The notes below the pieces were generated by a model. It saw nothing but the letters and a program-made list of their open reading frames with translations, was not told where the DNA came from and did not search any database. From contig NZ_CP114015.1 of the NCBI RefSeq assembly GCF_026898095.1, positions 806,001 to 870,000 on the forward strand: 64,000 bases of DNA, in the 5' to 3' direction. Of the stretch, positions 1-64,000 are shown one piece after another (positions within the stretch are counted from its first letter, which is position 1; each line of letters opens with the position of its first letter). Made by a program: the position numbers and the translations under genes. The DNA is from Arthrobacter sp. ATA002 (GTDB lineage Bacteria > Actinomycetota > Actinomycetes > Actinomycetales > Micrococcaceae).

Positions 1-2
1 CC

Positions 3-1349
3 ATTCTGCCGGCGATGACGGACGCCTTCCTGCACCAGGCGACCATCGCCTGGTGCATCTATGCGCTGGTCGGCGGCGCTCTTGCCTACGCGTCATACCG
101 GCGCGGGCGCCTGCCGCTGATTTCCTCGCTGTTTGAACCTGTCTTCCCGGACGGCAACAACCGTGTCCTCGGCAAAGCCATCGACGTGTTTGCCGTGCTG
201 GTCACCCTCTTTGGCACTGCGACATCGCTGGGCATCGGCGCGCTTCAAATCCGCACCGGAGTTTCGATCATCACCGGGCAGGAACTGGGCAACGGTTTTG
301 TTGTCGCGGCCATCAGCCTCCTGACGGTTGTCTTCACCATTTCCGCCGTGGCGGGCATCAAAAAGGGTATCCGGCTCCTGTCCAATGCCAACATGGGCCT
401 GGTCATCCTGCTGGCCGCGTTCGCCCTGCTGGCGGGGCCAACATTCTTCGTACTCGATCTGCTGCCGGTCTCCCTTATTGCGTTCTTCGGGAACCTGCCG
501 GACATGCTCACCGTTTTCGCCGGCGAAGGCGCCGGGGAAGAGGCGTATCTCACGGCCTGGACCACGCTCTACTGGGCCTGGTGGATTTCCTGGTCCCCGT
601 TCGTCGGCATGTTCATTGCCAAGATTTCCAAGGGCCGGACCCTGCGCCAGTTCGTTACCGTCGTTGTGTTCGTACCCTCGGCGATCTCCGTCGTTTGGTT
701 CACCGTCTTCGGCGGAAACGCCATCTGGATGAACCGCAACGGCATGGACATGACAGTCGAGGGTGCAGGAGAGAACGTCATGTTCGATCTGCTGGGCAAC
801 CTTCCCTTCAGCGCCGTGACGTCGGTCATCTGTCTGATTGCCATCCTGGTCTTCTTCGTCACCGCCGCGGACTCGGCAGCGAACGTCATGGGTTCCATGT
901 CCCAGTCGGGGCGGCCGGTGCCGTCGAAACCGGTGACCATTGTGTGGGCGGCGGCACTGGGGCTGATCTCCATGGCCCTGCTGCTGGCCGGTGGCCGAAA
1001 CGCTCTTTCCGGCCTCCAATCAATCATGGTGACGTGTGCCCTGCCGTTCACCATTGTCTTGATTGGCGTGATGGTCTCGTGGGGCAAGGACCTCCGCAAT
1101 GATCCCTACATGATTCGGCGCCGGTATGCCCTGGAAGCCATCAGCGGAGGCGTCCGCCGCGGAATCGACGAGCACGGCGACGATTTCGTCTTCGGCGCCG
1201 CTCACGTGCCGGAGTCCGAGGGCGCCGGCGCCGACTTCGCGAGCGACGATCCGGCCCTCACCGAGTGGTACACCGAGAACGCGGTGCAGGGTTCGGAGGC
1301 AGACCCCGGCGCGGAGCCGGACAAGGCCAAGGCAGCCGCCGTCGACTAG
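3..1349 (+). CDS. BCCT family (glycine betaine/choline-type) transporter, 5' end cut off
   Basis: This is a sodium- or proton-coupled importer of compatible solutes such as betaine, acting in the cytoplasmic membrane. The visible part is about 448 residues. It shows the Trp-rich BCCT signature (LYWAWWISWSPFVGMF, fragment residues about 187-202), the following KISKGRTLRQF segment, and several hydrophobic helices up to about residue 360. The hydrophilic C-terminal tail (about 85 residues, rich in Asp, Glu, Ala and Gly) resembles the cytoplasmic tail that senses osmotic state in this family. The frame is open to the window edge (ILPAM upstream of the first ATG at 15), so the true start lies outside. 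A strong hairpin follows the stop. The exact substrate cannot be told from the sequence. Confidence 0.93.
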   Translation: MLPAMTDAFLHQATIAWCIYALVGGALAYASYRRGRLPLISSLFEPVFPDGNNRVLGKAIDVFAVLVTLFGTATSLGIGALQIRTGVSIITGQELGNGFVVAAISLLTVVFTISAVAGIKKGIRLLSNANMGLVILLAAFALLAGPTFFVLDLLPVSLIAFFGNLPDMLTVFAGEGAGEEAYLTAWTTLYWAWWISWSPFVGMFIAKISKGRTLRQFVTVVVFVPSAISVVWFTVFGGNAIWMNRNGMDMTVEGAGENVMFDLLGNLPFSAVTSVICLIAILVFFVTAADSAANVMGSMSQSGRPVPSKPVTIVWAAALGLISMALLLAGGRNALSGLQSIMVTCALPFTIVLIGVMVSWGKDLRNDPYMIRRRYALEAISGGVRRGIDEHGDDFVFGAAHVPESEGAGADFASDDPALTEWYTENAVQGSEADPGAEPDKAKAAAVD

Positions 1350-1365
1350 CGGAGACAGCCGCTGA

Positions 1366-1398
1366 GGGGAGCGGGAACCGGAAGGGTTCCCGCTCCCC
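1366..1398 (+). terminator. Hairpin terminator after the BCCT gene
   Basis: A perfect 14-bp stem (GGGGAGCGGGAACC paired with GGTTCCCGCTCCCC) encloses a 5-base loop, 17 bases after the BCCT stop codon. No T-tract follows, which is common in high-GC actinobacteria. Confidence 0.75.
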
Positions 1399-1524
1399 GG
1401 CGGTTAGAGGCCGGTTGGGGGCCTGCTCTGCACGCCATCCGGGCGGGTGGTGGTCTTGGCCCGGAGCCGCTACCCTCTGGACGAACACCGCACTTCCAGC
1501 ATTCGGCCAACGAGGGGACTGAAC

Positions 1525-2322
1525 GTGCAGCTGGCAGGAAACACAGCCATCATTACCGGCGGATCGAAAGGCATCGGCTATGCCGTGGCCGGGTACCTCA
1601 TGTCCCACGGTGCCGACGTCGTCATCACTTCGCGCACTGTAGCCGAGGTGCAGGAAGCCGCGGCGAAGCTCAGCGCGGCTCATCCCGGACGCAGGGCCCT
1701 TCCGGTGGTTGCCGACACGGCTGTCGCCGCGGACGTGGAGCGGATGTACGCCACGGCGGAGGAGAAGCTCGGGCCGGTTGCCGTCGCCGCCAATGTTGCC
1801 GGGAACTACAGCCTGGGTGAGATCGCCGACCTGTCCGAAGCCGACTGGAACGCCGTCCTGGCCACGCACCTGACCGGCACGTTCCTGAGTACCCGCGAGG
1901 CCATCCGGCGCATGCGGACCAGCGGCACCGCCGGGGCAATCGTTAACATTGGCGCCGTGGACGTGTACGGCACCACCCGGGGCAATGCGCACTACGCCGC
2001 CGCCAAGGCCGGCATCCTGAAGTTCACTGAAGCGGCGGCCCTGGAGGCCGGGCGTTACGGCATCCGGGTCAACTCCGTCTCGCCCGGCGTGGTGCCCCCG
2101 GCCCCGGGTGACGGCGTCCTCCCGGACACGCTCACGAAAGCGTTTCACCGCACCTTCGCGGTGGACCGGATGGGGGAGCCGTCCGACATTGGCAAGGCGG
2201 TGGTCTTCCTCGCCTCCGACTACGCCAGTTGGATCACCGGCGTCGACCTGCTGGTCGACGGGGGCACCCACCTGCGGGGGCTGCCGGACTACGCCGACCA
2301 CCTCCTCGGCGGGAGCAGCTAA
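1525..2322 (+). CDS. Short-chain dehydrogenase/reductase with an atypical catalytic site
   Basis: This is a cytoplasmic NAD(P)-dependent oxidoreductase of the classical SDR family, 265 residues, the usual length. The GTG start at 1525 is chosen because GAGGGG sits 7 bases upstream and the protein then begins just before the Rossmann fold; an upstream in-frame ATG at 1447 would add 26 unlike residues. The dinucleotide-binding motif TGGSKGIG is at residues about 11-18 and the active-site YAAAK follows later. The residue 13 positions before the catalytic Tyr, normally Ser, is Ala (IVNIGAVDVYG), so activity or mechanism may differ. The C-terminal end (VDLLVDGGTHL) is typical of FabG-like members. 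Substrate unknown; it stands alone between a terminator and a convergent gene. Confidence 0.88.
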   Translation: MQLAGNTAIITGGSKGIGYAVAGYLMSHGADVVITSRTVAEVQEAAAKLSAAHPGRRALPVVADTAVAADVERMYATAEEKLGPVAVAANVAGNYSLGEIADLSEADWNAVLATHLTGTFLSTREAIRRMRTSGTAGAIVNIGAVDVYGTTRGNAHYAAAKAGILKFTEAAALEAGRYGIRVNSVSPGVVPPAPGDGVLPDTLTKAFHRTFAVDRMGEPSDIGKAVVFLASDYASWITGVDLLVDGGTHLRGLPDYADHLLGGSS

Positions 2323-2364
2323 GCGCAGCCACGCCGCCGGAGCCTGTTCCGGCCGGCGGGGCCG

Positions 2365-3249
2365 TTATTTCCGGAGCGCCGTGCCTTCGGTGTCCAGATA
2401 GTCGCGCCAGGAACGCTTCGGCTGCCAGCCCAGCATCTTGTGGGCCTTGGCACTGGAAATCCCGGAGGCATCGGTCCGGTCCAGGGCGCGCAGCTCAATG
2501 CGGTCGCCGTAGTGCCTGGACAGGACCTCGGCAAAGTCGTGGCCGCCGACGTTGTCCGGGGACGCAATATAGAACACCTCGTGGCCGGGCAGGTCCGACT
2601 GGGTGGCGAGGACGATGGCGTCCGCCAGATCGTACACGTCGACGTAGCTCCACAGATTGGCGCTCAGCTCGGAGCTGTCCCGGATCTGGGGTCCGAGGTT
2701 CAGCTCGTAGTTGCCTTCGAACTGCACCCAGCTGGGCCGGATGGAGATGCACCGGATGTCGGATCGGTCCACCGCCGCGTCCATTAACTGTTCGCCGAAA
2801 TACTTGGAGAGTGCGTAGGGGTCCTGCGGATGCACCGGATGGGATTCGTCCACGGGCGCGTAGCCGGGGAGGAAACCGCGCTCGGGAAAGAAGAATCCGG
2901 GCACGGTTTCGCTGGAGATGTTGACGAAGCGCTTCACTCCGAACCGGACGGCTGCCTCCAGGATATTGAAGGTGGACATGAGGTTGTTTTGGAACACCAC
3001 GTGGGGAGGGTTGCCGGTGGGTTCCGGAATCGCAGCCACATGCACCACGGCCTCGGCTCCGCGGATGACGGCGTAGGCGGAGCCCGCGTCGGTGAGGTCG
3101 GCCTTCATGTAGGCGGGGGTTCCCGGCAGCTTGCGCTCGAACCCCGGCTGGGAAAGGTCAGTGGTCATGACCTCGTGTCCGGCATCCATCATGGCCTGGG
3201 TTACGGCGCGCCCGACTTTTCCGTGGGCGCCGGTGATGAGGACTTTCAT
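2365..3249 (-). CDS. NAD-dependent epimerase/dehydratase family protein
   Basis: This is an extended-SDR enzyme, 294 residues from the ATG at 3249. That start is supported by AAGGAGAA immediately upstream and by the N-terminal MKVLITGAHGKVG, which is the glycine-rich NAD-binding motif. The catalytic YALSK motif lies near residue 147, and ISSE just before it supplies the Ser. The C-terminal half carries YVDVYDLADAI, usual in sugar-nucleotide and uronate-type epimerases. The closest recognisable group is the uronate dehydrogenase/NAD(P)-dependent oxidoreductase type, but the substrate cannot be fixed. It is transcribed toward the SDR gene, with 42 bases between the two stops. Confidence 0.85.
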   Translation of the reverse strand: MKVLITGAHGKVGRAVTQAMMDAGHEVMTTDLSQPGFERKLPGTPAYMKADLTDAGSAYAVIRGAEAVVHVAAIPEPTGNPPHVVFQNNLMSTFNILEAAVRFGVKRFVNISSETVPGFFFPERGFLPGYAPVDESHPVHPQDPYALSKYFGEQLMDAAVDRSDIRCISIRPSWVQFEGNYELNLGPQIRDSSELSANLWSYVDVYDLADAIVLATQSDLPGHEVFYIASPDNVGGHDFAEVLSRHYGDRIELRALDRTDASGISSAKAHKMLGWQPKRSWRDYLDTEGTALRK

Positions 3250-3501
3250 GGTTCTCCTTGGATTGATGGATGCACAACGGGGGCAGGGGAAGCATAGTGG
3301 CGGTATGCTGCCGTGGCCAGTACCGCCTTGCCATACCGCTTCAGTGGGGCTTTTCACCACCCCGTACCACGCGTGACCGGCGGGTGAACTCTGGTTGAAC
3401 AGGTAGCATGACGGGTACTAGTCTTCTGTCCCGCCCAAGAAACAGGGCTGGATGTCAAGGGTGTTCGGCGAAAAAGCGGCATCCGGAACGTGAGGTATGC
3501 C

Positions 3502-5045
3502 ATGTCAGGCCGGATTCTGCACGTGACCCGACGGGTCGGCGGCATCATGGGACGTCTCCTTTTGTATGTCCTGATCTGGGCCGGGCTGGCGCTGCTGATC
3601 GCCGCCGTCGGCATCCGTTTCTACTGGGGCGAGATCTCCGTTAACCAGATGCTCCTCAACCTCGTCTCCGTGGAGACCGACGGCGGGGAGGATCCATTGT
3701 GTGGATGGGCATTCTGGGGATCGGTGTCGTGCCCCTGGTCATCACCGTTGCGCTGGCCATAGGACACTACTTCCTCCGCAGGCGCCGCAGCAGCGGCGGC
3801 AGCCGGCCGCGCCGTTCGCCGTGGATCATGCGGACCGTCTCAACCCTCCTGGTTGGCGCGCTGGTTATCGGCGGCACCACGGCCTTTGCCACCACGGTGG
3901 GCGTGGGCGACTACATCAAGGCAGCGAACTCTCCGTACAACATCGGCGAATACCATGTGGAGCCGGCTGTCACCGGTGACGGGGAGAAGCGCAACTTGGT
4001 GCTGATCTACCTTGAATCCGGCGAAGAAACCCTCGCGAATGACGAGCTTTTCGAGAAGGACGCCTTCCTTCCCCTGAAAGAGGCCACCCCTGCCGCCGAG
4101 GGCTGGCAGAGTGTGCAGGACTTTCAGCAGTACGACGGCGGCGGCTGGACCATGGCCGGCTTCGTTTCGACACAGTGTGGGGTGCCGCTGAAAGGTGTGG
4201 GGTCCAGCAGCAGCAGCAATTCGCGGGAACTCGACGACGACGGCGAAACATACCTGGGAGGGACAACCTGCCTGGGCGATGTGCTGGAGGAACACGGCTA
4301 TCAGAACGTTTTCCTGGGCGGCGCCAATTCCTCCTTCGCCGCGAAGGACACCTTCCTGCGCACCCACGGGTACACGGAGCAGATGGGCCTGTCCGACTGG
4401 CGTGCCGCCGGTGAACCGGAGTCGGGTTTCCGCAGCGACTGGGGGCTGAGCGATGAACGCCTGATGGCCAACGCCAGGGACAAGATCGACGAACTGCACG
4501 CGGAGGCGGAGCAGACCGGCCAGCCCTTCAACCTTTCGCTGCTGACGCTGGACACCCATGAGCCCGTCCACGTCTATGACTACTGTGACGTGGACACGGA
4601 GAACAACGTGACGTCCGTGTTTTCCTGTTCCATGACCGAGGTGGCGGGCTTCGTGGAGTACATGAAGGAAAGGGGATACCTCGAGGACACCGCAGTGGTG
4701 ATCATGGGGGACCATCTCAAGCACATGAGTGCCGGTGACGCCTTCCACGAGCAGCTGGACCACCACGGCAACCGCACCATCTTCAACCGGATCTGGATTC
4801 CGGGGCAGGGGCCGGACACCACGCTGCGCCACGGCATGGACCAGCTGAGCATGTACCCGACGATCCTGGAAGCGGCGGGTTTCACCCTGGAGAACAGCGA
4901 AGCCGGGCTGGGAGTGTCCGCCTTCGCATCGGAGGTCCCCGGAGATTCAGCGCAGGCCCTGGAACCCGAAGCCTACAACGAGCTGCTGGGCTCGCTTTCT
5001 CCGCGGTTCTACGGCGAAGCCTGGATCGGTTCCCGCGGGGAATAG
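3502..5045 (+). CDS. OpgB/LtaS-like sulfatase-fold phosphoglycerol transferase (frame broken once)
   Basis: Predicted membrane enzyme of the alkaline-phosphatase/sulfatase superfamily, about 514 residues when repaired. Three hydrophobic segments occupy roughly residues 15-40, 65-90 and 110-135; a large extracytoplasmic catalytic domain follows. It has the metal-binding start NLVLIYLES (about 165-173), the nucleophile region WTMAGFVSTQCG (Thr near 216), and the late metal site GDHLKH (about 402). WTxAGxxxxQCG is characteristic of MdoB/OpgB phosphoglycerol transferase I and not of LtaS proper. The start at 3502 has GAGG six bases upstream. The first ~62 codons are one frame and the rest another: a base is lost in or near the G run at 3685-3692. 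A strong terminator follows. Confidence 0.8.
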
Positions 5046-5074
5046 CGGGGACTGGCAGGGAACAGCGGAGAGGG

Positions 5075-5118
5075 AAAGGCCGGGGCTGCGTCCGTTCATG
5101 GACGCAGCCCCGGCCTTT
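5075..5118. terminator. Bidirectional-type hairpin terminator
   Basis: A perfect 19-bp stem (5075-5093 with 5100-5118) and a 6-base loop, starting AAA and ending TTT, lies 30 bases after the OpgB-like gene. Confidence 0.9.
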
Positions 5119-5397
5119 CTGACGTTCCGGTCCCAGGGTGCCGGCCGCACAGCCCGTCCGTGGACAGGACCAGTACCGGGCACCTCGCCGTGACGCTGGC
5201 CGCAAGTATCCGGCGGGCGAATTGAGCGACAAGAACTAGGCATCCTGTATAGGGCGGACCCCGGAATCTCGCAGAGAGTGCGCAATATGTTACCTGTTTG
5301 CTGTGCAGCTTGTTTATATGAGACATCTTACTTAGCGTCATTCCGAAGCGTGCCGACGTTGTAACTTTCCTTCAGTTTCCGGCCCCCGGGAGAACCC
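5119..5397. other. Intergenic region upstream of the aminotransferase
   Basis: No coding region is seen. The stretch 5280-5345 is clearly more AT-rich than its surroundings (TTGTTTATATGAGAC and nearby) and is the likely promoter zone for the aminotransferase-ThDP operon. No clear operator palindrome was found. Confidence 0.4.
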
Positions 5398-6481
5398 ATG
5401 ACCATTCCGCACCGTGCCGGACTCGAAAATTTTCCGCCTTACCGCCAGGAAAGAGCCCGGCAGGCATCGATGGCCTTGAAGCCTTCAAACTCTCATCGAA
5501 TGAGAATCCCTACCCGCCGCTGCCCTCCGTCACGGCGGCCGTGACCGGCGCTGTGTCCAGCATCAACCGCTATCCGGACATGGCCGCGGGGAGCTCGCCC
5601 GGGCTGTCGCCGACCGCTGGCAGGTGGCACCGGAGAACATTGTGTTCGGCGCAGGATCCGTGGAGGTCGCCAGCCGGATCATTCTTGCCGTGACCAACCC
5701 GGGCGATCGGGTGATGTTTGCCTGGCGCTCCTTTGAGGCCTACCCGCTCCTGGTCACCACGGCAGGGGCGGTGCCGCAGCCCGTCCCGCTCGCCGCCGAC
5801 GGCGGCCACGACCTGCCCGCGATGGCTGCTGCCGTCGGTTCGAACACCCGGGTGGTGTTCCTCTGCAATCCGAACAATCCCACCGGCGCCGTCCTCAGCT
5901 CCGCAGCGGTGGACAGCTTTATCCGGTCCGTCCCGGCGGACGTCCTTATTGTGCTGGACGAGGCGTACGTGCACTTCAACCGGGACGCGGACACCGCGGT
6001 CGGGATCGACATGTTCCGCAGGTATCCCAACGTTGCCGTTCTGCACACGTTCTCCAAGGCCTACGGACTGGCCGGACTGCGCCTTGGTTATGCCATCGCT
6101 GCGCCGGAGCTGGCCACCGCGCTCCGGAAGGTGGCAGTGCCGTTTGGTGTGACCTCGCTGGCCCAGCAGGCCGGGCTGGCCTCCCTGCGGGCCGAAGACG
6201 AGCTGCAGGAGCGGATCCACGTCCTCGTCGCGGAGCGGCGGCGCGTCCACACCGCCATGCTGGAGGCCGGCCTGCCGGTGCTGCCCTCCGAAGCGAACTT
6301 CCTGTGGCTGGACAGCGGGGAGCGAACCGCAGCCCTCGCTGAACTGTTTGAGAAAAATGCCCTCTCCGTGCGCGTTTTCCCCGGTGAAGGCATCCGCGTC
6401 ACCATCGGGAGTCCTGAGGCGAACAACAGGATCCTGGCCGTAGCCCGGCATGCCGCAGCACTGCTGGCACCCCAGCACTAG
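5398..6481 (+). CDS. HisC-like class I/II aminotransferase (frame broken twice)
   Basis: This is a PLP-dependent transaminase of the histidinol-phosphate/aromatic aminotransferase group, about 361 residues when repaired. It has the N-terminal segment [15 protein letters not shown], the CNPNNPTG motif, DEAYVHF, and the PLP-lysine block [17 protein letters not shown] (Lys near residue 220). The ATG at 5398 with GGGAGAA upstream starts a frame that must shift by minus one at about 5450-5460 and again in the GGGG run at 5588-5591; all parts align in order with the family. It is probably cotranscribed with the ThDP enzyme 18 bases downstream. No other his genes are nearby, so a role in histidine synthesis is not implied; an aromatic or related amino acid is as likely a substrate. 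Confidence 0.85.
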
Positions 6482-6499
6482 AATCCAAGGAACACAGAC

Positions 6500-8173
6500 A
6501 TGACAGAACACCTGAACGTTTCCGACGTCGTCGCGGACGTGTGTGCCCGGCACGCCGAGGCCGTGTTCGGCCTGATGGGCAACGGCAACGCTTTTTTCAC
6601 TGCCAACCTCACCGCCCGCGGCCTGCCCTATGTCAGTGCCCGGCACGAGGCCGGGACCGTGGCCATGGCCGACGCCTACTACCGGGCGTCGGGGAAGGCT
6701 GCCGTCGCCACCGTGACGTACGGCGCAGGTTTCACCAACTCGCTGACGGCCCTGACCGAGGCTGCCAAAGCCCGGATCCCGATGGTGCTGGTCGTTGGCG
6801 AGGCTCCGTCCACCGGCCCCCGGCCGTGGGACATCGACCAGCTGACGGTGGCCCGGGGCCTGGGAGTTGCCACCCTCACGGTTGCCGCCGGCAACGCCGA
6901 ACGCCTCACCGAAGAGGCTTGGTCAACGGCCCGGAGCGAACGCCGCCCCGTCATCGTCTCCATTCCCTACGACCTCTCCAACGAGGCTGCCGGACCGCAG
7001 GAACCTGCGGTCCTGCAGCAGCCGGTGAAGCGGATGGAACCGGAGCCCGCCGCCGTCGGCCGCGTGGCGGACCTGCTGAACCGGGCCAAACGGCCCCTGA
7101 TCCTGGCCGGCAACGGCGCCGTCATCTCGGGTGCGGCGCCGGCACTGGTGGAACTGGGCGATAAAATCGGTGCCCTGTTTGCCACCTCCGTCATGGCCCG
7201 CAAGTCCCTCGATACGCCCTGGGACCTGGGCATCGCCGGCGGCTTTGCGCGGACGGCGCCGCTGCACCTGATGCGGTCCGCGGACCTCGTCCTCGTTGCG
7301 GGCGCCAGCCTCAATGCCTTCCAGACCCGGTACGGTTCGCTCTTCGCGGACGACGCCGAAGTCATCCAGATCGACGAGCTCGACGACGCCACCAACCCCC
7401 GGGTTTCGTGCTTCGTCCGGGCGGACGCCAGGGAAACGGCACTGCGCCTCACCGCGGCTGTCGCCGCCGTCGACGGCGGATGGCGTTCCCTGCAGCCGGA
7501 AATCACCGCCCCCTCGTTTGGCGCTGACCGGCCCGGCAACGAATTTGCGGCTGACGGGCGGCTGAACCCGCGCGCCGTCGCGCAGCAGCTCGACGAAATC
7601 CTGCCGGCGGAGCGAACCATCGTCCAGGACGGCGGGCACTTCTGCGGCTGGATTCCGATGTACTGCCAGGCGCCGGATCCGCAGGGCCTGATGATGGTGG
7701 GCACGGCCTTCCAGTCGATCGGCCTGGGCATCCCGGCGGCGGTCGGTGCTGCCGTGGGGCGGCCGGACCGGATGACCGTGCTCATTGCCGGGGACGGCGG
7801 TGCCCTGATGGCGCTGGCCGACCTCGAATCCGCCGTGCGCACCATCCGCAGCGGCGTGATGGTGGTGTTCAACGACGCCGCCTACGGTGCCGAAATCCAC
7901 CAGTACGCGGCACGGGGACTCGACGACACGGCCATGCAAATTCCTGAAGTCGACTTCAGTGCCGTGGGCATGGCACTGGGTGCGCAGGGTGTGAAGGCGC
8001 GCTGCCTCAACGACCTGCAGGCACTGAAGGACTGGGTTGCTGCCGGCGCCGACGGACTCTTCGTGCTGGATGTGGCTGTCACCCAGAGCGAGGTCGCCGA
8101 CTACATGCGCGAAAGCATGGCGCCCATCCTCGCGGCGGATGCCTCGGCCGCCGCCCGCATGGAGAGGGGCTAG
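6500..8173 (+). CDS. ThDP-dependent enzyme, acetolactate synthase/decarboxylase-like (first of two)
   Basis: This is a 557-residue cytoplasmic enzyme of the thiamine-diphosphate superfamily with the usual three-domain order. The cofactor-activating Glu sits in ARHEAGTVAMA (near residue 50), the central domain contains RPLILAGNGAV, and the ThDP/Mg motif runs from AGDGGALMALADLE (about 430) to VVFNDAAYG. AAGGA lies upstream of the ATG. It follows the HisC-like aminotransferase by 18 bases, which suggests that a 2-oxo acid made by transamination is its substrate. It is not close enough to IlvB to call branched-chain synthesis: no small subunit gene is present. Decarboxylase, carboligase or lyase activity all remain possible. 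Confidence 0.82.
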   Translation: MTEHLNVSDVVADVCARHAEAVFGLMGNGNAFFTANLTARGLPYVSARHEAGTVAMADAYYRASGKAAVATVTYGAGFTNSLTALTEAAKARIPMVLVVGEAPSTGPRPWDIDQLTVARGLGVATLTVAAGNAERLTEEAWSTARSERRPVIVSIPYDLSNEAAGPQEPAVLQQPVKRMEPEPAAVGRVADLLNRAKRPLILAGNGAVISGAAPALVELGDKIGALFATSVMARKSLDTPWDLGIAGGFARTAPLHLMRSADLVLVAGASLNAFQTRYGSLFADDAEVIQIDELDDATNPRVSCFVRADARETALRLTAAVAAVDGGWRSLQPEITAPSFGADRPGNEFAADGRLNPRAVAQQLDEILPAERTIVQDGGHFCGWIPMYCQAPDPQGLMMVGTAFQSIGLGIPAAVGAAVGRPDRMTVLIAGDGGALMALADLESAVRTIRSGVMVVFNDAAYGAEIHQYAARGLDDTAMQIPEVDFSAVGMALGAQGVKARCLNDLQALKDWVAAGADGLFVLDVAVTQSEVADYMRESMAPILAADASAAARMERG

Positions 8174-8272
8174 GTGCCGCCGTCACACTTCGCCGCATAA
8201 CAGTCCGGTGCGGTTACTATAATCCCACCTCAGAGACCAAGCAGATGCTTCGCTGAGGATATCGAACGGTCG

Positions 8273-8278
8273 TTGACA
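8273..8278 (+). promoter_or_regulatory. Possible -35 element upstream of the second ThDP gene
   Basis: A perfect TTGACA stands 43 bases before the ATG at 8322. No good TATAAT-like hexamer is found at the expected spacing, so this is weak. Confidence 0.25.
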
Positions 8279-8321
8279 GTCTGACGGCGCATTGATGTAT
8301 CCGAGCAACGAAAGTGAATTG

Positions 8322-10033
8322 ATGACAACGACGTCAGGGCTGCCTCAGGCATCCTCCATTTCCCCCGTGCCAGCTCCCTCCCGTGCAGCATCAGGCACCC
8401 CCGCAACCAAGTCGGCAGGCCACGTGATTGTTGATTCGCTGGCTGCTCACGGGGTGGAACGCACCTACGTGGTCCCGGGCGAGAGCTTTTGGATGTGCTG
8501 GACGGGTTGCACCAGTCAACAATCGAGACCGTTGTATGCCGGCACGAGGGCGGGGCAGCCTACATGGCTGAAGCTGCAGGCAAGATGCAGCAGCTGCCGG
8601 GCATTGCCATGGTCACCCGCGGGCCGGGCGCGGCCAACGCACACGTTGGCCTGCACACCGCCTGGCAGGACTCCACGCCCATGGTGCTCTTTGTGGGTCT
8701 GATCCCGTTCGAGCACCGGGACCGTGAGGCGTTTCAGGAATTCGACATCAAAGCCTGGTTCGATACCGGGGCCAAACGCGTGATGGTTCTGGACCACCCG
8801 GAGCGGGCTTCGGAAATTGTGGCCGAAGCGATCTTTGCCGCCATGAGCGGCCGGCCGGGCCCTGTTGTGGTCGGCCTTCCCGAGGACATCATCCGCCAGG
8901 AAATCAGCGCCGCCCTGCATCCGCCGATTCCCGTTGCCCCGGGCGGCATGACCGTGACGGACTGGAAGGCGTTAAAGGCTGCGTTGAAGGAAGCTGAGAA
9001 ACCGCTCTTCGTCACCGGCGGCAATGACTGGACCCAGGAAGGCGCAGATACCCTGACGAGGTGGCTGGAGGAGCATCACCTTCCCGCCGCCGCGGAGTGG
9101 CGCTGCGAGGGCACCGTTCCCTTCGACTCGCCCTCTTATGTAGGGCCGATCGGGTACGGACGGCCGAAGCCGACCTATGACCTGCTCGAAGAGACCGACC
9201 TGCTGGTCTTTGTCGGCACCGTGCCCGGCGACGTGATCACCGACGGGTTCCTGGTCCGTCAGGACTGGACCAATAAGAACTTCCTTGTCACGATCGACCC
9301 GTCGATGCGCGGCCGCTCCGGACCTGTTTCCTATCAAATTGTTGCCAAGCCGGACGTGTTTGTCCGTGACCTGGTCTTGATGGATCTTCCGGTCAAGGAC
9401 GAATGGAGAGCCTGGACCTCTCGCATGCGCCGCGAACAGGAGATTTTCTCCACCCTGCCGCCGGCCGCTCCGGGGGACGGGCAGGCGCGGATGGACACGC
9501 TGATGGCGCACCTGGTGCCGACCCTGCCGGACGACGCCATGATTACCCTGGGCGCAGGTGAGCATACCAACTGGGCCCACCGCTATTTCCCCACCAAGCG
9601 GTACGCCTCCATGGTCAGTGCCCGCAACGGTTCGATGGGTTACTCCGTTCCGTCTGCGGTAGCTGCGTCGCTGACCTACCCGGGCCGGCGCGTAGTGACC
9701 ATTGCCGGTGACGGCGAGTTCCTGATGAACGGCCAGGAGCTGGCCACCGCGGCCCAATACGGGGCCACCCCGCTGGTGATTGTGATGGACAACCAGGAGT
9801 ACGGAACCATCCGCACCCATCAGGAACGCCACTATCCGGACCGGGTCTCCGGTACCCAGCTGAAGAACCCCGAGTTTGCGCTCATGGCCCACGCCTTTGG
9901 CGGCTTCGGCGTCAAAGTGGAGCACGACGCCGACGTCCCGGCCGCCGTCGAGGCTGCGCTCCGGGCCATCGACGAGGACAAGACGTTCGCGCTCATCCAC
10001 CTGGTTGTGGAGCAGCGGGTGAAGGCGTACTAA
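8322..10033 (+). CDS. ThDP-dependent enzyme, acetolactate synthase/benzoylformate decarboxylase-like (second of two; frame broken once)
   Basis: About 570 residues when repaired. A low-complexity Ser/Pro/Ala leader of about 35 residues precedes the ThDP N-terminal domain (GHVIVDSLAAHGVERTYVVP). The activating Glu is in CRHEGGAAYMAEA (near residue 75), RGPGAANAHVGLHTA follows, and the cofactor motif is AGDGEFLMNGQELATA (near 463) with DNQEYGTIRTHQE. After ESF the frame shifts by minus one in the TTTT run at 8487-8490; a fifth T would give Ser-Phe-Leu-Asp and restore the family sequence. It is only distantly related to the enzyme encoded just upstream and lies about 150 bases after it, so it may have its own promoter. 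Substrate unknown. Confidence 0.82.
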
Positions 10034-10138
10034 GCGGTTTGGATAAACGGCGGGCCCGGTACCCTGGACCGCCCCCGTGAAGTGCCCACGGGTCAGAAGA
10101 ATGCCGCTTCGGTACGAAACACTCCTGAACCTGAACCA

Positions 10139-10144
10139 TAGGAT
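10139..10144 (+). promoter_or_regulatory. -10 element (TAGGAT) six bases before menD start
   Basis: TAGGAT ends six bases before the GTG start. The gap GGAGGG could also act as a ribosome binding site, so the start may be leaderless or have a very short leader. Confidence 0.45.
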
Positions 10145-10150
10145 GGAGGG

Positions 10151-11912
10151 GTGACCGGATCCCAGCATGACTCCAGCCTGTCCTCGTCCGCCCACTCTGC
10201 CCACTCTGCCGGCTCTCCGGAGCCGGAAGCAGGAAACAACCTCAGCTCCCTGCAGGCCGCACGCTCCGCCGTCTCTGCGCTGACCGCGGCAGGGGTGACC
10301 GACGTCGTGATCTCCCCGGGATCGCGCAGCGCCCCGCTGGCCTACGCACTGGCGGAAGCCGAAGCGCAGGGCCGGGTGACGGTGCACGTGCGGATCGATG
10401 AACGGGTTGCCGGCTTCACCGCCCTGGGCCTGGCCCGCGGCGGACACCGCCCGGCCGCCGTCGTCACCACCTCCGGCACCGCCGTCGGCGAGCTGATGCC
10501 GGCGGTAATGGAAGCCCACCACGCCGGCGTGCCGCTGGTGGTGCTCTCCGCCGACCGGCCCGCGGAACTGCACGGCACCGGCGCGAACCAGGCCACCGTG
10601 CAGCCCGGCATCTTCGCCGGATTTCCGGCTGCCACCGCCGACGTCCGTGCCGGGGACGATCCCGCCGGAGCCATCAGCGCCGCCTTCGACGAGGTCAGCA
10701 CCGGCAACCCGGTGGGACCGATCCACATCAACCTGCAGTTCCGCGACCCGCTGATCCCGCAGGACACCGATGAGGCGGAACTGCCCGCATCGGAGCCGGC
10801 CGCCGTGGATAGTACGGAGCTGCCGGCTGAACCCGTTGCTGCCGGCGACGAAGCCGCAGTGCTCGCCAAGCACTCCGGCACCCGCCGTGCCGTCGTCATT
10901 GCGGGCGACGGGGCCGGTGAGATTGCCGCACTGTTTGCCCGCCGCGCGGGACTGCCGCTGCTGGCCGAACCGTCCTCGAACGCCCGCTTCGGCCCGAATG
11001 CGATCGGCGCCTACCGGCTGCTGCTGGAGGAACTGGGTTCCGAGATCGAGCGCGTTGTGGTTTTCGGCCGGCCCACCCTGTCCCGGCCGGTCGCCGGACT
11101 GCTCGCCCGCGGGGACGTGGAAAAGGCAATCTATGTGCCGCGCCCGGTCAACTGGTTCACCGCCGGACGCCGCCCCGAAACCATCATCACCGACCTGGCC
11201 GGGTTGTTTGACTTTGCCGGCGAAGGCACCCCGGGCTGGCTCGAGCGCTGGCAAACCGCCTCCGCCGCGGCACTGGCAGCAGTGTCCTCCCTGATCGACG
11301 GCCAGAGCGAACTGAACGGGCTGCACGTCGCGGAGCTGGTCTGGGACCACACCGACGGAAACCTGGTGCTCGGCTCCTCCAACCCGATCCGCGACCTGGA
11401 CCTGGTGGCCGCCCCGGACTGGCATCCGCTGGACGTTTACGCCAACCGCGGACTGGCCGGCATTGACGGAACCATTGCCACCGCCGCCGGCATAGCCCTG
11501 GCCAACGGCATCCCCACCCGCGTGCTGCTGGGCGACCTCACCTTCCTGCACGACGCCGGCGCCCTCCTTGGGCCCCGGCGAACCGGAGCCCGACCTGCAG
11601 CTTGTGGTGCTGAACGACGGCGGCGGCGGCATCTTCTCCACCCTCGAGCACGGAGCGCTGGGGGAGCGGACGGAATACACCGCCGTCGTCGAGCGCTTTT
11701 TCGGCACCCCGCACACGGTGGACGTGTCGGCGCTGGCCGCAGCCTACGGAGTGCCGCACCGGCTGGTCCGCACGGCGGATGAGCTCGACGCCGCACTGGA
11801 CGCCCCGGTGGCCGGCCGTTCCATTATTGAGGCTCGGGTGCACAGGGCATCGTTGCGGGAACTGCACGCCCGGGTGCGGGACGCGGTGCGGGGCGTGTTG
11901 TCCGCTCGTTGA
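10151..11912 (+). CDS. menD: 2-succinyl-5-enolpyruvyl-6-hydroxy-3-cyclohexene-1-carboxylate synthase (frame broken once)
   Basis: MenD is the ThDP-dependent enzyme that adds a 2-oxoglutarate-derived succinyl group to isochorismate in menaquinone synthesis. The repaired protein has about 586 residues. Typical blocks are VISPGSRSAPLAYAL near residue 55, DERVAGFTALGLARG, TSGTAVGELMPAVMEA, SADRPAELHGTGANQ, and at the C-terminus VVLNDGGGGIFSTLEHG, the cofactor motif. The frame changes by plus one at about 11567 (CTCCTTGGG): removing one T gives the continuous GALLGPGEPEPDLQ. The GTG start is preceded by GGAGG. The other men genes (menF, menG) lie 4-6 kb downstream, separated by an ABC transporter. 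Confidence 0.93.
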
Positions 11913-12078
11913 GTGATCGAGTGGCGTCGAGTGGGCGAACGGAATGGTGGGCGGACTTCGAGTGTCGGGATCATCCCCGAACGCCACGTCGATTGTCGGA
12001 GTCGTGTTGTTTCGGGGCGAAGATTGCCGCAGGAGCTCCACACTCGATGCGCTGAAAGACACCACGCCGGACCAAAAC

Positions 12079-12121
12079 AGAAGCAGCCCTTCCGCACGGC
12101 ACGTGCGGAAGGGCTGCTTCT
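12079..12121. terminator. Strong hairpin between convergent menD and the ABC transporter
   Basis: A perfect 19-bp stem (12079-12097 with 12103-12121) with a 5-base loop. It lies between the convergent ends of menD and the ABC ATPase gene and can serve both. Confidence 0.88.
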
Positions 12122-12142
12122 ATGCTGTGAAGGTAAAACCGC

Positions 12143-12922
12143 CTAGAGCACCTTGGACAGGAACTCGCGGGTGCGCGGGTGCTGCGGATTGTCCAGCACA
12201 TCCCTCGGCCGGCCCTGCTCGACGACGACGCCGCCGTCCATGAACACCACGCGGTCACCCACTTCACGGGCAAAGCCGATTTCGTGGGTCACCACCATCA
12301 TGGTCATGCCTTCTTCGGCCAGGTTGCGCATGACGGCGAGGACATCGCCCACCAGCTCGGGGTCCAGGGCCGACGTGGGCTCGTCGAAGAGCATCATGTC
12401 CGGATCCATGGACAGCGCCCGGGCAATGGCCACGCGCTGCTGCTGGCCGCCGGAAAGCTGGGCGGGGAACGCGCCGCCGCGGTCGGCCAGGCCAACCTTG
12501 GCCAGGTTCTTCTTGGCAATTTCCTCGGCCTCCGCCTTGCCTCGCTTCTTGGCGCGGCGCTGGGCCAGGGTGAGGTTCTTCAACACGTTCAGGTGCGGGA
12601 AGAGGTTGAACTGCTGGAACACGATGCCAATCCGGGTGCGGACCTTGTCCAGATCCGTCTCGGGATCGGTGATGTCCACGCCCTCCACCAGGATGGTGCC
12701 GCTGGTGGGCTCCTCCAGGCGGTTGACGCAGCGCAGCAGGGTGGACTTTCCGGAACCGGACGGGCCGATGACGCAGACCACTTCACCCTGGTCCACATGG
12801 AAGTCGATGCCCTTGAGGACCTCGTTGGACCCGAAACTCTTATGCAGGTTCCGCACCTGGATGGCGGGTACGGCGGTGTTGGCGGCGGCGGAGCTGGATG
12901 CTGCAGTGCTCATGGCAGTCAC
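12143..12922 (-). CDS. Polar amino acid ABC transporter, ATP-binding protein (GlnQ/HisP type)
   Basis: This is the cytoplasmic ATPase subunit of an amino acid importer, 259 residues. Walker A is GPSGSGKST (about 53-61), Q-loop FQQFNLFPH, signature LSGGQQQR, Walker [13 protein letters not shown], and the switch His lies in VVTHE. The GTG start at 12922 overlaps the permease stop by 4 bp (GTGA), which points to translational coupling; an ATG nine bases further in is the alternative. A leader of about 18 Ala/Ser-rich residues precedes the conserved domain. It is the last gene of the operon binding protein - binding protein - permease - ATPase. Confidence 0.94.
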
Positions 12923-13755
12923 CGGCCTCTCTGGTTGTGGCGTTCAAGCTTGGCCACCAGCTGCGTCAGCGGCAGCGTGATGATGAGGTACATCAGAGCC
13001 GCCAGCACCAGCGGGGTGGAATTGGCGTTTTGGGACACGGCGTCGCGGGCGAACGTGGTGAGTTCGCGGTCTGCCAGCGCCATGCCGGCGATGAAAAGCA
13101 GCGAGGTGTCCTTGATCAGAATCACCAGTTCGTTGGTCAGCGGCGGGGTGATGATGCGGAAGGCCTGGGGCAGCGTTACGGACACCAAGGTCCAGGCCGG
13201 ACCCATGCCCAGGGAACGGGCCGCTTCGATCTGGCCAGCGGGTACCGCTTGGATGCCGGCGCGGATGGTCTCGGCAATGTAGGCGGCCGACACCACGATC
13301 AAGGCGATGAGGCCACCCCCGGCGTTCCCTCCGGGCCATTGCCAGGAGAAAGCGATCGGCACGGCGAAGGCGAAGGCGAAGATCACCAGCAGGGCCGGGA
13401 GCCCGCGGAAGGTCTCAATGTAGGCGGTGGCGGCCCAGCGGTACGGGGCCACCGGGGAAAGCTTCATCAGGGCCAGGATGAGGCCCAGCGCCAGGCCGCC
13501 GGCAAAGGCAATGGCGGTGTAGATGATCGTATTCTTCGCGGCCACCGTAATGATGGTGGGGAAGGCTTCCCTCGCCACTTCCGGATCGAAGAAGTTCACC
13601 CCGATGGCTTTCCAGTCCGCGAGAAGGACTATGGCCACGACGGCCAGGATGAAGATGGCATACAGGGCGCCCCGGAAGAGGCGTCTGCGGGTGGAGGGTT
13701 TCAAGGTGGAGCCTTCCGCGGAAGATATGTGTGGCGCCGTCCCGGATTGGGTCAC
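12919..13755 (-). CDS. Polar amino acid ABC transporter, permease protein
   Basis: This is a single membrane subunit of the HisM/GlnP family, 278 residues, so the transporter probably uses a permease homodimer. After a ~25-residue hydrophilic N-terminus there are five or more hydrophobic segments. The family EAA-loop region is seen as [31 protein letters not shown], the contact for the ATPase, and is preceded by [13 protein letters not shown], the typical block of this family. The stop overlaps the start of the ATPase gene. The binding protein gene upstream ends 48 bases before this start. Confidence 0.93.
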
Positions 13756-13803
13756 AACCCGGGACGGCGGAACGTTCAGTGCTTTGTCGGTGCTGCTCAG
13801 TGC

Positions 13804-14592
13804 CTATTCGGCAAAGTACTTGTCGTAAATCTCGGTGTATTTGCCGTTGTCCCGAAGTTCGGACAACTGGGTGTTGACCTCTTCGATCAGGGCAGTGTTT
13901 TCCTTCTTGGTGACGAAGCCGTAGGACTCGTCAGTCTGGTATTCCTCGACAATGTCGAAGGCGCCGTCCTTGGTGTGGTTCGTGTTCACGGCGATGTCCT
14001 GCAGGATGGCGTCGATGTTGCCGGCCTGGATGGACTGGAACAGCTCACCGTCGCCGGGGTATTCAATGATCTCGGCGCCCTCGACGTTCTCCTGCGCATA
14101 GGCGGCACCGGTGGTGGACTGCTGCACGCCAAGCCGCTTGCCAGCCAGATCATCAATGTTTTGGATATCCGATCCCTCAGGAACCATCAGGGTCTGCAGG
14201 GAGTCGTAGTACGGGTCGCTGAAGAGCAGCCGTTCGGAGCGTTCCGGGGTGATGGTGACGGCGCTGGCGCTGAGGTCGCACATATTCGCGCCTACGGCTG
14301 TGCCGCCCTGGATGGCTTCAAAGCCCTGCTGCTGGATTTCCGTTTCCAGGCCCATCCCGGTGGCGATTTCCCGGATCAGATCGATGTCGAAACCGGTATA
14401 TTCTCCATCTTCCACATACTCGAACGGTACGTAAGGGATTTCGGAGCAAACCGTCAAGGTTCCTTCCGAGACCAGGCCGAGGCCGGAATCGGCAGCGCCG
14501 TCGGCGGATGAATCGTCGCCGCCGCAGGCGGTCAGCGCCAGGGCGCCCAGGGTCACCGCGGCCAGGGCGGTTCTGCGTGCTTTGTTCAGCAT
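13804..14592 (-). CDS. Amino acid ABC transporter substrate-binding lipoprotein (paralog 2)
   Basis: This is a 262-residue family 3 solute-binding protein anchored as a lipoprotein: the N-terminus is charged, then hydrophobic, then the lipobox LTAC followed by a Gly/Asp/Ser linker. The domain begins TVCSEIPYVPFEYV with the motif GEYTGFDIDLIREIA, usual in polar amino acid binding proteins, and continues with ITPERSERLLFSDPYYDSLQ. It is the same length as the protein encoded just upstream and clearly homologous over its whole length, so the pair comes from a tandem duplication. Both probably feed the same permease and ATPase, perhaps with different ligands. Confidence 0.93.
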   Translation of the reverse strand: MLNKARRTALAAVTLGALALTACGGDDSSADGAADSGLGLVSEGTLTVCSEIPYVPFEYVEDGEYTGFDIDLIREIATGMGLETEIQQQGFEAIQGGTAVGANMCDLSASAVTITPERSERLLFSDPYYDSLQTLMVPEGSDIQNIDDLAGKRLGVQQSTTGAAYAQENVEGAEIIEYPGDGELFQSIQAGNIDAILQDIAVNTNHTKDGAFDIVEEYQTDESYGFVTKKENTALIEEVNTQLSELRDNGKYTEIYDKYFAE

Positions 14593-14735
14593 GGATTTAC
14601 AACCTTTTCGTGGACGGAGCCAGTGGCGATTGCCCCTTCATAAACAGATGAAAGCACTCTAGATTCTACGCATGCCGCATTTTCATCGGGGTATCGGCAA
14701 CGAGGGGCCGTCCACGGATTGGCTCAGTGGACGTG

Positions 14736-15524
14736 CTATTCGGTGAAATACCGGTCATAGATCTCCTGGTACTTGCCGTTGCTGCGCATCTCGGCAAGCC
14801 GGGTGTTGATCTCCTTAACCAGTTCCTCGCTGCCGTCCTTCTTCATGGCCAGTCCGTACGACTCGCCGGTGGGGAAAGTAGCAGCGATCGTGAAGGAACC
14901 GCCGTCGGTGTGGGCCAGGTTCACGGGCAGGTCCTGCATGACGCCGTCAATGTTGCCTGCGTTCAGTGCCTGGAAAAGTTCGGCGTCGGTCTGGTAGGCG
15001 ATGACCTCCGTGTCGGACGGCGCGTTGTCGCGGGCGTAGGTTTCACCCGTGGTGCCCTGCTGGATGCCGATTCTCTTGCCGGCCATGTCCTCCAGGGACT
15101 TAGCTGCGGAATCGGCCGGGACCAGCAGCGACTGCAGGGAATCGTAGTACGGGTCGGAGAACGCCAGGTTCTTTTCTCGTTCCGGGGTGATGGTCATGGC
15201 TGCGGCGATCACGTCACAATGGTTGGCGGCCAGGACCGTTCCGCTCTGCAGGCCGTCAAAGCTGGCGTTCTGTACTTCCAGCTCCAAGCCCATGCCTGAG
15301 GCAATCTCACGGCTGAGGTCCATGTCGAACCCGGTGTATTCGCCGTCGTCACCCACGTATTCAAACGGCATGAAGGGAACATTGGAGCAAACGGTCAGGG
15401 CGCCCTCGTTGACCAGGGGGATTCCGGACTCCGTTTCCGCAGTTTCGCCGCCGCTGCAGGCAGTGGCGGTCAGGGCGCCGACGGCCAGGACGGCTGCAAG
15501 TGCGGTGCGTGCTTTATTCAGCAT
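14736..15524 (-). CDS. Amino acid ABC transporter substrate-binding lipoprotein (paralog 1)
   Basis: This is a family 3 solute-binding lipoprotein, 262 residues from the ATG at 15524, giving MLNKARTALAAV and lipobox TATAC. An upstream in-frame start would add 18 residues before this signal peptide and is rejected; the paralog begins the same way (MLNKAR). Conserved blocks are VCSNVPFMPFEYV, GEYTGFDMDLSREIA and ITPEREKNLAFSDPYYDSLQ. It is the first gene of the transporter operon and is preceded by a promoter with a TATAAT box and an ARG-box-like palindrome, which suggests arginine or a related basic amino acid as effector. The spacing to the second binding protein gene (143 bases) leaves room for an extra promoter. 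Confidence 0.93.
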   Translation of the reverse strand: MLNKARTALAAVLAVGALTATACSGGETAETESGIPLVNEGALTVCSNVPFMPFEYVGDDGEYTGFDMDLSREIASGMGLELEVQNASFDGLQSGTVLAANHCDVIAAAMTITPEREKNLAFSDPYYDSLQSLLVPADSAAKSLEDMAGKRIGIQQGTTGETYARDNAPSDTEVIAYQTDAELFQALNAGNIDGVMQDLPVNLAHTDGGSFTIAATFPTGESYGLAMKKDGSEELVKEINTRLAEMRSNGKYQEIYDRYFTE

Positions 15525-15586
15525 GGAAAACAACCTCAGATCGAAAAAGACGGGACCGGTTCCGGCGAACCGGAGCACATCAGGCC

Positions 15587-15600
15587 TGCATAATTATGCA
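15587..15600 (-). promoter_or_regulatory. ARG-box-like operator palindrome
   Basis: TGCATAATTATGCA is a perfect 14-bp palindrome and fits the ARG box pattern TGNATWWWWATNCA bound by ArgR. It lies just past the expected transcription start of the ABC transporter operon. Confidence 0.55.
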
Positions 15601-15610
15601 TGCTCTCTCA

Positions 15611-15616
15611 ATTATA
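15611..15616 (-). promoter_or_regulatory. -10 box (TATAAT) of the amino acid ABC transporter operon
   Basis: Read on the minus strand, a perfect TATAAT lies 87 bases before the ATG at 15524. The -35 region is weak (TAAGAG at about 18 bases spacing), as expected for a promoter with an operator next to it. Confidence 0.55.
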
Positions 15617-15681
15617 CGCGCTTTCCGGGAGGTGCTCTTACACGGTTTGGGTCACACCGTCAAGAGTTTGCAGGAGAGTTT

Positions 15682-17001
15682 TCAGGATCCCTGGACCGCG
15701 ACTGCCGCCCGGTCAAGTTCCAGTGCCTCGAGCATGGGGCGGAACTTGCTCCACGTCTCCGCCAGCTCAGCTGCGGGATTGGAACCGGCAACAATGCCGC
15801 AGCCGGCAAACAGCCGGACGGTGCGGGGATCCTCGACGACGGCGCCGCGCAGCGCGATGCCCCATTCCCCGTTGCCGTCGGCGTCCATCCAGCCGACCGG
15901 GCCGGCATACGGCCCGCGGTCCATGTGTTCAAGCTCGCTGATGAGTTCGCCGGCCACGCTGGTGGGGAAACCGCACACCGCGGCGGTGGGATGCAGTGCC
16001 TCCACCAGCGCCAGGGAGGTGGGGATCCCGCCGTCGTCCCCGGGTGCCAGATCGGCGGCAACATCGGAGGCCAGATGCCACACGTTGGGCAGCTCCAGCA
16101 CGAAAGGCTCAGTGTGCGAAGTCATCGAGGAGGTGAACGGCTCCAGCTGACGGGTGAGGGAGTCGATCGCTATCTGGTGCTCGTGGCGCTGTTTGTCGGA
16201 ACCGGCGAGCACCCGCTGCGCATAGTCCGGGTCATCCGCCGGTGCGCTGGCGCGGTCCAGGGTTCCGGCCAGCACACGGGCGCGGGCTACGCCGTGTTCC
16301 ACCTTGATCAGCATTTCCGGCGTGGATCCGATCAGTCCGTCCACCGAATAGGTCCAGCAGCTGCGGTAGCGCAGGGCCAGCTCCCGCAGCACCTGCGCTG
16401 CGGAGACCGGCGATCCGAGCGACGCGACAATATCGCGGGCCAGCACGATCTTGCTCAGGTCCCCGGCATTGATGTGCGCCACGGACCGGGCGACGGCGTT
16501 CTTCCATTCCGCCTCGCTGAGGTTGCCCGGAAGGATGCGGTCTTCGGGATCCGGCTCCCGGGCGACGGGAACCTCGTCGAGATAGTGGGCCAGGGCCGTC
16601 TGCGCCGCGGCCAGGCTCAGCTCGGCGTTGGGGTCCGCGGTGGTCTGCGTGATCCAGGCGACACCGCCGCGGCAGCCCACAACAATCTCCGGAACGATCA
16701 GCCGGGATTCAAAGGGTGAGCGCTTGGAGAAGCCGAAGGAGCCGAACGCGGCCAGCCCGCTGCCGGGAACCGCCAGGGGATTCTCAATCTCGGCGCCGGC
16801 GGCAAGCTTCAGCCACCACTGCTGTGCATCGGCAAACCGTTCCGGCCCGGTCGCGGTGAACCGTGCACTTTCGCCAAAGCCCACCAAGCCCTCACCGCTG
16901 CGGATCCAGGCAAGCTGATCGTTGAGAACCAGGTACTCGAGCAGACCGATTGTGGCGGACAGCTCACCAATGGGCACGGTCAGGGAACGCAGGGTGGTCA
17001 T
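15682..17001 (-). CDS. menF: Isochorismate synthase
   Basis: This chorismate-binding enzyme (439 residues) converts chorismate to isochorismate, the first step of menaquinone synthesis. The C-terminal catalytic domain shows SKIVLARDIVASLG, GSTPEMLIKVEHG, AGTLDR, KQRHEHQIAID, VWHLASDV, LHPTAAVCGFP, and the final GPYAGPVGWMDADGNGEWGIALRGA with FAGCGIVAGSNP, all hallmark blocks of the MenF/EntC/DhbC group. GGAG lies six bases upstream of the ATG. The gene diverges from menG with 164 bases between, and menD is on the other side of the ABC operon. No siderophore genes are present, so a menaquinone role is preferred over enterobactin-type salicylate or DHB synthesis. Confidence 0.92.
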   Translation of the reverse strand: MTTLRSLTVPIGELSATIGLLEYLVLNDQLAWIRSGEGLVGFGESARFTATGPERFADAQQWWLKLAAGAEIENPLAVPGSGLAAFGSFGFSKRSPFESRLIVPEIVVGCRGGVAWITQTTADPNAELSLAAAQTALAHYLDEVPVAREPDPEDRILPGNLSEAEWKNAVARSVAHINAGDLSKIVLARDIVASLGSPVSAAQVLRELALRYRSCWTYSVDGLIGSTPEMLIKVEHGVARARVLAGTLDRASAPADDPDYAQRVLAGSDKQRHEHQIAIDSLTRQLEPFTSSMTSHTEPFVLELPNVWHLASDVAADLAPGDDGGIPTSLALVEALHPTAAVCGFPTSVAGELISELEHMDRGPYAGPVGWMDADGNGEWGIALRGAVVEDPRTVRLFAGCGIVAGSNPAAELAETWSKFRPMLEALELDRAAVAVQGS

Positions 17002-17165
17002 AATGACTCCAGCCTACTCCCAGTGCTGATGTGCCGGAGGCTACCTGCACCGCACCTGCCCCGTACCTGCGCTCCGGTGCGGCCCTGCCCGGTCCGGGCA
17101 GGTGAGGGACTAGACACAGGCGGCGCGGGTTCGGTCCCCTGCACATTCTTTGAGACAATGATCGA

Positions 17166-17873
17166 GTGAATCGCGCATCGTTGGATAAACGCCCGGATGA
17201 AGTCGCTGCCATGTTTGACGACGTGGCACCGAAATACGACGTCGTGAACGACGTGCTGTCCCTCGGGCAGACACGCCGCTGGCGCCGGATCGTGGTGGAC
17301 GCCGTCGGCGCCTCGCCCGGCCAGCGGGTCCTGGACCTGGCTGCCGGCACCGGAACCTCCAGCGAGCCCTACGCTGACGCCGGCATCAACGTGGTGGCCT
17401 GCGATTTCTCCCTGGGCATGCTCAAGGTGGGCAAGCGCCGCCGCCCCGACATCGACTTCGTGGCCGGTGACGCCACCAACCTGCCGTTCGAGGACAACTC
17501 CTTTGACGCGTCCACCATCTCCTTCGGGCTGCGCAACGTGAATGAGCCGAAAAAGGCCCTCGCCGAAATGCTGCGCGTGACCAAGCCCGGCGGCCGCCTG
17601 GTCATCGCCGAGTTCTCCGCGCCGACCGTGCCGGTGTGGCGCACTATGTACACCGAGTACCTGATGCGTGCCCTGCCGCCGATCGCCCGCAGGGTCGCGT
17701 CCAACCCCGACGCCTACGTTTACCTGGCCGAGTCCATCCGCGCCTGGCCCAACCAGGACGAACTGGCTGCCTGGGTCGCCGAATCCGGCTGGGACAACGT
17801 GGCCTACCGTAACCTCACCGGCGGCATCGTGGCTGTCCACCGAGCTGTGAAGCCGGGGAGGACAGCCATCTAA
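17166..17873 (+). CDS. menG: Demethylmenaquinone C-methyltransferase
   Basis: This SAM-dependent methyltransferase (235 residues) carries out the last ring methylation of menaquinone. It starts with [23 protein letters not shown], characteristic of UbiE/MenG, and has the SAM motif [12 protein letters not shown] (about 58-69), FGLRNVNEP and the ending [16 protein letters not shown]. The GTG start is preceded by GACAAT six bases upstream and has no clear Shine-Dalgarno, so translation may be leaderless. Its stop codon is immediately followed by the next start. Confidence 0.95.
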
Positions 17874-19218
17874 GTGAGTGTCCTCATTGTCGGAGCCGGC
17901 CCCGCCGGTTCCACCGCGGCCTACCACCTTGCCCGGGCCGGAGTGGAAGTCACCGTCCTGGAAAACCTCGTTTCCGCGGGAAAAGGTCTGCGGCGACGGG
18001 CTCACTCCGCGTGCCGTCCGTGAAGTCCAGCTTCTGGACCTGCCCCATGACGAAGCCGACGGCTGGCGCCGGAACAAGGGCCTGCGCCTGATTGCCGCCG
18101 GGCGCACCCTGGAGCTGCCCTGGCCGGTGCTTTCCGACTTCCCCGGCTACGGCCTGATCCGCACCCGGCTGGGCTTCGATGAAGCCCTGGCCCGCCATGC
18201 GCAGGCCGCAGGCGCGCGGATCCTGGAACGCCACGCGGTTACTTCCGCGGTGCGCGACGACACCGGCCGGGTCACCGGTGTGGTGGCCAACGTGCTCGAC
18301 GACGCCGGCAAACGCACCGGCGAAACGCGGGAGTTCTCCGCCGACGTCGTCCTGGCCGCCGACGGCAACTCCAGCCGCACCGCGCTGAGCCTGGGCATCG
18401 AAAAGCGCGACGACCGGCCGCTGGGCGTGGCGGTTCGCACCTACTTCGAGAGCCCGCGCACCAACGATGACTGGATGGAAGGCTGGCTGGAACTTCCCGA
18501 CGCGTCCGGAAACCCGCTGCCCGGCTACGGCTGGGTCTTCGGCGTGGGGGACGGCACCTCCAACGTGGGCCTGGGCATCCTGAACTCCTCGAAGGAATTC
18601 GGCAAGCTGGACTACCGGAAGGTGCTGCGCGAGTGGACCGCGGGCATGCCCGCGGAATGGGGCTTCAGCCCGGAGAACCAAGTGGGTGAAATCCGCGGTG
18701 CCGCGCTGCCGATGGGCTTCAACCGCACCCCGCACTACTCCCCGGGACTGCTGCTGCTCGGCGACGCCGGCGGGATGGTGTCCCCGTTCAACGGTGAGGG
18801 CATTTCCTACGCCATGGAGTCCGCCCGGTATGCCGCGGACTTCATCGTGGCCGCGCAAAGCGAAGCCCGCACACCGGGACTGCTGTCCGCAGCGGCGGCC
18901 TTTGACCGGCGTCTCGCCGGCTACTCCGACCACATCCGCGGCGAATGGGGCAGCCACTTCACCCTCGGCAGGATTTTCGCCGGGCTGATCGGCAAGCCCA
19001 CCATCATGAAGCTCGCGCTGCGCACCGGCATGCCGATTCCGGTGCTGATGCGTTTCGTCGTGCGGATGCTGGCCAACCTCACGGACCACAGCAGCCGTGG
19101 TCTGGAGGATAGAGTTATTGCCGTGCTGGAAGCCCTGGTTCCGGCCGCCTCGAACCAAGATGCAGGACCCAGCCAGCCGTCCAACCCGCTCCGACGAAAA
19201 GTTAGTCTAAAACCGTGA
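17874..19218 (+). CDS. Geranylgeranyl reductase family FAD oxidoreductase, MenJ-like (frame broken once)
   Basis: FAD-dependent reductase of about 447 residues when repaired. Members next to men genes (MenJ in mycobacteria) saturate one isoprene unit of menaquinone, giving MK(H2) forms; that role is inferred here from position. The N-terminus has the FAD motif VGAGPAGSTAAYHLA (residues 6-20); after the break come FPREKVCGDGLTPRAV, the signature of this family, then VVLAADGNSS and LLLGDAGGMVSPFNGEGISYAMES. The GTG start at 17874 directly follows the menG stop. The reading frame moves by plus one in the AAAA run at 17962-17965; losing two A's would fit best, giving Glu-Lys-Thr-Ser-Phe. It overlaps the next gene by 4 bp. 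Confidence 0.88.
19203..19208 (+). promoter_or_regulatory. -10 element (TAGTCT) six bases before the prenyl synthase start
   Basis: TAGTCT lies inside the 3' end of the menJ-like gene and ends six bases before GTG at 19215. It could give a separate leaderless transcript for the downstream gene. Confidence 0.4.
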
Positions 19219-20276
19219 CTGAATCCTCGAACACCAGCCCGGATAGTGCCGCTGACGAGGCCGCGCCTGTGCTGCCGGCCGGGTTCGCGCTGATCGCCGA
19301 GGACCCGCAGCTGGGTCCGTCGATTGCTGCCTCCCTGGAGCAGGTTGAAGCCGAACTCCTGGACGCGATTTCCAACTCCGACCCCTTTGCCAACGCCACC
19401 TCGCGCCATTTGGCCGAGGCCGGCGGCAAGCGGATCCGTCCGCTGCTGACGCTGCTGGCCTCGCACCTGGGCCCGGAGGCGACCAATGCCAAGGTGATCC
19501 AGTCCGCCGTCGTCGTCGAGCTGACCCACCTGGCCACCCTGTACCACGACGACGTCATGGACTCCGCGCCGCTGCGCCGCGGCGCCCCGACTGCGCATGA
19601 GGTCTGGGGAAACTCGGTGGCAGTGCTGACCGGGGATCTGATTTTCGCCCGTGCCTCCTCCCTGGTGTCCGAACTGGGCGGGGAAGCCCTGGGCATCCAG
19701 GCACGCACCTTCGAACGGCTCTGCATGGGCCAGCTGCATGAGACGGTCGGCCCCAACGACGGCCAGGACCCGCTGGAACACTACCTCTCGGTGATCTCCG
19801 GCAAGACGGCGTCCCTCATCGCGGCCTCGGGCCAGCTGGGGGCGCTTTTCTCCGGAGCTCCCCGGCAGGCCATCGACATCATGGTGGAGTACGGCGAGAA
19901 GGTTGGCACCGCCTTCCAGCTGGCCGACGACGTCATTGACGTCACCGGCTTCGAAGCGAAGTCCGGCAAGACGCCGGGCACCGACCTGCGGGAAGGCGTT
20001 CCCACCCTGCCGGTGCTGCTGCTGCGGCGCAATGCCGCTGCCGGTGACGACGACGCCGCCGCCGTGCTGGAGCTGGTGGACGGAGACCTGAGTTCCGACG
20101 CCGCACTGGCGGCCGCCGTCGAAGCGCTGCGGGAAAACCGGGCCACGGCCGAAGCATGGGCTGTGGCCCGGCAGTGGGCGGACGAGGCCGTTGCGGTGCT
20201 GGAGCCGCTGCCCGACTCCGTGGTGAAGCAGGCCCTGGCCAGCTTCGCCCGCGCCGTGGTGGAGCGGGAAGTCTAG
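19215..20276 (+). CDS. Long-chain polyprenyl diphosphate synthase for menaquinone side chain
   Basis: This trans-isoprenyl diphosphate synthase (353 residues) makes the prenyl chain attached to the menaquinone ring. First Asp-rich motif: LYHDDVMDSAPLRRG (about 114-128). Second: FQLADDVIDVTGFEAKSGKTPGTDLREGVPTLP. GGKRIRP near residue 74 binds the diphosphate. The GTG start overlaps the previous stop (GTGA). A small residue and an Ala-rich stretch around the chain-length positions suggest a long-chain (about C40-C50) product, but length cannot be fixed from sequence alone. It is distinct from the shorter-chain CrtE at 45.7 kb. Confidence 0.92.
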   Translation: MTESSNTSPDSAADEAAPVLPAGFALIAEDPQLGPSIAASLEQVEAELLDAISNSDPFANATSRHLAEAGGKRIRPLLTLLASHLGPEATNAKVIQSAVVVELTHLATLYHDDVMDSAPLRRGAPTAHEVWGNSVAVLTGDLIFARASSLVSELGGEALGIQARTFERLCMGQLHETVGPNDGQDPLEHYLSVISGKTASLIAASGQLGALFSGAPRQAIDIMVEYGEKVGTAFQLADDVIDVTGFEAKSGKTPGTDLREGVPTLPVLLLRRNAAAGDDDAAAVLELVDGDLSSDAALAAAVEALRENRATAEAWAVARQWADEAVAVLEPLPDSVVKQALASFARAVVEREV

Positions 20277-20309
20277 GAACTTTCCCCGCAGCCCGCCGGC
20301 CGGGACAGT

Positions 20310-20837
20310 TTACAAACCGAAGCTGGAAACGCTGAGCACGGCCCGCAGCTCCCCGGCTTTCCGCGCCCGGACAGCCGGATCCACGATCGGGCGCTTGGGC
20401 GTGAAGTAGAGTCCGTCGTCGTTCCAGCGGGGAAGGACATGCTGGTGGTAATGCCAGACATGCTGGCTGCCGGCCGGCTCGTTGTGCTGGCGCGTGGTGA
20501 CGCCGTCGGGCCGCCAGGCCTTCTTGATGGCCACCGCTATGTCGCGGGTGACAATCATAAGGCGGGCGGCGACGTCGTCGGGCAGCTCATAGAGCAGCTC
20601 GAAATGCCCGCGCGGAGTCACCAGCACGTGGCCGGGCTCCGGATCGAAACCGTGCGATGCGATGAACGCCAGGACCAGCTCATCCGAGTAGACCAGGTCC
20701 GTCGGCTCACACAGGTTGCCCGGAGCCTTGAACTCCCCGGAGGCCATGTCGCAAAACGGGCACTGGTAATTCTCCGGTGCATGGCTGGGCCAGGCATCCT
20801 TCCGCGGCGCACCGCCAAGCGTGCCGGGCTGCTGCAT
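20310..20837 (-). CDS. HIT family protein (histidine triad hydrolase)
   Basis: A 175-residue protein of the histidine triad superfamily, nucleotide hydrolases or transferases that form a nucleotidyl-His intermediate. The triad is seen as WHYHQHVLPRW near residue 130, with a preceding QHNEPAGSQHV. A CPFCDMASG stretch near residue 26 resembles the Zn-binding Cys pair of some HIT proteins. It begins nine bases after the stop of the SUKH-like gene and is probably cotranscribed with it. Substrate unknown. Confidence 0.85.
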   Translation of the reverse strand: MQQPGTLGGAPRKDAWPSHAPENYQCPFCDMASGEFKAPGNLCEPTDLVYSDELVLAFIASHGFDPEPGHVLVTPRGHFELLYELPDDVAARLMIVTRDIAVAIKKAWRPDGVTTRQHNEPAGSQHVWHYHQHVLPRWNDDGLYFTPKRPIVDPAVRARKAGELRAVLSVSSFGL

Positions 20838-20846
20838 GGGGGCTCC

Positions 20847-21272
20847 TTAGTTCGGGTCTTCCTCGAAGACCCACTCAAACATGTCGAAGACGTACTCGCT
20901 GAAAGTTCCCTCTTCGCTCTGCCAGCCGCCGCGGACGTTGTTGCGCCGCCATACGATCGGATCGGGAACGTCGAGCTGATCCACCCGGAAACCCCAGGCG
21001 TATTTCTCGTCCTCGTCTTCGAGGAAGAGCAGGTAGCCGTCTTCAACTTCGAGCTCGTCCGGGTCCCAGAAGAAGTGGAAGGCCTCCATCAGGTCTTCGC
21101 AGTTACCCAGGGCCAGGTAGAACTCCCGCAGCACCAGGGGAATGGTGAAGTCGTGGGCATCCAGCATTTCATTCAGGACGTCCGCCGGGATGCCGTCTTC
21201 CTCTTCGCGCCATTCATCCTCAAGATACTTGGGGACCAGGGCTTTGAATTTGTCCAGGAACATTTGACTCAA
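20847..21272 (-). CDS. SMI1/KNR4 (SUKH)-like acidic protein
   Basis: An acidic 141-residue protein, Asp/Glu-rich throughout. The pattern LREFYLALGN, then FHFFWDPDELEVEDGYLLFLEDED, then YAWGFRVDQL and a repeated WRRNN/W..V.F.DMFEWVF end resembles the SMI1/KNR4 (SUKH) fold, a domain often found as an immunity protein against secreted toxins but also as a housekeeping protein. I chose the TTG at 21272, with GGAG about six bases upstream; an internal ATG at 21263 is also possible. No toxin gene is adjacent. It is probably the first gene of a two-gene unit with the HIT protein. Confidence 0.6.
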   Translation of the reverse strand: MSQMFLDKFKALVPKYLEDEWREEEDGIPADVLNEMLDAHDFTIPLVLREFYLALGNCEDLMEAFHFFWDPDELEVEDGYLLFLEDEDEKYAWGFRVDQLDVPDPIVWRRNNVRGGWQSEEGTFSEYVFDMFEWVFEEDPN

Positions 21273-21329
21273 TGGGGTCTCCAAAATTGCGGGTGGTGTA
21301 CTTCAATCCTAGCGGGGTACGAAGGGCGC

Positions 21330-21962
21330 TCAGCGCACGCGCACGGCCAGCCGGGGATAGTTAAGCACCGCGCCGTCAGCATCCACGGTCAGTTCCGCGG
21401 TGAAGTCGCGGGTAGCCGAACTGTAGAGCACCACAGCGTAGCCGCGGTCGTCGTCGTACGCCGATACCTGTGAGTAGACCTGGTGGCTGGGGATCACCCG
21501 CAGACTGGGCATCTCCACCCAGGCCATGGTCAGCGGTGTATCGTCAACCGGCGCCGCGGAGTTCAGCAGGTCCAGCCTCAGGACGGGCATCGTGTTGGTC
21601 AGCGGGCACAGGGCCAGATCCACATCCTGCGCATTGTCCAGGAGGCGGGGGTCGCTCAGCCCGGGGTTGGGCAACCCGGCATCGCCGGTCACTTCGGTTT
21701 CCGCACTCCACTTTCCGTCGTCGGAGCGGGTGAGGTCGAGGGACCGCGACCAACCCGAAGCCTCGACCTGGATGCTGAACCGGCGGGTGACCCAGCCGGG
21801 GGACGTGGAGAGGGTCCAGGTGGCCGTGTAATCTTCCGTGGCGGAGGTGCCGCCGGCGGCAAGTTCGCGTTCCCGGAAGGACACAGCCGCAGTATCGCGG
21901 CGCGCGGGGTTGTCCACACCCTGCCAGCGGAATATCCGGGCGGGCCGCACGCTGTTGTCCAT
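21330..21962 (-). CDS. Putative glycolipid-binding family protein (DUF1089-like)
   Basis: A 210-residue soluble protein. Features are WTLSTSPGWVTRRFSIQVEASGW near residues 49-70, the conserved block DVDLALCPLTNTMPVLRL (about 113-130), and a C-terminal YDDDRGYAVVLYSSATRDFTAELTVDADG, which match the putative glycolipid-binding family (PF06475, DUF1089). No signal peptide. The ATG at 21962 is six bases after a TAGGGT hexamer, the same layout as other genes here, so its message may be leaderless. Function in bacteria is not established. Confidence 0.7.
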   Translation of the reverse strand: MDNSVRPARIFRWQGVDNPARRDTAAVSFRERELAAGGTSATEDYTATWTLSTSPGWVTRRFSIQVEASGWSRSLDLTRSDDGKWSAETEVTGDAGLPNPGLSDPRLLDNAQDVDLALCPLTNTMPVLRLDLLNSAAPVDDTPLTMAWVEMPSLRVIPSHQVYSQVSAYDDDRGYAVVLYSSATRDFTAELTVDADGAVLNYPRLAVRVR

Positions 21963-21968
21963 CCCTAC

Positions 21969-21974
21969 ACCCTA
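21969..21974 (-). promoter_or_regulatory. -10 element (TAGGGT) six bases before the DUF1089-like gene
   Basis: On the minus strand TAGGGT ends six bases before the ATG at 21962, matching the leaderless TANNNT-N6-RTG layout. Confidence 0.4.
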
Positions 21975-22001
21975 TGGTTCACGGGCTGCGGGCGGCAACG
22001 A

Positions 22002-22156
22002 GGAGTTTGCCCGGCCGGGTGTCGGGATAATGCGGTTCCGGCCGCCCGAGCGTCGAGATGGCCCGGCTTCGGCTGATCGAGTGTCGGGGTAATGCGGCTC
22101 CGGCTGATCGAGTGTCGAGATGGCCCGGCTTCGGCTGATCGAGTGTCGGAGAAATG
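22002..22156. repeat. Tandem array of about five 31-bp units
   Basis: Units with a 31-bp period begin near 22002, 22033, 22064, 22095 and 22126. The core is GGCTGATCGAGTGTCG, and two alternating ends (GGGTAATG-like and AGATGGCC-like) give a 62-bp higher-order period: 22053-22087 recurs at 22115-22149. A related GATCGAGTGG/CGAGTGTCGGGAT stretch occurs after menD (about 11918-11973). Confidence 0.8.
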
Positions 22157-22223
22157 ACTCTCTCAGAGACAGAGAACGCCATTGTCCCGACAGTCGACGG
22201 AGGGAAGGGGCATTTATCCGACA
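22144..22223. repeat. Inverted repeat at the end of the 31-bp array
   Basis: TGTCGGAGAAATG (22144-22156) is mirrored by CATTTATCCGACA (22211-22223) with one mismatch. The last array unit thus supplies one arm of a long-range inverted pair lying just downstream of the pucR end. Confidence 0.6.
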
Positions 22224-22289
22224 TTGGGTATTGGGTGCTGGGAGCTGGGTGCCGGGGGGCTGAAGGATCCGGCCGGCCGGGCCACCGGA

Positions 22290-23788
22290 TCAGGCTTGCC
22301 CGAGACCCAGCCGGCGGACGTGCAGCGCCAGGAACAGGTGCACACGGTCGGCGGTGACGGCCGGATCGTATCCGGTCAGATCAGCAATTTGCCCCAGCCG
22401 GTACCGGACGGTGTTCCGGTGCAGACCAAGGGCATCGGCCACGGCCGCCACCGATCCGTTCAGGGCCAGGTACTGCTCCAGCGTGTCCAGCAGGCGGGCA
22501 TCGTGGAGGGCGTCGAAATCAGTCAGCGGGTCGAGCGCCTCCGCCGCCAAGTCCGCCAGCGGAACATCGGCGCCGGACATCAGCAGCGAGGTCAGGCTGA
22601 GCCGTTCGGGTGCGTTGATGCCCTGACCCCGCTGCAGCGATTCCTTGGCCTCGAAATAGCTCCAGCGCAGTCCCGCGGGTTCGGCGTAGGAACCGCCGAA
22701 CCCGATCCTCGCGGTCAGGCCGGCGCCGTAGAGGTAGTCGCCGAGAATCCGGGCGAGCCCGGCGCCCTCGCCATCGGCCACCACCACGGCGAGCCGGCCG
22801 TCGACGACGGCGGTTGCGGCGCCGTCGAACGCCGCCGGAAGCGGCAGGGTGGGCAGCGCGCGGACCTGCCCGGAGGCAACCTCCACCAGGAACGTCAGCT
22901 GCCGCCGGGCAGTGGAAATCCCCGCACCCTGCAGCCGCAGAGCCGCTTCATTGCCGGTAAGTTGTCCGGCCACCACATCGGACAGCAGCTGTCCGGTGAC
23001 TGCCCGGTCGCGGGCCCGCCGCCGGGCCTGGTTGCTCAGTTCCACACTGATGAGACTTTGCGCGTAAGCGACAATATCGGGGCGCCGGTACGGCTCGGTG
23101 ATGGCCAGCGTGCAGCGGTCCCTCAGCCCGGTCGCGATCGGAATGCGGTGCCGGGAAACTGCCGCGCAACCGCCGGACTCCGAACCGCCGGAGTCCGAAC
23201 CGCCGGAGGCCGGACGGTCAGCCTCCGAACCGCCGGAACCCTCCTCCGCAGCTGTCGTCAGGACGCATGCCCCGTACTGGTACAGCGCCACGTTGCTGCC
23301 CAGCAGTCCGGCAAGTTCCTCCAGCAATCCGGGCAGGCCGCTGCCGCCCAGCAGTGCGCCGGCCAAAGACTGGTGGGCAGCCAGCAGCTCCCGGAGCTGG
23401 GTGACGTGGTCAGCGGCCAGGGCGTCGGCAACCATCTTGCCCAGGGCGACGAACGGAGTGTCGTACGGCACCTCGAACACCGGCAGGCCGTGCAGGTCGG
23501 CGGCTTCAACCAGCGCCGCCGGGACCCTGGTGTGGCTTAGCCCGGTGCCGAAGCCGACGGCCACCGCGCCGGCGCGGTGCACGCTGCCCACAAAGCTGCG
23601 CTGCACGGCGCCCGTGCGCTGCCGCAGCCCGGTGGTCAGGACCACCTCACCGCCGCCCAGGAATGGAAACGGGTCCTCGAGCTCGGTAACCGCCACCCAC
23701 TGCAGCGGTGCGGGGGAGCCGGAGCGGTTCCGTGCCGGCGCAGGTCCAGCTGCGGGGCAGCCAGCAGATCGGAAAGGTAAATCGGCAT
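22290..23788 (-). CDS. PucR family transcriptional regulator (frame broken once)
   Basis: A DNA-binding regulator of about 499 residues when repaired. The N-terminal PucR ligand-sensing domain begins MPIYLSDLLAAPQLDLRRHG and contains VTELEDPFPFLGGGEVVLTTG; a GGDEF-like central region and the C-terminal HTH (VAAVADALGLHRNTVRYRLGQI, last 60 residues) follow. The true ATG is at 23788; the frame shifts by minus one at the G run 23712-23716 (C run in the coding sense). It is divergent from the aminobutyraldehyde dehydrogenase and gabT genes, and PucR-type proteins commonly control such adjacent amine/GABA genes, so this is the likely role. A Glu/Ser/Pro-rich repeat (EPPESEPPE-like in reverse) interrupts the middle near 23160-23240. 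Confidence 0.85.
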
Positions 23789-23811
23789 GGAGCAACTATA
23801 GGGGGACCGGG

Positions 23812-23829
23812 ATTGTTCGCCTGCACAAT
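23812..23829. promoter_or_regulatory. Possible operator between pucR and the aldehyde dehydrogenase gene
   Basis: ATTGT and ACAAT form a 5-bp inverted repeat with an 8-base spacer in the 162-bp divergent intergenic region, 23 bases upstream of the pucR start. Confidence 0.35.
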
Positions 23830-23950
23830 TACGGACCGTGACTCTTGTTTGGTCGCCCCTTTGGATCAGGGGTCTTACAGCCTAAGTTGAGAGAAAGTCC
23901 CGGTCGACGGCGTCGGGCCTACACATCCTGAATCCTGAAAGGACACTGCG

Positions 23951-25381
23951 ATGGCACAGACACTGCAGAACTTTATTAACGGAGAGTTTGTCCCGGCCCG
24001 GGGAACGGAACAGCTGGAGATCGTCAACCCGGTCAACGGCGAAGTGGTTGCCTCCTCCCCGGTGTCCGTTCAGGCCGACGTCGACGCCGCCATGGACGCT
24101 GCCCACACCGCGTTCAGGACCTGGAAACGCACGACACCGTCCGAGCGCCAGCGCATGCTGCTGCGCCTTGCCGACGCCTTGGAAGCCAACTCCGATGAGC
24201 TGGTTCAAGCCCAGCACCGCAACACCGGACAGGTGCCCTCGGTCATTGCCGCCGAAGAAGTGGCAGTGGGCGCGGACCAGCTGCGCTTCTTCGCCGGCGC
24301 GGCCCGCCTGCTCGAAGGGAAGGCCGCCGGGGAGTACATGGAAGGCCACACCTCCTTCGTCCGCCGCGAGCCGATCGGCGTCGTCGCGCAGGTGGCTCCG
24401 TGGAACTATCCGCTGCTGATGGCCGTCTGGAAAATCGGCCCCGCGCTCGCCGCCGGCAACACCGTGGTACTCAAGCCCTCCGACACCACGCCCGAATCCA
24501 CCCTCGTGCTGGCGCGCCTGGCCGGGGAGATCTTTCCGGCCGGCGTCCTGAACGTCGTCCTGGGCACCGGTGAAACCGGATCCGCCATGGTGGACCATCC
24601 GACCCCGGGCCTGGTGTCCATTACCGGCTCCGTCCGGGCCGGCATCGCCGTGGCGTCCGGTGCAGCCAAGACGCTCAAGCGCGCGCACCTGGAACTGGGC
24701 GGCAAGGCACCTGCCGTAGTCTTCGCCGATGCAGACCTGCAGAAAACGGCCCAGGCCATCGCCGAGTTCTCCTTCTTTAACGCCGGGCAGGACTGCACCG
24801 CCATCACCCGCGTCCTGGTCGAGGAAGCCGCGCAGGAGGACTTCGTGGCCGCCCTGGTGGAACACACCAGGACCCTGCAGACCGGGCACGAGGATTCCGA
24901 GGAGAACTACTTTGGCCCGCTGAACAACATCAACCACTTCAACGCGGTCAATGCCGTCATCGACTCCCTGCCGGAGCACTGCCGCATCGCCACCGGCGGC
25001 AAGCGCGCCGGTTCCAAAGGCTTCTTCTTCGAGCCCACGGTGATCACCGGTGCCCGCCAGAATGATGACGTTGTGCAGAAGGAAACCTTTGGCCCGGTCA
25101 TCACGGTGCAGTCCTTCAGCACCGAGGAGGAAGCCGTGGACATGGCCAACGATGTCGAATACGCCCTGGCCTCCAGCGTATGGACCACCAACCACGGCCG
25201 GGCCATGCGCCTGGCCCGCGACCTGGACTTCGGCGCCGTATGGATCAACACGCACATCCTGCTCACGGCCGAAATGCCGCACGGCGGGTTCAAGAGCTCC
25301 GGCTACGGCAAGGACCTCTCGATGTACGGCGTGGAGGACTACACCCGGATCAAGCACGTCATGACCGCCCTCGACGCCTGA
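23951..25381 (+). CDS. Gamma-aminobutyraldehyde dehydrogenase
   Basis: This NAD-dependent aldehyde dehydrogenase (476 residues) most likely oxidises 4-aminobutanal, the product of putrescine oxidation, to GABA. It has ALDH blocks PWNYPLLMAVWKIGPALAAGN, the catalytic Glu in LELGGKAP (near 250), and the catalytic Cys in NAGQDCTAITR (near 282); the QDCTA context is typical of aminobutyraldehyde dehydrogenases (PatD/YdcW/PuuC-like). AAAGGA lies upstream of the ATG. It is followed by gabT after 68 bases, and putrescine oxidase lies 2.3 kb further on, which supports the pathway assignment. Confidence 0.9.
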   Translation: MAQTLQNFINGEFVPARGTEQLEIVNPVNGEVVASSPVSVQADVDAAMDAAHTAFRTWKRTTPSERQRMLLRLADALEANSDELVQAQHRNTGQVPSVIAAEEVAVGADQLRFFAGAARLLEGKAAGEYMEGHTSFVRREPIGVVAQVAPWNYPLLMAVWKIGPALAAGNTVVLKPSDTTPESTLVLARLAGEIFPAGVLNVVLGTGETGSAMVDHPTPGLVSITGSVRAGIAVASGAAKTLKRAHLELGGKAPAVVFADADLQKTAQAIAEFSFFNAGQDCTAITRVLVEEAAQEDFVAALVEHTRTLQTGHEDSEENYFGPLNNINHFNAVNAVIDSLPEHCRIATGGKRAGSKGFFFEPTVITGARQNDDVVQKETFGPVITVQSFSTEEEAVDMANDVEYALASSVWTTNHGRAMRLARDLDFGAVWINTHILLTAEMPHGGFKSSGYGKDLSMYGVEDYTRIKHVMTALDA

Positions 25382-25449
25382 CCGGCACCGCAGCACTCAC
25401 CACCGAGCAGCACTTACCACCATGCAGCACCGCTTGAAAGGCACACCCC

Positions 25450-26805
25450 ATGAGCACCCACGCCGTCCAGCCCGCATACCGGCTCGAGCAGAAGCGCAGC
25501 ATCAACGGATCCTTCCCGGGGCCCAAATCAGCCGAGCTCAATGCCCGCCGGGCGGCTGTGGTGGCCAGGGGAGTGGCCTCCTCCGTGCCGGTGTACGCCG
25601 CTGACGCCGACGGCGGAATCCTCCGGGACGTCGACGGCAACTCCTTCATTGACCTGGGCTCCGGCATTGCCGTGACCAGTGTCGGTGCCTCGGATCCCGC
25701 CGTCGCCGGCGCCGTGAAGGACCAAGTGGAGCACTTCACGCACACCTGCTTCATGGTGACCCCTTACGAGGGGTACATCGCGCTGGCCGAAAAGCTGCAC
25801 GAGGTGACACCCGGGGACCATGACAAGCGCACGGTGTTGTTCAACTCCGGCGCCGAAGCCGTGGAAAACGCAATCAAGATCGCCCGCTCCGCCACCGGCC
25901 GCGACGCCGTCGTTGCCTTTGACCACGCCTACCACGGCCGCACCAACCTCACCATGGGCCTGACCGCCAAGGCCATGCCGTACAAGACCGGATTCGGGCC
26001 GTTTGCCTCCGAGATCTACCGGATGCCCATGAGCTATCCGTTCCGCGAGGAAAATCCGGAGATCACCGGCCCTGAGGCGGCCGACCGGGTGATTCTGGCC
26101 ATTGAAAAACAAATTGGCGCCGACCGGACAGCCGCCATCCTGATTGAGCCGATCCAGGGCGAGGGCGGCTTCATCGTTCCGGCCGAGGGTTTCCTGCCGC
26201 GCCTGGCCGAGTGGGCCAAAGCCAACGGCATCGTCTTCATCGCGGACGAGGTGCAGTCGGGTTTCTGCCGCACCGGCGAGTGGTTCGCCGTGCAGCACGA
26301 AGGGGTTGTTCCGGACCTCATCACCATGGCCAAGGGTATTGCCGGCGGCATGCCGCTCTCAGCGGTCACCGGGCGCGCGGAACTGCTCGACGCCGTCCAC
26401 GCGGGCGGTCTGGGCGGCACCTACGGCGGCAACCCCGTGGCGTGCGCTGCGGCACTGGCTGCGATCGAGACGATGGAAACGCAGGACCTGGCCGGCCGTG
26501 CCCGCCGCATCGAAGAGATCTGCGTACCGCGCCTGCAGAAGCTGGCCGACGACACCGGCGTGATCGGCGAGGTCCGGGGACGCGGAGCAATGCTGGCACT
26601 GGAGTTTGTGGTGCCCGGCACCAAGACGCCCGACGCCGCCGTCACCAAGGCTGTCGCGGCGGCCTGCCTGGCGGAGGGCGTCATCATCCTGACCTGCGGA
26701 ACCTACGGCAACGTGGTGCGCCTGCTGCCGCCGCTGGTGATCGGTGACGATCTGCTGTCCGATGCCCTGGATGTGCTCGAAGCCGCCGTCCGCGCCCAGG
26801 CCTGA
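25450..26805 (+). CDS. gabT: 4-aminobutyrate--2-oxoglutarate aminotransferase
   Basis: A class III PLP aminotransferase of 451 residues that moves the amino group of GABA to 2-oxoglutarate, giving succinate semialdehyde. Typical sequence: FNSGAEAVENAIKIAR, DHAYHGRTNLTMGLT, EPIQGEGGFIVP, IADEVQSGFCRTG, and the PLP lysine in TMAKGIAGGMP (near 295), followed by GGTYGGNPVACAAALA. It is downstream of the aminobutyraldehyde dehydrogenase and convergent with the tetR gene, whose stop is 7 bases away. No succinate-semialdehyde dehydrogenase gene is in this window. Confidence 0.94.
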   Translation: MSTHAVQPAYRLEQKRSINGSFPGPKSAELNARRAAVVARGVASSVPVYAADADGGILRDVDGNSFIDLGSGIAVTSVGASDPAVAGAVKDQVEHFTHTCFMVTPYEGYIALAEKLHEVTPGDHDKRTVLFNSGAEAVENAIKIARSATGRDAVVAFDHAYHGRTNLTMGLTAKAMPYKTGFGPFASEIYRMPMSYPFREENPEITGPEAADRVILAIEKQIGADRTAAILIEPIQGEGGFIVPAEGFLPRLAEWAKANGIVFIADEVQSGFCRTGEWFAVQHEGVVPDLITMAKGIAGGMPLSAVTGRAELLDAVHAGGLGGTYGGNPVACAAALAAIETMETQDLAGRARRIEEICVPRLQKLADDTGVIGEVRGRGAMLALEFVVPGTKTPDAAVTKAVAAACLAEGVIILTCGTYGNVVRLLPPLVIGDDLLSDALDVLEAAVRAQA

Positions 26806-26812
26806 GCCGGGC

Positions 26813-27493
26813 CTAAGCGGGTCCGGACTCCAGCCTGAGTCCGGCCCGCCGGGCCAATCCGGTGATCAGGGCATCCAGTCCGGCCTCGAAGGCAATTTCC
26901 GCCGCCCGGCCCTCGGCCCGTCCGGACTGTTCCTGGACCGCCGCGGTGAAATGCGGGCTCTGCCCCGCCAAGGCGCCCGTGTCGAAGATGTCGTGCGGCG
27001 CCACGGCGTCGTACGCCGATCCGTAGATGAAGGATTCCAGTGCCACGATCGCCGGCACAATCTCCGCCGGCGGCCAGCCCGCGCGCACCAGCCCCTCCGT
27101 GACCGCCTCGTACATGGCCAGCGTGCGGGGCGCCCCGCTGACCTGAAGCACGGCAATGACTGGAATCAGCGGCGTGTGCCGCGCAAAAACACTCCGGTAC
27201 GAACGTGCCCAGCCGCGCACTGCCTGATCCCACGGCAGCTCCGGGAAACCGGACGTGTCCACCGATGACATGACATGGTCCTGCAGCCAGCGGAGCACTT
27301 CCTGCTTGGAATCAACGTGGTTGTACAGCGCCGACGGAGCCACCCCCAGCCGCTTGGCCAGGGCCGACATGGTCAGGGCGCCGTAACCGCCCGCCCGGAT
27401 GACCGCCAGTGCCGCCGCGGTGATCCGTTCCTGCGAAAGCACTTCCTTTACCGGCCGCCCGGCGCTCCTGCGGTGTGGTTCGTCCCTTGTCAT
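26813..27493 (-). CDS. TetR family transcriptional repressor (candidate regulator of putrescine oxidase)
   Basis: A 226-residue TetR-type regulator. The N-terminal HTH is ITAAALAVIRAGGYGALTMSALAKRLGVAPSALYNHVDSKQEVLR; the rest is a helical ligand domain with a TetR_C-like W....FARHTPLIPV region. The ATG at 27493 has GGGAGG about ten bases upstream and is preferred to an in-frame ATG at 27526 that has no ribosome binding site. It is divergent from the putrescine oxidase gene, and a long palindrome lies between them, so it probably represses the oxidase and itself. The ligand may be putrescine or a related amine (inference). Confidence 0.88.
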   Translation of the reverse strand: MTRDEPHRRSAGRPVKEVLSQERITAAALAVIRAGGYGALTMSALAKRLGVAPSALYNHVDSKQEVLRWLQDHVMSSVDTSGFPELPWDQAVRGWARSYRSVFARHTPLIPVIAVLQVSGAPRTLAMYEAVTEGLVRAGWPPAEIVPAIVALESFIYGSAYDAVAPHDIFDTGALAGQSPHFTAAVQEQSGRAEGRAAEIAFEAGLDALITGLARRAGLRLESGPA

Positions 27494-27596
27494 GTGCCCA
27501 GTTCCCTCCCACGGGTCGGTCTTCATGGTTTCACAGCGCCGTCATTTCCCGTTCCTCGCTTCCCATGGGACGTGACCCACGCTACAGTCTTCTTCT

Positions 27597-27621
27597 AATA
27601 AATGAATAGCATTCATTTATT
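27597..27621. promoter_or_regulatory. Palindromic TetR-type operator
   Basis: AATAAATGAAT and ATTCATTTATT are perfect 11-bp inverted arms around AGC, 38 bases before the putrescine oxidase start. The AT content is far above the surroundings. Size and position fit a TetR-family operator. Confidence 0.75.
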
Positions 27622-27659
27622 TACTGCTGGCGGCTCTTCCGGCCGCAGGAAAGGACGCT

Positions 27660-29083
27660 GTGAACACGCTGGAACGCGACGTTGTCATCATTGGAGGCGG
27701 CCCCTCGGGCCTGAGCGCGGCCCGCAGGCTGAAGGCCGCGGGGCTGTCGGTCGCCGTGCTGGAGGCCCGGGACCGGGTGGGCGGCCGCACCTGGACCGAC
27801 ACCATCGACGGAGCCCTGCTGGAGATTGGGGGCCAGTGGATTTCCCCGGACCAGACGGTGCTGGCCGCCCTTGTGGCGGAACTGGGCCTGGAAACCTTCG
27901 AACGGTACCGCGCCGGTGAGTCCGTCTACATCTCGCCGGACGGCACCCGGCGCACCTACACCGGCGACATGTTCCCGGCGGGGGAGCGGACCGAGAAGGA
28001 AATGCTCCGGCTGATCGGCCTCCTGGATGAGCTGGCCGCGGAAACCGACCCGGCCGCCCCCTGGAAGCATCCGCGCGCCCGGGAACTGGACACTATTTCC
28101 TTCTCCAGCTGGCTGCGTGGGCAGTCCGGCGACGAAGAGGCCTGCAACAACATCGGCCTGTTCGTGGCCGGCGGCATGCTGACCAAGCCCGCCCATGCCT
28201 TCTCGGTGCTCCAAGCGGTGCTGATGGCGGCGTCGGCCGGGTCCTTCTCCAATCTGGTGAACGAGGACTTCATCCTGGACCGGCGCGTTGCCGGCGGCAT
28301 GCAGCAGGTCTCCGAGCGCATGGCCGCGGACCTGGGTGACGACGTCGTGCTTTCCAACCCCGTGCGCTTCCTGCGCTGGCCGGGGAGGACGGCACAGCGC
28401 ACGACGGCGTGACCGCCGTTGCTGACAATGTCACCGTCCACGCCCGCTATGCCGTCATGGCCGTGCCGCCAAACCTCTATTCGCGGGTGTCCTTCGTTCC
28501 TCCGCTGCCGCGCCGCCAGCACCAGATGCACCAGCACCAGTCGCTCGGTCTGGTCATCAAGGTCCATGCCGTGTACGCCACACCGTTCTGGCGGGACAAG
28601 GGCCTCTCCGGCACCTGCTTTGGCGCCGGGGAACTGGTCCAGGAGGTCTACGACAACACCAACCACCAAGACCCCCGCGGCACACTGGTGGGGTTTGTCT
28701 CGGATGAAAAGGCCGACGCCATGTTCGAGCTTTCCGCTGAGGACCGCCGCCGGGCCATCCTGTCCTCCATTGCCGCCTTCCTCGGCGAAGAAGCGCTGAC
28801 CCCGGAGGTCTACTACGAGTCCGACTGGGGCTCCGAGGAATGGACCCGCGGTGCCTATGCCGCCAGCTACGACCTCGGCGGCCTGCACCGCTTCGGCCCG
28901 GACCAGTTGGCGCCGGTGGGCCCGATCCACTGGTCCTGCTCCGACCTTGCCGCCGAGGGCTACCAGCATGTGGACGGTGCGGTCCGGATGGGCCTGCTCA
29001 CCGCCGACCGGATCCTCGCCGCTGAGACAGCCGAAAAAACCACCGCAAATCCCGGAGCCGCCACAGCACCCGGACAGGGCTGA
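27660..29083 (+). CDS. puo: Putrescine oxidase, flavin-containing amine oxidase (frame broken once)
   Basis: This FAD-dependent amine oxidase of about 474 residues would convert putrescine plus oxygen to 4-aminobutanal, ammonia and hydrogen peroxide. N-terminal FAD motif VIIGGGPSGLSAARRL (residues about 8-22), then EARDRVGGRTW and IGGQWISPDQ; the second half has VPPNLYSRVSF, RRQHQMHQHQSLGLVIK and the FAD-binding end WTRGAYAASYDLGG and AAEGYQHVDGAVRMG. The sequence closely follows the Rhodococcus/Kocuria putrescine oxidases as I remember them. The frame breaks by minus one in the GGGG run at 28382-28385; a fifth G restores it. GTG start with AAAGGA upstream. The peroxide product fits with katA elsewhere in the window, though that is not a link. 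Confidence 0.9.
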
Positions 29084-29095
29084 CAAGGAGTCCGC

Positions 29096-29992
29096 ATGCG
29101 CTATGTCGTCGGATACACCGCTAATGAGAGGGGCCGGGACGCCCTGAACCTGGCCGCCGTCCTGGCCCGAAGCCAGGACGCGGAGCTGGACCTGGTCATG
29201 ATCGACCCGGTGCATTCTCCCTACACCGCCGTCTATCCGCCCGAAAGCGGCTACCGGGACCTGCTTGAGGAACAGCTCCAGATATGGCTGTCCGATGCCC
29301 TGGCCGCGGTTCCCGCCGACGTGCGGGCCGCCGGACACATCCGCAACGCCGACTCCGACGCCACCGGGCTGATAGCGGCAGCCGATGAACTGCACGCGGC
29401 GCTGATTGTGGTGGGCGCCGCCAGCAACGGACTGTTTAAGAGGTTCACCGTCGGCAGCGTCGCCAATGCGCTGCTGCACGCCGCCCAGGTGCCGGTGGCA
29501 CTGGCGCCGCGGGGCTACAGCAGGACCGGGACGCTGACCCGGATCACCTGCGCGGTGGGCAACCGGCGGGGTTCCGAGGACGTGCTGGAAACAGCGGTGG
29601 CGACGGCGGCCCGCAGCGGACTTCCGCTGCGGCTGGTGTCGCTGGTCGCCCTGGATGCCTCCAGCCGGGACGCAAACGCCGTGCTGGAGGCGGACCTGCA
29701 TGCTGCCGGCCGGCTGACCCGGGCACAGGAACTGGCGGCCGGCCGCTGTCCGGTAACCGCCGTCGTCGCGCAGGGCAGGACGATTGAAAACGCTATTGAC
29801 GACCTCGAGTTCGATGACGGCGAAATCATGCTCATCGGGTCCAGCCGCCTGGCGGACAACAACCGCCTTTTCCTGGGGCCCACAGCCAGCAAGGTGCTGC
29901 GCAGCCTCCCCGTACCCATGGTCGTGGTGCCCCGGGATTTCCGGTCCCGTCCCGCCGGCGGCACGTCCCGTCCGACAGAGGTGACCGAATGA
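29096..29992 (+). CDS. Universal stress protein with two UspA domains
   Basis: A 298-residue cytoplasmic protein with tandem UspA-type domains. The first begins MRYVVGYTANERGRDALNLAAVLA and contains the ATP-binding pattern LIVVGAASNGLFKRFTVGSVANALLHAAQVPV; the second ends IMLIGSSRLADNNRLFLGPTASKVLRSLPVPMVVV. It lies 12 bases after putrescine oxidase and overlaps the permease start by 4 bp (ATGA), so it belongs to the amine operon. UspA-domain proteins are often coupled to transporters of this type. Specific role unknown. Confidence 0.9.
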   Translation: MRYVVGYTANERGRDALNLAAVLARSQDAELDLVMIDPVHSPYTAVYPPESGYRDLLEEQLQIWLSDALAAVPADVRAAGHIRNADSDATGLIAAADELHAALIVVGAASNGLFKRFTVGSVANALLHAAQVPVALAPRGYSRTGTLTRITCAVGNRRGSEDVLETAVATAARSGLPLRLVSLVALDASSRDANAVLEADLHAAGRLTRAQELAAGRCPVTAVVAQGRTIENAIDDLEFDDGEIMLIGSSRLADNNRLFLGPTASKVLRSLPVPMVVVPRDFRSRPAGGTSRPTEVTE

Positions 29993-31523
29993 GCTCAAGC
30001 AGAATTGTCCCGCCCACGCAGGACCAGCCCGGCGGACTCAGCCGAAAGGGCCTGAAATCCGGAACCGTCGGGCTTCTCGGGGCCGTGGTGATTGGGGTGT
30101 CCTGCATTGCGCCGGCCTACACCCTGACCGCGGGCCTGGGCCCCACCGTCTCCGAGGTGGGGGTGCAGCTGCCGGCAATCTTCCTGGTGGGCTTCATTCC
30201 CATGATCCTGGTGGCACTGGGTTACCGGGAGCTAAACAACGCCATGCCGGATTCCGGCACGTCGTTCACCTGGGCCACGCGGGCCTTTGGACCGTGGGTG
30301 GGGTGGATGGGCGGCTGGGGCCTGATTGCGGCCACCATTATTGTGCTGTCCAACCTCGCGGCGGTGGCCGTCGATTTTTTCTATCTGATGCTCGCGCAGG
30401 TGACCGGCAACGACTCGCTGGCGGAGCTGACCACCAACCTGCCGCTGAACATCCTGACCACTGGCGTCTTCATTGCCGTGGCCTGCTGGATCTCCTACCG
30501 CGGGCTGGAAACCACCAAGGTGTTCCAGTACGTCCTGGTGGGCTTCCAGCTGCTGGTCCTGGGCTGGTTCTCAGTGGCGGCCTTTGTCCATGTTGGGGCG
30601 GGAACGGCCTTTGACGCCACCCCGGTCACCGCGGAATGGTTCAATCCCTTTGCGGTGGACTCCTTTTCGAGCTTCGCCGCCGGCGTCTCGCTCTCCATCT
30701 TTGTGTACTGGGGCTGGGACGTGACGCTGACCATGAACGAGGAAACGAAGGATCCCGGAAGACACCGGGGCGTGCCGCAACAGCGACGGTATTCGTGATC
30801 GTCGTGATCTACATGATGGTCTCCCTTGCAGTGCTGTCCTACGCCGGTGTGGGCGAAGGGGAACTGGGCGCCGGGAACCCCGAGAACCAGGAGAGCATCT
30901 TCGCGGTCCTGGCCGGTCCGGTCATGGGACCGTTTGCCATCCTGATGTCCCTGTCCATCCTCAGCAGTTCGGCCGCCTCGCTGCAGTCGACCTTCGTGTC
31001 GCCGGCACGCACACTGCTGGCCATGGGACATTACCGGGCCCTGCCCCGGCGCTTCGGCGGCATCAGCCCGGTGCACAAGTCGCCGGGGTACGCCACGATC
31101 GCCTCCGCGGTGGCCGCGGCCGGTTTCTACGCCGTCACCCGACTGCTCTCGGAAAACGCCCTGTGGGACACCATCACAGCCCTGGGCCTGATGATCTGCT
31201 TTTACTACGGGATCACCGCTCTGGCCTGCGTCTGGTATTTCCGGGCCGAGGCGTTCAGCGGGCTGCGCGATTTCCTGCTCAAGTTCCTGGCACCGCTGCT
31301 GGGCGCCGTCATTCTGTTCGTGATGTTCCTGAAGACCGCGGTCGACTCCATGGACCCGGACTACGGCTCCGGCTCCTCAGTAGGGGGAGTGGGGCTGGTC
31401 TTTGTGCTGGGCACCGGCGTCATAGCCCTGGGAGCCGTGCTGATGCTGCTGATGTATTACCGGAATCCCGGCTACTTCCGCGGGGAAACCCTGCGGCGGG
31501 GAACCTCCGCACATCAGGAGTAG
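29989..31523 (+). CDS. APC superfamily permease, probable putrescine/amine importer (frame broken once)
   Basis: This amino acid-polyamine-organocation transporter has about 511 residues and twelve likely membrane segments when repaired. The start is MSSSRIVPP, followed by GLKSGTVGLLGAVVIGVSCIAPAYTLTAGLG, the conserved first-helix block, and WATRAFGPWVGWMGGWGL. The end of the first frame (NEETKDPG) and the start of the second (KTPGRAATATVFVIVVIYM) join by a minus-one shift at the CCC run 30754-30756. The gene ends the puo-usp-permease operon. Substrate putrescine is inferred from context only. Confidence 0.85.
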
Positions 31524-31737
31524 TCCGCCGGCACAGTCTCCTGCGTGTCCCATTTGTTATGGGTGTTACTGGTGATAATGGAGGGGTTGTTGTCTATTGC
31601 AGAGGCCTACGGTATGTTCACATCGTTGCCCCGTGACGTTTTTACCGGGCACCGCAGCTCTCTGGGGAGGCTGTGCACGGTCTGGCTTTGATGTTTCGCT
31701 TCGGTGGTCATCGGGTCTCGAGGCATAAGGAAAGCCA

Positions 31738-33402
31738 TTGCGCGTTAAGAAACTTGTGGGCGTTTTCACGGCGCTCGCCATAGCACTTTTGACGGCGGTG
31801 ATCTCGATTCCGTCCGCCGCTGCCAGTTCCGCGGACGCGCAATTCGCCAACCGCCTGCATGTACTGATCAATGATTACCGGGCCCAGCACGCGCTGGCGC
31901 CGCTGGCCCTGGACGCACGGATGACCGCCGACTCCCAGTGGTGGACGCAGCAGTCCGCCGACCAGGCCAACATCCACGGCGCCGGCGTCTTCCAGCACAG
32001 CCCCGGGTCCTACGCCTTCCACGAAAACATCGTCTGGAACATGAGCGCCGAGCAGGCCTTCTCCTGGTGGGTAAACTCGCCAGCGCACCGCGCCAACATG
32101 CTTCGGGCCGCCGACACCCACATTGGAATCGGCGCCGTCCAGCTGACCGCAGGTCCCAACAAGGGGGTCTTCCTCGCCACAGCCCAGTTTGGCCGGTCTG
32201 CTGTGACGCCTCAGGATGAAGCAGCAGCCAGGGAAGCCGCTGAGCGCGCAGCAGCCGAAGCTGCGGCGGCGAAGGCTGCAGAAGAAGCAGCGGCGAAGGC
32301 TGCGGAAGAAGCAGCGGCGAAGGCTGCGGCAGACGCGGCAGCGGCGGAATCCGCAGCAAAGGCCGCCGCTGAAAAAGCGGCCGCCGACGCCGCGGCCAAG
32401 GCTGCCGCTGATAAGGCAGCAGCGGACGCCGCGGCCAAGGCAGCCGCTGAGAAGGCCGCCGAGGAGGCTGCAGCGCAGACACCGGCGCCTGGCGCCCCCG
32501 TGCCCGCACCGGACAACACCGAGCCTGCCAAGGACACAGCGGCAGAAGACAAGGCAGCCGAGGAGGCCGCGGCAGCTAAGGCAGCCGAGGAGGCCGCGGC
32601 AGCTAAGGCAGCCGAGGAGAAGGCAGCCGAGACCGCCGCAGCCAAGGCCGCAGAAGAGGCAGCAGCCCGGAAGACGGCCGAAGAGGCCGCGGCAGCCGCA
32701 GCGGCGGAAGCCGCGCAGCAGGCAGCCGATGAATTGGCAGCAGCCCGTGAAGCGGAAATCGCCGCGGAGCAGAACGCTGCAGCGTCCGAAGCGGCGCAGG
32801 CCGCCGAAGCTGACGCTGCGGAGCAGGCAGCCGCTGAAGAAGCGGCGGCCGCACAGGCAGCGGCGGAGAATGCAGCTGCCGAAGCAGCAGCGGTCCAGGC
32901 AGCTGAGAAGAAGGCCCGGGCGGCCGCCGCGGCCGCCATGGACCAGGTGGCGCTCGGAAACGACGCCATCCTGACCGACTCGGCACGCGGAACAGCCACG
33001 GCTACTGCTTCGGGCAGCCAGCTGCGCATTTCCGGCCTGGAAGCGGCAGCCTCCTATGAAGTGGTGCTTCCGTCCGCCGGCGTCAATCTGGGAATGACTG
33101 CTGCTGATGCCACCGGCTCCCTGGCCGTGGCCGTACCGGCCGTACTGGCGGCCGGCGAGCACAAGGTGGCACTGTTCCGCAACGGCGTCCTGTCCGGCTG
33201 GACCACGTTCACCGTGGAGCAGGCCGTCACGGTCCTGTCAGCCCAGCCGGCTCCGGCCGCTGCCGACGGCACGACCGAGCTGGCCGCGACCGGACTGAAC
33301 GCCGCACAGCTGTCCATCGGCGGAATCGGCGCTCTGATGGCACTGACCGGGGGCGCGGCCCTGGTTGCCCTGCAGCGCCAGCGCAGCGCCTCGGCGCGGT
33401 AG
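31738..33402 (+). CDS. Secreted CAP-domain protein with long Ala-rich repeat and LAATG sorting signal
   Basis: A 554-residue exported protein. The signal peptide spans residues 1-29 (KKLVGVFTALAIALLTAV). A CAP/SCP-like domain (about 33-155) has HVLINDYRAQHALAPLALDARM and HENIVWNMSAEQAFSWWVNSPAHRANML. A long region (about 160-410) is almost wholly Ala, Glu, Lys and Asp in KAAEEAAA-type repeats, probably one extended helix or coiled coil. A small beta-rich domain (about 415-510) precedes ELAATG, a hydrophobic stretch and RQRSASAR, a class E sortase-type LAxTG signal. TTG start with AAGGAAA upstream. DNA repeats inside (for example two copies around 32554-32607) could change length by slippage. 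Confidence 0.85.
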   Translation: MRVKKLVGVFTALAIALLTAVISIPSAAASSADAQFANRLHVLINDYRAQHALAPLALDARMTADSQWWTQQSADQANIHGAGVFQHSPGSYAFHENIVWNMSAEQAFSWWVNSPAHRANMLRAADTHIGIGAVQLTAGPNKGVFLATAQFGRSAVTPQDEAAAREAAERAAAEAAAAKAAEEAAAKAAEEAAAKAAADAAAAESAAKAAAEKAAADAAAKAAADKAAADAAAKAAAEKAAEEAAAQTPAPGAPVPAPDNTEPAKDTAAEDKAAEEAAAAKAAEEAAAAKAAEEKAAETAAAKAAEEAAARKTAEEAAAAAAAEAAQQAADELAAAREAEIAAEQNAAASEAAQAAEADAAEQAAAEEAAAAQAAAENAAAEAAAVQAAEKKARAAAAAAMDQVALGNDAILTDSARGTATATASGSQLRISGLEAAASYEVVLPSAGVNLGMTAADATGSLAVAVPAVLAAGEHKVALFRNGVLSGWTTFTVEQAVTVLSAQPAPAAADGTTELAATGLNAAQLSIGGIGALMALTGGAALVALQRQRSASAR

Positions 33403-33438
33403 CCGCAAACCGCACGGACCCCGGCACCGGGATTCGCG

Positions 33439-33475
33439 AAAGCCCCGCCCGCCGTCGCCGGCAGGCGGGGCTTTT
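33439..33475. terminator. Bidirectional terminator between the CAP protein gene and rarD
   Basis: AAAGCCCCGCC (33439-33449) pairs with GGCGGGGCTTT (33464-33474), followed by T. It lies between convergent genes. Confidence 0.88.
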
Positions 33476-33515
33476 CGTCGCCGCAGACAGCGCCGGCCTC
33501 AGGGCAGCGCCGGCC

Positions 33516-34589
33516 TCAGGCGGCAGCGCGGAGAATACGGTTCCGGCGGGGTCCGCCCATCATGTCGACGGTTAGGATGACCAGCGCCAGCCAGACCAGG
33601 CCGAATCCGGCCCAGCGTTCGGGCGGCATGACTTCCTTGAACACCGCCAGGGCGATGATGAACTGCAGGGTCGGCGCCAGATACTGCAGCATTCCCACCG
33701 TTGACAGGGGAAGGCGCCGGGCAGCGGCGCCAAAGAAGATCAGCGGAACAGCGGTCAGGACGCCGCTCGCCGCCAACAGCCAGAAATGTGCGGATCCGTT
33801 GGACAGAATGGTGGCGGTGCCGTTGACGGACATCCACACCAGGACAGCCGCCGCGACAGGGGTCAGGACGGCGGTTTCAATGGTCAGGCTCGAGATGGCG
33901 TCCACCTTGCCGCCCACTCCCTTCTTGACCAGCCCATAGGAGCCGAAGCTGAACGCCAGTATCAGGGCGATCCATGGGACAGCGCCGTATGCCAGTGCCA
34001 GGACCAGGACGGCAACAAAACCCACTCCCATGGCCACCCACTGCAGCGGCCGCAGCTTCTCGCGGAACACAAGGACACCCAGGAGCACCGAGACCAGCGG
34101 ATTGATGAAGTAGCCCAGCGCTGCTTCCACGGCATGTTCATTCAGCACGGCCCAAGCGTAGGTCAGCCAGTTAACGGCGATGAGGGCGGCGGCTCCGCCC
34201 AGGGTGCCGACCAGGCGCAGGTTCCGCGCGGCGGCAGCCAACGTCTTCCACGACCGCATGAAAGTCAGCAGCGCGGCGCAGAACACCAGGGAGAAAACGA
34301 TGCGCGATGCGACGATTTCCACGGCCCCGGCCGGAACCAGCACCATGAAGTACAGGGGGAGCAGGCCCCACAGCACGTATGCTCCGACGCCGAACAGGAG
34401 CCCCTGTTTGTTCTCGCCCGGCCCGGGACCCCGCGTGGCTGCCGGCGTACCGCCCGCGGTGCCGGCCGTCGTCGGGCCGGAAGCACCGGAAGCACCGGCG
34501 GATCCGCCGGTTGCCGCTGGTGTTGGTAAGCGGATGGACTCAGGTGAGGGTGCGGAGCGCCGGGCGCCTATTCCGTCGGATGCAGACAC
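33516..34589 (-). CDS. rarD: EamA family transporter, RarD type
   Basis: A 357-residue inner-membrane protein with ten predicted membrane segments in two EamA repeats. The segment LLFGVGAYVLWGLLPLYF after a ~60-residue hydrophilic leader is the RarD N-terminus, and AVNWLTYAWAVLNEHAVEAALGYFINPLVSVLLGV is the family signature. The leader is Gly/Ala/Ser/Pro-rich and unusual, so the true start could lie internally; the GTG at 34589 is the longest option. RarD proteins are annotated as chloramphenicol-sensitivity proteins, but their true substrate is unknown. Confidence 0.85.
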   Translation of the reverse strand: MSASDGIGARRSAPSPESIRLPTPAATGGSAGASGASGPTTAGTAGGTPAATRGPGPGENKQGLLFGVGAYVLWGLLPLYFMVLVPAGAVEIVASRIVFSLVFCAALLTFMRSWKTLAAAARNLRLVGTLGGAAALIAVNWLTYAWAVLNEHAVEAALGYFINPLVSVLLGVLVFREKLRPLQWVAMGVGFVAVLVLALAYGAVPWIALILAFSFGSYGLVKKGVGGKVDAISSLTIETAVLTPVAAAVLVWMSVNGTATILSNGSAHFWLLAASGVLTAVPLIFFGAAARRLPLSTVGMLQYLAPTLQFIIALAVFKEVMPPERWAGFGLVWLALVILTVDMMGGPRRNRILRAAA

Positions 34590-34763
34590 GTGATTCTCAA
34601 CCCATTACGCGTGGAGAGTATTCCCGGGCACGCACTCCCAGTGTTGACGCCCATCCGTGGCGGCTGCGGCACCGAACCGTTTAGACGCCGCGGTGCCTGC
34701 GCATTTAGAATAGGAAACTGTGCGCTATTCCGCACAAGGTTTCCCCGAGACGAAGGACTATCA

Positions 34764-36185
34764 GTGTCTAATTCAGCCGCGGACCGGTCGCAGCGCCCCA
34801 TGCGAGTCGCCATCATCGGCGCTGGCCCCGCCGGTGTTTACGCCGCAGATATCCTCACCAAAGCTGAACGGGACTTCGAGGTCAGCATCGACCTGTTCGA
34901 CAAGTACCCGGCGCCCTACGGCCTCATCCGCTACGGCGTGGCGCCGGACCACCCGCGGATCAAGGGCATCGTTAATGCCCTGCACAAGGTCATGGACCGC
35001 GGCGACATCCGCTTCCTGGGAAATGTGCACTACGGCAAGGACCTGACCCTCACGGACTTCCGGCACTTCTACGACGCCATCATCTTTGCCACCGGCGCCA
35101 TCAGGGACGCGGATATGAGCATCCCCGGCGTGGAGCTGGAAGGGTCCTTCGGCGGCGCCGACTTCGTCTCGTGGTACGACGGCCATCCCGATGTGTCCCG
35201 CGACTGGCCGCTGGACGCCAAGGAAGTTGCCGTGATCGGCAACGGCAACGTGGCCCTCGACGTCGCACGCATTCTCTCCAAGCACGCCGACGACCTGCTG
35301 ACCACCGAGATTCCGGACAACGTCTACGAGGGCCTGAAAAAATCGCCCGTCACCGACGTGCACATCTTCGGCCGCCGCGGTCCGGCCCAGGTGAAGTTCA
35401 CCCCGCTGGAGCTGCGTGAACTGTCCCATTCCCGCGACGTCGACATTGTGCTCTACCCGGAGGACTTCGAATTCGACGAAGGCTCCGACCAGCAGATCCG
35501 CACGAACAACCAGACCAAGACCATGGTCAACACGCTGACCAACTGGCTGGTCGAGGAGCAGGATACGGGGGCCTCCCGCCGCCTCCACCTGCACTTCCTG
35601 CACAGCCCGGTGGAGATTTACGAGGATCCCGCCAACCCGGGCAAGGTGGGCGGCATGAAGTTCGAGCGCAACGAACTCGACGGCACCGGCAACGCCCGCG
35701 GCACGGGGGAGATTGTCGACTACCCCGTGCAGGCCGTGTACCGGGCCATTGGATACTTCGGCTCGGAACTGCCGGAAGTCGGCTTCGACACCCGGCGGGG
35801 CGTCATTCCCAACGAGGGTGGCCGCGTGATCGACGAATCCGGCGCACCGGTGCCGGGGATCTACACCACCGGCTGGATTAAGCGCGGACCGGTGGGCCTG
35901 ATCGGCCACACCAAGGGCGATGCCCTGGAGACTATTGGTTTTCTGCTCGAGGACCGGCTGAACCTGCCGGCGGCGCAGGAGCCGGAGGAAGATTCCATCA
36001 TCAAGCTGCTCGAAGAGCGCGGCGTCGAGTACGTCACCTGGGAAGGCTGGCTGAAGCTGGACGCCTACGAACGGAGCCTGGGTGCCTCCTACGTCCACCC
36101 CGATCCGGCCACCGGCGAACTGATCCGTGAACGGGTGAAGGTTGTGGACCGCGAGGAAATGATCCGGGTCGCGCGGGGAGAATAA
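34764..36185 (+). CDS. Ferredoxin/adrenodoxin-NADP+ reductase, FprA type
   Basis: A 473-residue flavoprotein that passes electrons between NADPH and ferredoxin. FAD motif: VAIIGAGPAGVYAADIL (residues 15-31); then PAPYGLIRYGVAPDHPRIKGI, the FprA signature; the NADP site is VAVIGNGNVALDVARIL; and the end region has GIYTTGWIKRGPVGLIGHTKGDALET. The GTG at 34764 has AAGGA upstream; an in-frame ATG at 34590 would add 58 unrelated residues. The gene is monocistronic, with a terminator directly after. Confidence 0.93.
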   Translation: MSNSAADRSQRPMRVAIIGAGPAGVYAADILTKAERDFEVSIDLFDKYPAPYGLIRYGVAPDHPRIKGIVNALHKVMDRGDIRFLGNVHYGKDLTLTDFRHFYDAIIFATGAIRDADMSIPGVELEGSFGGADFVSWYDGHPDVSRDWPLDAKEVAVIGNGNVALDVARILSKHADDLLTTEIPDNVYEGLKKSPVTDVHIFGRRGPAQVKFTPLELRELSHSRDVDIVLYPEDFEFDEGSDQQIRTNNQTKTMVNTLTNWLVEEQDTGASRRLHLHFLHSPVEIYEDPANPGKVGGMKFERNELDGTGNARGTGEIVDYPVQAVYRAIGYFGSELPEVGFDTRRGVIPNEGGRVIDESGAPVPGIYTTGWIKRGPVGLIGHTKGDALETIGFLLEDRLNLPAAQEPEEDSIIKLLEERGVEYVTWEGWLKLDAYERSLGASYVHPDPATGELIRERVKVVDREEMIRVARGE

Positions 36186-36210
36186 CCCCGTTTCCCCGCC
36201 TGCCGCCCGG

Positions 36211-36238
36211 GCCCCCGCTTCCCCGTGGAAGCGGGGGC
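36211..36238 (+). terminator. Hairpin terminator after the ferredoxin reductase gene
   Basis: GCCCCCGCTTCC pairs perfectly with GGAAGCGGGGGC around a CCGT loop, 26 bases past the stop. Confidence 0.85.
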
Positions 36239-36321
36239 GGGGCATGGGTAGACTGTCACGCACACCACGGATTGGAATGCGGTGACGGCGGTCTCCTTAT
36301 CAGCGCGGATAGGTCGGGGCA

Positions 36322-37703
36322 GTGCACAATTCGGAACATCTTCTACCTCCGCAGTGTTCCGCGGACGGACTCCAGCGCGCCGCCCGCCGGGCGCATGAAG
36401 GCCTGGGCACCGCTGATGGGTTCCAGCGCTGGCTGAGGGCTCCGGTCCGGGATTCCTGGCAGCGGTCGCTGCGCCACCACACGGATCCGGACAAGGCGGT
36501 GCCGAAACTCGTCTTCACTGGTTCGGAGCTCGAGGACTACCGGCGGGCACATCCCCTTTCGGCCGTCATGCCCGTCATTCGGCAGCTGCTGGTGCGCCCG
36601 GTTGCGGACAGCGGCCTGCTGGTGGCCGTGGGCGATGAGCTGGGCAGGCTGCTCTGGGTGGAGGGCGACGGCGAACTCAGCCGCCGGGCCGAGGGCATGC
36701 TCTTTATCCCCGGAACGGACTGGTCCGAGCAATCCATCGGCACGAGCGCCCCCGGCACGGCGCTGGCCTCCGGGAACAGCATCCAGATCGCCGGGGCGGA
36801 ACATTTCAGCAGGCAGGTCCATTCCTGGAGCTGCACCGCGGTTCCGCTGCGCGATCCGGAGACCGGGTCAGTCCTGGGCGTGGTCGATATCACCGGCCGG
36901 GACCACGCGGTGGCTGAACACGCGCTGGCGCTGGTCGAGGCCACGGTCGCGGCCGCGCAAGCGCAGCTGCGGGTGGAACGGCTTCAGCAAGCGGACAGCG
37001 CCGGGCGGCGGCCGGCCGGAATACCACCCCTGCGTCCTGCGCGCCGCCGGCGCGCCCTGCCCGCAGAAACACCGGACAGCCTGCAGATCCTGGGCCGGGA
37101 TTCAGCCGTGGTGACGGTGGGCGGCCGGTCCGCTGCCCTGAGCATCCGGCATTCCGAGTTGCTCACCCTCCTCGCACTGCAGAGTTGCTCACCCTCCTCG
37201 CACTGCACCCTGAAGGGCTCACCGCCGACGAACTCTCCGTCATGGTGTATCCCGAAAGCGCGTCGGTCAGCACCGTCCGCGCCGAGATGCTCCGGCTGCG
37301 GAACATGCTCGCCAAGCACAGCGAGGGCAGGCCGGAGCCGGCCCTGGTGCCGCAGTCCCGCCCCTACCGGCTGCCGCACGGACTGGCCGTCGATGCCCGG
37401 CAGGTGCTCGGCTACCTGGAGTGCGGGGCATACCGGCCGGCCCTGGACCTGTACCGCGGAGCCGTGCTGCCCCGCTCCGAAGCCCCGGCCATCGCCGCCC
37501 TGCGCAACGAAGTCAGCACCGTGCTGCGGGAAGCGGTGCTGTCGGACGCCGGCTCCGCCGTCCTGCTGGCGTACCTGTCCCTGGCGGAGGCCCGGAACGA
37601 CGTCGAGGCCTGGTCCCTGGCCCTGCGGCTGCTGCCGCTGCGCTCACCCCGGCGGGCGGCCGTGGTGGCCCGGCTGGAGCGGTTGGAGAAGGAGCTGGGC
37701 TAG
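36322..37703 (+). CDS. GAF-domain transcriptional regulator (broken by a 26-bp tandem duplication)
   Basis: A probable activator of the alcohol/aldehyde genes downstream, about 451 residues once one duplicate copy is removed. The N-terminus (RDSWQRSLRHHTDPD) and GAF region (LLVAVGDELGRLLWVEGD, MLFIPGTDWSEQSIGTSAPG, HSWSCTAVPLRDPETGSVLGVVDITG) match AcoR-like sensors; no AAA+ domain follows. Instead a C-terminal winged-helix-like part contains LLTLLALHPEGLTADELSVMVYP and VSTVRAEMLRLRNML. A perfect 26-bp repeat at 37156-37181 and 37182-37207 shifts the frame at the start of this DNA-binding part. GTG start. Confidence 0.8.
37156..37207 (+). repeat. Perfect 26-bp tandem duplication inside the GAF regulator gene
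   Basis: Two identical adjacent 26-bp copies (37156-37181, 37182-37207). The length is not a multiple of three, so the duplication destroys the frame; a single copy restores an uninterrupted protein. Confidence 0.95.
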
Positions 37704-37780
37704 GCTCCGTCCGGGATGCGGCCGGCCGGTGGATGGACCCGGTGCCGGGGGTCTGCGTCGGGCCGGAGCACGGGAGCCAA

Positions 37781-37797
37781 TGCAACCTTGGTGCAAC
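37781..37797 (+). promoter_or_regulatory. Direct repeat upstream of the aldehyde dehydrogenase gene
   Basis: TGCAAC occurs twice, 11 bp apart (about one helical turn), 60-76 bases before the ATG at 37857. It is a candidate site for the adjacent GAF regulator. Confidence 0.35.
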
Positions 37798-37856
37798 GTG
37801 CGGTTCCGTAACCTCGGTACGTCAGACACCGACGTCGTCACCGCCAAGGAGCAGAT

Positions 37857-39380
37857 ATGACCGTATATGCGCAGCCCGGCACCGAGGGATCCAAGCTGTC
37901 CTTCAAGCCCCGTTACGAAAACTGGATCGGCGGGGAATGGGTGCCGCCGGTCAAGGGCGGCTACTTCGAAAACGTATCCCCGGTGACCGGAAAGGTATTC
38001 TGTGAGGTAGCCCGCGGCACCTCCGAGGACATCGATCTGGCGCTGGACGCAGCCCACAAGGCAGCGCCGGCCTGGGGCAAGACCTCCGTGGCGGAGCGGG
38101 CGCAGGTCCTGAACCGGATTGCCGACCGGATCGAGGAAAACCTGGAGCTGCTGGCCGTCGCCGAAACCTGGGACAACGGCAAGCCGGTCCGCGAGTCCCT
38201 GGCCGCCGACATGCCACTGGCCGTGGACCACTTCCGGTACTTCGCCGGGGCCGTCCGTGCCCAGGAAGGCTCCCTGTCCCAGATCGACGACGACACCACC
38301 GCCTATCACTTCCACGAGCCACTGGGCGTTGTGGGCCAGATCATTCCCTGGAACTTTCCCATCCTCATGGCCGTATGGAAGCTCGCCCCGGCGCTTGCGG
38401 CCGGCAACGCCATTGTCCTGAAGCCGGCCGAGCAGACCCCGGCCTCGATCATGGTGCTGATGGAACTCATCGCCGACATCCTGCCCGCCGGGGTGCTGAA
38501 CGTGGTCAACGGATTCGGCGTGGAAGCCGGAAAGCCGCTGGCCTCATCCCCGCGGATCCGCAAGATCGCCTTCACCGGTGAAACCACCACCGGGCGGCTG
38601 ATTATGCAGTACGCCTCCCAGAACCTGATCCCGGTCACCCTGGAGCTGGGCGGCAAGAGCCCGAACATCTTCTTCGCCGACGTCGCGCAGGAAAACGACG
38701 CGTTCTACGACAAGGCGCTGGAAGGCTTCAATATGTTCGCCCTGAACCAGGGCGAAGTGTGCACCTGCCCCTCGCGTGCGCTCATCCAGGACTCCTTCTA
38801 CGACAGCTTCATGGCGGACGCGCTGGCCCGCACCGCGCAGATGGTCCAGGGCAACCCGCTGGACACCAACACCATGGTGGGTGCCCAGGCCTCCAACGAC
38901 CAGCTGGAAAAGATCCTGTCCTACATGGACATTGCCCACCAGGAAGGCGCCAAGGTGCTCACCGGCGGCGAGCGGCTGATGCTCGACGGCGACCTCGCCG
39001 GCGGCTTCTATGTGAAGCCCACCGTCTTTGAAGGCACCAACAACATGCGCATCTTCCAGGAGGAGATCTTCGGCCCGGTGGTTTCCGTGACCCGCTTCTC
39101 GGACTACGGTGAAGCCCTGGCCATCGCCAACGACACCCTCTACGGACTCGGTGCCGGGGTATGGTCCCGCAACGGCAACACCGCCTACCGTGCCGGCAGG
39201 GACATCCAAGCCGGCCGGGTCTGGGTGAACAATTACCACGCCTACCCCGCGCATGCAGCGTTCGGCGGCTACAAGTCCTCCGGGATCGGCCGGGAAAACC
39301 ACGCCATGATGCTGGACCACTACCAGCAGACCAAGAACCTGCTGGTCAGCTACGCCGAAAACAAGCAGGGCTTCTTCTAA
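37857..39380 (+). CDS. Aldehyde dehydrogenase, ExaC/AcoD (acetaldehyde-oxidising) type
   Basis: An NAD-dependent aldehyde dehydrogenase of 507 residues. It begins [29 protein letters not shown], has [22 protein letters not shown], catalytic Glu in [12 protein letters not shown] and the catalytic Cys in [14 protein letters not shown] (near 301). The [11 protein letters not shown] block and the end [19 protein letters not shown] are characteristic of the ExaC/AcoD group acting on acetaldehyde and similar aldehydes. AAGGAG lies upstream of the ATG. It stands with a Zn alcohol dehydrogenase and DUF779 gene, a common set for ethanol oxidation. Confidence 0.93.
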
Positions 39381-39441
39381 CCCCGGCGGGCCAAACCTAC
39401 GCTGGACACCACCCCCGTGTGTACCAACGAAAGAGGATGCA

Positions 39442-40461
39442 ATGGCGAGCATGCAAGCAGCAGTAGTGAACCACCTCGGTGAAGGCCTCTCCGTAGAGGA
39501 CGTGGCGGTGCTGGAACCCGGGCCGGGGCAGGTGCTCGTCAAACTGGTCGCCACCGGCGTGTGCCATACGGACCTGCATGCCGCGGACGGCGACTGGCCG
39601 GTCAAGCCGACTCCGCCGTTCATCCCCGGCCACGAGGGGGTTGGCGAGGTAGTGCAGGCCGGTGACGGCGTCACCGACCTGCAACCCGGCGACATGGTGG
39701 GCAATGCCTGGCTCGCCTACGCGTGCGGCGTCTGCGAGTACTGCCGGACCGGTTGGGAAACCCTGTGCGAGGACCAGAAGAACAGCGGCTACTCGGTGGA
39801 CGGATCCTTCGGCCAGTACATGCTGGTGGATGCCCGCTTCGCGGCCCGCATCCCCGAAGGCGCCGATCCGCAGGAGATCGCCCCGGTCCTTTGCGCCGGT
39901 GTCACGGTCTACAAGGGGCTGAAGGTGAGCGGGGCCCGTCCCGGGCAGTGGGTGGTCATCTCCGGTATCGGCGGACTGGGGCACGTGGCCGTGCAGTACG
40001 CCAAGGCCATGGGTCTGCGGGTGGCGGCAGTGGACATCGCTGACGACAAGCTGGAACTGGCGAAGAAGTACGGGGCCGAACTGCTGGTCAACGCCCGCAG
40101 CGAGGACCCGGCCCAAGCGATCCAGGACAAGGTGGGCGGCGCACATGCGGTTCTGGTAACCGCCGTCCACCCGGAGGCCTTCGGCCAGGCGATCGGGATG
40201 GCCCGGCGCGGCGGAACCATCGTCTTCGTCGGATTGCCGCCGGGTGATTTCCCAGCACCGATTTTCGATATCGTCCTGAAGGGCCTCACCATCAGGGGTT
40301 CGATTGTGGGGACCCGGCAGGATCTGGCGGAAGCGATCGATTTCTATGACCGCGGACTGATACATCCCAACATCACGACCCGAAACCTGGAGGAGATCAA
40401 CGACATCATGAACGAGCTCAGGGAGGGCCGCGTGGACGGCCGGGTGGTGATCGGATACTGA
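39442..40461 (+). CDS. Zinc-dependent alcohol dehydrogenase, AdhP/AdhA type
   Basis: A 339-residue medium-chain dehydrogenase. Catalytic zinc ligands: Cys41 in GVCHTDLHAADGDW and His64/Glu65 in GHEGVGEV. Structural zinc: four Cys in CGVCEYCRTGWETLC (about 95-109). NAD site: ISGIGGLGHVAVQYAKAMG. It follows the aldehyde dehydrogenase by 61 bases and its stop overlaps the DUF779 start (TGATG). The pair would convert ethanol or similar primary alcohols to the acid through the aldehyde. Confidence 0.93.
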   Translation: MASMQAAVVNHLGEGLSVEDVAVLEPGPGQVLVKLVATGVCHTDLHAADGDWPVKPTPPFIPGHEGVGEVVQAGDGVTDLQPGDMVGNAWLAYACGVCEYCRTGWETLCEDQKNSGYSVDGSFGQYMLVDARFAARIPEGADPQEIAPVLCAGVTVYKGLKVSGARPGQWVVISGIGGLGHVAVQYAKAMGLRVAAVDIADDKLELAKKYGAELLVNARSEDPAQAIQDKVGGAHAVLVTAVHPEAFGQAIGMARRGGTIVFVGLPPGDFPAPIFDIVLKGLTIRGSIVGTRQDLAEAIDFYDRGLIHPNITTRNLEEINDIMNELREGRVDGRVVIGY

Positions 40462-40880
40462 TGGGTACGCCGCCTGAGTTAAGTGCCGCCGGGGCATCAG
40501 GACTGGATGCCGCTGTCACGCTGCCAGGGGAGAACTACTCCCGGGTGGCGCTGACGCCCGCAGCGCAGGAACTGCTTCTGCAGCTGCGCGAACAGCACGG
40601 TCCGCTGATGTTCCACCAGTCGGGGGGATGCTGTGACGGTTCTTCGCCCATGTGCTATCCGGCCGGCGATTTCATCACCTCCGACGCCGACGTGCTGCTG
40701 GGAACCTTCGAGCTGGCGCCGGGGGAGGCCCTGGACTTCTGGATGTCCGCGGAACAGTTCGAATACTGGAAGCACACGCATTTGACGGTGGATGTGGTCC
40801 CGGGGCGGGGCAGCGGATTCTCGGTGGAGGCGCCGGAAGGCAAACGCTTCCTGATCCGTTCCCGGCTGATGGCCGGCTGA
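40461..40880 (+). CDS. DUF779 family protein
   Basis: A 139-residue protein with the family core LREQHGPLMFHQSGGCCDGSSPMCYP and DVLLGTFE near residues 37-80, and W.S.EQFEYWKHTHLTVDVVPGRGSGFSVEAPEGKRFLIRSRL at the end. The Cys-rich GGCCDGSSPMC could bind metal. Translationally coupled to the alcohol dehydrogenase. DUF779 genes are widely found beside ExaC/AcoD aldehyde dehydrogenases, which is the context here; its biochemical role is unknown. Confidence 0.88.
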   Translation: MGTPPELSAAGASGLDAAVTLPGENYSRVALTPAAQELLLQLREQHGPLMFHQSGGCCDGSSPMCYPAGDFITSDADVLLGTFELAPGEALDFWMSAEQFEYWKHTHLTVDVVPGRGSGFSVEAPEGKRFLIRSRLMAG

Positions 40881-41049
40881 CGCTGCCGGATGCGGGCGGT
40901 TCGCCGGCGAGAAGCGGAGGAAAGGCGCAACGGCCTCCGGGCATAGTAAGGTTGCTGTTTATTCTTCCGCTTCCCGCGGTAGTGTGCTTATGGACAGTAT
41001 CTGACGGTATTCGCGATGCCCCTGCAAAGGGGTGGAAAAGAGGACAACC

Positions 41050-41424
41050 ATGGTTAAGAAGTTCGTGTTTCTCGCCGGAATGGGCGTTGGCTACCTGGTC
41101 GGCTCGAAGGGCGGCCGTGAAAAGCTGATGGAACTCTGGAAGGACCCCAAGGTCCAGGAAACCGTGTCCCACGGCACCGAGTGGGCTAAAGAGAAGGCTC
41201 CTGGCCTGCAGGAAAAGGTGACGGAAGTTGCCTCTACGGCCAAGGACAAGGTCTCGCACTCGTCCACATCGGGCAAGCCGGCCTCCGGATCGGGGTCATC
41301 GGATTCCACGCCGGCCGAGGCAAGCGGCACCGGCTCGACCGGATCCACCGCCAACGGCAGCTTCACCTCCGGCGGCCAGCACACCATGACGCCGGCCGAA
41401 GTGCAGCCTGAACCGAAGCAGTAA
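41050..41424 (+). CDS. YtxH-like small membrane-associated protein
   Basis: A 124-residue protein. One N-terminal hydrophobic stretch (FVFLAGMGVGYLVGSKGGREK, residues 4-24) is followed by an amphipathic helical part and a Ser/Gly/Thr/Ala-rich, probably disordered tail. The GYLxGSKxGRE pattern is typical of YtxH-like proteins in actinobacteria. The ATG has AGAGGA upstream. It is monocistronic and ends at a strong hairpin. Confidence 0.75.
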   Translation: MVKKFVFLAGMGVGYLVGSKGGREKLMELWKDPKVQETVSHGTEWAKEKAPGLQEKVTEVASTAKDKVSHSSTSGKPASGSGSSDSTPAEASGTGSTGSTANGSFTSGGQHTMTPAEVQPEPKQ

Positions 41425-41449
41425 CCCCGGCGCACAAAGAACAGCAGTC

Positions 41450-41483
41450 CCGAAGGGAGCGTTCCACGGAACGCTCCCTTCGG
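41450..41483 (+). terminator. Hairpin terminator after the YtxH-like gene
   Basis: A perfect 16-bp stem (CCGAAGGGAGCGTTCC with its complement at 41468-41483) closes over two bases. Confidence 0.85.
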
Positions 41484-41727
41484 CGCGTCCGAAGCGGGTT
41501 CTAAGCCGTGGGCGAAGAACCTGCGGCAGGGAAATTCTTTTGACCCTCCGTTCGTTCTCCCGGGCAGGGACGTTAGGCGGAGTAAGTACCGATCAAGTAC
41601 CGGCGATTCGGCCCGCGGCGAATATGTCCCGAATGTTGCTGCGGGAAGCGGGGGGCGTGCAGTCCATCCGTTACGATCGAGGCCGGATCCCAAGAACTAG
41701 CTGAAAATGGAGTGTGAGTTAAGGCAG

Positions 41728-42033
41728 ATGGCAACAGACTACGACGCACCGCGCAAGACCGAGGACGACGGAGCATCGACCGCCTCGCTGGAGGAACTGC
41801 AGGCACAGCGCAGTGTGACCCCGTCGGCGACGGCGGTGGATGTCGATGAAACCGATGCCGCCGAGAACTTTGAGCTTCCCGGTGCCGACCTCTCGGGCGA
41901 GGAACTGCTGGTCCGGGTAGTGCCTGCGCAGGACGACGAATTCACCTGCGCCTCCTGTTTCCTGGTCCGCCACCGTTCCCAGGTGGCCCTGGAAAAGAAC
42001 GGCCAGAAGTACTGCGTGGACTGCGAAGGCTAA
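41728..42033 (+). CDS. DUF4193 family zinc-ribbon-like protein
   Basis: An acidic 101-residue protein that begins MATDYDAPRKTEDD and ends with two Cys pairs, FTCASCFLVRHRSQ and YCVDCEG, likely a zinc ribbon. This fits DUF4193, a family confined to actinobacteria. The ATG at 41728 has TTAAGG just upstream; an earlier in-frame start would add 7 residues. No function is known. Confidence 0.8.
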   Translation: MATDYDAPRKTEDDGASTASLEELQAQRSVTPSATAVDVDETDAAENFELPGADLSGEELLVRVVPAQDDEFTCASCFLVRHRSQVALEKNGQKYCVDCEG

Positions 42034-42047
42034 GGGCCGGGGTCTCC

Positions 42048-42124
42048 CCGGCTGCCGCCGTCGTGCGGCACCGGCTGCCGCCGTCGTGCGGCACCGGCGG
42101 GGCGCCGGCCCGCACGACGGCGGC
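42048..42124 (+). repeat. Tandem 23-bp repeat forming alternative hairpins after DUF4193
   Basis: A 23-bp unit occurs twice in tandem (42048-42070, 42071-42093). The sequence CCGCACGACGGCGGC at 42110-42124 is complementary to part of each copy, so either copy can form the stem. It probably ends DUF4193 transcription. Confidence 0.7.
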
Positions 42125-42177
42125 GCCCGGGTACCCCCGGGTGGCAGCCCGGGTTTAAATGCCGTTAGACTGGTGCA

Positions 42178-42306
42178 TTCGTAGGGGAGTATCCACCACA
42201 CTGTTATCCGTCAACACGTTCGGCACCGAAGCCGCAGCCGGAAACAGCGGGCACCCGTTCACAGGGCCGCCGGAGAGACCTATGGTTCTTTGACGTACCC
42301 TACGAA
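42178..42306 (+). ncRNA. yybP-ykoY-type (Mn2+-sensing) riboswitch candidate upstream of TerC
   Basis: The two family landmarks are present: GGGGAGTA (42184-42191) and GGAGAGACC (42272-42280). CGTAGG (42180-42185) can pair with CCTATG (42279-42284) as helix P1 with one G-U. A competing perfect 9-bp helix TTCGTAGGG/CCCTACGAA (42178-42186 with 42298-42306) uses the same 5' strand and ends next to the ribosome binding site of the TerC gene, a plausible expression switch. Such riboswitches often control TerC and Mn2+ exporters. Confidence 0.72.
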
Positions 42307-42317
42307 AGCGGAGTTCC

Positions 42318-43503
42318 ATGACTGTTTCCCCTTAATTTGGGGAGTGACGATTGTCGTCATTCTGGGCCTACTGGCCTTTGATTACTTCTTCCACATCCGC
42401 AAGGCACACATTCCCACGCTGAAGGAAGCTGCCATCTGGTCCAGCATCTACGTGGGGCTGGCCGTCATTTTCGGCGTCCTGGTGCTGGTCTTCGGCGGTG
42501 CCACCGCCGGTGCGGAGTATTTTGCCGGCTACATCACGGAAAAGGCCCTTTCCGTTGACAACCTGTTTGTCTTCCTGATCATCATGGCGAGCTTCCGGGT
42601 TCCCCGCGAGGACCAGCAGAAGGTGCTGCTCTTCGGCATCGTGTTTGCCCTGATCGCCCGCACCGGGTTCATTTTCCTGGGTGCGGCACTGATCAACTCC
42701 TTCTCCTGGATCTTCTACCTCTTCGGCCTGATCCTGCTGATCACTGCCGGCAACCTGCTGAAGCCCGAGAACAGCGAGAAGGACGAAGCGAACAACTTCA
42801 TCATCCGCTTCGCCAAGCGCGTGCTGCCCACCACCGACCACTACGACGGCGACAAGCTGATCACGGTGGAGAACGGCAAAAAGTCCTCACGCCCATGCTG
42901 CTGGTCATGGTGGCCATTGGCGGAACCGACATCCTCTTTGCCCTGGACTCCATCCCGGCCATCTTCGGCCTGACCCAGAGCACCTTTATTGTCTTCACCG
43001 CCACGGCGTTCTCCCTGATGGGCCTGCGCCAGCTCTACTTCCTGATCGATGGGCTGCTGGACCGCCTGATCTACCTCTCGTACGGCCTGGCCACCATTCT
43101 CGCCTTCATCGGCGTGAAACTGGTGCTGCACGCCCTGCATGAAAACACACTGCCGTTCATCAACAACGGTGAGCACGTGCTGGTCGTCGAAATCGGTACC
43201 GGCCTGTCCCTGAGCGTGATCATCGGCATCCTGGCGGTCACCATCATCGCTTCGCTGGTCAGCCCCGCAGGCAAGGCGCAGACGGCCGTCAACAATGCCC
43301 GCCGCCACGCCAACGCCTATCTCGACCTGACCTACACCTCGGACGAGGGCGAGCGCGAGCGCATCTACACGGCTCTGTGCGAGGAAGAGCAGCAGATCGG
43401 CACCATGGACAAGAAGTACCGTGACAAGGTCAAGGACATCGAGGACATCCGCGCCGAGGTGGCCCGCGCCCACGAAGCACACGCGAAGTACATCAGGTCC
43501 TAG
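42318..43503 (+). CDS. TerC family integral membrane protein (frame broken twice)
   Basis: A membrane protein of about 395 residues when repaired, with seven to nine membrane segments. After MTVSPLIWGVTIVVILGLLAFDYFFHIRKAHIP, the TerC hallmarks are EKALSVDNLFVFLIIMASFRVP and, later, GGTDILFALDSIPAIFGLTQSTFIVFTATAFSLMGLRQLYFL. The ATG at 42318 (GCGGAG upstream) needs a minus-one repair at CCTTAA (42332-42333), and a second at the A run 42878-42882 (lysine then KVLTPMLLV). The acidic tail of about 80 residues is helical. With the riboswitch upstream, a role in Mn2+ homeostasis or metal export is likely (inference). Similar to Alx/YkoY. Confidence 0.87.
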
Positions 43504-43547
43504 CAGCGGCGTACGCGCCCGGCAGTCCCCGGACGGCCGGGCGCGTG

Positions 43548-43589
43548 CCTACCGGTACTACGGGCGCGCGCACCTACCGGTACTACGGG
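43548..43589. repeat. Short direct repeat after the TerC gene
   Basis: CCTACCGGTACTACGGG occurs at 43548-43564 and again at 43573-43589. No function seen. Confidence 0.6.
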
Positions 43590-43600
43590 TACCGCGGTCC

Positions 43601-44278
43601 TTACGAGGCACCGCCGGCAGAAGCAGTACGGCCGGCGGTGCCTTTTTGCATGCCCGGGCGGTCCGCGGTTTGGCTCGGCCGGACCGGCGCGCGGCTTGCC
43701 AGCCCCAGCCCCAGACCGGCCAGCAGCGCACCCAGGCCGCCGGCGGCCAGATCGCCCATGGTGTCCTGGTATCCCACGTTGATGCTCTCATCCACGAACG
43801 CGTTGCCCCACCACTCGCCCAGCTCCCAGAGCACGCTGACGGCCAGCCCCAGGGCAAGGACCAGGATGGGCACGGTGATCCGCTGGACGGCACCCGGCAC
43901 GGAAACCGGCGACGGAACGGCGTTGAGCCGGGCCAGCAGGAGATAAGCCATGACGGCAATGACACCGGTGGCAGCGAAATGCACGGGGAGGTCCCACCAG
44001 CCCACGCGTGCATACAGATCCAGGACGCTGCTCCAGGCAGCCGTCAGCAGGGTGAGGCCGTAGATACCGTCAAACCGCCGGGAAATTTCCAGGCTTCGGG
44101 AGATCAGTGTGCCCATCAGGACCAGCAGGAAAAGGGCAACGTCCACCGGGCCGTACCAAAGAAAAGCTGCCGCAAGGCTGAACAGGCAAAGAAGCCTCAC
44201 TGCATCTGCGAAGAACTCTCCGGCACCGGCCGGGCGGCGGAGGAGGGCGTCGATCATGGATTCACGGTAGCGCAGCAC
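43601..44278 (-). CDS. Membrane protein of unknown function, DUF2238-like
   Basis: About 225 residues with five or six hydrophobic segments. A region LYARVGWWDLPVHFAATGVIAVMAYLLL and a later WELGEWWGNAFVDESINVGYQDTMGDLAAGGLGALL resemble DUF2238/YjdF-type proteins, in which conserved Asp, His and DTxxD lie in membrane helices. The start is uncertain: GTG at 44278 or ATG at 44257, neither with a strong ribosome binding site. The 3' end overlaps the TerC terminator hairpin. Function unknown. Confidence 0.65.
   Translation of the reverse strand: MLRYRESMIDALLRRPAGAGEFFADAVRLLCLFSLAAAFLWYGPVDVALFLLVLMGTLISRSLEISRRFDGIYGLTLLTAAWSSVLDLYARVGWWDLPVHFAATGVIAVMAYLLLARLNAVPSPVSVPGAVQRITVPILVLALGLAVSVLWELGEWWGNAFVDESINVGYQDTMGDLAAGGLGALLAGLGLGLASRAPVRPSQTADRPGMQKGTAGRTASAGGAS
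43606..43647. terminator. Terminator of TerC and the convergent membrane-protein gene
   Basis: AGGCACCGCCGGC (43606-43618) pairs with GCCGGCGGTGCCT (43631-43643), followed by TTTT on the plus strand. Confidence 0.9.
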
Positions 44279-44344
44279 TCCATCCTGTGGGAGGGCGGCG
44301 GTTCCTGCGGCACCGGCCGGGAGAGCGGGCCGCGGCCGTGCGGC

Positions 44345-44350
44345 TAGACT
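44345..44350 (+). promoter_or_regulatory. -10 element (TAGACT) six bases before the glycosyltransferase start
   Basis: TAGACT, TCCTCC, then ATG: a leaderless layout with no Shine-Dalgarno. Confidence 0.5.
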
Positions 44351-44356
44351 TCCTCC

Positions 44357-45115
44357 ATGTCCGCCGCCCTGCCCACAGTCAGCGTTGTCATCCCCTGCCT
44401 GAACGACGCAGCGGCCCTCGAAGCGTGCCTGTCCTCCCTGACCCGGCAGTCGTTGCAGCCCGCGGAAATCGTGGTGGTGGATAACAACAGCACCGATTCC
44501 AGTGCTGCCGTTGCCCGCCGGTTCGGTGCCCGTGTCATCACCGAGCCGGTGCCCGGCATTCCGGCCGCAGCGGCCGCGGGGTACGACGCCGCGGGAGGGG
44601 ACATCATCGCCCGGTGCGACGCCGACTGTATTCTGCCGGCGGAATGGATTCAGCGCATAGCGGAAAGCTTCGCCGCGGATCCCGCACTCGGAGCCCTCTC
44701 CGGGCCGGGGTCATTTTACGGGTTCCCCCGGCCATGGGGTGCCGTGCTCAGCGTGTTCTACCTCGGGTCCTACTATCTTGCGATGGGGCTGGCACTGGGG
44801 CACCTGCCGCTGTTCGGCTCAAACCTGGCGATGCGGGCCCCGGTGTGGCGCGAGATCCGCCCCCAGGTGCACCGGGCGGATAAGGAAATGCACGACGACG
44901 TGTGCCTGAGCCTGCATCTGGGCCAGCAGTACGTGTGCCGGTTCGAGCGCACGCTCGTAGTGGGCATGGCTCCGCGGGCCGTCATCGGCGCGGCCAACCT
45001 TGCCCGCCGTTTCCGCCGCGCTTTCCATACGCTGCTGGCACACTGGCCGGCCGAGGCCCCCTGGGTCCGCTGGCCGCGCCGGTACGCTCCGGCAGCTAAA
45101 GCCGGCCGCGGCTAG
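44357..45115 (+). CDS. Family 2 glycosyltransferase
   Basis: A 252-residue GT-A fold glycosyltransferase. The N-terminal VSVVIPCLNDAAALEACLSSLTRQSLQPAEIVVVDNNSTD is the UDP-sugar binding part; the metal-binding DxD is in ARCDADCILP (near 90), and KEMHDDVCLS supplies the later acidic pair. One or two hydrophobic stretches (YLGSYYLAMGLALGHLPLF) suggest membrane contact. It is convergent with idi, with 4 bp of overlap, and near the carotenoid operon, so glucosylation of the C50 carotenoid is an attractive but unproven role. Confidence 0.82.
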   Translation: MSAALPTVSVVIPCLNDAAALEACLSSLTRQSLQPAEIVVVDNNSTDSSAAVARRFGARVITEPVPGIPAAAAAGYDAAGGDIIARCDADCILPAEWIQRIAESFAADPALGALSGPGSFYGFPRPWGAVLSVFYLGSYYLAMGLALGHLPLFGSNLAMRAPVWREIRPQVHRADKEMHDDVCLSLHLGQQYVCRFERTLVVGMAPRAVIGAANLARRFRRAFHTLLAHWPAEAPWVRWPRRYAPAAKAGRG

Positions 45116-45681
45116 GCGGACTCCCCGGCGGCGGGAGCGCCTGCCGTGAAAATTTCCGGGTACAGCAGCGGCAGCTGCAGCACCAGCCAGGGGCTGAAGG
45201 CCCACGGGGACAGGCGAACGGATTCGGCCAGGGCCAGCGGATCCACCCACTGCCAGTCCATCACTTCGTCGGCTGCCGGCACCGGGTCGGTATCAGTGAC
45301 TGCGGTGTAGACCGGGCATATTTCATGCTCCACGATTCCCGAGGCATCCACTGCCCGGTAGCGAAAATCGGGCAGCTTCAGGGTCAGCTGGTCCGGCCGC
45401 AGGGTAAGCCCCAGCTCCCGGTCCGCGCGGCGGAGCACCGCGTTTTCGGTGGCTTCCCCGGGACCGGGATGCCCGCAGAACGAGTTGGTCCAAACGCCGG
45501 GCCAGGTCAGTTTTTCCAGGGCCCGCCGCGTCACCAGCAGTTCGCCGGACCGGTTATAGACGTGAGTGGAGAACGCCAAATGCAGAGGCGTGTCAACCGT
45601 ATGGACAGTGGCTTTTTCCTGCGTTCCGACGGGGGCGCCGTCCGGATCCACGAGAACGACCAGTTCCGGGCGTTGCGTCAT
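45112..45681 (-). CDS. idi: Isopentenyl-diphosphate delta-isomerase, type I
   Basis: A 189-residue Nudix-fold enzyme that interconverts IPP and DMAPP, the carotenoid precursors. The active-site Cys is in WTNSFCGHPGPGE (Cys69), and the second catalytic Glu is in VEHEICPVYTA (near 119). HLAFSTHVYNRSGELLVTRRA is the family N-terminal block. GGAGGAGAA lies directly upstream of the ATG. It is divergent from crtE with only 35 bases between the starts, so idi and the crt operon probably share one regulatory region. Confidence 0.95.
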   Translation of the reverse strand: MTQRPELVVLVDPDGAPVGTQEKATVHTVDTPLHLAFSTHVYNRSGELLVTRRALEKLTWPGVWTNSFCGHPGPGEATENAVLRRADRELGLTLRPDQLTLKLPDFRYRAVDASGIVEHEICPVYTAVTDTDPVPAADEVMDWQWVDPLALAESVRLSPWAFSPWLVLQLPLLYPEIFTAGAPAAGESA

Positions 45682-45716
45682 TTCTCCTCCGTATCTTCTC
45701 CGTGTTTACTTTACCT

Positions 45717-46783
45717 ATGGAGACTGAACCCCTGCTCGACCCAGCCATCGGCCAAGAGCAGGTGGAGGGTGTCCTGACGAGCTTTTTGAGCGGGGCAAGT
45801 TTCGTGCCGCCAAGCTCAGCCCCAGCTACCTTAGCCTTTGGGAGACGCTCGAATCGTCCACGGCCGGAGGTAAGCGGGTCCGTCCGGGTATTTTGATGAC
45901 GGCCTACCAGCACCTGGGCGGCACCAATATTGCCGCAGCGGCGCGGGTCGGCGCCGCCTTTGAGCTGCTGCACACAGCCCTGATCATCCACGACGATGTC
46001 ATTGACCTGGATTTTGTCCGGCGCGGCCATGACAACGTGTCCGGAACCTACCGCTCCCTGGCGGAGAGGGCGGGGCAGACGGCAGAAGCGGCACGCCACC
46101 GCGGCATGTCGGCCGGGATCATCGCCGGTGACCTGGCGCTGACGGGCGCCTTCCGCATGCTGGACACGGTGGATACCGATTCCGCTACCCGGCAGCGCCT
46201 GGCCGCGATCCTCGACGACGCGGTGTTTGCCTCCGCCGCCGGCGAGCTGATCGACGTCGACTTCTCCTTCTCGCCCGGAGCCCCGCCGGTGCCGGAAATC
46301 CTGGAGATGGAACGGTTGAAAACCGCCGTGTACTCCTTCGAAGCCCCGCTGCAGGCAGGGGCCGTCCTCGCCGGGGCGAACGACGACGTCGTCGCCGCCC
46401 TGGGCGACTTTGGCCGGGACACGGGCATCGCCTACCAGCTGGTGGACGACCTCCTGGGAGTTTTCGGCAAGGAAAGCGCCACCGGCAAATCGAACCTCAG
46501 CGACCTCCGCGAGGGCAAGCGGACCGTGCTGATCTCGCACGCAGCACAGAAGCCGTGCTGGGCAGAGCTCTCGCACCTGATCGGCTGCCCGGACCTCACC
46601 CCGGAGGAAGCGGACCGGGCCCGGGAGCTGCTGATCCGCTGCGGCGCCCGCGATTATGCCCGGGCCCTCGCCGAGGACCATGCCGCACGGGCCCGCACCC
46701 GGCTGGACTGCCCGGCCGTCCCGCCGTCGCTGCGCCTGGTGCTGGAACGCATCGTGGCCGGCGCCGTGAACCGGGGCCGGTAG
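45717..46783 (+). CDS. crtE: Geranylgeranyl diphosphate synthase (frame broken once)
   Basis: This prenyltransferase of about 355 residues makes GGPP for carotenoid synthesis. The first Asp-rich motif is IIHDDVIDLDFVRRG; the second is YQLVDDLLGVFGKESATGKSNLSDLREGKRT; AGGKRVRPGILMTAY precedes them. The ATG at 45717 begins METEPLLDPAIGQEQVEGVL; the frame then shifts by minus one in the TTTTT run 45783-45787 (a sixth T gives FFERGKFRAAKL). First gene of the crtE-B-I-Ye-Yf-Eb operon; crtB starts three bases after its stop. Confidence 0.92.
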
Positions 46784-46786
46784 GGA

Positions 46787-47695
46787 ATGGCCCGCGAAAC
46801 AGGGTTGGAACTCTATAACAGGGTGGCGGTGGAAACGGCGTCGGGAGTCATCCGTTCCTACTCCACTTCCTTTGGACTCGCATCCCGGCTGCTGCCGCCC
46901 CGCACGCGGCTGCAAATCGGCACCATTTATGCGCTGGTGCGGCTCGCCGACGAAATCGTCGACGGAGTAGCCGCGGCCGCAGGCCTCCCGCCGGCCGACA
47001 TCGGCGGAATGCTGGATGCGCTGGAAACCGACACCCGGCAGGCCCTGCGCACCGGCTACAGCGTGAACCTGGTGGTCCATGCCTTCGCCCTGACCGCCCG
47101 GGCCACGGGCATCACCGAGGACCTGACGACGCCGTTTTTCCGTTCCATGCGCGCCGACCTGAAGCGCACGGAACACACCCAGACTACTTTTGACGACTAC
47201 GTCTACGGGTCCGCCGAGGTCATTGGACTCATGTGCCTGCTGTGTTTCCTGGACGGGGTGTCCGTCAGCACGGACCGGGCGAAGCGGCTTCGGGAAGGCG
47301 CCCAGCGGCTCGGGGCCGCGTTTCAAAAGGTCAATTTCCTGCGGGATCTGGCCGACGACTTCGACACCCTGGGCCGCAGCTACTTTCCCGGCGTGACCGT
47401 GGGCGCGTTTTCCGAGGCGGACAAACACCGGCTGCTCGATGACGTCGACGCCGACCTGCTGGTGTCCGGCTCCGCCATCGCCGAACTTCCGCCCGCAGCC
47501 CGCCCCGCCGTCGCACTGGCCCAGGAGCTGTTCGCCGAGCTGTCCCGCCGCCTGCGGGCCACTCCGGCGGTGGAGCTGCGCAGTACCCGGGTCCGGGTGC
47601 CCAATCCCATCAAGCTGCGCATCGCCGGGCAGATCCTTGCCACCCGGGGCCTTCGCCGGGCGCCGCACAGTACCTACGCCGGAAGGCAGCCATGA
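46787..47695 (+). CDS. crtB: Phytoene synthase
   Basis: This 302-residue enzyme condenses two GGPP into phytoene. It shows SYSTSFGLASRLLPPRTR (residues 24-41), the first Asp motif DEIVDG (55-60), the second DLADDFDTLGRSYFP (near 183), and YVYGSAEVIGLMCLLCF. The stop overlaps the crtI start (ATGA). Unlike Corynebacterium glutamicum, no MmpL-like gene separates it from crtE. Confidence 0.96.
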   Translation: MARETGLELYNRVAVETASGVIRSYSTSFGLASRLLPPRTRLQIGTIYALVRLADEIVDGVAAAAGLPPADIGGMLDALETDTRQALRTGYSVNLVVHAFALTARATGITEDLTTPFFRSMRADLKRTEHTQTTFDDYVYGSAEVIGLMCLLCFLDGVSVSTDRAKRLREGAQRLGAAFQKVNFLRDLADDFDTLGRSYFPGVTVGAFSEADKHRLLDDVDADLLVSGSAIAELPPAARPAVALAQELFAELSRRLRATPAVELRSTRVRVPNPIKLRIAGQILATRGLRRAPHSTYAGRQP

Positions 47696-49343
47696 CCCGC
47701 AGGATAGAACCGGCCCCGCGCACCGCCGTCGTCATCGGCGGCGGAATCACCGGCCTGGCCACCGCAGCCCTGCTGGCCCGGGAAGGCCTGGAAGTCACCG
47801 TGCTGGAGAAGCAGCCGGTCACCGGGGGCCGCGCCGGGACCTGGCAAAGCGCCGGCTTCAGTTTCGACACCGGACCCTCCTGGTACCTGATGCCCGAAGT
47901 CTTTGACCATTTCTTCCGGCTGCTGGGCACCTCCGCCGCCGAACAGCTGGACCTGGTCCGGCTGGATCCGGGCTACCGGGTCATTTTCGAAGGAAACGCC
48001 GGGCCGGTGGATATCGCCGCCACCCGTGACGGGAACGTGAAACTCTTTGAAAGCCTCGAGGCCGGCGCCGGAGCGAAGCTGGAGAAGTACCTGGATTCCG
48101 CCGTCGAGGTCTACGACATGGCCAAGAAGCGCTTCCTCTACTCCACCTTCGCGTCCTTCCTGCCCCTGCTGCGGCCCGATGTGCTGCGGCGCGGACCCCG
48201 GCTGGCCCAGCTGCTGCTGCAGCCGCTGAGCTCATTCGTGGCGCAGCGGTTCACTGATCCCCGCATCCGGCAGATCCTGGGTTATCCGGCGGTCTTCCTC
48301 GGCTCCTCGCCGTTCACCACCCCGAGCATGTACCACCTGATGAGCCGGCTGGATCTGGCCGACGGCGTGCTCTATCCCATGGGCGGCTTCACCAGGCTGA
48401 TTTCCGTCATTGCTGACCTGGCCGCCGCGGAGGGCGTCACGATCCGCACCGGCGCCACCGTCACCCGGATCCGCACCACGGAACCGGATCCGGGGCAGCG
48501 CCGCCGGAAACTGCCCCGCGGCAGGCGCCGGGTGCGCGCCACCGGCGTCGAGTACACCGATGCCGCCGGCCAGCTGCTGAGCCTGGACGCCGACCTGGTC
48601 GTTTCCGCGGCCGACCTGCACCACACCGAAACCACGCTGCTCCCGCGGGAGCTGCAGACATATCCGGACAGCTACTGGAAGCACCGCGTTCCCGGCCCCG
48701 GCGGACTGCTGCTGCATCTGGGTGTTCGGGGTGAACTGCCGTCCCTGGCGCATCACACACTGCTTTTCACCTCGGATTGGAAAGAGAACTTCAGCAAAAT
48801 CTTCGGCCGGGAAACATCGGTTCCGGATCCGGCGTCGCTGTACGTGTGCCGTCCCAGCGCGACCGACCCCGGGGCTGCCCCCGAGGGCTGCGAGAACCTG
48901 TTTGTCCTGGTGCCGGTGCCCTCGGACCCGTCGCTGGGTTCCGGCGGCATGGACGGCGCCGGGGATCCCGGGATCGAGGCGATGGCTGACGCCGTGATAG
49001 CGCAGATTTCGGCCTGGGCCGGGATCCCCGACCTCGCCGACCGGATCACCGTCCGCAAAACCGTCGGCCCGCAGGATTTCGTGCAGGACCTGAACTCCTG
49101 GCGCGGTACGCTGCTCGGCCCCGCGCACGTCCTGAAACAGAGTGCCTTTTTCCGCGGTACCAACGCCAGCCGCCGGGTGGACGGCCTGCTCTATGCCGGC
49201 GGCTCCACCCTGCCCGGCATTGGGCTGCCCATGTGCCTGATCAGCGCCGAACTGGTACTCAAAAGGCTCCGCGGAGACACGAGCACCGAGGAGCTTCCGG
49301 TACCGGGTCCGAAGGCCGGGCACCCCGTGGGGGCCGGGCCTGA
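47692..49343 (+). CDS. crtI: Phytoene desaturase (stop codon displaced by a frameshift)
   Basis: This FAD-dependent desaturase of about 550 residues converts phytoene to lycopene. N-terminal motif: VVIGGGITGLATAALLAREGLEVTVLEKQPVTGGRAGT. C-terminal motif: LLYAGGSTLPGIGLPMCLISAELVLKRL. One G is missing from the GGGGG run 49329-49333; with it restored the gene ends at TGA 49341-49343, overlapping the crtYe ATG as expected. As given, the frame instead reads across crtYe in the wrong frame into crtYf, giving a false 791-residue fusion. Confidence 0.93.
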
Positions 49344-49693
49344 TGGGCGCTGTCTATCTGCTGCTGCTGCTGGCGTCGATCGGATGCATGGCGCTGCTGG
49401 ATCACCGGTTCAAGCTGTTCTTTTTCGCCGACGCCCGGCGGGCGGCGCTGGTCACGGGGATCGGCCTGGTGTTTTTCCTGCTCTGGGATCTGGGCGGCAT
49501 CGGCCTGGACATCTTTTACCGCGGGGAAACCCCGATCATGCTCGGCATTGTCCTGGCCCCGCACCTGCCCCTCGAAGAGGTCTTTTTCCTGGCCTTCCTG
49601 TGCTACCTGACCATGGTGCTGTTCGGCCTGGTATCAATGGTGCTGCGCCGGTCCGCGCGGCGCCGTCCCGGACGGCAGCAGGTGAAGCGGTGA
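49343..49693 (+). CDS. crtYe: C50 carotenoid epsilon-cyclase subunit
   Basis: This small membrane protein (116 residues, three hydrophobic segments) is one half of the heterodimeric lycopene-type cyclase that closes the rings of flavuxanthin to decaprenoxanthin. It shows the lycopene cyclase domain pattern LDHRFKLFFF, LWDLGGIGLDIFYRGE and LPLEEVFFLAFLCYLTM, where PLEE is the conserved acidic motif. It overlaps crtI by TGATG and crtYf by GTGA. Confidence 0.92.
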   Translation: MGAVYLLLLLASIGCMALLDHRFKLFFFADARRAALVTGIGLVFFLLWDLGGIGLDIFYRGETPIMLGIVLAPHLPLEEVFFLAFLCYLTMVLFGLVSMVLRRSARRRPGRQQVKR

Positions 49694-50067
49694 CGTACTG
49701 GGCGCTGAACGCCGTGTTCCTGCTTCCGGCCGCGGCTGTGCTGGTCTTTGCGCTGCTGCGCGGACGCCGCGCGGACGGAGGATCCGGATCGGCGGGTACC
49801 GGAAAAGGTGTCCCGGCCGCACTGGGAATCACCGCCGTCGTCCTGCTGCTCCTCACCGCCGTTTTTGACAACCTGATGATCGCTGCCGGGTTGTTCGGCT
49901 ACAACCCGGAGCGGATCTCCGGGGCCTTCATCGGCCGGGCCCCGCTCGAGGACTTTGCCTATGCCCTGGCCGCAGTGCTGCTGCTGCCGGCGCTCTGGAT
50001 GCTGCTGGGAAAGAAACCGGACACTCCAGCGGCGCCGTCCGCCGCCGACCCTGGGGAGAACCAGTGA
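49690..50067 (+). CDS. crtYf: C50 carotenoid epsilon-cyclase subunit
   Basis: The second cyclase subunit, 125 residues. GTG start overlapping the crtYe stop. It carries FDNLMIAAGLFGYNPERISGAFIGRAPLEDFAYAL, where the PLEDF acidic motif and the preceding NLMI region are typical of CrtYf/CrtYd. Three hydrophobic segments. Downstream crtEb overlaps by ATGA. Confidence 0.92.
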   Translation: MTYWALNAVFLLPAAAVLVFALLRGRRADGGSGSAGTGKGVPAALGITAVVLLLLTAVFDNLMIAAGLFGYNPERISGAFIGRAPLEDFAYALAAVLLLPALWMLLGKKPDTPAAPSAADPGENQ

Positions 50068-50950
50068 GCACATCCACCCGGACTCCGGGCTCCACGCTGC
50101 GGATGCTGCTGGTCTCGTCCCGGCCGCTGTCCTGGGTCAACACCGCCTATCCGTTTGCAGCGGCTTACCTGATCACCACCGGCGGGATCGACCTGGCCTG
50201 GGTGCTGGGAACGCTGTACTTCCTGATTCCCTACAACCTGGCGATGTACGGCATCAACGACGTTTTCGACTATGAGTCGGATCTGCACAATCCCCGCAAG
50301 GGAGGCGTGGAGGGCGCCGTCCTGGACCGCGGGTTCCACCGCATCACGCTCTGGGCGGCACTGGCCACCAACGTACCGTTCCTGATCGCGCTGGTGTTTT
50401 TGGGCAGCCCGCTGTCCTGGCTGGTACTCGCGGTCAGCGTGTTCGCCGTGGTGGCCTACAGTGCTCCGGGGCTCCGCTTAAGGAACGCCCGTTCCTGGAC
50501 TCCCTGACCTCCAGCACGCACTTTGTATCCCCGGCCGTTTACGGACTGGTCCTGGCCGGGGCAGTCTTCACCCCGGGGCTGTGGGCAGTCCTGGGGGCGT
50601 TCTTCCTCTGGGGCGTGGCCAGCCAGGCCTTCGGCGCCGTGCAGGATGTGGTGCCGGACCGGGAGGGCGGCATTTCCTCGATTGCCACCGTGCTGGGGGC
50701 CCGGGCCGTGGTCCGGTTCGCCGCCGGAGCGTACCTTGCGGGCGGGCTGCTGATGCTGCTGACGCCGTGGCCGGCCGTGCTGGGCGGGCTGCTGGCCGTG
50801 CCGTACATTCTCAACCTGCTGCCGTTTTGGTGGATTACCGATGCTGACTCGGACCAGGCCAACGCCGGCTGGAAACGGTTCCTGAAGCTGAACTTCCTCA
50901 CCGGATTCCTCGTGACCATGCTCATCATTTGGTACTGGCCCAACCGCTAG
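50064..50950 (+). CDS. crtEb: Lycopene elongase, UbiA-type prenyltransferase (frame broken once)
   Basis: A membrane prenyltransferase of about 295 residues that adds two C5 units to lycopene, giving the C50 flavuxanthin. First Asp motif: NDVFDYESDLHNPRK; second: GAVQDVVPDREGGISS; both typical of UbiA enzymes. The frame shifts by minus one near 50478-50481 (LRF then KERPFLDSLTSSTHFVSPAVYG). Last gene of the operon; the gene order crtYe-crtYf-crtEb is that of decaprenoxanthin producers, whereas Micrococcus places the elongase first. Confidence 0.92.
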
Positions 50951-51071
50951 CGGAGCACCGGCCCTGACGGCCGAACGCCGTCGTCCTTGGAGCCGGCGCG
51001 GCTGACCGCCCTCATTTCCCTCCGCAGAATGTAGGATCCAACGCGGCAGAACCTCCCATTGAAGACACAAA

Positions 51072-51108
51072 AGCGGCCGGCCCCCGAAGGGACCGGCCGC
51101 TGCTGCTT
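51072..51108. terminator. Hairpin between the crt operon and katA
   Basis: AGCGGCCGG (51072-51080) pairs with CCGGCCGCT (51093-51101), followed by a TGCTGCTTTT stretch. It lies between convergent crtEb and katA. Confidence 0.8.
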
Positions 51109-51158
51109 TTACCGGTTAGCCGAACTGCCGGAGACCGGTGTCGGCTGAGGCGCCGAAG

Positions 51159-52649
51159 TTACTCGGCAACGCCTACGAACTCAGCCTTTTCGATCGGCGT
51201 GGTGTCGCCGGCCGCAAGGTTCAGGCGCAGCTTCTCGCCCAGGGTCGCGTCGACGTTGGTCCAGTACTGGATCGCGGCTTCGCGGATGTGCGGGCGCTGC
51301 ACGCCGGAGACGGCGCCGGTGATCGTTTCGAGGAAACGCTCCTTGGCTGCGTCGTCAAACACCTCGCGGTACAGCGTTCCGGCCTGGCCGAAGTCGCTGT
51401 CCTCGGAGTGCAGGGTGGCGGCGGCGCGCACCAGCATGCCGTCGCTCTCCCAGGAACCCTCGCCCGCACGTGCGGCGTCGGCTACGGGGCCGCCCAGGGT
51501 GTTGGGCGCGTAGACCGGGGTCTCGGGGGAGTTGAAGAAGTGACGCTGCGCGCCGTCCTGCGAGTAGTTGTTGACCGGAGCCTTCGGTGCGTTCACCGGC
51601 AGCTGGTTGTAGTTGGCGCCGATGCGGTACCGCTGTGCATCCGGGTAGGAGAAGATGCGGGCCATCAGCATCTTGTCCGGGCTGGCGTCAATGCCGGGGA
51701 CCAGGTTCGCGGGGGACAGGGCCACCTGCTCGATCTGGGCGAAGAAGTTCTCCGGGTTGCGGTTCAGGGTGTGGGTGCCCACCTTGATCAGCGGGTAGTC
51801 CGCGTGCGGCCAGACCTTGGTCAGGTCGAACGGGTTGAACCGGTAGGTCTTGGCGTCTTCGTACGGCATGACCTGCACGTGCAGGTCCCAGGACGGGAAG
51901 TTGCCTTCGGCGATGGCCTCGTACAGGTCGCGGCGGTAGTAGTCGGCGTCAGCGCCGGCAATCTTCTCGGCCTCGGCACCGTTGATCTCGGAGTTGCCCT
52001 GGTTGGACGTGAAGTGGTACTTCACCCAGAAACGCTCGCCGGCGGCGTTGATCCACTGGTAGGTGTGCGAGCCGAAGCCGGGCATTTCACGCCACGACGT
52101 CGGGATGCCGCGGTCACCCATCAGGTACGTGACCTGGTGTGCGGACTCGGGGGAGTTGGTCCAGAAATCCCACTGCATGTCGGCGTCGCGCAGGCCGGAG
52201 CCCGGGAGGCGCTTCTGCGAGTGGATGAAGTCCGGGAACTTGATGCCGTCGCGGATGAAGAACACCGGGGTGTTGTTGCCGACGATGTCGTAGTTGCCCT
52301 CGGAGGTGTAGAAACGCAGCGCGAAGCCGCGAACGTCGCGCCAGGTGTCGGGAGAGCCCTGCTCGCCGGCCACCGAGGAGAAGCGCTGGACGGTTTCCGT
52401 CACGGTGCCCGGCTGGAAGACAGCGGCGCGCGTGTACTTGGAAACGTCTTCCGTGACGACGAACTCACCGAATGCTCCGCCGCCCTTGGCGTGCACGATG
52501 CGCTCCGGGATGCGCTCCCGGTTGAACTGGGCCAGCTTCTCGACCAGGTAACGGTCGTGCAGGGCAATTGCCCCGTTGGCGCCGGCGCTCAGTGACTGGT
52601 CGTCACTGCCGACCGGGGTGCCGGTCTGGGTGGTGGTGAAGTTCGACAT
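51159..52649 (-). CDS. katA: Catalase, monofunctional haem type
   Basis: This 496-residue enzyme breaks down hydrogen peroxide. The catalytic His is in [14 protein letters not shown] (His53), the catalytic Asn in [12 protein letters not shown] (near 126), and the haem Tyr in [17 protein letters not shown]. Length and sequence fit small-subunit clade 3 catalases. The ATG at 52649 is preferred; a longer in-frame start would add 28 unrelated residues overlapping the fur gene. It follows the fur-family gene by 34 bases and is probably cotranscribed. Confidence 0.96.
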
Positions 52650-52683
52650 GCTCTCTCTTTCAATAAGGGGTGGTGCGGTGACG

Positions 52684-53133
52684 TCAGGAAGCTTGTGCGG
52701 CGCAGTCGGCGCAGAGCCCGCGGTACAGCACATCCGCGATTTGGATGGTCATACCGTGGGTGTTCTCCGGCGTCAGACAGGGCGCATGCCCCACGGCGCA
52801 GTCAACGTCCTCGATCCGTCCGCATCCGGTGCAGATCGCGTGGTGATGGTTGTCATCCACGCGCGTCTCGTATCTGGCCGGGGAATGCGGCGGCTCGATC
52901 TTCCGCAGCAGGCCAATGTCGGTCAGGTCTGTGAGGACCACATAGACCGACTGCAGGCTGATGCCGGGAAGCTCGCTGCGTACTGCGGCGGCGACGTCGT
53001 CGGCCACAGCATGCGGCAGGTGCTCGACGGCCGTGAGGACCGCCAGCCGCTGCTTCGTGACCCGACGGCCGTTGGCACGCAGCGCTCCGGTCCACCTTTC
53101 GGTGGCCGCGGTGGGGGCTGCTGTCGATGTCAT
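52684..53133 (-). CDS. Fur family peroxide/iron-responsive repressor (FurA/CatR type)
   Basis: A 149-residue metal-dependent repressor. The N-terminal winged helix is [30 protein letters not shown]; the metal site [14 protein letters not shown] (His96-98) and two CxxC pairs (101/104 and 141/144) form the regulatory and structural zinc sites. Location immediately upstream of katA is typical of FurA/CatR/PerR-type regulators that respond to peroxide. It is preceded by a perfect 19-bp palindrome, indicating autoregulation of the fur-katA operon. ATG at 53133 chosen; GTG six bases upstream also possible. Confidence 0.92.
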
Positions 53134-53152
53134 GCACACCAGCTAACCACTA

Positions 53153-53171
53153 ATTATGAATAATTCATAAT
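53153..53171. promoter_or_regulatory. Fur/PerR-type operator palindrome
   Basis: ATTATGAATAATTCATAAT is a perfect 9-1-9 palindrome, 19 bases upstream of the fur-family start, and the most AT-rich segment of the local sequence. Confidence 0.8.
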
Positions 53172-53223
53172 AAGACCCGGATGGCACACTGGAGGGAGAC
53201 GGACAACATGACGGGGAGATCCA

Positions 53224-53982
53224 GTGGCAGGCATCAAGACCCAGGCGCACCAGCAGCGCGTGAGGGTTCGCGAATACGACGTCGATATCCGCACCTACGG
53301 CTCCGGGGCCGCCCGGGTGGTGCTGGTGCACGGCATCGGGGCGTCGGGACGCTACTACTCCCGCCTGGTGGAGGAGCTGGCAAAGACGTCCACCGTGCAT
53401 ACGGTGGAAATGCCGGGTTTCGGGTCGACCCCAACGCCGGACAGCGGCCTGGATATGGCCGACTTTGCAGCTGTCACCTGTGATGCCCTGCGTGCTGCAG
53501 GCATCGGTCCCGCCCAGTGGGTGGGGCACTCGATGGGCTGCCAGGTGGTGACGGAAATGGCGCTGATGGCTCCGGAACTGGTCACCTCCGTGGTGCTGCT
53601 GGGGCCCACCATCAACCGCGGCGAGCGCAATGCCGTGCTGCAGGGCTTCCGGCTGGCGCAGGACTGCCTGCGCGAGCCCCCGGCGATCAACTGGATCCTG
53701 CTCACCGACTACCTGCGGGCCGGTCCGCGCTGGTACCTGCGCACCATGCCCAAGATGGTGCGGCACCGGCTCGAGGAGCGCATCGGCAAGGTTCAGGCTC
53801 CGGTGACTCTGGTCCGCGGCGAACGGGATCCGATTGTGCCCGCCGGCTGGCTGCAGGAGCTGGCAGCCGCGCGGCCCGGTTCCGCCGCGGTGGAGCTTCC
53901 CGGGCAGCCGCATGTGTGCATGTTCACCGAGCCCGCGCAGACCGCTGCGCTGCTGCGGGAAGCGGCGACTTCCCGGCCGTGA
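53224..53982 (+). CDS. Alpha/beta hydrolase
   Basis: A 252-residue alpha/beta hydrolase. Nucleophile Ser is in WVGHSMGCQVVTEMA (near 100); the oxyanion region is VLVHGIGASGRYY; the acid lies in VRGERDPIVP and the His in GQPHVCMFTEP. No signal peptide. GTG start with GGGGAG upstream. The stop overlaps the next hydrolase start (GTGA), so the two are coupled. Substrate unknown; divergent from the fur-katA operon. Confidence 0.87.
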   Translation: MAGIKTQAHQQRVRVREYDVDIRTYGSGAARVVLVHGIGASGRYYSRLVEELAKTSTVHTVEMPGFGSTPTPDSGLDMADFAAVTCDALRAAGIGPAQWVGHSMGCQVVTEMALMAPELVTSVVLLGPTINRGERNAVLQGFRLAQDCLREPPAINWILLTDYLRAGPRWYLRTMPKMVRHRLEERIGKVQAPVTLVRGERDPIVPAGWLQELAAARPGSAAVELPGQPHVCMFTEPAQTAALLREAATSRP

Positions 53983-54713
53983 CATTCGCGCATTTGACAT
54001 TCGCGCATCTGCGCCGCCGGCTGACCCAGGCCCGTGCCTGGGCGGCCGACTACGCCTACGTGGGCTACTGGCAGGTGCACGGGTTCCTCTTCCGCAGGGA
54101 TCCCTCCGCCTATTTGGCGCCCTCCAACGCTCCGGACGCTCCGGACGTCCCGCGCCGGCCTGTTGTGCTGGTGCCCGGTGTCTATGAGACCTGGCAGTTC
54201 CTGCGGCCGCTGGCAGAGGCGCTTTCCGCCCGGGGGTATCCGGTGCACACGGTGGCGCCGCTGGGCTACAACCGCGGCCGGGTCGACCGCATGGCACTGC
54301 TGGTCCAGCAGTATCTGGTGGAAAAGGACCTCAGCGGAGCCGTGGTGGTGGCGCACAGCAAGGGCGGGCTGATCGGCAAGCAGCTGATGCTGCTGCCCGA
54401 AGGCGGCCGGCGCGTGGAGCACATGATTGCCGTCAATACTCCGTTTTCCGGCTCCGTTTACGCGAACTTCTTCATCCTGCCGTCCGTCCGGGCCTTCGCG
54501 CCCCGCAACAAGTTCCTGCGCCGGCTGCAGGAAAGCCGGGACGTGAATGCGCGCATCACCTCGGTGTACAGCAGCTTCGATCCGCACATCCCCGGCGGTA
54601 GTAATCTGCCCGGTGCCCGCAATATCCAGCTCGAGACGATGGGGCATTTCCGTCCCATCGGTGATCCGCGGCTGCTGGCCGTGCTGGAGCAGGAACTCGA
54701 GCGGGAGCCTTAG
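53979..54713 (+). CDS. Alpha/beta hydrolase, lipase/esterase-like
   Basis: A 244-residue hydrolase. VLVPGVYETWQFLRPLAEALSARGYPVHTV is the oxyanion strand, VVVAHSKGGLIGKQLM holds the nucleophile Ser (A-H-S-K-G), and LETMGHFRPIGD the His. The AHSKGG form resembles triacylglycerol lipase/PGAP1-like enzymes. The GTG at 53979 overlaps the previous stop; a 15-bp near-perfect tandem repeat (53981-53995, 53996-54010) doubles the segment TFAHL and offers a second start (TTG) 15 bases in. Partner of the preceding hydrolase, perhaps with linked substrates. Confidence 0.82.
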   Translation: MTFAHLTFAHLRRRLTQARAWAADYAYVGYWQVHGFLFRRDPSAYLAPSNAPDAPDVPRRPVVLVPGVYETWQFLRPLAEALSARGYPVHTVAPLGYNRGRVDRMALLVQQYLVEKDLSGAVVVAHSKGGLIGKQLMLLPEGGRRVEHMIAVNTPFSGSVYANFFILPSVRAFAPRNKFLRRLQESRDVNARITSVYSSFDPHIPGGSNLPGARNIQLETMGHFRPIGDPRLLAVLEQELEREP

Positions 54714-55453
54714 GAAGCCCCGCGGGCCAGCGCCTGTTCGACGGCGGCCTCCGCTCCGCCGGTCCACGGCTCCCCGTGGCCGGTCAGCAGGACGGGCGCG
54801 TTGGTCTTTGCGAGCAGGTCCAGGGACTGCAGGGCCTCCGGGCTGTCCGCGGTGGCGGCGCCGGAGACGATCTGCGGTCCCTTGGTCCCGGTATAGGGAT
54901 TGAGCGTTACCAGCGAATCGCCGCAGATCAGCACGTCCCGGTCCGGATAATGCAGGGCCACGTGGCCCGCGGTGTGCCCCGGCGTGTGGATAATCTGCGG
55001 GCTGCCGGGAAGGGCTGCGCCGGACTCGCGGCCGAGGCTGTGCACATCGGTCACGCCGCGGACATTCAGCGCGCCGGCCAGGGTCATCGCGCCCAGATAG
55101 GGGATCGCTTTGGGGTAGCGGACCGGATACAGGAACCGGTTGTTTTCATGTTCATACCGGTAGGGATGGGCGGCGATGTAGCGGTCGTCGTCGTGCACCA
55201 GGATCGGGGTGCGGAACTCCTGCCGGATTCGGGCGGCACTGCCCACATGGTCAAAGTGGGCATGCGTCAGGACCAGTGCGGTGACCGAACCGGGGCCGTA
55301 GCCCAGCTCCCGGACGGCCCGGGACAGCTCCGGCCACATACCGGGCAGGCCGGCATCGATGATAGCCAGGCCGTTGTCATCCTCCACCAGATAAGTATTG
55401 ACGTAGGCATGTTCAATGCGGTGGATTCCGTCTGCGACGTTCCGGATAAACAC
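54710..55453 (-). CDS. Metallo-beta-lactamase fold hydrolase
   Basis: A 247-residue MBL-fold protein. The zinc motif is TALVLTHAHFDHVGSA (HAHFDH at 64-69); later ligands are HTPGHTAGHVALHYPD and CGDSL. The GTG start has GAGGAGGT upstream. Its 3' end overlaps the convergent hydrolase by 4 bp. Closest to the glyoxalase II-like/quorum-quenching type superfamily; substrate unknown. Confidence 0.87.
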   Translation of the reverse strand: MFIRNVADGIHRIEHAYVNTYLVEDDNGLAIIDAGLPGMWPELSRAVRELGYGPGSVTALVLTHAHFDHVGSAARIRQEFRTPILVHDDDRYIAAHPYRYEHENNRFLYPVRYPKAIPYLGAMTLAGALNVRGVTDVHSLGRESGAALPGSPQIIHTPGHTAGHVALHYPDRDVLICGDSLVTLNPYTGTKGPQIVSGAATADSPEALQSLDLLAKTNAPVLLTGHGEPWTGGAEAAVEQALARGAS

Positions 55454-55562
55454 GGTGACCTCCTCGGCAGCTGGGACAGTACTGCCTCCATCCTAAGCAT
55501 GCTGTCTATCTGCGTGCCGGGCGCGGGCCGGGCCGGCGGACGGAAGCTCCGCCGCTCCGGCT

Positions 55563-55568
55563 TAGACT
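55563..55568 (+). promoter_or_regulatory. -10 element (TAGACT) six bases before the MFS gene
   Basis: TAGACT ends six bases before the GTG at 55575 and there is no Shine-Dalgarno, so the message is probably leaderless. Confidence 0.5.
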
Positions 55569-55574
55569 TCTCGG

Positions 55575-56844
55575 GTGCCCAGACTCCTCGCCGACCTCAC
55601 ACCCTGCGCGAAAGCCCGGAATTCCGCCGGCTGTGGACCGGAACCGCGCTCTCCGCCGTCGGGACCCAGCTGACGCTGCTGGCCGTGAGCCTGGAGGTGT
55701 ATTCGCTGACCGAATCCACCTTCTACGTGGGCCTGCTGGGATTGGTGGGGCTGGTGCCGCTGGTGGTGGCGGGCCTCTACGGCGGCTCCATCGTGGACGC
55801 CTATGACCGCCGCAAGGTGGCCCTTTCTCGTCGATCCTCCTGTGGCTGTCCACGATCGGCATTGCCGCCCAGGCGTGGGCTGGCCTGGGCAACATTTGGG
55901 TGCTCTACGCTCTGGTTGCGGTGAACGCCGGTGCCAGCGGCCTGAACCACCCGGCCCGCAGCGCCATTATTCCGCGCCTGGTCCGTCCCGAGCTGCTGCC
56001 GGCGGCTAACGCCCTGAGCATGATCACCTTTGGGCTGGCCATGACCGCCGGTCCATTGCTGGCCGGTGTCCTGGTGGCTCAGGTGGGCTACGGATGGACG
56101 TATACGATCGACGTCGTCACCTTCACCGCTGCGATGTGGGCGGTGTACCGGCTGCCTCCGATGCCGCCCGAGGGGGAGGTGCAGAAGGCCGGCCTGAAAT
56201 CCGTTCTCGAAGGATTCCGTTTCCTCGCCACCCGTCCGAACATCCGCATGACCTTCCTCGTGGACCTCGCGGCGATGGTGATGGCCCAGCCGCGGGCCCT
56301 GCTTCCCGCCGTCGGCGCCCTGCTGCTGGGCGGGGGAGCCACCACTGTGGGAGTACTGCTGGCAGCCACCGCCGTGGGCGCCTTTCTCGCCGGACTCTTT
56401 TCCGGACCACTGGGCACCGTGCGCCGGCAGGGGCTGGCCGTGTTGTGGTCAGTGACTGCCTGGGGCCTCTCGGTGTCCGCCTTCGGTGTGGTGGTGGTGA
56501 TGGCCGGGCAGAACGACGGCGCTGAGCCCACGGTCTGGCTGATCCCGGCCGCCGTCGCCATGGCATGTGCGGGCATTGCCGATTCGGTCAGCGGAGTCTT
56601 TCGCTCCACTATCCTGCAGTCCGCGACGCCGGACGCCATGCGCGGGCGGCTGCAGGGCGTGTTCGTGGTGGTGGTCGCCGGCGGGCCGCGCCTCGGGGAC
56701 CTGGTGGCCGGCGTCGACGCCTCCTTCCTCGGCGAAGGCTGGGCCGCGGTTATCGGCGGCGTGGTATGCATTGCGCTGGTGGGAGTCCTGGCCCGCCGGC
56801 AGCCGCAGTTCGCCCGCTATGACGCCCGCCATCCCGAGCCGTAG
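55575..56844 (+). CDS. MFS transporter, enterobactin-exporter-like (frame broken twice)
   Basis: A drug/metabolite efflux-type major facilitator of about 423 residues when repaired, with ten to twelve helices. It begins MPRLLADLTPLRESPEFRRLWTGTALSAVGTQLTLLAVSLEVYSLT and has GLLGLVGLVPLVVAGLYGGSIVDAYDRRKVAL, the conserved loop between helices 2 and 3. Two minus-one breaks are needed: at CCC 55602-55604 and at TTT 55824-55826. The GTG start at 55575 is chosen because it gives the usual N-terminus and has the leaderless -10. The family (EntS/MFS_3) includes siderophore exporters, but no siderophore genes are seen. Confidence 0.82.
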
Positions 56845-57036
56845 GATCTGGTTGCAGGGGCGTCCACCGCCGCGGTTTCCGGCGCCGGAGACCGCTTTCA
56901 GGCCCCGAACCGTGCGGAACAAGCCGGTCGGGTAAAGCGTTGAAATCGGTGGATAGACTGACGTTTCGCGGATCCGGTCATCTCCGGGATGCCACTTCCG
57001 GGCTCCGGTGCAGATCCGCTCAGGAAGGAACCCCAC

Positions 57037-57909
57037 GTGCATCAACACTTCAACGGTTTGAAGACCGCCGCGCTGTTCGGAGTCCTCTTCGCCGTACTGC
57101 TGGGCATCGGCGCCCTGCTCTCCAGCGGAACCGGAAGCTCCGCCTTCATCTGGATCTTCCTGTTCATCGGACTGGCCACCACGGCGTACAGCTACTGGAA
57201 CAGCGACAAGCTGGCGATCCGCGCCATGCGCGCGGTACCGGTCACCGAACAGCAGGCTCCGGAGATGTACCGCATCGTCCGGGAGCTCTCCGCCCGTGCC
57301 AATCAGCCCATGCCGCGGCTTTACATTTCGCCCACCATGGCTCCCAATGCCTTCGCCACCGGCCGCAACCCGCAGAACGCTGCCGTGTGCTGCACGCAGG
57401 GAATCCTGGCCCTGTTGAATGAGCGAGAACTGCGCGGGGTTCTCGGGCACGAACTCATGCACGTCTACAACCGGGACATCCTCACTTCTTCGGTGGCGGC
57501 CGCCATCGCCGGCGTGATTACCTCGCTGGGCCAGTTCCTGCTCTTCTTCGGCGGCGGCGACCGCCGCAACGCCAACCCGCTGGCCACGATCGCCATGGCC
57601 ATCCTGGCGCCGTTTGCCGCATCGCTGATCCAGATGGCGATTGGCCGGACCCGGGAATACGACGCTGACGAAGACGGCGCCAAGCTCACCGACGATCCGC
57701 TGGCGCTCGCCTCCGCCTTGCGGAAGCTGGAGACCGGTACCCAGCGCGCACCGCTGCCCGACACCGACCAGAAGCTGGCGAACGCAGCGCACCTGATGAT
57801 CGCGAACCCGTTCCGCAACGGCGTCCGCGGCCTGCTGGCGACCCATCCGCCGATGGCCGACCGCATCCGCCGGCTGGAAAACATGGCCGGGCGTCCGCTC
57901 GGATCCTGA
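57037..57909 (+). CDS. htpX: Zinc metalloprotease HtpX
   Basis: A 290-residue membrane protease for damaged membrane proteins. Two N-terminal hydrophobic segments (about 10-30 and 36-52), active-site HELMH (138-142) in [15 protein letters not shown], and the third ligand Glu in [11 protein letters not shown]; two further hydrophobic segments lie between. The GTG at 57037 has AAGGAA about eight bases upstream; 16 residues of a longer frame are discarded. A TAGACT box at 56954-56959 may be its promoter, giving a leader of about 70 bases. Confidence 0.93.
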
Positions 57910-57961
57910 CACCGGTGCTTCCGTCCCCGGCCGGTACCGCCGCCGGCTGGCGGACGGAAGG

Positions 57962-57967
57962 TAGGCT
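57962..57967 (+). promoter_or_regulatory. -10 element (TAGGCT) seven bases before the phosphatase start
   Basis: TAGGCT, seven bases, then ATG; no Shine-Dalgarno is convincing, so a leaderless message is likely. Confidence 0.45.
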
Positions 57968-57974
57968 CGGAGCC

Positions 57975-58655
57975 ATGCGCCTCATCCTCATCCGCCACGG
58001 ACAGACTCCCTCCAACGAGCACCATTTCCTCGACACCGATGTCCCCGGCCCGGGGTTGACGGAGCTGGGCCTTGCCCAGGCCGCTGCCCTGCCGGACGCC
58101 CTGGGGCATGAGCCCATTGACGGCATCTTTGCCTCCAACCTGGTCCGCACCCAGCTCACCGCCGCACCCTTGGCCGCTGCGCTGGAGCTCCCGGTCAGCA
58201 TCCGCGACGGGCTGCGGGAAATCTCCGCGGGCGAGCTGGAAATGCGCAACGACCGCGACGCCGTCACCGCCTACCTCAAGACCGTCTACAGCTGGGTCAA
58301 GGGAGACCTGGGCGTGTACATGCCCGGTGGGCCGGACGGCCACGAAACGTTTGCGCGGTTTGATGCCGTTATCGATGAATTACACGCAGCCGGGTTGAAA
58401 AGCCCGGTGGTGGTCAGCCACGGTGCGATGATCCGCGCGTGGTGCACGGCACGGGCCGAAAACGTGGAACCGGACTTCATTGTGGAGAATGCGCTGAGCA
58501 ACACCGGTATGGCGGTCATGGAATCAGTGCCCGCGGGCGACGGCGGCACACCCGGCTCCTGGAACCTTCTCACCTGGATGGGCGAGGCGGTGGGCGGCCG
58601 GGCGCTGCGTGACTATGGCGAGGACGGCCCCGCCGGCGAGGACGTGAAGCTCTGA
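57975..58655 (+). CDS. Histidine phosphatase (phosphoglycerate mutase family) protein
   Basis: A 226-residue phosphatase. The phospho-acceptor His is in LILIRHGQTPSN at the very N-terminus (RHG, residues 7-9), the second His in VVVSHGAMIRAW (near 155), and the Arg/Glu pair in SNLVRTQLTA and GLREISAGELE. Start ATG 57975 as supported by the N-terminal motif. It is not a glycolytic mutase by length and sequence; a general acid phosphatase is more likely. Lone gene after htpX. Confidence 0.87.
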   Translation: MRLILIRHGQTPSNEHHFLDTDVPGPGLTELGLAQAAALPDALGHEPIDGIFASNLVRTQLTAAPLAAALELPVSIRDGLREISAGELEMRNDRDAVTAYLKTVYSWVKGDLGVYMPGGPDGHETFARFDAVIDELHAAGLKSPVVVSHGAMIRAWCTARAENVEPDFIVENALSNTGMAVMESVPAGDGGTPGSWNLLTWMGEAVGGRALRDYGEDGPAGEDVKL

Positions 58656-58672
58656 AGGTCCCGCGTCCTGTC

Positions 58673-59275
58673 CTACCGGGGATTTGCCCGCTGGTAGCTG
58701 GTGCAGGTCTGAGAGAATTCGCGGAGTGTCGACGAGTCTCCGAGCTTGGCCGGCTGAATGACCGAAGCCACGACAACTTCGGGGGACTGGTGGTGGGCGA
58801 TTATGGCAGGAAGGGTCGGATATTTCTCCAGTTCGGTGACCGCGTCGGCGGTCCGCTGCCGGTCTCCGGTGTCCTCGGCGTTAATGAACTCGCCCATCCA
58901 GGCGCACAGCCAGTATTCCGAGACTGCAACGTCATGGACCCCCTCCTCAATCATGGCGTCCCGGGGAAGGGAATCGGTGGCGAAGTTTTCATCGGACCAG
59001 ACAACGCCGTCCGGCAATTCTTCCGGGAACCGTTCCCGGGCCGCCAGGACCGCTGCCGGGATTTCGTCCACCCCCATGAAAGAAGACGTTGGTACCGGTA
59101 GGGAGCCTGTGGCCGGCACCCCGGCGGTTTCGGTGCCCTCGATGACGGCGAAATCCGTTGCCCCAGCACCCGGTTCTGCCCGCCCCTGCTGAGCCGGCGG
59201 TGCGGCGCACCCCGCCGCGGCAGCTGCGGCGGCGGTAAGGAGGCCTACCGCTGAAACACGGCTGCGAGCTTTCAT
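58673..59275 (-). CDS. Putative secreted lipoprotein
   Basis: A 200-residue protein with a lipoprotein signal: MKARSRVSAVGLLTAAAAAAAGC, the lipobox ending at Cys 23, then an Ala/Pro/Gln/Gly linker. The mature part has FMGVDEIPAAVLAARERFPEELPDGVVWS, a W-containing LCAWMGEFINAED and a C-terminal Cys (FSQTC). No family recognised. It overlaps nothing and is convergent with the phosphatase gene (17 bases between stops). Confidence 0.75.
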   Translation of the reverse strand: MKARSRVSAVGLLTAAAAAAAGCAAPPAQQGRAEPGAGATDFAVIEGTETAGVPATGSLPVPTSSFMGVDEIPAAVLAARERFPEELPDGVVWSDENFATDSLPRDAMIEEGVHDVAVSEYWLCAWMGEFINAEDTGDRQRTADAVTELEKYPTLPAIIAHHQSPEVVVASVIQPAKLGDSSTLREFSQTCTSYQRANPR

Positions 59276-59344
59276 GGTTCTCCATTCCCGGTGCAGGCCC
59301 GGTGGCCGCCCTTAGCTGAAGTGTAACCACGGGCACAACATCGC

Positions 59345-59393
59345 AACGACGACGGCGCCGCACCCCGCCAGGGGGAGCGGCGCCGTCGTCGTT
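59345..59393 (-). terminator. Hairpin terminator downstream of yajQ
   Basis: A perfect 17-bp stem (59345-59361 with 59377-59393), loop of 15 bases, in the direction of yajQ transcription. Confidence 0.8.
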
Positions 59394-59430
59394 CTGCTGC
59401 TGCCCGAAGGCAGCTCAAGTCGCAGAAACC

Positions 59431-59922
59431 CTAGCGGTAGTTGATGAACTGCAGGTCCACGTCCAGGTCGGCGCCCTTGAGCAGGGCCATGGTGGCCTGC
59501 AGGTCGTCGCGGGATTTGGAGGTTACGCGCAGCTCGTCGCCCTGGATCCGGGAGTTCACGCCCTTGGGGCCTTCGTCGCGGATGATCTTGTTGATCTTCT
59601 TCGCCTGGTCCTGGGCGATGCCTTCCTTCATGGAGGCCTCGATCCGGTATTCCTTGCCGGAGGCGAACGGCTCGCCGGCGTCGAGGGACTTCAGCGAAAT
59701 GCCGCGCTTGACCAGCTTGGACTGCAGGACGTCGAGGACAGCCTTGACGCGTTCCTCGGAGTTGGCCTTCATGAGGATGTTCTCTCCGCTGAAGTCCACT
59801 TCGGCGCCGACACCCTTGAAGTCGTAGCGCTGGGCCAGCTCCTTCTGCGCCTGGTTCAGGGCGTTGGCGACTTCCTGTTTGTCGATCTTGCTCACAACAT
59901 CAAATGATGACTCGCTGGCCAT
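59431..59922 (-). CDS. yajQ: YajQ family cyclic-di-GMP-binding/nucleotide-binding protein
   Basis: A 163-residue UPF0234/YajQ protein. It begins [37 protein letters not shown] and ends [23 protein letters not shown], both diagnostic. Contains [13 protein letters not shown] and [29 protein letters not shown]. The ATG has AAGGAGC upstream. YajQ proteins bind nucleotides or RNA; exact role in actinobacteria is not known. A long in-frame extension exists upstream but is not coding. Confidence 0.95.
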
Positions 59923-60049
59923 GTGTGCTCCTTGCAGTAGTTTTTTCTCCTGCGTCCAGCCTAGTAGCTCTGGGCATCCGTGGCAGCCTTCACAGGCTGC
60001 ACTCAGGGTATGCCGGGACTTGTCCCATTTTTCCGGCCACAGTAGCGGG

Positions 60050-60405
60050 GTGAGCAACACAGAAAAGCCCTTGGCAGTATCCCGCCACCGGCGCACCCAT
60101 CTCGGCAAACTGCGCATAGCTGCGGCAGGATCGGTCCTGGCCGCGGTCTCCATCACGGGAGTGGGGGCCGCGGCAGCTCCGGCCTCCGCCGCGGACCTGC
60201 GGTCCTTTCTGGCACCGCTGGACCGGCCGGGCGAAGCTGCCGGCAGCCTCGCGGGCACGGGGAGGACACCGAAGCCTCCGGCGAAGGACGGCTGCTGGGA
60301 ATCCGTGAAGATTTGGCGAACGCCGTCGCCTGGGGATCCGTGACCCAGCAGCAGGCCGACCGGTTCTACGCCCAGATGCAGTCCCGGATTGCCCGCGGAC
60401 TGTAG
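60050..60405 (+). CDS. Small secreted protein with Sec signal (frame broken once)
   Basis: About 118 residues when repaired. The signal peptide runs from the GTG start: [36 protein letters not shown] with cleavage near residue 48. The first frame continues to [10 protein letters not shown]; after a minus-one shift at about 60250-60265 the rest reads [47 protein letters not shown]. That ending is coherent and ends at TAG 60403. No family recognised. The protein is not convincingly homologous to anything else in the window. Confidence 0.6.
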
Positions 60406-60529
60406 CCCGGGCCGGCATCGGCGGCCCGGGAACGCCGGTTCCCGCAGCCGATTCGTATCTTGGGCAAAAGTTCTGTAAAGTTGTTTAGGCCGCAGTCGCT
60501 TGCGGCAGTCTTCCTCACCGAAGATGTTC

Positions 60530-60611
60530 GGCAGATTACCCGAGCGGCCAAAGGGGGCTGACTGTAAATCAGCTGGCAACGCCTTCACTGGTTCGAATCC
60601 AGTATCTGCCA
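60530..60611 (+). tRNA. tRNA-Tyr (GTA)
   Basis: Acceptor arms GGCAGAT and ATCTGCC pair perfectly; the anticodon loop CTGTAAA (60562-60568) gives anticodon GTA at 60564-60566; the T arm holds GGTTCGAATCC. The extra length of the variable region fits a class II tRNA-Tyr. The 3' CCA is not encoded (A then CCG). Confidence 0.97.
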
Positions 60612-60621
60612 CCGAACGGGG

Positions 60622-60662
60622 AAAACCCGCTCCGCCAGAAAATTGGCCGGGGCGGGTTTTTT
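60622..60662 (+). terminator. Terminator after tRNA-Tyr
   Basis: AAAACCCGC (60622-60630) pairs with GCGGGTTTT (60652-60660), followed by TT, eleven bases after the tRNA. Confidence 0.88.
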
Positions 60663-60735
60663 CTTGCCCGCGGACGTCTTGACCGGGGCCTTCACCGCTG
60701 AGCGAACATATAGAGACATCTCCACCGGCGCCGGA

Positions 60736-60741
60736 TAGCGT
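60736..60741 (+). promoter_or_regulatory. -10 element (TAGCGT) six bases before the thioredoxin start
   Basis: TAGCGT then GGAGGG then ATG; the six-base gap may also act as a Shine-Dalgarno. Confidence 0.35.
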
Positions 60742-60747
60742 GGAGGG

Positions 60748-61146
60748 ATGGCAACTATCGACATCACCGAGGCAACGTTCCCCGAGACCATTGAGGAAAA
60801 CGACATTGTGTTCGTGGACTTCTGGGCGGACTGGTGCGGCCCGTGCAAGCAGTTCGCGCCGGTGTACGACGCCGTTTCCCAGCAGCACGAGGACATCACC
60901 TTCGCGAAGGTGGACACCGAAGCAGAGCAGGGACTGGCAGCTGCCGCGGGCATCACCTCCATCCCCACGCTGATGGCTTTCCGCGAGAAGGTCCTGGTCT
61001 TTTCCCAGCCCGGCGCGCTCAACGCCTCCCAGTTCAGCGAACTGGTGGAAGCGGTCAAGGGCTTGGACATGAAGGGCGTCCACGAGCAGATCGCCGCCCA
61101 GGAAAACGGACAGGCCGCTGCCGGTTCAGACGGACAGGCAAGCTAA
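60748..61146 (+). CDS. Thioredoxin
   Basis: A 132-residue thioredoxin-fold protein. Redox site WCGPCKQF (Cys30, Cys33) in [23 protein letters not shown]; cis-Pro in [13 protein letters not shown]. It has a C-terminal extension of about 25 residues ([22 protein letters not shown]) beyond a standard thioredoxin. Cytoplasmic; no signal peptide. Terminator follows. Confidence 0.94.
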
Positions 61147-61190
61147 GTCAACCTTCCGCCCATGGATGTTCGTCCGCTCCTGCGGACGTG

Positions 61191-61230
61191 AAAGCCGTGC
61201 AGAGCCCCACCGGGCCTGCACGGCTTTTTT
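61191..61230 (+). terminator. Terminator after thioredoxin
   Basis: AAAGCCGTGCAG (61191-61202) pairs with CTGCACGGCTTT (61216-61227), then TTT. A smaller GTCCGC/GCGGAC hairpin (61172-61187) precedes it. Confidence 0.92.
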
Positions 61231-61378
61231 ATGTTCTCCTGCACCCTGTTCCCGGCTCCCCCGGCAGCGGTAGTGTCGTACCCACCTTGGACGGAGCCGG
61301 TGCCCGCCGGCCATACCGGCGGGCACCGGCCGCCCGTGAGGCTCACAGTCAAAGACGATTAGAGCGAGGCGAAAACCC

Positions 61379-62595
61379 ATGAGCGGAAACCGCGGAGTTG
61401 CCTACATCGAGCCCGGTGTGGTGGAAGTGCAGGACATCGACTATCCCACGTTTGAACTGCGGGACGGGCCCGGGGTCAATCCGGCCAACATAGGCCGCAA
61501 AGTACCCCACGGCGCCATCCTGAAAGTTGTCACCACCAACATCTGCGGGTCGGACCAGCACATGGTCCGAGGCCGCACCACGGCCCGCCCAACCTGATCC
61601 TCGGACACGAGATCACCGGGGAAATCGTGGAAACTGGTCCGGACGTCGAGTTCCTCTCGGTTGGAGACCTGGTTTCGGTGCCCTTCAATATTTCCTGCGG
61701 GCGCTGCCGGAACTGCAAGGAGCGGAAAACCGGAATCTGTTTGAACGTCAACCCGGACCGTCCCGGAAGCGCATACGGGTACGTTGACATGGGTGGCTGG
61801 GTAGGCGGGCAGGCCGAGTACGTCCTGGTTCCGTATGCGGACTGGAACCTGCTGCGGTTCCCGGATAAAGACCAGGCGATGGAGAAAATCCTGGACCTGA
61901 CGATGCTCTCGGATATCTTCCCCACCGGCTACCACGGCGCCGTCACGGCAGGAACACGCGTGGGGTCCACGGTCTACATTGCCGGTGCCGGCCCGGTAGG
62001 GCTGGCCGCCGCCGCCAGCGCCCAGCTGCTGGGCGCCGCCGTCGTTATCGTGGGTGACCTCAACGGGGAGCGGCTGGCCCAGGCGCGCAGCTTTGGCTGC
62101 GAAACGGTGGACGTGTCCAAGGGGGATCCCAGGGATCAGATCGAACAGCTCCTGGGCGTGCCCGAGGTGGACTGCGCAGTGGACGCCGTCGGCTTCGAAG
62201 CGCGGGGACACGGGGACGGATCTGCGACGGAAGCACCCGCGACAGTGCTCAACTCCCTCATGGACATTACCGCGGCCGGCGGTGCGCTCGGCATCCCGGG
62301 CCTGTACGTCACCGGTGATCCCGGCGGCATTGACGAGGCAGCCAAGGTGGGCTCGCTGTCCCTGAACCTCGGGGCGGGCTGGGCGAAGTCGCTCGCCTTC
62401 ACCACCGGACAGTGTCCGGTCATGAAGTACAACCGGGACCTGATGATGGCCATCCTGCATGACAGGGTGCAGATCGCCAAGGCCGTGAACGCGACGACCA
62501 TCAGCCTGGACCAGGCACCGGAGTCCTACCGCGAGTTCGATTCCGGGGTGGCCCGGAAGTACGTCATTGACCCGCACGGGATGGTGCGCGCGTAG
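61379..62595 (+). CDS. Zn-dependent dehydrogenase, glutathione-independent formaldehyde dehydrogenase (FdhA) type (frame broken once)
   Basis: A medium-chain dehydrogenase of about 405 residues when repaired. Catalytic zinc: Cys56 in TNICGSDQHMVRGRTTA and GHEITGEIVETG; structural zinc: CGRCRNCKERKTGIC; NAD site: YIAGAGPVGLAAAASAQLLGA. The sequence NRGVAYIEPGVVEVQDIDYPTF at the N-terminus and the ending KYVIDPHGMVRA fit FdhA-type (Pseudomonas putida formaldehyde dehydrogenase) enzymes. A minus-one shift is needed at about 61588-61594 (ACGGCCCGCCC). In actinobacteria such enzymes may use other thiol cofactors or oxidise other aldehydes. Confidence 0.88.
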
Positions 62596-62900
62596 GGGAG
62601 GGCCGGCACGGCTGGACCGGGCCGGTTAATCAACTGAAGCACACGCTGGCCAACTGCAGCACAGCCCAAGGGCCGGAACCGTACGGTTTCGGCCCTTGGC
62701 GTGCGCCCCGCGACGTGGTGTCTTCCGCTGCTTCCGGGCCGGGACGTACAGTCGAATGGCCGGGATTTCCCGCCGTATCCGGGCCCCGGCGGCCGTCCAT
62801 CCACTCACCACTGCAGCGTTGGAAACGGGGATGTCATGTCCGCTCGCGTGCCTGCCGATTACCTTTCTCCCAAACAGTCCGCAACCTGCGGGGTTCGGCC
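62596..62900. other. Intergenic region between FdhA-type gene and Amt
   Basis: Contains a hairpin at 62666-62699 (CCAAGGGCCGGAACCG paired with a near-perfect complement, one G-U, loop TA), likely the terminator of the dehydrogenase gene. The remaining 200 bases hold no coding region or recognisable operator. No GlnR or AmtR box was found. Confidence 0.6.
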
Positions 62901-64000
62901 ATGAACGGGGCGGATACCGCCTGGGTTCTGGTCTGCGCCGGCCTGGTCCTGTTCATGACTCCGGGGCTGGCGCTCTTTTACGGCGGGATGGTTCCGGTCC
63001 GGAATGTCCTGACCATGATGATGCAGAACATCATTCCGCTGGGAATCATCACCGTCACGTGGGTGCTCGTGGGGTACACGCTGGCTTTCAGCAACAGGGG
63101 AAATTCACTGGTTGGCGAGTTTGATGCTTTTGCCCTGATTGGTGTCGACACCCCCCAGTTCCACACGGTGGCGGCGGGAGTGACCATTCCCGCGCTCGCC
63201 TTTGTCGCCTATCAGATGATGTTTGCCATCATTACCCCGGCGCTGCTGACCGGAGCCACCGCCGGCCGGCTCAAGTTCGCCGGCTGGACGGTGTTCCTTG
63301 CGGCCTGGTCCATCCTGGTTTATCCGCAGGTGGCCCGCTGGCTGTGGCATCCGAAGGGGTGGCTCGCGGAGCTGGGCGCGCAGGACTGGGCCGGTGGAAT
63401 GGTGGTGCACGCCTCCGCGGGAGGTGCAGCCATCGCGGTCCTGCTGGTGGTGGGGCGGCGCCACGGCTGGCCAAACCTGAAAACCTCGCCGAACAACCTG
63501 CCGCTCATGCTGGTGGGCACCGGCATCCTGTGGTTCGGCTGGTTCGGGTTCAACGCCGGAGACGGCCTGCAGGCCAATGACATTGCCGCACAGGCCCTGA
63601 TCAACACGCATATTGCCGGCGGCGCGGCGATGCTGACCTGGCTGCTGGTGGAACGGCTCAGCAGCGGACACTCCACGCTGGTGGGCGCCGCCTCGGGCGC
63701 CATCGCCGGGCTGGCGACCATTACCCCGTGCGCCGGGTTCGTCAGCACCGGAGCGGCCCTGCTGATTGGGTTGATCGCCGGCTGCGTATGCTGCTTCGCC
63801 GTGCGGCTCAAACATGTCTTCAAGTACGACGACGCCCTGGACGTCATTGCCGTCCACTTTGTCGGCGGGGTGCTCGGGTCGCTGCTGCTGGGGTTCTTCG
63901 CGGACAGCACCGTCAACGCGGTGGGCGAGGACGGCCTATTCACCGGCGGCGGGGGAGTGCTTCTCTGGCACCAGATCGTCGCAGTGGTCTGCGTGGTCCT
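62901..64000 (+). CDS. amt: Ammonium transporter, Amt/MEP/Rh family, 3' end cut off
   Basis: The reading frame is open from the ATG at 62901 to the window end (366 codons). It encodes an ammonium channel with the usual blocks: VLVCAGLVLFMTPGLALFYGGMVPVRNVL, then MQNIIPLGIITVTWVLVGYTLAF, FVAYQMMFAIITPALLTGA, YPQVARWLWHPKGWL, and the conserved DWAGGMVVHASAGGAAIAVL with the pore His and Asp; AVHFVGGVLGSLLLG carries the second pore His. The expected downstream glnK lies outside the window. The frame is uninterrupted. Confidence 0.95.
   Translation, partial: MNGADTAWVLVCAGLVLFMTPGLALFYGGMVPVRNVLTMMMQNIIPLGIITVTWVLVGYTLAFSNRGNSLVGEFDAFALIGVDTPQFHTVAAGVTIPALAFVAYQMMFAIITPALLTGATAGRLKFAGWTVFLAAWSILVYPQVARWLWHPKGWLAELGAQDWAGGMVVHASAGGAAIAVLLVVGRRHGWPNLKTSPNNLPLMLVGTGILWFGWFGFNAGDGLQANDIAAQALINTHIAGGAAMLTWLLVERLSSGHSTLVGAASGAIAGLATITPCAGFVSTGAALLIGLIAGCVCCFAVRLKHVFKYDDALDVIAVHFVGGVLGSLLLGFFADSTVNAVGEDGLFTGGGGVLLWHQIVAVVCVV

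Follow-up and report, generated by a model that had tools for sequence, protein, structure and literature searches.

An exact 26-bp repeat in a regulator gene of Arthrobacter sp. ATA002: more likely an artefact of sequencing or a one-off mutation than a switch

In the assembly of Arthrobacter sp. ATA002, a regulator gene beside alcohol-oxidation genes contains an exact 26-bp tandem duplication that breaks its reading frame. Analysis of the repeat, of the same gene in relatives and of the assembly that carries it indicates that a sequencing artefact or a one-off mutation is more likely than a genetic switch. The letters were read correctly, but the sequence is untrustworthy at this level without reads. 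We place assembly error just ahead of a real one-off loss-of-function duplication, with a switch far behind; these weights are judgements, not computed values. Coordinates refer to the window, a stretch of 64,000 nucleotides (contig NZ_CP114015.1, positions 806,001 to 870,000 of the forward strand), unless another locus is named.

The 26-bp duplication and the frames of the regulator

The regulator gene spans positions 36322-37703. Repeat analysis of 37156-37207 returned a period of 26, 2.0 copies and a 100% match, confirming the two exact copies described in the sequence-only reading. In 100 Markov-1 simulations of the window (66% G+C), the longest exact tandem duplication had a period of only 14, which places the 26-bp repeat beyond chance. 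The matching run is exactly 26, the same as the period, and the junction is therefore without microhomology. Because 26 mod 3 is 2, the duplication shifts the regulator frame; the remainder of the gene contains no further frame change. One aligner output splits the 26-base insertion into 14 bases and a multiple of three. Another exact tandem duplication, of 23 bp and 2.2 copies, occupies 42048-42098 of the window and is intergenic, upstream of the TerC gene.

The N frame, opening at 36322, departs from the conserved protein after ...RHSELLTLLALQ and continues out of frame to 37860. Its last conserved residues before the break are ...SIRHSELLTLLALQ, and the conserved C part goes on in the other frame to 37703. 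The N part is similar to the dihydroxyacetone regulator DhaR (NCBIfam NF008485, 59.9 bits, far under the cut-off of 551), and its identity as a GAF sensor is supported by the Pfam and NCBIfam matches together with the model of the intact orthologue. In that model, the duplicated codons fall in helix 270-281 (A. gandavensis numbering), the first helix of the winged helix, which puts the break inside the DNA-binding domain and not between domains. The location first proposed, at the junction of the GAF sensor and the DNA-binding part, was thus wrong as judged from the model. The most upstream start codon of the C frame is a TTG within copy 2, with no clear ribosome-binding site upstream by eye. 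Since this codon lies inside the first helix of the winged helix, a functional split into two proteins is unlikely.

For the N half, comparison with three relatives gave dN/dS values of 0.15-0.21, and for the C half 0.17-0.23; values between pairs of intact relatives were 0.11-0.19. The two halves are both under purifying selection. As these values are near those of the intact pairs, any real break must be very recent, and an old pseudogene is ruled out. The earlier statement that the duplication inactivates the regulator is conditional: the gene is broken if the sequence is correct.

Table 1. Coordinates of the regulator, its duplication, the neighbouring genes and the loci used for comparison
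Feature	Coordinates	Strand	Evidence or remark
Copy 1 of the exact 26-bp tandem duplication	37156..37181	+	Repeat analysis
Copy 2 of the exact 26-bp tandem duplication	37182..37207	+	Missing from all 28 other genus genomes
Regulator N part (GAF sensor), open frame	36322..37860	+	PF01590, E 3.6e-10; out of frame past the duplication
Regulator C part (winged helix and helical domain), frame	37185..37703	+	Frame translation
Acetaldehyde dehydrogenase, ExaC type, frame intact	37857..39380	+	NF050026, 965.7 bits, cut-off 900
Zinc alcohol dehydrogenase, AdhP type, frame intact	39442..40461	+	NF006940, 375.2 bits, cut-off 344
DUF779 protein, frame intact	40461..40880	+	PF05610, E 1.9e-46
Intact regulator orthologue	L031:5001-6338		
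rRNA operon loci of this genome	G000:C1		L187, L192, L197, L202, L207, L212, L217, L222, L227, L232, L237, L242

The regulator and its neighbours in relatives

The regulator gene is present in all 28 other genomes of the genus, with both halves in one open frame and a single copy at the site. Both halves are also held by 49 of 52 named loci, in one frame in all 49; in the other three only the N part is matched, at 31-36% identity or less. Eight of these 49 come from the same genomes as genus members, which gives 69 distinct relatives (28 + 49 - 8). Counted by locus, the two halves share one frame in 78/78 loci of relatives, and this frame is that of the one-copy version, in agreement with the proposal that one copy gives a continuous protein. 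In the 78 loci, the region reaching from 120 bases upstream of the site to 140 bases downstream contained no exact tandem repeat of at least 10 bp; a 9-bp frame-keeping tandem repeat near the site occurs in four of them, from two genomes.

A profile scan matched the regulator in 150 of 197 Micrococcaceae genomes, the window's own genome included, where the best match ends at position 281 of a 440-position profile. At least eight of the Micrococcaceae matches listed have one stop inside the match, and several are partial (G056, G062, G107, G116, G197 and others). A record titled Vibrio cholerae strain 35D (WNZI01000062.1, L044) encodes a regulator of Arthrobacter type that shares 60% identity with the N part in the window; this record looks contaminated or mislabelled.

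Regarding the neighbourhood, the window carries the module of aldehyde and alcohol dehydrogenase genes that had been claimed to adjoin the regulator, with ExaC-type, AdhP-type and DUF779 genes (Table 1). Among the 49 named loci with both halves, exaC lies downstream of the regulator on the same strand in 44, at a distance of 59-2429 bp, and four of the five loci without it end within 1.9 kb of the regulator gene. This synteny suggests that the regulator controls the adjacent exaC-adhP-DUF779 genes. In the window 153 bp separate the regulator from exaC; seven other loci of the genus have spacings of about 100-140 bp, and named loci of the A. gandavensis group (L031-L034, L036, L038, L040 and L041) have about 1.86-1.95 kb.

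Fold and family of the intact orthologue

SARP-type regulators are defined by an OmpR-type winged helix followed by a BTAD-like helical domain, and DhaR/AcoR-type activators include a sigma-54 AAA+ domain and a Fis-type HTH. AfsR and EmbR are SARP-type regulators. The structure of the intact A. gandavensis protein was modelled from 38 orthologues, with a mean pLDDT of 90 and a pTM of only 0.59, so the relative placing of its domains is uncertain. Model residues 39-241 resemble DhaR(N) (PDB 4lrx, 4lry, 4lrz; Z 22.9, rmsd 2.9, 198 aligned). The remainder resembles AfsR over residues 238-446 (PDB 8hvr, 8k60; Z 14.4, rmsd 4.0, 195 aligned) and EmbR over residues 246-446 (PDB 2fez; Z 12.3, rmsd 4.1, 195 aligned).

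The winged helix and BTAD-like domain are recognised in intact relatives by fold only. At the sequence level, weak Trans_reg_C matches were obtained in 31 of 38 members, and the BTAD family was not among the Pfam families listed for the 38 members scanned. An N-terminal GAF sensor like that of DhaR is found in intact relatives; neither a sigma-54 AAA+ domain nor a Fis-type HTH was among the seven Pfam families listed (E up to 1, 38 members). In the model, the C half resembles AfsR rather than the sigma-54 AAA+/Fis-type HTH part.

As modelled, the intact regulator unites a DhaR-type GAF sensor and a SARP-type output in one protein. It shares the N-terminal sensor with DhaR but has an AfsR-like output half, with no Pfam AAA+ domain listed. 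With AfsR and EmbR it shares the winged-helix/helical output, which is joined here to a DhaR-like sensor. Among the papers listed on SARP with GAF and BTAD, none of which contained the phrase 'GAF domain', and on GAF-type acetaldehyde-dehydrogenase regulators in Arthrobacter, none concerned a DhaR-sensor/SARP-output combination. Those listed on these Arthrobacter regulators, on microhomology duplications and on DUF779 with GAF did not concern this locus.

Frame breaks and rRNA indels in the assembly

A single 3.90-Mb contig makes up the genome, with a completeness of 94.24 against 99-100 in the 28 sister genomes. Frame breaks were determined by comparing proteins of the relative G003 with this assembly over a largely collinear 400-kb stretch. 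Of 240 G003 genes, 53 are split between frames here, and in 43 of these the break is in the middle 80% of the protein; within the window, 10 of 47 tested genes are frame-broken. Among the 34 genes with a single frame-changing gap, 28 show a 1-base deletion, four a 2-base deletion and one a 1-base insertion, and the last is the gene with the 26-bp duplication.

The excess of frame breaks rests on a third-genome control restricted to proteins found in both genomes. With G002 proteins, 28/107 were broken here vs 2/107 in G003, and with G019 proteins 20/91 vs 3/91. The counts for all tested proteins were 28/108 here and 5/130 in G003 for G002, and 21/98 and 3/100 for G019. The excess does not rest on the reverse test, in which 27/239 genes of this assembly were flagged against G003, many of them, by eye, the same loci seen from the broken side.

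Twenty of the broken genes were checked against NCBIfam. The break falls inside the family match in TerC/Alx (about 190 of 394), GlgX (about 580 of 729), formaldehyde dehydrogenase (71 of 405) and thiolase (about 235 of 420). In rpoA, topA and menD, which are the best known of the essential genes affected, and in polyphosphate kinase, it lies near an end or outside the family match (rpoA, about 314 of 338; topA, past residue 18; menD, about 467 of 579; polyphosphate kinase, past residue 22), so that these four are no proof of error. Nine conserved window genes other than the regulator are frame-broken (near 11569, 17962, 23724, 28385, 30759, 42880, 50480, 55825 and 61585), and in each of them the break coincides with a gap of 1-2 bases compared with G003. 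They include a menD-like gene, an APC-type transporter (by eye), TerC/Alx and formaldehyde dehydrogenase, and these nine breaks are most likely assembly errors. The duplication had been called unlike the other breaks: its type is indeed unusual, but it shares the window with these nine further broken genes.

The six rRNA sets of one genome are expected to be nearly identical. Here, five of the six 23S copies differ from their own majority by 4, 8, 8, 9 and 14 indels, the copy L197, whose locus is at the contig start, being left out of the counts; indels were also found in four of six 16S copies. The 36 copies of G003, G007 and G019 (six sets each; the seventh set of G019 is not in the count) contain none, so that three of four sister genomes are free of rRNA indels, and G008 has them in four of six 23S copies and one of six 16S copies. 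Such disagreement within one genome is a simple quality alarm for an assembly. Together, the frame breaks and the rRNA indels look like an incompletely corrected assembly. The alternative raised at the outset, that the repeat is an assembly artefact, gains weight from this richness in indels.

Tandem duplications elsewhere in the genome

Exact tandem duplications with a period of at least 12 number 20 in 800 kb of this genome vs 26 in 800 kb of G003, and a pervasive duplication-type assembly error is thus unsupported. Junctions without microhomology occur in five of the 20 duplications here, the 26-bp one included, and in four of the 26 in G003. Collinear flanks are missing for six of the 20 and nine of the 26. 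The 26-bp repeat is the sole frame-changing duplication with exactly one G003 copy between collinear flanks (20 sampled, six uncomparable). A 15-bp frame-keeping duplication of this genome (L142, segment position 197894) has exactly one copy in G003, and G003 has a 16-bp frame-changing duplication of its own (275433), inside a selected open frame near its start. Such duplications are therefore not confined to this assembly.

Error, mutation or switch

The leading explanation, to which we assign an even chance, is that the second copy is an assembly error that would not be present in the chromosome. A local consensus or joining error would have added copy 2 to a single-contig genome that is rich in indels and incompletely corrected. 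In that case the regulator of the organism itself would be ordinary and intact, like that of its relatives, with a DhaR-type GAF sensor and a SARP-type winged helix that would act on the adjacent exaC-adhP-DUF779 genes. The assembly is indel-rich, the gene is unduplicated and in one frame in all relatives checked, and purifying selection acts on both halves; from this we infer that this particular 26-bp copy may be an error. Frame breaks far above those of sister genomes, and rRNA copies differing by indels within one genome, mark an error-prone assembly, but a 26-base insertion is not of its predominant error type, 1-2 base deletions (32 of 34 single-gap genes). The junction without microhomology would be expected if two overlapping ends had been laid side by side, but it is not diagnostic, as it occurs in duplications of both this genome and G003. 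Also counting against an error are the lack of any excess of exact duplications and the few rRNA indels of G008. Errors of tens to hundreds of bp are described in most long-read bacterial assemblies (Trycycler, PMC8442456), and Kastor (PMC12007338) ignores candidate indels above two bases as likelier genome-specific real variants. By analogy with the gene-fragmenting indel errors treated in both papers, the excess of 1-2 base deletions and the lower completeness would fit long-read errors, but an exact 26-bp duplication is larger than the usual error. The indel-rich assembly explains the duplication only in part.

A little under an even chance goes to a real, very recent spontaneous duplication that would knock out the regulator in this isolate, perhaps arising in culture, and would leave a GAF half with a nonsense tail and a DNA-binding half without a good start and with part of its first helix missing. 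The copy is exact, its type is unlike the usual errors of the assembly, frame changes are absent from the rest of the gene, and the dN/dS of both halves (0.15-0.23 vs 0.11-0.19 in intact pairs) would make the break recent. An exact duplication with one copy in relatives and no decay is the picture of a spontaneous event, and an assembly error would look identical. A study of Xenorhabdus lrp (PMC6786866) offers a possible analogy, with three spontaneous tandem duplications of 26-116 bp in cultures, among mutations judged not to be phase variation. The likeness is a duplication of this size inside a regulator gene; the difference is that many mutants were sequenced there, and the present case is known from one assembly only, with a high frame-break rate. 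Nor is there another frame-changing duplication with one copy in the relative among the 20 of the 800 kb (six without collinear flanks). Very improbable next to both is the reversible ON/OFF switch of the sequence-only reading, in which slippage would restore the frame in some cells and toggle the aldehyde/alcohol dehydrogenase genes. The geometry permits it, the relatives' frame being the one-copy frame, and pneumococcal capsule-gene duplications have been called phase variation (Waite et al. 2001, 2003, cited in PMC4022640). As far as these citations go, the possible likeness is a losable duplication inside a coding gene, but their titles report phase variation, whereas the regulator here shows neither alternation nor recurrence. 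A phase-variable locus would show the repeat in at least two lineages, or broken alleles that recur; the 78 loci from 69 distinct relatives are all in one frame, with no tandem repeat of at least 10 bp near the site, and the claim of a switch is unsupported. In the relatives checked this repeat is missing and the frame is unbroken; they thus give no sign of an evolved switch, which we reject. The passages on reversion in the Xenorhabdus lrp study report none at the genetic level in cultures of eight isolates with distinct lrp mutations, without singling out the duplications (PMC6786866). Fainter still is the reading that the duplication is real, polymorphic in the lineage and losable, some cells regaining the DhaR-sensor/SARP-output activator as a contingency switch in its infancy.

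Implications

An indel-rich assembly can mimic pseudogenes and switches: here, roughly a fifth of the genes tested would be called broken, and reads are required before any biology is inferred from the frame breaks of this genome. A real duplication would be one more example of a known route to regulator loss; were it polymorphic, ethanol/acetaldehyde oxidation would be regained along with the activator. The intact regulator is worth attention in its own right, being widespread in Micrococcaceae and combining, according to the model, a DhaR-like sensor with a SARP-like output beside an acetaldehyde dehydrogenase gene.
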